Of a DNA stretch of 20,491 nucleotides, positions 1 through 20,491 are shown piece after piece; within the stretch, counting starts at the first letter, position 1; every line of letters starts with the position of its first letter. Source of the stretch: a virus; the IMG/VR virus record IMGVR_UViG_3300048113_000176, positions 1 to 20,491 of that record; one strand, 5' to 3'. The position numbers and the translations under genes were made by a program. The notes under the pieces were generated by a model. The model worked only from the letters and a program-made list of their open reading frames with translations. It was not told the DNA's origin and made no database searches.

Positions 1-272
1 GCACCGTTAAAGGCTTGAATCATAAGTTCAACATTGCCCACGTCCCAAGAATTTAAATCTTGATTAAAATTAAAAGCATTTTGAAACATTCTTGTCATAG
101 CGTACAAGTTACTAACATTCCACCCGCCTATATTTTGGTTGAAACTCCAAGCCCCGCTAAACATATTTCCCATAACAGTAACATTGCCCACGTCCCAAGC
201 AGAAATATCTCCGTTAAAGTTGGTCTTGTTAAAAAAAGCGTTGCTCATATTCGTTACTTGGCTTACGTCCCA
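1..272 (-). repeat. Tandem 25-residue (75-bp) DUF285-type coding repeats
   Basis: Repeat units start at the Trp codons whose first bases are at 272, 197, 122 and 47, so the spacing is exactly 75 bp. The units read WDVSQVTNMSNAF..., WDVGNVTVMGNMF..., WNVSNLYAMTRMF... and WDVGNVELMIQAF.... At DNA level a 19-bp stretch (acattgcccacgtcccaag on the + strand) is identical at 31-49 and 181-199. The array runs off the left edge. Confidence 0.85.
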
Positions 273-545
273 ATCTTGTATTTTTCCATAAGGAATCAAG
301 TCATAGTCCCCGTTGGGGTCTTGCGCCAATATATCTGTGATAGCCTGCTGAAAAGTTGCGTCTGTTAATGGCGGGTTTACAGGCGGAGTCGGTGCTATGC
401 CTGTAATACTACCTATTCCCTGTGATTGAATAGAACCATCGCAGCAACTTATTGAGTATGTATTGGTGTCCCAACAAAGGCAGGCCCGAGAGCCACCCTT
501 GGGGCTTGTTCTACTCCCTATGTAAATTCCGTTACTTTTCCTCAC
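1..545 (-). CDS. Phage structural/adhesin protein with DUF285 (BspA-like) repeats, cut by the left edge
   Basis: The 3' end of this gene lies outside the window. The frame is open from a stop at 561-563. I chose a GTG start at 543-545, which overlaps the end of the protease gene by 14 nt; a TTG at 558-560 is the alternative. The first 50 or so residues hold a Cys-rich stretch (RACLCWDTNTY, then SCCDGS) and then a Pro-rich linker. From 272 leftward there are repeats of exactly 25 residues, each starting W-D/N-V and containing a (T)xM and an F-N motif. This is the pattern of DUF285, found in BspA-like surface proteins and often linked to adhesion. Its place after the protease suggests a virion protein, either a capsid decoration or a receptor-binding adhesin. 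That role is inferred from the repeats and position. Confidence 0.75.
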   Translation of the reverse strand, partial: MRKSNGIYIGSRTSPKGGSRACLCWDTNTYSISCCDGSIQSQGIGSITGIAPTPPVNPPLTDATFQQAITDILAQDPNGDYDLIPYGKIQDWDVSQVTNMSNAFFNKTNFNGDISAWDVGNVTVMGNMFSGAWSFNQNIGGWNVSNLYAMTRMFQNAFNFNQDLNSWDVGNVELMIQAFNG

Positions 546-1140
546 TTGACAGTATTTCAATTATTTTTAGTAACGTCGCTTTATCATTTTGGGCTGACAT
601 ATCCTCCTTAATTTCTTCTTTAGGTGCTTCCATTTTGTCTGCAAAGTAACCCTCAATAGAAAAACCCTTAACTTTATTTGTTCTAACGTATTCATTCCAA
701 ATTTCCTCATTATTTACTTTAACCGAGCCCATCCAAGTTCCCACCGGGACGTTCAGTCCGTATTTCCTAGACTTATCCTGCACCTCATCTTCAACAATCC
801 AAGATTCAACCAATGTAAGGCCTTTTAATTCCTTTGAGTGTTCTAGCGTTGAGTTATTTTGGTAGCCATTTCTTAAGTACATTTGCGAGGCCTTAGAAAT
901 AGTTTCTTTAGAGAAAAAAATATAATAATCTCCCTCTTCGTTTTTTCTGTAAATTGGCTTGTTAGGTATTAATAAAGCACCTAGCAAAATCCTTTTTTCT
1001 TTGTCAACTTCTGCTAGCTTAATTTCTTCCCCTTTTAAGGCAACAAAGTCTGATTCTATGGCCGGGCTTTCAACTATTGAAATGGCCTCGATTCCGCTTT
1101 CTTCTTGTTCCTCGTCTAATATTAGTTCTACTATTCTCAT
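532..1140 (-). CDS. XkdF-like phage prohead serine protease
   Basis: This 202-residue protein resembles the XkdF family of putative prohead proteases, which mature the capsid during head assembly. The N-terminal segment SIVESPAIES (21-30) and the block around LEHSKELKGLTLVESWIVED (99-118), followed by GTWMGSVKV and GFSIEGYF (159-166), are typical of the family. His101 and Ser161 are the likely catalytic pair. The C-terminus (after about residue 170) is charged, as in proteases that carry a short scaffold-like tail. Unusually, it sits directly downstream of the tape measure gene, so head genes appear to follow tail genes. The start codon is preceded by the box CGTTATAATAGTATG, shared with the tail chaperone gene. 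Confidence 0.8.
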   Translation of the reverse strand: MRIVELILDEEQEESGIEAISIVESPAIESDFVALKGEEIKLAEVDKEKRILLGALLIPNKPIYRKNEEGDYYIFFSKETISKASQMYLRNGYQNNSTLEHSKELKGLTLVESWIVEDEVQDKSRKYGLNVPVGTWMGSVKVNNEEIWNEYVRTNKVKGFSIEGYFADKMEAPKEEIKEDMSAQNDKATLLKIIEILSSEEK

Positions 1141-1152
1141 ACTATTATAACG
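1138..1152 (-). promoter_or_regulatory. Start-codon box CGTTATAATAGTATG (copy 1)
   Basis: On the minus strand CGTTATAATAGTATG includes the ATG of the protease gene. The same 15 bases occur at the ATG of the tail chaperone gene (8762-8776), and its first 11 bases recur at 13379-13389. It contains TATAAT and may be a -10 element giving a nearly leaderless mRNA, or a translation-start signal. I see no clear -35 element. Confidence 0.5.
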
Positions 1153-1174
1153 TTTATTTTATTAATTTTTGTAT

Positions 1175-3334
1175 TTATCCAATCGTTGCACCTTGCACAA
1201 TATTTCTATCTAGCTCCTGCGCGGTTGATATATCATTTGAAACCACATAGGCTTGAACGGGTTGTTGAGATTGGCCGCCTATTGCGTCCGCTAATTGGTT
1301 GGTAGATGAAGCACCTACTGTATTAAACTCCGGCGGTATTGATTGTACCTCGGGAGCTGATGGTGGCGCACTTGCGCTAACTGTTGGTGGCGCATCGATG
1401 CTAGGGCTAGGTGCTGAAACTCCAATCTTTGAGGTGGCCTGCTTAGATGTTTTCATTGCGCCTCTTATAGCTGATACAATACCTATAGCCTGCGCAGCAT
1501 AACCCAAAATTAATGGTACGTTAAGAGGAAATGGGGCAGCACTCGCTGCTTTTGCAGCACCCGTTGAAACGTCCACCCCTGCCTCAGACGCTTTTACAAC
1601 CGACTTGGTTGCAGACTGTTTAGCAGTAAATAAAGTCCCTTTTAGCTCCATTATCATTTCCTTAGCCTGTAGTAATTGTTTAGCTATTAAAATAGCCTTT
1701 CCTAGCTTAGAATCTGCGCCTGCTATCGTAACCGCGTCTGCAAATGCTTTTTCCTTTGCCGCCGTTTTTTCTTGCTCTAATCTTATCTCTTCCTTAACCC
1801 TATCTTCATCTTCCTTGAGCTGCTTATCTTTTCTATCCTTTTCCTTTTGGGCAAGGCCGTCTTTTCTTTCTTGGTCTGTTAAGTCAAATGCGTCTTGCTT
1901 TTCCTTAAGCATTACATCTCTAGCTTCTTTTAGCGCGTCTGTATTTATGTTATTTTCTTCGGCCTGTAATATTAAAGCGTCGTAATGCTCCTGTATTTTT
2001 AATAGCTCCAAGGCTCTTTTCTCTTCCTCTGTAACGGCCTCTGCGTCTCTTAATGATTTTTTAAAGTCCGCTAGTGCCTGCTCAGCAGCCTTTTCCTCGG
2101 CCTTCAATCCAATTATCTGCGACGTAACCTCTTTGGCCTTTGATAATTTTGCCGTTTCTAAATTCATAAGATTTGCTCGTAGGCTTGCCTCTTCCTGTAG
2201 GTCCTCTTTTGTTGACTTTCCTAAAGCGTTTTCACTAATTTTTGCGTCTAGTCTTAGCTTGGCTGCTGCTATTTCTTTAGCCGTTATTTCGTCCTCCTTT
2301 TGTCCCGCTAGGGTTAAAAAGTTTATTCTTTCTTGAAGAGAAAATTTTTCTTTATCAACGGCCTTGTTTAGTAAGTCTGCCCTTTCCTTATTTGCGATAG
2401 CTCGGTCAACAATTAGCTGCCTGTCTAATTTGTCGGCCGCCGCCCTTTGGTCTGCAATTTTTGAGGCCGCCTTTCCCTCTTCTAGTATTTCCTTAGTAAG
2501 CTCCTTTGTGCTATCAATTAAAGCATTTGTAATTATAACCGCAGGGTTTAAGGCTTTATTTAGTCCAACAATACCTTTCCCGGCGTCCTCCAATGCTCCG
2601 GAAAAGTCCCCACTAAAAAGTTTGCTAATTGCCGAGCCCATAAATCCTAAGCTTTCAACCGCAGCGTCTATTTTATCCATTACGAACTCCTTAACGCTCT
2701 TCCCAAAGTTTTTAAGTGTTTCTACCGGGCTTGTGAATAGGTTTATTAAACCCTCCCCCAATGAAGCCAAACGGTCTGTAAATACGGAAACGGTCGCGCC
2801 AAGAATACCCATTATTTTATTCCACTTGTTCTGCCCCTCCTCGGACGACGTAAATGCGGCCTGTAATGATGTCAATGCAATTATTAACGCTCCAATTCCT
2901 GTACCAATAATGGCGACTTTCATAAGGTTAAAACCTTTTGTTGCCCCGCCTATGGATTTAGTCATTCCGGAAAACCCCGAAATAAGGCCGCCCGTCTTAG
3001 AGTCTATTACTCCCAAAACTCCGCTATAGTCTGCGGCATTTTCTTCTGCTTCCTTTAGTGATTCATTTGCTTTTTTGCGTTCCTTAGTAACGTCCTTTAA
3101 CCCCTTTTTTTCGTCCTTTAAGGCGTCCTTTGTTTTTTGTATTTTTTTATTTAGACTTTCCCTAGCAGCCAAGTTGGTTTTTGATGTATTCCTTAGGGCC
3201 TTTTCATAGTCAAATAAATCATTTTCAAGCTCATCAATTAGCTCCGTTTGTGCCTCAAAGGAACTGTTTAATTCTTCTACGTTTTTTTGAGCCGTTGCAG
3301 TATCTACCTTTAAGCTATATTCTTTTACTACCAT
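1175..3334 (-). CDS. Tail tape measure protein
   Basis: This 719-residue protein sets tail length and is carried inside the tail tube. The evidence is its composition: long Lys/Glu/Ala-rich coiled coil at about 10-105, a hydrophobic segment at about 140-161 (AIIGTGIGALIIALTSLQAA), a second long charged coiled-coil region at about 300-560, then an Ala-rich hydrophobic stretch (FPLNVPLILGYAAQAIGIVS) and a Pro/Ser/Gln-rich C-terminus. It is short for a tape measure, so a short siphovirus-type tail is likely. It lies in a tail gene run, 3' of the two large tail proteins. Its ATG overlaps the preceding 50-residue gene by 20 nt, which suggests translational coupling. Confidence 0.85.
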   Translation of the reverse strand: MVVKEYSLKVDTATAQKNVEELNSSFEAQTELIDELENDLFDYEKALRNTSKTNLAARESLNKKIQKTKDALKDEKKGLKDVTKERKKANESLKEAEENAADYSGVLGVIDSKTGGLISGFSGMTKSIGGATKGFNLMKVAIIGTGIGALIIALTSLQAAFTSSEEGQNKWNKIMGILGATVSVFTDRLASLGEGLINLFTSPVETLKNFGKSVKEFVMDKIDAAVESLGFMGSAISKLFSGDFSGALEDAGKGIVGLNKALNPAVIITNALIDSTKELTKEILEEGKAASKIADQRAAADKLDRQLIVDRAIANKERADLLNKAVDKEKFSLQERINFLTLAGQKEDEITAKEIAAAKLRLDAKISENALGKSTKEDLQEEASLRANLMNLETAKLSKAKEVTSQIIGLKAEEKAAEQALADFKKSLRDAEAVTEEEKRALELLKIQEHYDALILQAEENNINTDALKEARDVMLKEKQDAFDLTDQERKDGLAQKEKDRKDKQLKEDEDRVKEEIRLEQEKTAAKEKAFADAVTIAGADSKLGKAILIAKQLLQAKEMIMELKGTLFTAKQSATKSVVKASEAGVDVSTGAAKAASAAPFPLNVPLILGYAAQAIGIVSAIRGAMKTSKQATSKIGVSAPSPSIDAPPTVSASAPPSAPEVQSIPPEFNTVGASSTNQLADAIGGQSQQPVQAYVVSNDISTAQELDRNIVQGATIG

Positions 3335-3467
3335 TTGTAACCGTTTTTTTTATTAATTTTATAGCCCCTTTTAAATCTTTAGGTAAAGCATTTTTTCCCT
3401 GTGCAATTCTTATATTTTCAGTTTCTCCATTTACTACTTGAAGCAAGTCTATTATATTTTTTATCAT
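3315..3467 (-). CDS. Small conserved-context protein between tail genes (50 aa)
   Basis: Reading from ATG at 3465-3467 to TAG gives 50 residues: MIKNIIDLLQVVNGETENIR and so on, ending KTVTNGSKRI. It fills the gap between the large tail protein and the tape measure gene and overlaps the latter by 20 nt, the usual layout of a translated small gene in this genome. It is basic, mostly helical in look, with no membrane segment. I do not recognise a family. It may assist tail assembly, from position only. Confidence 0.6.
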   Translation of the reverse strand: MIKNIIDLLQVVNGETENIRIAQGKNALPKDLKGAIKLIKKTVTNGSKRI

Positions 3468-3477
3468 AATTATTTTT

Positions 3478-5952
3478 TTATAATGGTACGTCTATAAAAT
3501 TAACTGAGGAGTTCTGACCTTGTAAAATTGAATAAACTCCTATCCTGTAGGTTTGTTGCCCCTGCAAATTACTAAACGTATAAGTTGTGGTGGTACTGCT
3601 AACCGTCGCGTATTGACTTTGATTTAAGTCTATTCCAATATTGTCAATTTGTCCTAAAGGTAAATCCCAAGCAACTGAAATTGAATCCTGCGTGGTTCCT
3701 GTTACCCTTAAATTGCTAGGAGGTTGTAAGCCGGGACCGGGAGGGTTTCCACCTTGGCCGCCTTTATAAACCCTATTCAATAATTCCAACTTACTCTTAC
3801 CACTTTGTAAATTTGTAGTAATTGAATTTATAATATAGTCCTTTTGATTTATTGAAAATATATCATTTAGCTTGAAATTATATAAAATTCTCAAGGGCAA
3901 ATAAGCATCTACCTTTGTTATTCTTCTGCTCTCATTAAATACCGCAATTATGTACTCGCTATGAAAATTATTAAATAGAGTTTCGTCGAAACCGCTACCG
4001 CCTGTCCACTCGTTTAATTCAAGGTTGAAATTGATGTTTTCTGTTCCATTTCCTGTATTTAAATACAAACTATTTGAGGGCACGTAATAAGAGTCTAAAC
4101 GAAATTTTAAACTATCGCTTTCCATAAAGCTGATTCTAGTATTTGTGCCAATATCAACAGGTATAAATTCTGCGTAAAATATAAGAGGCAAACCAATATA
4201 AGCCTGTTGACTTTCGTTCACAGAGTAGCCCCATTGCACCGTAGTAAGATTGCTATTTGCTGCATCTATTAAACGCTCAAATTTCATATGCTCAAAAGGT
4301 ACTGAAACCTTATAAACTTTTGTTGAAGCATTATAATTTTGGCCTCCTGTTCCGTCCGAACTTGTACCGCCAATATACTTCAATGTCCCCCAACCGGAGC
4401 CGGATAACTGCTCGTGCTGCTTTGCAAGGTACGTGCCTAGACCGTCGTACTTGTAAATAATTTCTTTATATGGCAGGGCCGCGTTTACTTGACCCTTTGT
4501 GGAATCAACAAATTGTGATATATCATACTTAACCGGCGCGTCATTTCCGTCGATATCCGCTGAGGTATAATAGCTATAATCCGCCGTCCCGAATTTTGCG
4601 TCTAGAGGCCTTACAATGATTGTACCCGCATCATTTACATAGGCGACCAAATTAAAGGCCTTAAATAGCCCTGTTAGAAACGACATAACCGTAACGTCCG
4701 GTATCTGCTCCGAAACCACAAACGTAAACTGTTTTTGAACTGTAAACCCTTGATTTAAAAATAGTGTATCAGTATAAGGTACATTACCCGTCCCACTTGT
4801 TTGTGTAAATCCATAAACTCTTACTTCTATATTTGTAAAAGTAATAATCTCTGAATGCTGAACGCTTATAACATACTGACCGTCCCCAACTAAGGCAGGG
4901 TTTTGATTAAATGTAAAAGAGCCCGTTACGGTAAAAGGCGAGGTATAAATAACCGTACCATTTAATGAAATTACAAGCCTGTAGGGGTCTGTTGTATTTG
5001 CGGTTGTAAACTCGACTTCCCATTGTGTTATTCCATTTGGCTGATTTACGTAAAAGCTAGGAATATAAAAGCCCTGCCCGGACGGAACAACTGCAACAGG
5101 ATTAACTATACTCCAACCCGTAATTGGCGAGGTATAGCTTGTTACCTGTGTAGCCGGCTCAACGCTTCCGCTCTTTCTGTGCAGCCACATATAAAGATTG
5201 TAAAACTCCGGATTGTTTACATTAAAAAAATCCCTAGAAAATTGTATAGGAAATTCATAACCATTTGCTGCGCTATACCTTTCTTCTATCTGTTCAATAA
5301 TAGCATATAATCTAATAGCATATTTTAACTGATTCCAATATACACCGTGCATATTTGTACTACTACCTCCTCCGCCGGTATGATAAAAAAGATTACCGTC
5401 GCCGTTTATATGTGTAACGCTATCATAATAAAGTCTTTGCGTATGTGTTATTAAAGGGACTATTATATTTTCATTGACTCCTGTTCCTGTTGAGGTTTTA
5501 TTCTTAGATAAAAATTCTTTAATTTCATCGGGGCTATAAGTAAGCTCGTAGTCCGTTCCGGAAAATGGAAGCGCGCCCAACTTGTCCTCTCCTATAACGT
5601 CGGGTAGCTCGACCGTATTTCCGAAAAATGTAATTCTATAAATATAGGCCACATTATTCTTTAAGTCAACCCCTTCTAGCTTTACTCTTCCGGTTTTAAA
5701 AGGCACAGAATTAAGCAATATTTCGGCGGGCTTTTTTAGTCTTGCGTCAAATCCGTCTACAATATCAAAGTTGTAAAAATGCTTAAAAATTTTATTATTA
5801 ACCTTGCTAGCGGGTAGCGAAAATGTTTTAGTGAATGATGTAAAAATTTTACTAATATCTTTTACGTTTTGGATTGTCTGCGTAATAGAAACAGTTTCAT
5901 CTTTGAATAAATCAATCCTGTTACCCTCAATATATAATTCTAGCTTCTGCAT
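3478..5952 (-). CDS. Large tail protein with C-terminal fibronectin type III domain
   Basis: This 824-residue protein resembles a large tail or baseplate protein common in Bacteroidota phages. The N-terminal third (KLELYIEGNRIDLFKDETVS, then TQTIQNVKDISKIFTSFTKT) matches the start I associate with that group. The middle is rich in Thr, Ser, Tyr and Asn with beta-strand character. The last 80 or so residues (from about PPSNLRVTGTTQDSISVAW) form a fibronectin type III domain, often found on virion surfaces as a carbohydrate-contacting module. A Gly/Pro-rich linker (GGQGGNPPGPG) separates it from the body. It is probably part of the tail tip. The exact role (distal tail, tail-associated or fibre) is not shown by the sequence. 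Confidence 0.65.
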   Translation of the reverse strand: MQKLELYIEGNRIDLFKDETVSITQTIQNVKDISKIFTSFTKTFSLPASKVNNKIFKHFYNFDIVDGFDARLKKPAEILLNSVPFKTGRVKLEGVDLKNNVAYIYRITFFGNTVELPDVIGEDKLGALPFSGTDYELTYSPDEIKEFLSKNKTSTGTGVNENIIVPLITHTQRLYYDSVTHINGDGNLFYHTGGGGSSTNMHGVYWNQLKYAIRLYAIIEQIEERYSAANGYEFPIQFSRDFFNVNNPEFYNLYMWLHRKSGSVEPATQVTSYTSPITGWSIVNPVAVVPSGQGFYIPSFYVNQPNGITQWEVEFTTANTTDPYRLVISLNGTVIYTSPFTVTGSFTFNQNPALVGDGQYVISVQHSEIITFTNIEVRVYGFTQTSGTGNVPYTDTLFLNQGFTVQKQFTFVVSEQIPDVTVMSFLTGLFKAFNLVAYVNDAGTIIVRPLDAKFGTADYSYYTSADIDGNDAPVKYDISQFVDSTKGQVNAALPYKEIIYKYDGLGTYLAKQHEQLSGSGWGTLKYIGGTSSDGTGGQNYNASTKVYKVSVPFEHMKFERLIDAANSNLTTVQWGYSVNESQQAYIGLPLIFYAEFIPVDIGTNTRISFMESDSLKFRLDSYYVPSNSLYLNTGNGTENINFNLELNEWTGGSGFDETLFNNFHSEYIIAVFNESRRITKVDAYLPLRILYNFKLNDIFSINQKDYIINSITTNLQSGKSKLELLNRVYKGGQGGNPPGPGLQPPSNLRVTGTTQDSISVAWDLPLGQIDNIGIDLNQSQYATVSSTTTTYTFSNLQGQQTYRIGVYSILQGQNSSVNFIDVPL

Positions 5953-5980
5953 CTATGTTATATTATGTTATCTTATGTTA
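5951..5980 (-). repeat. Three 10-bp direct repeats in a gene leader
   Basis: On the + strand the block TATGTTA recurs at 5954-5960, 5964-5970 and 5974-5980, an exact 10-bp period. It spans the stop codon of the upstream gene and the leader of the large tail protein. It may be an A/T-rich translation enhancer or a slipped-replication product. Confidence 0.5.
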
Positions 5981-6990
5981 TTTATATAATCAAAGGCGTC
6001 CTCAAACTCTATTGTATAATCTATTAGTCTGTCATTTAAGCTTGTTTTTAGCCTCATAGACGAGGTTTTAACCCTTACCGGTATCGTTATCCCCGAGGCA
6101 GGATTTTGTCGCCTGTAAACCTTCATCCATACGTATTCTGATAATAGTAGCTGCTCAAAATACTCGACCGCCCATTCGGGATAATAACCCGAGCTTAGCG
6201 TATAAGTTTTTTTTGCCTGCGTATTAAATGTTTTTACGGGCGCATCTGTTAGCTGATAATAAGGGTCTATATCGTCCTGCGTTATAATTGTGTTAGACTT
6301 ATAAGATTCATTTTTTCTGCCAAGTTTTTGAACCTCTTTTAATGAAAACCAAAGTTCCTGCTGCGCACCGTATTTATTTATGAAAATAATTTTCCTACCA
6401 TTTCCGTACTTACTGCAATTAATTCTAGTTACTTTTAATTCTTCGTCTATATCAAAAGCTTGATAACTTGTAGTAGTAGGAGAAATGTAATGAGTTACCG
6501 GTAAACCAAATGCGTCCATTCCTGCTACATAACCCCCAACATCATTCGGCAGAAATATCTCAAATTTATTATTTGAATAAGACGTTGAATCCGCAGCTAA
6601 TAACCAAGTTCCGTTAGAAATTGATCTATAAACAGGATTGACAGGATTAGCCCCGTCTTGATAAGTTCCATAAGCCTCAAAGCCTGCGTCAAAATAATTT
6701 GTGTTACCACCAAATTGGTTACCTGTTCCGTTATAATCGTCAAAGCTTGTTAATACACTAATTATGTTAATTAATTGTGGAAAGTTACCCGGAGAATAAG
6801 TAATAGATAGATAGTCCCTCACTAATTCTGAAATATCAAAGGTTGTATAGCTTTGGCCGTCTGTCTTATTTTTTGCTATTGTATATCTTAGCGTATTATT
6901 TATAAGAAGATAAAGAACGGTTGATTTAACGCTCGCATTACTTACATTCTTGCTTTTAAGTTGTGGGTTTCTTAAACAAATATTTGCCAT
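5968..6990 (-). CDS. Tail/baseplate protein conserved in Bacteroidota phages
   Basis: This 340-residue protein starts at an ATG after an almost pure A leader and ends 15 nt before the large tail protein. The C-terminal end (SLNDRLIDYTIEFEDAFDY then INNIR) and the block WAVEYFEQLLLSEYVWMKV are features I associate with a tail protein that sits beside the fibronectin-bearing protein in flavobacterial phages. The central region (about 100-190) is rich in Asn, Gly, Ser and Thr. No enzyme motif, signal peptide or membrane segment is visible. A structural part of the tail tip is the best reading; the family name is not certain. Confidence 0.6.
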   Translation of the reverse strand: MANICLRNPQLKSKNVSNASVKSTVLYLLINNTLRYTIAKNKTDGQSYTTFDISELVRDYLSITYSPGNFPQLINIISVLTSFDDYNGTGNQFGGNTNYFDAGFEAYGTYQDGANPVNPVYRSISNGTWLLAADSTSYSNNKFEIFLPNDVGGYVAGMDAFGLPVTHYISPTTTSYQAFDIDEELKVTRINCSKYGNGRKIIFINKYGAQQELWFSLKEVQKLGRKNESYKSNTIITQDDIDPYYQLTDAPVKTFNTQAKKTYTLSSGYYPEWAVEYFEQLLLSEYVWMKVYRRQNPASGITIPVRVKTSSMRLKTSLNDRLIDYTIEFEDAFDYINNIR

Positions 6991-6996
6991 TTTTTT

Positions 6997-7560
6997 TTAT
7001 TTTTTTATTCCTAGTATTATTGTATTTTCAACATCTAAAGCGTAGGCGTTTATTATATCGTCCCCCAATCTTTTTAGTCCTCTTTCAAAAGGCTTAGAAA
7101 AAAATTCATTTCCTTTTAGCCCCTGCGCGTAGATACTTTTCTGTAGCCAAAATCCCATTGACCTATAAGAGCCTGCCTTAAATTGTCCTCCGCCTTTTTT
7201 TCCTTTTTTTACTCTAAATCTTATATTTTTACTTTTAGCCCAACTAATAAGCATATCCAAAGGCGGCCTTTTAGATTTATATTTAAACCTGCTTAACGGT
7301 GCTTTTTGAACGCCCACTCTTCCGGTTATACTGCTATCAACTAGTCTAGGATTTGCCCCTTTTACTCCCTCGTCCACAAATGGGCCGTAGTCATTCATAA
7401 AAAACTCAACAAATATAGCCCCGTTTTCAATTATAATTTCTGCGGACAAAGACTCATACAGGGAACCTTTTTTTCCGTCCTTTGTTAAATTCGTCCGGGC
7501 CTGTTGGATAACATACTTGTAGAACTTATTTAGCTCCTCTTCTAAATACTTATATTCCAT
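6997..7560 (-). CDS. HK97 gp10-like tail completion/minor structural protein
   Basis: This 187-residue basic protein carries the block FMNDYGPFVDEGVKG (54-68), which matches the 'Y..FVDEG..' signature of HK97 gp10-like proteins. These join the head-tail connector to the tail or complete the tail. The central stretch (about 90-130) is strongly basic. It starts one base after the stop of the preceding gene. Its place after the tail-terminator-like gene fits the usual siphovirus connector block, but here the block follows the tail chaperone, which is not the usual order. Confidence 0.65.
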   Translation of the reverse strand: MEYKYLEEELNKFYKYVIQQARTNLTKDGKKGSLYESLSAEIIIENGAIFVEFFMNDYGPFVDEGVKGANPRLVDSSITGRVGVQKAPLSRFKYKSKRPPLDMLISWAKSKNIRFRVKKGKKGGGQFKAGSYRSMGFWLQKSIYAQGLKGNEFFSKPFERGLKRLGDDIINAYALDVENTIILGIKK

Positions 7561-8031
7561 TTAGCAAATATAAATATCGTTATAAATTTGTATATCCATT
7601 GTGGCCGTCCACCCCGCGAGTTGGTTTTCAAATCGGTCGTAAAAAGGGTTTAAACTAGGGCTTCCGGATAATTGGTACATATCCGTATGAAGCTGCCCCA
7701 TTCTAAGTCTTTGTATAAGCCTATTTAAGACTGCTAGCTGAGTGTTTAAAATATTCTGAACGTCATTATTACCGACGAATATGTCCTCTGTTGGAAGCTT
7801 TGATTCGTTCACTATATCGCAGGCTAATATACTTATATTGAAGTCTAGAGTTTGCTCGTTCACAACCACGCTATTAATTATAATATGGCCTAGAGGGAAT
7901 ATATCCTGCTTGCTAAGATTTACGTCCGTTATATCGCCTGTGGTAACCGTATTTACATTTACGTCTTGCAGCAGTTCTTCTTTTATGGTTTCAGTTAATT
8001 GGTAAAACCCTCTTACTCCTTGATTGCTCAT
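7561..8031 (-). CDS. Tail-terminator/connector-like protein
   Basis: This 156-residue protein has the opening GFYQLTETIKEELLQDVNVN and the ending FYDRFENQLAGWTATMDIQI, both of which I recognise from a widespread Bacteroidota phage family placed among connector and tail-completion genes. The central part alternates hydrophobic strands (HIIINSVVVNEQTLDFNISI). Its ATG overlaps the TGA of the chaperone extension frame by four bases (ATGA), which argues that the extension frame is truly translated. The role as tail terminator is inferred from size, fold-like pattern and position. Confidence 0.6.
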   Translation of the reverse strand: MSNQGVRGFYQLTETIKEELLQDVNVNTVTTGDITDVNLSKQDIFPLGHIIINSVVVNEQTLDFNISILACDIVNESKLPTEDIFVGNNDVQNILNTQLAVLNRLIQRLRMGQLHTDMYQLSGSPSLNPFYDRFENQLAGWTATMDIQIYNDIYIC

Positions 8032-8282
8032 TTAAAATTCTTTTTTATTTGTTTCGCTTCGACCTCGTTTTTATCCTTCATAAATGATAGCATAGTAAAG
8101 CATTTATGCATTTTTAATTTAGTGATATTTTCAAATCGTGTAACGTCTCCTTGAGCGAGTCCATAAATTGACTGATACCAACCCCACTTTGCTGAGAATT
8201 GAGATACCGCGTCAAGACTTCGCTCCCCTCCTCCTCCAAAGAGTTCGTCATAACTTGCGACAATTCTAGTCCTAAATTCCAC
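8028..8282 (-). CDS. Tail assembly chaperone extension (gpT-like), reached by -1 frameshift
   Basis: The frame begins at a GTG (8280-8282) with no visible ribosome site and overlaps the 3' end of the chaperone gene by 169 nt. It encodes 84 residues, including AKWGWYQSIYGLAQGDVTRF (30-49), a block I associate with the second half of tail chaperones in Bacteroidota phages. It lies in the -1 frame, open right up to a run of ten T at the slip site, and ends in an ATGA overlap with the next gene. By analogy with lambda gpG/gpGT it is most likely made only as a fusion to the first 157-160 residues of the upstream protein, giving about 244 residues. It may bridge the tape measure and tube protein during tail assembly. 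Confidence 0.75.
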   Translation of the reverse strand: MEFRTRIVASYDELFGGGGERSLDAVSQFSAKWGWYQSIYGLAQGDVTRFENITKLKMHKCFTMLSFMKDKNEVEAKQIKKNFK

Positions 8283-8764
8283 AAAAAAAAAATTGCGGAC
8301 ATAACCGCGTCCATAGGCATAGCTAATAAATTATCCGCATTTTCGACTTGGTACTCCTCTATGCTATATTTGTTCTTCAAAGAAACTAAAATAGGTCTGT
8401 ATAAGACATTCATTGCTTTTTCCATATTATCCCAATCCCCTATAAAATTGTCTAGGTCAATGTACTCTCCTAGCAGCAAGTCGTCCAATTCCGGGTGAAA
8501 TCCGTATTCTGTGCCGTTTAGTTTAAACTTTGATACTAGACTAGGCTTTTCGCTAAATAAGTCGCTTAGAACGGTTATTATATCGTTTGTATCTCTTAGC
8601 CTTAGCCTAATAACGTCCTTTAGGTCTAGGCCGCAAAAAATCTCAATCATTTTCGCATTTATAAACCTATCCTCTGACTCATTCTTTTGAATCTTCAAGA
8701 ACCTTTTATATTGGCCTAGAGTAATTTCACTTAATGAATTTGGTATTTTAACTTTTACTGACAT
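8114..8764 (-). CDS. Tail assembly chaperone, short form (gpG-like)
   Basis: This 216-residue protein is followed by an overlapping second frame and, further on, the tape measure gene, the hallmark of a phage tail chaperone. It opens with VKIPNSLSEITLGQYKRFLK and is acidic and helical. The segment MSAIFFLWNLGLELSQ (about 152-167) sits at the slip site. The in-frame tail after the slip (to FMDSLKETLHDLKISLN) keeps a regular amphipathic pattern, so the unshifted form is probably also functional. The gene opens the tail operon: a terminator lies upstream at 8812-8839 and the box CGTTATAATAGTATG covers its ATG. Unlike most siphoviruses, four more genes lie between it and the tape measure gene. 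Confidence 0.75.
   Translation of the reverse strand: MSVKVKIPNSLSEITLGQYKRFLKIQKNESEDRFINAKMIEIFCGLDLKDVIRLRLRDTNDIITVLSDLFSEKPSLVSKFKLNGTEYGFHPELDDLLLGEYIDLDNFIGDWDNMEKAMNVLYRPILVSLKNKYSIEEYQVENADNLLAMPMDAVMSAIFFLWNLGLELSQVMTNSLEEEGSEVLTRYLNSQQSGVGISQFMDSLKETLHDLKISLN
8283..8292 (-). promoter_or_regulatory. T10 slippery run, likely -1 frameshift site in the tail chaperone
   Basis: On the minus strand the codons read GCA ATT TTT TTT TTG TGG. Both T TTT TTT and T TTT TTG fit the X XXY YYZ pattern for -1 slippage. The -1 frame is open immediately downstream and encodes the extension at 8028-8282. No other heptamer in the overlap fits as well. Confidence 0.65.
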
Positions 8765-8776
8765 ACTATTATAACG
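8762..8776 (-). promoter_or_regulatory. Start-codon box CGTTATAATAGTATG (copy 2), candidate tail-operon promoter
   Basis: This is identical over 15 bases to the box at the protease gene. It lies 35 nt past a strong terminator, so the tail operon needs a new transcription start here. TATAAT sits 5 nt before the ATG, which would give a leaderless or nearly leaderless mRNA if it acts as a -10. A run rich in A lies upstream, and no TTGACA-like element is seen. Confidence 0.55.
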
Positions 8777-8811
8777 GATTTTATTTTGTTTTTTATTTGA
8801 ATAAAGATAAT

Positions 8812-8839
8812 AAAAAAAAGGCAGCCATTTCTGACCGCC
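8812..8839 (-). terminator. Rho-independent terminator upstream of the tail operon
   Basis: The minus strand reads GGCGGTCA, GAAA, TGGCTGCC, then eight T. The two arms pair over eight positions with two G-U wobbles and enclose a GAAA tetraloop. It would end transcription coming from the packaging and small-gene region before the tail genes. Confidence 0.85.
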
Positions 8840-8889
8840 CCTTAATGACTATTACTACCCCCCGGAGTAACGCCATATAATTTTAAATT

Positions 8890-9015
8890 TTATCTCATAC
8901 TCGCCTCAAAGCAAGACCCCGAGCAATAGCGATTATCCTCTGCCATTGGCGTTCCACATTCTGAACATTCAAATTCGTCTTGTTCGTGAGGATTTAAAAA
9001 GTCGTACCATTCCAT
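8890..9015 (-). CDS. Small zinc-ribbon-like protein (41 aa)
   Basis: Reading from ATG at 9013-9015 gives 41 residues: MEWYDFLNPHEQDEFECSEC and so on. Four cysteines in two CxxC-type pairs (CSEC and, further on, YCSGSC) suggest one bound zinc ion. Small zinc-knuckle proteins like this are frequent in flavobacterial phages. It is the last gene before the terminator at 8812-8839 and belongs to a three-gene cluster behind the promoter at 9252-9282. Function unknown; binding to nucleic acid or a host protein would be a guess. Confidence 0.65.
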   Translation of the reverse strand: MEWYDFLNPHEQDEFECSECGTPMAEDNRYCSGSCFEASMR

Positions 9016-9019
9016 AATC

Positions 9020-9106
9020 TTAAATGTTAAAAATTAAACCAATTATTGCTCTACCCACAAAGTAGCCTGCGGCCAACATTAAAAATCTTTTATCAAATTT
9101 TTTCAT
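9020..9106 (-). CDS. Tiny hydrophobic protein, single membrane segment (28 aa)
   Basis: The frame from ATG at 9104-9106 reads MKKFDKRFLMLAAGYFVGRA then IIGLIFNI. A basic N-terminus is followed by about 19 hydrophobic residues, so it may insert into the inner membrane. It sits between two small genes with only 1-4 nt gaps, which supports translation. A holin-like or host-takeover role is possible but nothing in the sequence proves it. Confidence 0.5.
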   Translation of the reverse strand: MKKFDKRFLMLAAGYFVGRAIIGLIFNI

Positions 9107-9107
9107 T

Positions 9108-9221
9108 TTATATAAATTTAGCGTTTTCAATTTCGTCCATTACCCAATCTTTCTCATTTGAGCCAAGCTGCTCAAAGTCCATTCCAAATTCCTCGTTTGC
9201 TATTTCGTCGTAAATATCCAT
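9108..9221 (-). CDS. Small acidic protein (37 aa)
   Basis: The frame from ATG at 9219-9221 encodes 37 residues with the core IANEEFGMDFEQLGSNEKDW. It resembles short acidic proteins I associate with Bacteroidota phages. Its start carries the recurring leader AAAAACAGACAAAATG, and it is the first gene behind the promoter at 9252-9282. Function unknown. Confidence 0.65.
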   Translation of the reverse strand: MDIYDEIANEEFGMDFEQLGSNEKDWVMDEIENAKFI

Positions 9222-9236
9222 TTTGTCTGTTTTTTT
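9219..9236 (-). promoter_or_regulatory. A-rich CAGA leader box (before the 37-aa gene)
   Basis: On the minus strand seven A, CAGAC, AAA then ATG. It is one of six copies of the pattern AAAAACAGA-N(0-2)-AAA-ATG in this window and probably replaces a Shine-Dalgarno site. Confidence 0.6.
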
Positions 9237-9251
9237 ATGGTTAAACTTAGG

Positions 9252-9282
9252 CAAATATATATTAAATAAAGTTATCCACAAA
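9252..9282 (-). promoter_or_regulatory. Bacteroidota-type promoter after the terminase gene
   Basis: The -33 element TTTG (9279-9282) and the -7 element TATATTTG (9252-9259, consensus TAnnTTTG) are separated by 19 nt, the expected spacing for the main Bacteroidota sigma factor. It lies just past the large terminase stop and points to the small-gene cluster. The layout and 18 bases of its upstream half match the promoter at 16746-16776. Confidence 0.75.
9272..9280 (+). promoter_or_regulatory. Exact DnaA box within the promoter (copy 1)
   Basis: TTATCCACA is a perfect consensus DnaA box. It overlaps the -33 TTTG by two bases, so protein bound here should interfere with or tune transcription. 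The wider shared word is gttatccacaaaaaattt. This phage encodes a DnaA-domain-IV-like protein at 13522-14094. Confidence 0.6.
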
Positions 9283-9299
9283 AAATTTTATAACTTTTC

Positions 9300-10454
9300 T
9301 TAATGTAAATTGTATTTTCCAAAGTTTGGCTTACTTAATACAGAGTAGGTCGCGTACCGGACCGCGTCAATCGTATGGTTATGCTTGTCTACGGGCTTGT
9401 TAATCATTTTACCGCTTCGGTCCTCCTGCCACTTATAATTTCTAAACTCTTGAATGGCGTTATTACTATCCTTCAGAATATGAATTTTAAAGCGTTTTAA
9501 TAAGTCAATTCCTGCATTTATACTATCGGCCCCTTTTAAACTTGGTCGCACATTCCAACCCATTCTGCGAAGTTCCTCAATCAATCTAGGCTCTGCTGAA
9601 TCAAAATAAATTGTTTGTCTTTCAATTCCGACCTCTCGCCACTTTTTATGAATGTCGATTGTTGTCATTTGAGTTTGATATAAATGCTCTTGAATGTAAA
9701 GGTCGTAGTCCTTTCTATAAACAGAAACTAAGGTCGTTGGGTCATTCGTATAACCCGCGTCTGCCCCGTAGCTTATAAATTCTGCATCGGCCGGTATTTG
9801 ATTAACCTCAACGTAATTAAATATAGTTGATTTACTTACCCCCTTTATTCCAAGCCCGTAGATTTGCCAATACTGTTCATCGGTGTATTTTAGTCTTTCA
9901 ATTTCCTCTTTAATGCTAGCGCTAAGGAAAGTATTATCCAAATAAGTAGTAATATTAAAATCGGCATCTTTTCTAGGTATTACCTTGTCATAAATCCAAT
10001 GGTACTCGTCCGACGGATTGAAGTCAAGTATTATTTTTTCATCTGTTCTAAATACCAACTGTTGCCAATCCTCGTAGTCTAGCTCATTGGCCTCATTTAT
10101 AAATAGCAGGTTTCTTTTTCGTCCTCTTACTTTTTGCGGTTGATCTAAAGAAATAAACTCTATTAAATTTCCGTTTAGTTTATATTCGTGGCTTGACTTA
10201 TTATGGTTGGCCTCAAAGTAGCTGCTATGAATTTTTAGTATATCAAAGAAGTCCCTCATTACGGAAGCGCGAACCGACGGGAACGTTTTCCTACAAATTG
10301 TTATCGTCTTTCCGGTATTCTTTAGCGAGTAATGAAATATAATATATAACAGGATATTATAGGTCTTTCCGGACCTAGTACCTCCCTGCTCTATTGAGAT
10401 TTTTTTATCTGATTCTAATAAATGCTCAAAAACTACGTTAGTCTTTATTCTCAC
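9300..10454 (-). CDS. terL: Terminase large subunit
   Basis: This 384-residue ATPase and nuclease cuts and pumps DNA into the prohead. The Walker A motif is GGTRSGKT (24-31) and the Walker B motif is LLFINE (116-121). The RNase H-like nuclease domain shows its acidic residues in DAGYTND (Asp232), YFDSAEP (Asp285) and HTIDAVRY (Asp363). Length and motifs fit the PBSX-type Terminase_3/Terminase_6C class. It starts at GTG (10452-10454), overlapping the small-subunit gene by 17 nt. It is the last gene of the modification-and-packaging block. No portal gene follows it, contrary to the usual order. Confidence 0.93.
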   Translation of the reverse strand: MRIKTNVVFEHLLESDKKISIEQGGTRSGKTYNILLYIIFHYSLKNTGKTITICRKTFPSVRASVMRDFFDILKIHSSYFEANHNKSSHEYKLNGNLIEFISLDQPQKVRGRKRNLLFINEANELDYEDWQQLVFRTDEKIILDFNPSDEYHWIYDKVIPRKDADFNITTYLDNTFLSASIKEEIERLKYTDEQYWQIYGLGIKGVSKSTIFNYVEVNQIPADAEFISYGADAGYTNDPTTLVSVYRKDYDLYIQEHLYQTQMTTIDIHKKWREVGIERQTIYFDSAEPRLIEELRRMGWNVRPSLKGADSINAGIDLLKRFKIHILKDSNNAIQEFRNYKWQEDRSGKMINKPVDKHNHTIDAVRYATYSVLSKPNFGKYNLH

Positions 10455-10794
10455 TTTTTATTATTTCAATTTCAAAGCTAGTAGGCATTCCGTCTGCCCC
10501 TGTAATTTCCTGCCTCTCTACATAGCCCCTTTTCTTACCTTTTGTCTTTAAGTAAAAAATTGTCGCCGCAGTTGAATTTTCAGAAATTTGTTTATGTAGC
10601 TGACTTTCCGCAAAGTCTAGCGCAACGTTTTCTATTTCCCGAACCGCAGAAGAAAATTCTGTATCTTCATTTATCCACTTGTAATAAGTGCTTCTAGGTA
10701 TTCCCGCTTTTTTGCAGGCCACCGTAACTACTCCCAAACTCTGCTCCAAGGCAGATAATAGTGATTCCTTTTTTATATGTCTACTTTCGTTCAT
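10438..10794 (-). CDS. terS: Terminase small subunit
   Basis: This 118-residue protein should recognise the packaging site and load the large subunit. The first half contains a helix-turn-helix (ACKKAGIPRSTYYKWINED, about 26-44) typical of small terminases of the phBC6A51 type. The second half (AATIFYLKTKGKKRGYVERQ, about 75-94) matches the oligomerisation end, where 'YLKTKGK' is characteristic. It overlaps the formyltransferase gene by 14 nt upstream and the large subunit by 17 nt downstream, so packaging is translationally coupled to the cassette before it. Confidence 0.88.
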   Translation of the reverse strand: MNESRHIKKESLLSALEQSLGVVTVACKKAGIPRSTYYKWINEDTEFSSAVREIENVALDFAESQLHKQISENSTAATIFYLKTKGKKRGYVERQEITGADGMPTSFEIEIIKSENKD

Positions 10795-11476
10795 TTTTAT
10801 TATTTTTTTTATACCAACCGTCTGCTCTATTGTTTTGTTCTAGCATAAGACTATCGGGCCTATAAATATCTTTTACCTCTGTTGATGGCTCCCAAGTTGA
10901 AAACCTTTTATCCTGTGGGCTTCTTATAATAACGCCATTCATAATATCGCTAATTGCTTTAGATAATAGCCTTACTCCCATTTCTTGAAGAGAATTTCTC
11001 CATAGGCTTGCTGCCGCTTTTTTAGAGTCCTCATTAAATAGCTTCGGGTCTATGAAACAAAAATCTTGGTAGGCAATGTCCCCTCTGTCAATTCCGGAGT
11101 TAAGCCAAAATACTGTGCCGCCGGTAACAGGCTCTCTCATTTTAACCGCCCATTCTATTGATGACCTACCTCTATGTCTAGGCAAAAGGCTCGGGTGGTA
11201 CCCTATCCAACCGTATAAGGGCTTAAATCGGGTTTTTCTGCCGATATAGTCAAAGCTATGCGCAGTTATACCCAAGTCCACATTATCGGGCATTGTATCG
11301 CCGGACAATGTCCCGGAGGTTATAATTGGCACGCCCCAAGTTATTGCTGCCTTTCCAATATATCTGTCCCCAACGGGCGCAGCAACCCCGACAATCTCAA
11401 CCCCCTCCATTTTTCTGCAAAGGTCAAAGACCTGCTCCCCAAAGTATTTTTGTCCGCTAATAAAAACTCTAAGCAT
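10781..11476 (-). CDS. Formyltransferase-like protein (Fmt/GART fold) with altered NxH motif
   Basis: This 231-residue protein has the formyltransferase fold used by methionyl-tRNA and glycinamide-ribotide formyltransferases, which move a formyl group from 10-formyltetrahydrofolate to an amine. The active-site loop GYHPSLLPRHRG (92-103) and the block TGGTVFWLNSGIDRGDIA (118-135) are clear. His94 and Asp130 fit the catalytic His and Asp. The usual Asn two residues before the His is Gly92. The C-terminal RSPQDKRFSTWEP (185-197) is what I recall from phage- and prophage-borne members. It has no tRNA-binding C-terminal domain, so initiator tRNA is an unlikely substrate. It overlaps the GNAT gene by 8 nt. 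A base amine on DNA, or a small precursor, is a plausible acceptor by context only. Confidence 0.8.
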   Translation of the reverse strand: MLRVFISGQKYFGEQVFDLCRKMEGVEIVGVAAPVGDRYIGKAAITWGVPIITSGTLSGDTMPDNVDLGITAHSFDYIGRKTRFKPLYGWIGYHPSLLPRHRGRSSIEWAVKMREPVTGGTVFWLNSGIDRGDIAYQDFCFIDPKLFNEDSKKAAASLWRNSLQEMGVRLLSKAISDIMNGVIIRSPQDKRFSTWEPSTEVKDIYRPDSLMLEQNNRADGWYKKNNKNERK

Positions 11477-11990
11477 TTTTTAAACCAATATATTTAAATC
11501 CTTGTACCGCCCGAAAGTGCCCCCCGTACCCGCCGGTTTTAGATGCATTACTACCTATATTTTTTTTACTCTTATTTCTTTGTCCCTTAGCAATAGACGC
11601 ACCGCTTCTTTTTTTATTTGCGCCATAAAGCATTTGGCTTTTTAAAACCCACTTTGGGCTTCTATTTAGGTAGCCAATTAACTGCGGGTGGCTTGTATGA
11701 AATAGTGTAGGTAATTTATGGCCCCTGCGCCCATTTCCCTGCTTATGGTATTCCATAATGTACTCTAGAAACTTTGTACCTACTCCCGCCCCCTGCCACT
11801 CGGGCATAACCACAAGCCTAGAAGCTCTGTAAGCGTGCGCCGTAAACATTGGCATAACCGCAACGTGGCAGACAAGCTCGCCCTCTATTGTGCCAATAAA
11901 ATATTGTGCAGCAGGAGGGAATTTTAAGTCTAAATAATAATGTTGCTTAAAATATTTCCAATAAGTTCTGTCGACCTGCCTAATTTCCAA
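11469..11990 (-). CDS. GNAT N-acyltransferase, possibly the second half of an ABC-GNAT fusion
   Basis: The GNAT fold is shown by ASRLVVMPEWQGAGVGTKFL (56-75), with the acyl-CoA loop QGAGVG (66-71), and by TSHPQLIGYLNRSPKW (99-114). The C-terminus ends GGHFRAVQGFKYIG, comparable with the ending of Mom-like proteins. The only start in the frame near its N-terminus is TTG (11988-11990). The frame is open further upstream, to 12026, and the residues before the TTG (ERPKFD, leading into LEIRQVDRTYW) resemble the linker of fused ABC-GNAT proteins. So the true N-terminus may be joined to the ATPase by a -1 slip at the A10 run (12019-12028). A Lys/Arg/Asn/Ser-rich stretch (126-150) is probably disordered or contacts DNA. 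Substrate unknown. Confidence 0.8.
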   Translation of the reverse strand: MEIRQVDRTYWKYFKQHYYLDLKFPPAAQYFIGTIEGELVCHVAVMPMFTAHAYRASRLVVMPEWQGAGVGTKFLEYIMEYHKQGNGRRGHKLPTLFHTSHPQLIGYLNRSPKWVLKSQMLYGANKKRSGASIAKGQRNKSKKNIGSNASKTGGYGGHFRAVQGFKYIGLKNA

Positions 11991-12625
11991 GTCGAACTTT
12001 GGCCGTTCTCCAATGTCGTTTTTTTTTTAACCTCGCCCGTAGACGTATCAAGAACCCAATCCGGCTGAACCCATTCCAAAATATCGTAGTGGCAAGAGAG
12101 TAGTACAACTTTTCTGCCCTTGGTTCTTTTAAATGATTTTGAAAATGCAAGCGCTCCAACCTTTGCTATTTGCCTATCGACTACGGACGTAAATTCGTCT
12201 ATAATTGATTCGCTGCCTCCGTCTGATAAAACCCGAGCGAGGCCTGCTCTAAATTGCTGCCCATTACTTAGCGCGTGGAACGGTCTTAACCAACTCGGGA
12301 CGTCCCCAAGCCCAACGCTAGCAAGAAGCCCTGTAACCTTATTAAAGTCCCCCTCCGGAGCAATATCATCAACAATAGGTTTATCCTTACTCCAACCCGA
12401 GTATAGGTCCTCTATCTTGCCACCGCCAAATAATTCTTTTCCAATGGAAGTCTTACCCGAGCCACTTGGCCCAACAATAACCCCTATTTGCCAATCTTCT
12501 GAGTCAACCGGTACATCAACGTCGAGGCTAAATGTATCGCCTCTCTCTGCATTAAATAGCGACTTAACCCTTGCAGCCCGGTAGCTATTAAAATTTTTTG
12601 TTTTATTTCTTACTTCTATTTTCAT
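11930..12625 (-). CDS. ABC-type ATPase of the phage ParB-ABC-GNAT cassette
   Basis: This 231-residue soluble ATPase shows Walker A GPSGSGKT (52-59), the ABC signature LSNGQQ (119-124), Walker B SIIDEF with Asp143-Glu144, and the switch His in SCHYD (His179). The blocks DEFTSVVDRQIAKVGALAF and SCHYDILEWVQPDWVLD are typical of a phage/bacterial family that pairs with, or is fused to, GNAT enzymes. There is no membrane partner, so it is not a transporter. Residues after about 202 lie past the A10 run and look unrelated to the family, which suggests that the frame has slipped there. It starts at TAATG with the ParB stop. It may act as a DNA-bound or conformational motor for base modification; this is inference. 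Confidence 0.82.
   Translation of the reverse strand: MKIEVRNKTKNFNSYRAARVKSLFNAERGDTFSLDVDVPVDSEDWQIGVIVGPSGSGKTSIGKELFGGGKIEDLYSGWSKDKPIVDDIAPEGDFNKVTGLLASVGLGDVPSWLRPFHALSNGQQFRAGLARVLSDGGSESIIDEFTSVVDRQIAKVGALAFSKSFKRTKGRKVVLLSCHYDILEWVQPDWVLDTSTGEVKKKTTLENGQSSTWKLGRSTELIGNILSNIII
12019..12028 (-). promoter_or_regulatory. A10 run at the ABC/GNAT junction, candidate -1 slip site
   Basis: On the minus strand the ATPase frame reads GTT AAA AAA AAA ACG. A -1 shift gives AAC GAC ATT GGA and continues in the GNAT frame. The GNAT frame has a TAA whose last two bases are the first two A of the run, so it opens exactly inside it. Ribosomal slippage, polymerase slippage (one extra A), or a homopolymer error in the assembly could each account for it. 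Confidence 0.65.
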
Positions 12626-13176
12626 TATGTTACGACTATTTTACATTTATAACCCTGCTTTGTTAATTGAGAAAATACTTTTTCCTGTTCCTCTTCGGTC
12701 GGGCAGTTTACAATTACTCCGTACTGCTCCTTATATCCTACGCCGTCGTCCTCAAAGTCGGGCTGCGGGGAGTACGGCTCGTCCTCCAACTCTTCCTTTT
12801 CGGGCTGCCAAACATCAAGGCCCCATTCTGCTAGCTCAACGTTTTCAAAGGCATTTGCCAAAATGTCCCAATCCCATTCTCCAAAGCCTACGTTATCTTT
12901 TATAATAAATTCCTGCGCCTGCTTTTTAGTTAAGTCGTCCGCCTGTATAATATAGACCTCCTTTAACCCTATTTCCCTACAGGCTTTGTAGCGCATATTA
13001 CCGCCTAGTATAATATTATCCTTGTCGACAACTATTGGCCTTAAAGCTAGCATTTCCGGAAATTCCTTAACGCTATTAACGAGCTTGTTAAATTTACTCT
13101 TATTTATAAATCTAGGGTTTGCGATATTTTCCTTTATAGTTGAAATACCGACCTTTTGTATTTTTAATTTAGCCAT
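12625..13176 (-). CDS. ParB-like nuclease-fold protein with C-terminal helper domain
   Basis: This 183-residue protein begins with a ParB N-terminal fold: the residues IANPRFINKSKFNKLVNSV (18-36) and the loop ILGGNMRYKACREIGL (56-71), which replaces the standard GGHRR motif with GGNMR. Acidic, Trp-rich residues follow (EWDWD, about 100-104). The C-terminal part (YGVIVNCPTEEEQEKVFSQL, 152-171, then GYKCKIVV) matches a small domain I associate with ParB proteins near phage DNA-modification genes. In many phages this gene precedes a DNA methyltransferase; here the ABC-GNAT-formyltransferase genes take that place. It has no partition-type DNA-binding helix-turn-helix domain. A role in directing a modifying complex to DNA is inferred. 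Confidence 0.82.
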   Translation of the reverse strand: MAKLKIQKVGISTIKENIANPRFINKSKFNKLVNSVKEFPEMLALRPIVVDKDNIILGGNMRYKACREIGLKEVYIIQADDLTKKQAQEFIIKDNVGFGEWDWDILANAFENVELAEWGLDVWQPEKEELEDEPYSPQPDFEDDGVGYKEQYGVIVNCPTEEEQEKVFSQLTKQGYKCKIVVT

Positions 13177-13207
13177 AATAAATATTTTCCACTAAGGTAC
13201 AAAAAAA

Positions 13208-13366
13208 TTATTTTTGATAAATTTTTGTAATTACTAGCTGAAAAATCCCAAAGTAAATAACAATGTCCTCTTCGTATAGCTCTAAATCGTCAAAGGGATA
13301 ATGTCTGATACCAAACAAAACCCCTTTAAAAATTCCTAATCTAATTTCGTAACGCAATAATTTCAT
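13208..13366 (-). CDS. Small hydrophobic phage protein (52 aa)
   Basis: Reading from ATG at 13364-13366 gives MKLLRYEIRLGIFKGVLFGI and so on. The central RHYPFDDLELYEEDIVIYFG stretch resembles a short protein common in Bacteroidota phages. It has two hydrophobic patches with an acidic middle and may associate with membrane. The box CGTTATAATAG lies 12 nt upstream of its start, so it may head its own transcript into the ParB cassette, whose first gene starts 32 nt after its stop. Confidence 0.6.
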   Translation of the reverse strand: MKLLRYEIRLGIFKGVLFGIRHYPFDDLELYEEDIVIYFGIFQLVITKIYQK

Positions 13367-13378
13367 AGTATATCATTT

Positions 13379-13389
13379 CTATTATAACG
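13379..13389 (-). promoter_or_regulatory. Box CGTTATAATAG (copy 3), candidate promoter before the cassette
   Basis: This matches the first 11 bases of the boxes at 1138-1152 and 8762-8776. Here the gene's ATG is 12 nt further downstream, so the box cannot be only a translation-start context, which favours a -10-like role. It would drive the 52-aa gene and the ParB-to-terminase block. Confidence 0.45.
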
Positions 13390-13406
13390 TAATATAATCA
13401 AAATCT

Positions 13407-13502
13407 TTATTCCCAATCCTCCGGAAATAATTTTTTTGCTATTATCTTGCCTACATTCGCCACAATTATTGCTACAAAAATCCAACCTAGTGATTCAATC
13501 AT
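13407..13502 (-). CDS. Tiny single-pass membrane protein (31 aa)
   Basis: The frame from ATG at 13500-13502 reads MIESLGWIFVAIIVANVGKI and ends IAKKLFPEDWE. One hydrophobic helix of about 14-18 residues is followed by a charged tail. The leader matches that of the SSB gene closely (AAATAAATTATG before the same run TAACTAAA), which supports real translation. It could be a minor membrane protein. Function unknown. Confidence 0.5.
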   Translation of the reverse strand: MIESLGWIFVAIIVANVGKIIAKKLFPEDWE

Positions 13503-13521
13503 AATTTATTTATTTTAGTTA

Positions 13522-14094
13522 TTACCAATGCATTCCACCCATTGAGGTACTGCTTTCTATTACTTCACATTTATCTTTACTTTTCCAAGCCCAAGACTTT
13601 TTCATAAGGGTTATTCGCTCCACAACCTCGTCCACCTTATCGGCCGGAATGTCGCTAAAAAGACTTAGCATTTTTATATCGCTAGAATCGTAAACGGGCC
13701 TCTTTTTAAGCTCCTTTACTTCTCCCTTTAATTTAAAAACAGTATCATTTAATTTTTCAATTTTATTTTTTAGGTAGTTTAGCCTATCAATCTCGTCGTA
13801 GTTTTCGTTATCGTCAAAGACAAAGCAGCTTTCTATTTCCCTAAGCTCCGGGCATTCCTTTGCATAAATAGGGTACATATTCACTAAGTGAATTGCTGAT
13901 GAGTGGTCTAGCTCTTTTCCTTTTGAAACAAAAAAGTCGGAAATTTTGGCCCACCTCATATTCATTTTCTCTCTAAAGATATAGCAGGCCAACGCTCTTC
14001 CCCTAACATAATCTCGCTTCCTAGTATTTTTAAAAATGTCAATCCCGGACATTTCAATAATACGCTCTGATATTTCTAAACAATTCTTACTCAT
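13522..14094 (-). CDS. DnaA domain IV-like DNA-binding protein
   Basis: This 190-residue protein carries near its N-terminus the DNA-binding helix-turn-helix seen at the C-terminus of the replication initiator DnaA: TRKRDYVRGRALACYIFREK (24-43) and ELDHSSAIHLVN (61-72), matching the 'R...V..R.IA.Y..R' and 'DHSTV.HA' motifs. It has no AAA+ ATPase domain. A coiled coil follows (about 95-130), which suggests dimer formation, then a variable tail ending GGMHW. Two exact DnaA boxes lie in promoters of this phage (9272-9280, 16766-16774), so it may act as an operator-binding regulator or compete with host DnaA. It overlaps the DUF3310 gene by 8 nt. Confidence 0.78.
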   Translation of the reverse strand: MSKNCLEISERIIEMSGIDIFKNTRKRDYVRGRALACYIFREKMNMRWAKISDFFVSKGKELDHSSAIHLVNMYPIYAKECPELREIESCFVFDDNENYDEIDRLNYLKNKIEKLNDTVFKLKGEVKELKKRPVYDSSDIKMLSLFSDIPADKVDEVVERITLMKKSWAWKSKDKCEVIESSTSMGGMHW

Positions 14095-14287
14095 TTCTTA
14101 AAAATTTTATTTCTCTTTCAATATAGTCTTTGGCCTTTAATAAGTCCCCTAGTTCGTCTTTTTTCTTACCGGCCCGAGCCACGTATTTAATAATATTACC
14201 CCTGTTGAAATTAAGAGAGTAATCGTTACACACGTCTATAATGTCGTAGTCCTTTCCGTTATCGTAATGCGTCTGTGTTGATTTCAT
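14087..14287 (-). CDS. DUF3310 family protein
   Basis: This 66-residue protein is a compact DUF3310 member, shown by HYDNGKDYDIIDVC, YSLNFNRGNIIKYVARAGKK (28-47) and KAKDYIEREIKFL. DUF3310 proteins are common in phages and small in size, often annotated as nucleotide kinase-like without proof. It overlaps the exonuclease gene by 4 nt (ATGA) and the DnaA-like gene by 8 nt, which places it in the replication operon. The molecular role is not established. Confidence 0.82.
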   Translation of the reverse strand: MKSTQTHYDNGKDYDIIDVCNDYSLNFNRGNIIKYVARAGKKKDELGDLLKAKDYIEREIKFLRNE

Positions 14288-14997
14288 TCGGTTAATAGTT
14301 TTAAAAGATTATAGCATTCAGTATATTTCTGCCTAGCTTTTCCTTTATATTCTTGTTTAAATAATTCGTATAGTTTTTTTGTGTATTGGTATTTTGTGTG
14401 GCAATCTGAAAAATATTTTTCTGCAAACCTTTTGCCTTTTCCTTTGAAATAATTTACATTGTCTGCGGTGTCCCCCATAATCATTTGCTCATAAAAATTA
14501 TACAAGGCCTCGTCCTCTGATATATCAATAATTTCTTTGTGCTTGTAATGGTAGTTATAAATAAGGCAAGGAAATTGTTTGTAGTCCTTGTCGATTGATA
14601 CAATCATAACCTCGTCCCTACCTATATCGTCAGAAATTTGCTTCCAATACCGGGCAACCATATCGTCGGTTTCTATCCCGTAGCCAACCACACTATCGTA
14701 ATGCTGCTTAACAAATTCGTGCATTTCATTTAGTAGAGGAGGTCGCTCCTGCTTTTTTCTGTTGGCCTTGTACTTCTTTGTAATTAGCTTCCTAAAGTTA
14801 CCCTTAGAGCCACTAAACGTAATTACCTTGTCAATATTATAAAGTTCCTCTAAGTGATTAACAATAGCCATATATTGCTCGTCAAATTTTGACCTTGCGT
14901 CGGCTATATTTGTGTGGTACTTTTCGTCCTCCGGGTGTTCCCTTTTTTTGTAACAACTTGCAAAAATCAAACTGTCTGCATCTACCAATAAAATCAT
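14284..14997 (-). CDS. 5'-3' exonuclease / flap endonuclease (FEN/PIN fold)
   Basis: This 237-residue nuclease should remove RNA primers and flaps during phage replication, acting like T5 or T7 5' exonucleases. The metal-binding acids are visible in order: LLVDADSL (Asp6, Asp8), GYGIETDDMVA (Glu109, Asp111, Asp112), VSIDKDYKQ (Asp136, Asp138) and MGDTADNV (Asp176, Asp179). The helical-arch Lys/Arg block KKYKANRKKQERPPLL (74-89) binds the 5' end. A helix-hairpin-helix-like GKGKRFAEKY (186-195) follows. No polymerase domain is attached. It is followed by DUF3310 and the DnaA-like gene in overlapping order. Confidence 0.88.
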   Translation of the reverse strand: MILLVDADSLIFASCYKKREHPEDEKYHTNIADARSKFDEQYMAIVNHLEELYNIDKVITFSGSKGNFRKLITKKYKANRKKQERPPLLNEMHEFVKQHYDSVVGYGIETDDMVARYWKQISDDIGRDEVMIVSIDKDYKQFPCLIYNYHYKHKEIIDISEDEALYNFYEQMIMGDTADNVNYFKGKGKRFAEKYFSDCHTKYQYTKKLYELFKQEYKGKARQKYTECYNLLKLLTE

Positions 14998-15009
14998 AAT
15001 TCTTGTATT

Positions 15010-15171
15010 TTAATGTTCATATTGTGATAAATTTACTTGTAAATAATTTCTCAAATCTGAGTGTTCCTTTATTCTAAATTTAACCGTTATATCAGTTATA
15101 TTTTTATCCTTTTCCGTTCCGGATTCAATGGCCCGTTTAAGCTCGTTCCATAATGCGTCATTTATCTTCAT
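15010..15171 (-). CDS. Small hypothetical protein (53 aa)
   Basis: The frame from ATG at 15169-15171 encodes MKINDALWNELKRAIESGTE and so on, ending NYLQVNLSQYEH. Its start overlaps the stop of the preceding gene as ATGA, the same coupling used by clear genes here, and it ends 12 nt before the exonuclease gene. It is charged and mostly helical at the N-terminus. I recognise no family. Confidence 0.6.
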   Translation of the reverse strand: MKINDALWNELKRAIESGTEKDKNITDITVKFRIKEHSDLRNYLQVNLSQYEH

Positions 15172-15362
15172 ATCGACCAACAATTACTAAGTCTATATAA
15201 TTTTCTGAAATCCATTTCCTCTGCTGAGGTTGGCTTGGGCGAGTCTTTGTCCGGCGTAATAATTAAGCTTGAACTAGTGTAAGTTCTACTGACCTCATAC
15301 GTCCTGCCATCATCGGTAACAATCAACAACGTGCCGCCCATTTCTTTTGTAAAATATGCCAT
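15168..15362 (-). CDS. Hypothetical protein (64 aa)
   Basis: This is a short protein of beta-strand character (GGTLLIVTDDGRTYEVSRTY, then SSLIITPD). No membrane segment or known motif is visible. It starts one base after the previous gene's stop and couples by ATGA to the next gene. Function unknown. Confidence 0.6.
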   Translation of the reverse strand: MAYFTKEMGGTLLIVTDDGRTYEVSRTYTSSSLIITPDKDSPKPTSAEEMDFRKLYRLSNCWSI

Positions 15363-15363
15363 C

Positions 15364-15546
15364 TTATTTTATTAAGGTTAAATTTAATTCCCTAGCTACA
15401 TAATTTATATGCGTTTGGGTTGTTCTAGACCAATGCCCTAATTGAATTAATTTGTCCGAGTCTATGGTGGCCACGTGGGTAGTGTAACTCCAAACTTGGC
15501 TCCCAATAATACATAAATTATTCCCGTACTTTGCTAATTTTCTCAT
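15364..15546 (-). CDS. Small conserved phage protein, DUF8033-like (60 aa)
   Basis: The residues VWSYTTHVATI (18-28) and WSRTTQTHINYVARELNLTL (39-58) match a short protein I recall in many phages under a DUF8033-type label, where a 'SY.T.VA' and a 'TT..HINY.A.EL' block recur. Its start has the recurring CAGA leader. Function is not known. The family name is from memory. Confidence 0.65.
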   Translation of the reverse strand: MRKLAKYGNNLCIIGSQVWSYTTHVATIDSDKLIQLGHWSRTTQTHINYVARELNLTLIK

Positions 15547-15559
15547 TTGTTCTGTTTTT
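15544..15559 (-). promoter_or_regulatory. A-rich CAGA leader box (before the DUF8033-like gene)
   Basis: On the minus strand AAAAACAGAACAAATG, ending in the start codon. One of six copies. Confidence 0.6.
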
Positions 15560-15560
15560 A

Positions 15561-15764
15561 TTAATTATACTTATTTGCTATTTCGTAGCCCTTATTTAAG
15601 CCCTTTAAAAATTCTTGATTTGCTAGGTCGCACATAATATCATTAAGAGCTAATAACTGATCTATGTTTAGGTCTAAATTCAACCCGCTCCTTTTGTCAA
15701 ATGCTACTGATAAATTTGACTTTTCAAGTTCCTTCTTGATGTAATTTTCTGTTTTTTCTACCAT
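15561..15764 (-). CDS. Hypothetical protein (67 aa)
   Basis: This is a small charged, helical protein (ENYIKKELEKSNLSVAFDKR, then LDLNIDQLLALNDIMCDLAN). The centre reads as an amphipathic helix with regular Leu and Ile. Its leader is A/T-rich without the CAGA box. It belongs to the run of small genes behind the promoter at 16746-16776. No family recognised. Confidence 0.6.
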   Translation of the reverse strand: MVEKTENYIKKELEKSNLSVAFDKRSGLNLDLNIDQLLALNDIMCDLANQEFLKGLNKGYEIANKYN

Positions 15765-15798
15765 TTTAAAAAATTTATTAATTAATTATTCTACTTAT

Positions 15799-16074
15799 TT
15801 AATATTGCCATTGGCCGCCGTTATACTCCACATTTAAGTCTAGCGAGCCGTCTTTATACATTGCAGGAACCGAATACCTAAAAGGTCCGTCAGCCCACTC
15901 AGAAGCGTCGTCAATGCTTTTATAAAGGCTTTCTAAATCATTGAACGTATATACACCGGAGGAGGTGCAGCCGTCGCAGTCTGTGGAGTCATAATTTATA
16001 TGTACAAATCCGTCTTTTAATAGTCTTTTTAATACTTCGTTTTCGGCCTTTAAATTGTTTCTTGAAATTCTCAT
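15799..16074 (-). CDS. Hypothetical protein (91 aa)
   Basis: The N-terminal 20 residues form a basic helix (NNLKAENEVLKRLLKDGFVH). A Cys pair follows in STDCDGCTSSGVYTF (30-44), then an acidic, aromatic C-terminus (EWADGPFRYSV; VEYNGGQWQY). A hairpin (16092-16109) and a CAGA leader box lie just upstream, so its translation may respond to RNA structure. Function unknown. Confidence 0.6.
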   Translation of the reverse strand: MRISRNNLKAENEVLKRLLKDGFVHINYDSTDCDGCTSSGVYTFNDLESLYKSIDDASEWADGPFRYSVPAMYKDGSLDLNVEYNGGQWQY

Positions 16075-16088
16075 TTTTGTCTGTTTTT
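16072..16088 (-). promoter_or_regulatory. A-rich CAGA leader box (before the 91-aa gene)
   Basis: On the minus strand AAAAACAGACAAAAATG, ending in the start codon. It lies 3 nt after a GC hairpin. Confidence 0.6.
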
Positions 16089-16091
16089 AGT

Positions 16092-16109
16092 GGGGCCTTT
16101 TACGGCCCC
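16092..16109 (+). terminator. GC hairpin with the U-tract on the + strand
   Basis: The + strand reads GGGGCC, TTTTAC, GGCCCC, then GTTTATTTTTT: a perfect six-pair stem followed by a T-rich tail. In this orientation it is an intrinsic terminator facing against every gene here. On the minus strand it forms the same hairpin without a T run, placed between two genes and just before a leader box, so it may instead be an RNA structure that modulates translation or mRNA stability. Confidence 0.55.
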
Positions 16110-16118
16110 GTTTATTTT

Positions 16119-16376
16119 TTATAGTCTTTGCATTGTTGCAGTTAATTCTCCTGTGGCGTCGTTTCTTAATTCGTAAACGGCCCTATTTTTAAAAAATTTT
16201 TTTAGCTTTCCGGTTTCATACGTCCCGATATAGGTAATTCCAACTTGGTAGAAAAGCGTGTAACTTGTTTCGTCCGCCGTTAGCCTTATGGACCGCATTG
16301 CATTGCTCCTGTTCGGCTTAAAGGTTGCCTTTGCTTTTTCTTTTGCCAATCTTAATAATTCTTTTGATGGTTTCAT
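16119..16376 (-). CDS. Hypothetical protein (85 aa)
   Basis: This is a basic protein with a helical N-terminus (SKELLRLAKEKAKATFKPNR, 3-22) and a strand-rich remainder (RLTADETSYTLFYQVGITYI; GELTATMQRL). It could bind nucleic acid on charge grounds, but no motif is seen. Its start carries the CAGA leader AAAAACAGAGCAAAATG. It is the second gene behind the promoter at 16746-16776. Confidence 0.6.
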   Translation of the reverse strand: MKPSKELLRLAKEKAKATFKPNRSNAMRSIRLTADETSYTLFYQVGITYIGTYETGKLKKFFKNRAVYELRNDATGELTATMQRL

Positions 16377-16390
16377 TTTGCTCTGTTTTT
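16374..16390 (-). promoter_or_regulatory. A-rich CAGA leader box (before the 85-aa gene)
   Basis: On the minus strand AAAAACAGAGCAAAATG, ending in the start codon. It is identical over 17 bases to the box before the next gene upstream. Confidence 0.65.
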
Positions 16391-16407
16391 ATTTTATTAA
16401 GTTAATA

Positions 16408-16707
16408 TTAAATACAGTTTTTTAATGCTTCTGCTATTATATTACCAAAAGTTGCATTAATTTTTTGGTTTACTTTTGCCGAAGCAATTTTATTTTCTCT
16501 CCTTACAATTTTATTTTGCTTTTTTACAAAATCATTCAAGGTTAAACATACAGAAGCTTTACTATCTCCAATAACGCCAACCCTCATAGGCTCGCCGTCA
16601 ATAGTTAAAGTATCTCCTAATTCCCTTGAAAATTTTGACTCTAAATACTTTACTTTTGTAATTCTGTTATTAAAAATTTTTACTAAACCTACGTGTGTAA
16701 TTTGCAT
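16408..16707 (-). CDS. Hypothetical protein (99 aa)
   Basis: This is a basic protein with a strand-rich first half (MQITHVGLVKIFNNRITKVK; DTLTIDGEPMRVGVIGD) and a Lys/Asn/Ala-rich helical second half (KKQNKIVRRENKIASAKVNQ). It is the first gene behind the promoter at 16746-16776 and has a CAGA leader, so it is likely well expressed. No family recognised. Confidence 0.6.
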   Translation of the reverse strand: MQITHVGLVKIFNNRITKVKYLESKFSRELGDTLTIDGEPMRVGVIGDSKASVCLTLNDFVKKQNKIVRRENKIASAKVNQKINATFGNIIAEALKNCI

Positions 16708-16722
16708 TTTGCTCTGTTTTTT
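16705..16722 (-). promoter_or_regulatory. A-rich CAGA leader box (before the 99-aa gene)
   Basis: On the minus strand AAAAAACAGAGCAAAATG, ending in the start codon. It lies about 25-40 nt past the -7 element, so it sits in the untranslated leader of the transcript. Confidence 0.65.
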
Positions 16723-16745
16723 GCGCAGGCCTAATTGCCTACACC

Positions 16746-16776
16746 CAAATATAAGCTTAATTTAGTTATCCACAAA
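16746..16776 (-). promoter_or_regulatory. Bacteroidota-type promoter of the small-gene/replication operon
   Basis: The -33 element TTTG (16773-16776) and -7 element TATATTTG (16746-16753) are 19 nt apart, a full match to the Bacteroidota consensus. It lies in the only gap (16708-16793) in this stretch and points to the 99-aa gene and onward to the exonuclease, DUF3310 and DnaA-like genes. It shares its layout with the promoter at 9252-9282. Confidence 0.8.
16766..16774 (+). promoter_or_regulatory. Exact DnaA box within the promoter (copy 2)
   Basis: TTATCCACA overlaps the -33 element by two bases, in the same position and orientation as at 9272-9280. The shared word around it is gttatccacaaaaaattt. 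Confidence 0.6.
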
Positions 16777-16793
16777 AAATTTAATAAGTTTTT

Positions 16794-17210
16794 TTAAGAA
16801 ATATTAATATTTATTATACTAGCATCGTTTTCTTCTAGCAAATAAACGTCTTTGAGCAGCCTTTTTTTAGTCCACATTGTAGTATCGGGACAGTATTTTT
16901 TGACCGGTGTTGGCATTTGTATATTATTTAGCCAATATAAAAAGTTACCCTTTGGGTCATTAACAAAATATAATTTTATTATTTTTTTATCTAGGCTCAT
17001 AAGAGCGTCGTACTTGTCCTTCTCTAGCATTTTCTGCTCATAGTAGGTCTTTCTGAATTTCATTTCAACCACACAGTCCAACCCTTTCGGGGTTTTTCCT
17101 TTTGCGTCATACTTTGAGAATCCGTCGCCGGTCCATTCTAAATCCCAACCGTCAAGATTAAGCAGGAAAACAACGGCTTTCTCCCACTTATGAATTTTTT
17201 TTATCCCCAT
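16794..17210 (-). CDS. PD-(D/E)XK-like nuclease, VRR/phage endonuclease type
   Basis: This 138-residue protein has a nuclease-like core: Asp at 45 in GLDCVVEMKFRKTYY (43-57) with Glu49-Met-Lys51 forming the E-x-K part, then a helix rich in Lys and Glu (EQKMLEKDKYDALMSL). The C-terminal half (VNDPKGNFLYWLNNIQMPTP) resembles phage proteins of this size with the same fold. It is a likely DNA-processing enzyme, perhaps for branched or damaged DNA. It is the last gene of the ATPase-sigma operon and overlaps the previous gene by 23 nt. The fold is read from a short motif. Confidence 0.6.
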   Translation of the reverse strand: MGIKKIHKWEKAVVFLLNLDGWDLEWTGDGFSKYDAKGKTPKGLDCVVEMKFRKTYYEQKMLEKDKYDALMSLDKKIIKLYFVNDPKGNFLYWLNNIQMPTPVKKYCPDTTMWTKKRLLKDVYLLEENDASIININIS

Positions 17211-17409
17211 TATCCCATATTATGTTAAGGTCCTTTATCCACCGAACTATTGTCTTAGGGTTGCAGGTGCAGGGCTTGTAAAATTTATGATTAAAATATT
17301 TAGAGTGAAGCTGACAAATCAATTCGTACTCGGACGAGTCTAGGTGCTGCTTTTTATCAGACCGGAACTTCATCCAATCAATTCTGTCTTCGGTTTCAAA
17401 TTTTACCAT
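17188..17409 (-). CDS. Small Cys-containing protein (73 aa)
   Basis: This is a conserved-looking short protein with the core HSKYFNHKFYKPCTCNPKTI (35-54) and VRWIKDLN after it. The KPCTCNPKTIVRWI block is frequent in small Bacteroidota phage proteins. It overlaps its neighbours on both sides (7 nt with the 48-aa gene, 23 nt with the nuclease gene), so it is surely translated with them. Role unknown; a nucleic-acid or metal-binding helper is a guess. Confidence 0.65.
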   Translation of the reverse strand: MVKFETEDRIDWMKFRSDKKQHLDSSEYELICQLHSKYFNHKFYKPCTCNPKTIVRWIKDLNIIWDNGDKKNS

Positions 17410-17549
17410 CTTTGTATCTTAATTTCATTTAGCTTTTTTCTGCGCTCCGGACAGTTGCACTTTGTACCCCTATGCTCGTGCCACTTATCAACTAGGTACT
17501 TTATGCCGGTGTATTTTGTAATATAATAAATAAGGTCGCCTAGCTTCAT
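17403..17549 (-). CDS. Small Cys-containing protein (48 aa)
   Basis: Reading from ATG at 17547-17549 gives MKLGDLIYYITKYTGIKYLV then DKWHEHRGTKCNCPERRKKL and a short basic end. The combination of a helical 'YTGIKYLV' and 'CNCPERRKKLN' is a pattern I associate with short Bacteroidota phage proteins. Its ATG overlaps the TGA of the nuclease gene (ATGA), and its 3' end overlaps the next gene by 7 nt. No enzyme motif. Function unknown. Confidence 0.7.
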   Translation of the reverse strand: MKLGDLIYYITKYTGIKYLVDKWHEHRGTKCNCPERRKKLNEIKIQRW

Positions 17550-17965
17550 AGCTTGTATTTTAGTTCTTTGATATTATCCATTTTGTTAAAGTAGGCCATA
17601 AACTCAATATCATTTGCAGAGCCCACTCTAGGCTTCCTACCGCCAACTCTTATACTACCGTTTAATTTTTCTGTTCTCGAGAAAATGATTCCGTCATTAC
17701 ACGCCCATAATATAACGCTTTGTTCTTTGGTATCTTGCAATTTTAATAATTTTCTTACTGCAACGGGTAATGGGTAGGCTTGGCTTATTGTCCTAATTCG
17801 GCCTTTAACTTCTAATTTAAACACAAATCTATCTCCGTCGTATATTGCAAAGTCAATGTCATTGCCTCCTAGCTTTTTATAATTGAATCCGAAAATTGAA
17901 CAAAGGAAATCCGCCGCTTTATATTCCCTTTCCAAGTCCTTTTTATTTTCAAATCTTGTAGCCAT
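17546..17965 (-). CDS. PD-(D/E)XK-like nuclease
   Basis: This 139-residue protein shows a restriction-endonuclease-like core: GGNDIDFAIYDG (33-44) with Asp38, then FKLEVKGRIR (49-58) with Glu52-Val-Lys54, spaced as in the D-X(n)-E-X-K site. The downstream strand and Arg-rich stretch (GSIRVGGRKPRVG) may contact DNA. It could resolve recombination or replication intermediates, or attack host DNA. It begins at TAATG with the sigma-like gene and ends at ATGA with the 48-aa gene. Two such nucleases in one operon is notable. Confidence 0.7.
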   Translation of the reverse strand: MATRFENKKDLEREYKAADFLCSIFGFNYKKLGGNDIDFAIYDGDRFVFKLEVKGRIRTISQAYPLPVAVRKLLKLQDTKEQSVILWACNDGIIFSRTEKLNGSIRVGGRKPRVGSANDIEFMAYFNKMDNIKELKYKL

Positions 17966-18450
17966 TATATTAATTTTTTTAGTTTGTCTTTTACCTTTCT
18001 GTAGGTGTTATAAAGTGAAAAGTATTCTATAAAAGAATTTCGAGAAAAGTCGGCAATGCTCTCCCCGTCGTTTATTATTTCAAATACTTTCCTGTCGTAC
18101 CAAAACATTTTTTTTAATTCAGAATTTACTTTTTCATAGGCCTCGTCGTAGTCCACGTCCCAATCTGTTTTTTTATAACTAATATCGTCAAAATTAATCA
18201 TTGTAATATTTTTGCCTTTTCTTTTTAAATCAATAAATAGGGTTTTTAATACCTTATAAATATAGTAATAGTTAATATCATTATCCTCATAAATGATGTC
18301 TAAGCCGCTTTCTATTTTGGGGAGTACCTTTATATACATTTCCTGCACAATGTCCTCTGCGATATCCCTACTGCAGCCAAAGGAGCTAACAACGTCAATC
18401 CACGTTTTATGTTTTTTAGCTAGCAGTAGAATTACCTCTTTGTTTGACAT
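17965..18450 (-). CDS. Sigma-70-family (ECF-like) RNA polymerase sigma factor, phage type
   Basis: This 161-residue protein resembles a small sigma factor. Region 2 is visible as CSRDIAEDIVQEMYIKVLPK (26-45), where the 'AEDIVQE.Y' motif is typical, followed by YYYIYKVLKTLFIDLKRKGK (61-80), which matches the -10-binding helix region. Region 4 is likely in the C-terminus (YDRKVFEIINDGESIADFSR then YNTYRKVKDKLKKLI). It lacks regions 1 and 3, as ECF sigmas do. It could redirect host RNA polymerase to phage promoters, and CGTTATAATAG boxes are candidate targets. It starts at TAATG with the ATPase gene and ends at TAATG with the nuclease gene. Confidence 0.75.
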   Translation of the reverse strand: MSNKEVILLLAKKHKTWIDVVSSFGCSRDIAEDIVQEMYIKVLPKIESGLDIIYEDNDINYYYIYKVLKTLFIDLKRKGKNITMINFDDISYKKTDWDVDYDEAYEKVNSELKKMFWYDRKVFEIINDGESIADFSRNSFIEYFSLYNTYRKVKDKLKKLI

Positions 18451-19295
18451 TATTTTAGTGGGTCGTATAAGTTCTCAATTATTTGCGGTAGGCCAAATTC
18501 CGTAACCGTAAAGCTAAAAGTTTCAAAAGTGTAGCCTCTAGATCTTCCGGACTTAACCGTAACCCAATCCTTGTTTACGGTATTGGCTTCTAATTGTATT
18601 ACTGACTCCGCCTTCTTTTCTAGCTCCGTACCTAAATGTCCCGTTCCCAATTTACTGCTTCCAAAATTCTGATGTATAACGTTTATTATATGGCAATTAT
18701 AATCTGCGGACCATTGCATTAACTTTTTTACAATCCACTTGCTTTCAAGTAAATTATTTACGTCGCTAATTAAGTCGGCAATTCCGTCAATAATTAATAA
18801 CGACGGTGTGCTAATATTTTCCTTTAAGTAATACTCTATGAAGTCCACGCTTGTTTTATAATCTATTGTCCTCAACCCAAAGGTATGATAATTTTCTGAA
18901 TTTATATTGGAGTCCATTTTGTGTAGCCTAGAGAACACCTTTTGGCAATGCCACAGGCCCTGTTCGGTATCTATATGAATTAACTGCCCGGATTCTCCTC
19001 GGTGGCCTTTAATACCACCCCCAAAATGATTCTGACCGCTTAGGTAACAAGAAGCCAAAAGCGATATAAAAAAAGTTTTCTTTGTTTTCGGCGGGGCCGT
19101 TACAACGGATATATTCCCGTACGTTCCTAAGGGTATTGGCACAATGCTATCCCCCTCAGCTTTATTTGATTTAGATACAACCTCCCCGTATGATAAAGCC
19201 ACCGGCGGGTATTCAAGTTTTTGTTTCGCATCTACAAAGCAATCTTGCTCTATAAACTGCATTAACATTCTGTGTTCGTTCTGTTTTTCTGTCAT
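18450..19295 (-). CDS. RecA-fold ATPase (AAA_25/RepA-like) with a degenerate Walker A
   Basis: This 281-residue protein belongs to the RecA-like P-loop group that phages use as replicative helicase or recombination ATPase (RepA/Sak4-like). The P-loop reads TAPPKTKKT (66-74): the usual Gly before Lys-Thr is Lys, while Lys73 and Thr74 remain. The Walker B strand is SLLIIDGIADLI (165-176) with Asp170, then an HxN motif (VIHQNFG, 207-212) typical of RecA-like sensors, followed by a basic loop with KSGRSRGY (248-255). It comes right after a terminator, so it should have its own start signal, though I see no clear promoter. Its stop overlaps the sigma gene's start as TAATG. It may load or move on DNA with the SSB. 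Confidence 0.75.
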   Translation of the reverse strand: MTEKQNEHRMLMQFIEQDCFVDAKQKLEYPPVALSYGEVVSKSNKAEGDSIVPIPLGTYGNISVVTAPPKTKKTFFISLLASCYLSGQNHFGGGIKGHRGESGQLIHIDTEQGLWHCQKVFSRLHKMDSNINSENYHTFGLRTIDYKTSVDFIEYYLKENISTPSLLIIDGIADLISDVNNLLESKWIVKKLMQWSADYNCHIINVIHQNFGSSKLGTGHLGTELEKKAESVIQLEANTVNKDWVTVKSGRSRGYTFETFSFTVTEFGLPQIIENLYDPLK

Positions 19296-19355
19296 TTATA
19301 TTAACTTTTGGTTATGCTTATTAGTGATTACCTTTATGGCTTTGGATAAAAATAT

Positions 19356-19395
19356 AAAAAAAAAAGGGTATAAGAAATTAAACTTACACCCTTTT
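19356..19395 (-). terminator. Intrinsic terminator between the SSB and ATPase genes
   Basis: On the minus strand a 13-pair stem (AAAAGGGTGTAAG with CTTATACCCTTTT, one G-U pair) and an 8-nt loop are followed by a run of ten T. A-rich sequence on the other side makes it able to work in both directions. It ends the operon that begins beyond the right edge, after the SSB gene. Confidence 0.85.
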
Positions 19396-19411
19396 ATGAA
19401 TTAAGCCAATT

Positions 19412-19711
19412 TTAAAACGGTAGGTCCCCGTTGCCCTCAGCAGGCGCGCCGGCTTTTTCCTCTTCCTTTTCGGCTACGGTTATACTTCCGTCGGTCCAAA
19501 TAACCTTGCCATTTCCTAAGTAGGTTTTTTGTACTTTGGCCTCGCGCTCTTCCTTAGTTTGGCTATCCGTAAAGGCCACGTTATTTCCGTAGCGCGTTTC
19601 GTCCTGTACCGAAATCATAAAGTTATAATAAACGGCCCCGTCCTTTCCCATAATGAACTTCTCCTTTGGCAATTTGTCTACTCGAATAGACCCTGTAATT
19701 AATGTACTCAT
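19412..19711 (-). CDS. ssb: Single-stranded DNA-binding protein (small, OB-fold-like)
   Basis: This 99-residue protein ends in GNGDLPF, the acidic, Phe-terminal tip by which SSBs hold partner proteins. The N-terminal part is strand-rich (TLITGSIRVDKLPKEKFI, 3-20, then DGAVYYNFMISVQDETRYGN), as in an OB-fold. A linker rich in Glu, Ala and Gly precedes the tip. It should coat single-stranded DNA during phage replication and recombination. The leader resembles that of the 31-aa gene. The family assignment rests mainly on the tip and size. Confidence 0.75.
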   Translation of the reverse strand: MSTLITGSIRVDKLPKEKFIMGKDGAVYYNFMISVQDETRYGNNVAFTDSQTKEEREAKVQKTYLGNGKVIWTDGSITVAEKEEEKAGAPAEGNGDLPF

Positions 19712-19722
19712 AATTTATTTAT

Positions 19723-19860
19723 TTAGTTATTAATATTCTTAAATAGTAGTTTTCTTCTTATCCAAGCCGACTTCGGCAGCCTTTCCTTTTTGCATTCACT
19801 TGCAATATAGTCAAAGTCCTCCTGTGTTACCCTAATAGTTATTATTTTATTCATAGTCAT
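19723..19860 (-). CDS. Ribbon-helix-helix-like small DNA-binding protein (45 aa)
   Basis: The frame from ATG at 19858-19860 reads MTMNKIITIRVTQEDFDYIA then SECKKERLPKSAWIRRKLLF. A short strand (KIITIRV), a helix (EDFDYIASECKKERL) and a second helix (SAWIRRKLLF) match the ribbon-helix-helix (Arc/CopG) pattern, a dimeric DNA-binding fold common in phage repressors. An ATG at 19852-19854 is a possible inner start. It overlaps the zinc-knuckle gene by 14 nt. It may regulate this operon. Target unknown. Confidence 0.65.
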   Translation of the reverse strand: MTMNKIITIRVTQEDFDYIASECKKERLPKSAWIRRKLLFKNINN

Positions 19861-19957
19861 TTTCTTCAAAGTTAATAAATTCTGCGTGTTCTAGGCAATC
19901 CGAACAAATGTCCGTATCATTCCAAGCGGCCGCGCCGCAACAATTTGATTCGCCCAT
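19847..19957 (-). CDS. Small zinc-knuckle protein (36 aa)
   Basis: The frame from ATG at 19955-19957 reads MGESNCCGAAAWNDTDICSD then CLEHAEFINFEENDYE. A CC pair and a CxxC pair (ICSDCLEH) fit a single zinc site. Short proteins of the 'CCGA...ICSDC.EH' type are common in Bacteroidota phages. It starts just after the recombination-type gene and overlaps the ribbon-helix-helix gene. Function unknown. Confidence 0.68.
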   Translation of the reverse strand: MGESNCCGAAAWNDTDICSDCLEHAEFINFEENDYE

Positions 19958-19959
19958 AA

Positions 19960-20355
19960 TTATTTCTTTTTAAAGTCGTCTGATTCGTCCTCTCCAAATA
20001 CGCCCAATTCATAGAATCCCGTCAGCTTTAATACTGCCCGGCTTAATGCACGCTTTTCTGCCATTTCAGCCACGTACCAACTATTACAGTTCCCGTCCTT
20101 GTAATTGGCCCCTTTTAACGCGCTTCCAAACGTTTCTAGTATTGTATTAGGCTTGCTTGAAATATAAGCTTTTGCCTTGAATACTGAAAAATTTGTTTCA
20201 CATTTTACCACCTCGTAGGTTATTGTAATATTTTCTTTGGCCTGTATTTTTTCAATTCCCTGCCTTGTAATAATAACGTAATGCTGATGCTTATAAACGT
20301 CCTCCTTTTGTAAATCGTACTTTTTGTAAAGCTCTAATAATTTCTCTCTATTCAT
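19960..20355 (-). CDS. Conserved phage recombination-type protein (131 aa)
   Basis: The C-terminal block WYVAEMAEKRALSRAVLKLT (93-112), then GFYELGVFGEDESDDF, resembles a conserved segment of phage proteins that sit beside SSB genes and are sometimes linked with single-strand annealing (ERF/Sak/Rad52-like) proteins. The N-terminus is helical (NREKLLELYKKYDLQKEDVY). At 131 residues it is shorter than a full annealing protein, so it could be a minimal or helper form. It starts with the CAGA leader. The function is inferred from memory of the block and from its SSB neighbour. Confidence 0.55.
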   Translation of the reverse strand: MNREKLLELYKKYDLQKEDVYKHQHYVIITRQGIEKIQAKENITITYEVVKCETNFSVFKAKAYISSKPNTILETFGSALKGANYKDGNCNSWYVAEMAEKRALSRAVLKLTGFYELGVFGEDESDDFKKK

Positions 20356-20368
20356 TTTATCTGTTTTT
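20353..20368 (-). promoter_or_regulatory. A-rich CAGA leader box (before the recombination-type gene)
   Basis: On the minus strand AAAAACAGATAAAATG, ending in the start codon. It also encodes the last codons and the stop (AAA AAC AGA TAA) of the gene cut by the right edge. Confidence 0.6.
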
Positions 20369-20491
20369 AAAAATTTGTTTTGATACTTCTAATTGTGCCT
20401 CTAAAAATTCTATTTTTTTTAGTAGTGCTCCCACTCTAAATTCATACTGCTCAATAACCGACCTAGCAGTTTCCTGCGAAAAATTTATCCC
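20357..20491 (-). CDS. C-terminal end of an unknown gene, cut by the right edge
   Basis: An open frame enters from the right edge and encodes 44 residues (GINFSQETARSVIEQYEFRV and so on, with LLKKIEFLEAQLEVSKQIFK near the end) before TAA. The residues form an amphipathic coiled-coil-like helix. The start is outside the window, so length and function cannot be judged. It overlaps the leader of the next gene, which suggests one operon. Confidence 0.6.
   Translation of the reverse strand, partial: GINFSQETARSVIEQYEFRVGALLKKIEFLEAQLEVSKQIFKNR

Follow-up and report, generated by a model that had tools for sequence, protein, structure and literature searches.

The window analysed here, a 20,491-nt stretch of viral DNA (IMG/VR record IMGVR_UViG_3300048113_000176), carries on its minus strand a compact run of overlapping reading frames. 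The run begins with a ParB-like protein of 183 aa (12625..13176), which has an N-terminal ParB_N domain (PF02195, E 3.2e-6) and a beta-alpha-beta-like C-terminal tail (residues 145-183, 12628..12744; YKEQYGVIVNC..EEEQ..LTKQGYKCKIVVT). It is followed by an ABC ATPase frame, taken as the zero frame (231 aa, 11930..12625; PF00005 ABC_tran, E 1.1e-5), a GNAT acyltransferase frame in -1 that begins KKNDIGERPKFDLEI (11469..12026; PF13508 Acetyltransf_7, E 1.6e-6) and a 231-aa protein of formyltransferase fold (10781..11476; PF00551 Formyl_trans_N, E 3.9e-14; phrog_9240, 5e-45). The neighbours outside the cassette, on the same strand, are the small terminase subunit TerS (10438..10794; phrog_309, 4.6e-8) and the PBSX-type large subunit TerL (9300..10454; TIGR01547, 3.8e-46). 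Overlaps in the window are 1 nt for ParB/ABC (TAATG), 8 nt for GNAT/formyltransferase, 14 nt for formyltransferase/TerS and 17 nt for TerS/TerL. The original prediction described four genes here, overlapping end to end and on into terS and terL; the frames and overlaps are as it described, but the gene count was wrong, as the ABC and GNAT frames are read here as one frameshifted gene beside those for the ParB-like protein and the formyltransferase.

The ParB-like protein matches phrog_498 (1.8e-26), which represents the ParB portion of a family of DNA methyltransferases, and phrog_940 (4e-28), and gives an N-part match to MTase_II in PADLOC (3e-8). The PADLOC search for defence systems returned weak, partial matches to mad3 and MTase_II and nothing more, and a defence system was set aside on these grounds. 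The ABC ATPase frame has Walker A (GPSGSGKTS), signature (LSNGQ), Walker B (SIIDEFTS) and H-loop (CHYD) motifs, and in both the alignment and the model of a relative the GNAT is joined to an ABC ATPase whose motifs are intact, as expected of ABC-GNAT systems. In a Foldseek search with the ABC-GNAT model, all listed matches were ABC proteins, and the search was uninformative on the GNAT. By annotation, the loci of relatives include no permease within or beside the cassettes. The GNAT has a CoA loop (WQGAGVG) and a C-terminal motif, GYGGHFRAVQGFKYIG, that is conserved in its family.

The junction between the ABC and GNAT frames

The GNAT frame is offset by -1 from the ABC frame and follows ten consecutive A residues (12019..12028, minus strand; T10 on the plus strand), the sole A10 run on the coding strand, with an in-frame A_AAA_AAA heptamer at 12026-12020. 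Without a slip, the zero-frame ABC product stops at TAG 11932-11930, while conceptual translation of the window with a -1 slip at the tract, from which (12026) the GNAT frame is open, gives a single ABC-GNAT protein of 385 aa. PHROG 11143 (357 aa) spans both parts, the ABC at positions 1-195 (E 6.8e-84) and the GNAT at 205-352 (E 4e-47). In addition, the residues ERPKFD, encoded between the tract and a TTG codon, and those after the TTG share homology with the linker that joins the two domains in in-frame fusions, and a start codon in the GNAT frame is not conserved, being absent in many relatives. Because one family covers both parts, the linker homology extends upstream of the TTG and starts are missing, we conclude that the ABC and GNAT frames are one gene, with its full product predicted to arise by a -1 slip at the ten-A run.

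The same arrangement recurs among the relatives retrieved. The -1 relation holds in 72 of the 73 distinct formyltransferase-bearing loci with split frames, the exception (L247, A11 tract) being +1, and 71 of the 72 have an in-frame A6-A11 slippery site. In-frame ABC-GNAT fusions were found at 94 distinct loci with a formyltransferase and 61 without. The split tract and frame are kept down to about 60-70% protein identity, in loci from many data sets; distant ABC-GNATs use other slippery sites (T7, T6C, A10). Lysine codons within the tract are strongly biased to AAA (AAA:AAG 178:16, compared with 573:278 in the ABC body). Thus, as expected for programmed -1 frameshifting, an X_XXY_YYZ heptamer lies in the zero frame inside the overlap, the site and frame are conserved, and homologues have both domains in-frame.

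Homopolymer tracts are error-prone and the TTG in the window could initiate a separate GNAT gene (ORF 11990-11469). However, the recurrence of the same -1 split and slippery site in these relatives rules out a sequencing error and supports programmed frameshifting, whether by -1 ribosomal frameshifting or by transcriptional slippage, and the separate GNAT gene was rejected in view of the conserved linker and the many startless relatives. An origin of the split in a sequencing or assembly error, gene decay or two genes with their own starts is therefore largely refuted, and we consider it very improbable. Phase variation at the tract was likewise unsupported, since the tract length classes hold the same -1 relation, L247 apart.

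As in dnaX (A_AAA_AAG) and the lambda-type tail chaperones, an in-frame slippery heptamer would give two products with a common N-terminus, although here the slip would make an ABC-acyltransferase fusion and a conserved stimulatory structure was not found. Among the relatives, no RNA structure 3´ of the tract was conserved (mean folding z -0.23), and a stimulatory hairpin was dismissed; nor was any upstream purine box or SD-like element at the tract common to all of them. A stimulator is not strictly required for -1 slippage at A-rich tracts.

Distribution of the cassette and its place behind com

A counterpart of the ParB tail occurs as a free protein of 41-65 aa (phrog_28816) in Mu-like and many other relatives, and the order of the cassette, ParB tail or mini-protein, then ABC-GNAT, then formyltransferase, is conserved. 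The formyltransferase lies directly 3´ of ABC-GNAT at 167 distinct loci, 162 of which have the tail upstream. The tail profile was found immediately 5´ of ABC-GNAT at 78/80 genome loci and 30/30 viral formyltransferase loci, and a formyltransferase match at 73/80 bacterial genome loci. Hosts span several bacterial phyla and the cassette is also present in Gordonia phages, among them BiggityBass, NHagos and AnClar. Lack of co-occurrence outside this phage, which the original prediction had named as a result that would count against it, is clearly contradicted by the 167 loci. The cassette is nonetheless sporadic: when 395 genomes of a single class were surveyed, only one close formyltransferase relative turned up beyond the starting genome. 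Across phyla and types of phage, the formyltransferase keeps tightly to one clade of ABC-GNATs; about 30% of distinct ABC-GNAT loci (71/238) are without it, so formyl cannot be the donor that all ABC-GNATs use.

The cassette often stands immediately before the terminase genes in relatives; in Komp_PAO1_1 and the P. gingivalis phages it comes after tail genes. At 18 relative loci, though not in the window's own phage, a com-like zinc ribbon (PF10122, E 1e-11 to 1e-20 in 8/8 scanned) lies just 5´ of the cassette, the position behind com being that of the Mom family. In Mu itself, com is followed by mom, and in Mu-like prophages the cassette sits behind com in mom's place. This occupancy of the mom slot independently supports a role in DNA modification. 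The PAN70 mom locus was considered as a mom/cassette swap partner for Komp_PAO1_1 and rejected, its gene order being too dissimilar.

The original prediction also gave the GNAT a Mom-like ending. The ending itself is the family-conserved motif GYGGHFRAVQGFKYIG, but profile-profile comparison with Mom (Mu Mom, PDB 8bv8; hhalign) gave a probability of 0.2% with shallow profiles (Neff 2-3), and Mom homology was rejected at this level. By this comparison no homology of the GNAT to Mom is detectable, so base acylation cannot be carried over from a characterised enzyme; as the profiles are shallow, the two may share a remote common origin within the GNATs. The cassette resembles Com-Mom of Mu in its slot behind com (in Mu-like relatives), its GNAT fold and its proposed late anti-restriction base modification. 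It differs in that its GNAT is not detectably Mom and forms one protein with an ABC ATPase, and in that it also encodes a formyl enzyme and a mini-protein. PMC7824862 restates an earlier prediction by Iyer, Aravind and colleagues that ABC-GNATs are DNA acylators; these share with the cassette a GNAT and an ABC ATPase, occurrence in phages and predicted base acylation. The restatement, our source for their proposal, mentions neither a formyl enzyme nor a frameshift, nor a link to com or the mom slot, and we found no literature report of a formyl partner, frameshift or com link for ABC-GNATs.

The formyltransferase-like protein and the predicted chemistry

A catalytic Asn is the mark of amine-directed formyltransferases. 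In the window's protein, His94, Ser96 and Asp130 are kept and the Asn is replaced by Gly92. The His/Ser/Asp triad is invariant among the aligned members and the Asn site, two before the His, is Gly, Ala or Ile, so that the Asn-x-His of Fmt, GART and ArnA was found in none of them, as in FDH hydrolase-type domains. The best match in the PDB search was FDH (2bw0, E 4.6e-28, compared with 4e-19 for Fmt), and Foldseek also ranked FDH first (4qpd, E 1e-15). Consistent with the original prediction of a formyltransferase-like protein without a tRNA-binding domain, a Formyl_trans_N match was obtained and no such C-terminal domain was found; residues 193-231 are predicted to be disordered. A genuine PurN or Fmt was rejected, with NCBIfam scores far under the cut-offs and the tRNA domain absent. 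No acyl-carrier domain was found in the protein (Pfam), and no ACP-like carrier among the cassette genes. The enzyme resembles the hydrolase domain of ALDH1L1 (10-formyl-THF dehydrogenase) in sequence, fold and triad, as compared here, and the N-terminal domain of HypX according to the literature. Unlike these, it stands alone, at 200-231 aa, without a carrier, dehydrogenase or decarbonylase domain. FDH transfers formyl to 4´-phosphopantetheine (PMC8748788), and HypX is proposed to produce formyl-CoA (PMC6802093). Given the missing amine-type Asn and the FDH/HypX resemblance, it is more likely that the formyltransferase provides the GNAT with a CoA thioester than that it formylates a base itself, and the direct formyl transfer to base amines originally envisaged becomes less likely. 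We propose formyl-CoA as the donor because the nearest relative, the FDH hydrolase domain, moves formyl to a phosphopantetheine thiol.

Judged by sequence and gene context, the cassette most likely attaches a small acyl group, perhaps formyl, to viral DNA bases. Together with the ABC ATPase, the ParB-like protein, of which some relatives have just the C-terminal mini-domain, would bring the GNAT to DNA, where it would acylate a base amino group from acyl-CoA, and this would shield the genome against restriction ahead of packaging. The GNAT would be made only as the ABC-GNAT fusion by the slip at A10, giving ABC alone and ABC-GNAT at a set ratio in each cell. The formyltransferase-like protein would pass formyl from 10-formyl-THF to a phosphopantetheine thiol, here that of CoA, and the resulting formyl-CoA would serve as GNAT donor, with an N-formylated base as product. 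The com/mom slot, the tie to ParB or its mini-domain and the position before the terminase genes support the DNA modification first predicted. The analysis itself establishes the genes present, the fusion, the conserved slippery site, the co-occurrence, the mom-slot position in relatives and the enzyme family to which each part belongs; we infer the DNA target, the formyl-CoA donor, the base, the protective purpose and the role of the ATPase. We lean slightly towards the full explanation, an anti-restriction ABC-GNAT DNA-modification cassette made by frameshifting, with a formyl-CoA donor and an N-formylated base. The pathway from folate through CoA to DNA, in which FDH-like formation of formyl-CoA feeds the frameshift-made ABC-GNAT to give an N-formyl DNA base under ATPase control, replacing Mom, is put forward as a rather doubtful possibility.

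The chemistry could also proceed in two steps, the GNAT adding an amino-bearing acyl group such as glycyl to the base and the formyltransferase formylating that amine. GART formylates glycinamide ribonucleotide, amine-directed enzymes of the PF00551 fold (Fmt, GART, ArnA) are among the matches, and the formyltransferase is the last cassette gene, behind the GNAT; we nevertheless regard two steps as unlikely, with the amine-type Asn missing in all aligned members and thiol- or water-directed FDH domains as the closest relatives. FDH hydrolase domains also hydrolyse 10-formyl-THF, and the enzyme might be a folate-side accessory, for example a hydrolase tuning one-carbon or nucleotide pools, while ABC-GNAT acylates DNA from ordinary acyl-CoA. 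The many ABC-GNATs without a formyltransferase fit such a role, but pool adjustment does not predict the tight link to one ABC-GNAT clade, and we rate it lower still. Finally, most GNATs act on proteins, and phage GNATs targeting RNA polymerase are known (PMC7824862), so that the target might be a protein or RNA, for example host polymerase or a defence protein; against the mom slot behind com, the ParB association and the adjoining packaging genes, this seems the least probable of the three.

If base acylation is correct, phages of several bacterial phyla would guard their DNA with an enzyme unlike Mom, the acyl group would probably be a folate-derived one-carbon unit and the dose of the modifying enzyme would be set by frameshifting. 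The cultivable Gordonia phages that carry the cassette make the chemistry directly testable. The cassette would also explain many misannotations of its genes as ABC transporter, tRNA-methyltransferase, PurN or "acr candidate", and gene callers cut the ABC-GNAT enzyme into two. In Streptococcus phages, the label "iron siderophore transporter" is an annotation by similarity.

The ABC-GNAT gene and its slip site

All of the genes of interest in the 20,491-base viral record are on the minus strand. The original prediction of a series encoding a ParB-like protein, an ABC ATPase, a GNAT, a formyltransferase-like protein, TerS and TerL, in that order, agrees with what is present in the window. Neighbours overlap by 1 to 17 nt, except for the ABC (11930-12625) and GNAT (11469-12026) open frames, which overlap by ~97 nt. 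These two had been taken as separate genes, a reading that does not hold given that PHROG 11143 spans both. The first 195 positions of this family (357 aa) match the ABC protein and positions 205-352 match the GNAT, and the nearest in-frame relatives carry both domains in one ORF of about 362-409 aa. ABC and GNAT are thus a single gene. Relative to the ABC, the window GNAT lies in the -1 frame, which is open from an A10 run (12019-12028, GAG GTT AAA AAA AAA ACG) onwards; no other A10 occurs on the coding (minus) strand. A -1 slip here gives a product of 385 aa, ...EVKKK-NDIGERPKFDLEIRQVDRTYWKYF..., with an RPxxxLE(I/V) linker identical to that of the in-frame fusions. The TTG start in the ORF list falls within this linker, which is conserved, and in many relatives the GNAT frame lacks any start codon ahead of the GNAT core.

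Two viral-contig scans, one bacterial-genome scan, earlier scans and phage records yielded 238 loci with distinct GNAT DNA, and a formyltransferase gene is directly downstream of ABC-GNAT in 167. These 167 comprise 94 in-frame fusions, 72 genes split at -1 and one (L247) split at +1. In 71 of the 72 -1 splits (the exception is L300), a tract of A6-A11 includes an A_AAA_AAN heptamer in frame. Lysine codons in the tract were AAA rather than AAG at 178:16, versus 573:278 in the remaining ABC sequence (p = 1e-13, indicative only as the sequences are related). Distant ABC-GNATs lacking the formyltransferase are also split at -1, at T7, T6C or A10. The dnaX gene shifts at A_AAA_AAG, a heptamer that ranks with the most shift-prone ones in E. 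coli (PMC5009743). The A7 and T7 tracts point to ribosomal slippage; with the A9-A11 tracts, transcriptional slippage would be possible as well. No conserved RNA structure was found downstream of the slip site. L247, split at +1 with an A11 tract, and L300 and L264, split without an A tract, could reflect decay or another mechanism.

The -1 splits of Lactococcus phage P335 Orf24/25 (L100:5962-7016) and Streptococcus phage Javan141 (L099:5962-7025) have no obvious heptamer (GGTTTTTC). Here, a gene annotated as 'putative ABC transporter' or 'ABC iron siderophore transporter' is followed by a hypothetical gene, and the pair looks like one frameshift-split ABC-GNAT gene.

Upstream motif and a probable link to DNA modification

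Directly upstream of ABC-GNAT, mostly overlapping its start, is a ~37-residue motif, beta-alpha-beta-like as guessed from sequence. The motif forms the C-terminus of the ParB-like protein in the window, Gordonia and Clostridia, and elsewhere is a free 41-65 aa mini-protein (PHROG 28816; labelled 'acr candidate' in P. gingivalis phages). Its profile matches 30/30 viral formyltransferase-bearing loci and 78 of 80 bacterial genome loci. Of these 80 genome loci, 73 have a formyltransferase match, directly downstream in nearly all, and come from Bacteroidota, Bacillota, Pseudomonadota, Verrucomicrobiota, Planctomycetota and Acidobacteriota. Gordonia phages share the window's order (ParB, ABC-GNAT, formyltransferase, terminase), and ABC-GNATs lacking the formyltransferase often have ParB before and terminase genes after.

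In 18 loci, the mini-protein is immediately preceded by a com-like zinc ribbon. All eight ribbons that were scanned hit PF10122 of Pfam, 'Mu-like prophage protein Com' (E 1e-11 to 1e-20), and the Komp_PAO1_1 protein is named in PHROGs as translational regulator / gpCom control of modification. Since com is followed by mom at the right end of Mu, the cassette holds the place of mom behind mom's dedicated activator; in Komp_PAO1_1 and the P. gingivalis phages, it comes after the tail genes. The window ParB-like part matches the N-terminal region of a ParB-methyltransferase family (phrog_498). Microbacterium phage Dropshot (L185:969-2121) has a ParB gene in overlap with a true Mom-like one. The Dropshot ParB lacks the tail motif found with ABC-GNAT. 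We infer that DNA is the target of the cassette.

Every ATPase motif is present in the ABC protein, for which no permease partner is annotated, and the CoA loop of the GNAT (WQGAGVG) is canonical. The GNAT had been described as having a Mom-like ending. Profile comparison of this GNAT with Mom, for which a structure is solved (8bv8), detected no similarity. A system of base-acylating GNAT and ABC ATPase was predicted before, as recounted in PMC7824862, which cites earlier work. Base acylation by ABC-GNAT is therefore of a known, predicted kind. Our literature search, which took in few subscription papers, found no link of ABC-GNAT with a formyl enzyme, frameshifting or com.

The formyltransferase and proposed chemistry

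By sequence profile, the window formyltransferase (10781-11476) is closest to the hydrolase domain of 10-formyl-THF dehydrogenase (FDH; 2bw0, E 4.6e-28), with the amine formyltransferase Fmt next (4e-19). The FDH hydrolase domain is also the closest fold (4qpd, E 1e-15). His94, Ser96 and Asp130, invariant in the family, correspond to FDH His106, Ser108 and Asp142; its members carry Gly, Ala or Ile where amine formyltransferases have an Asn. FDH hands formyl to a phosphopantetheine thiol (PMC8748788), and HypX, with an N-terminal domain homologous to FDH, is proposed to make formyl-CoA (PMC6802093). GNATs take acyl-CoA as donor, so the simplest scheme that joins the two enzymes would run from 10-formyl-THF to formyl-CoA to an N-formyl base. 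We hypothesize this route and keep beside it two alternatives, a two-step base modification and a plain folate role for the formyltransferase.

Gene 3 of Gordonia phages (e.g. L095:1823-2473), annotated 'tRNA-methyltransferase', belongs to the same FDH-like family. In many Bacteroidales loci (L013, L097, L103-L128) the formyltransferase is much shorter (about 157-170 aa) and divergent (HPSPLP motif). These proteins, which lack some of the N-terminal region, may be a separate subtype.

Other features of the window

At a T10 tract (8283-8292, coding minus strand), a 216-aa frame (8764-8114) overlaps an 84-aa -1 frame (8282-8028; KWGWYQSIYGLAQGD...), likely a second -1 frameshift by analogy with phage tail assembly chaperones G/GT. 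A minus-strand frame at 3-560, cut by the record end, has DUF285/BspA-like repeats (FNQDLNSWDVGNV) and probably encodes a phage adhesin or tail protein.
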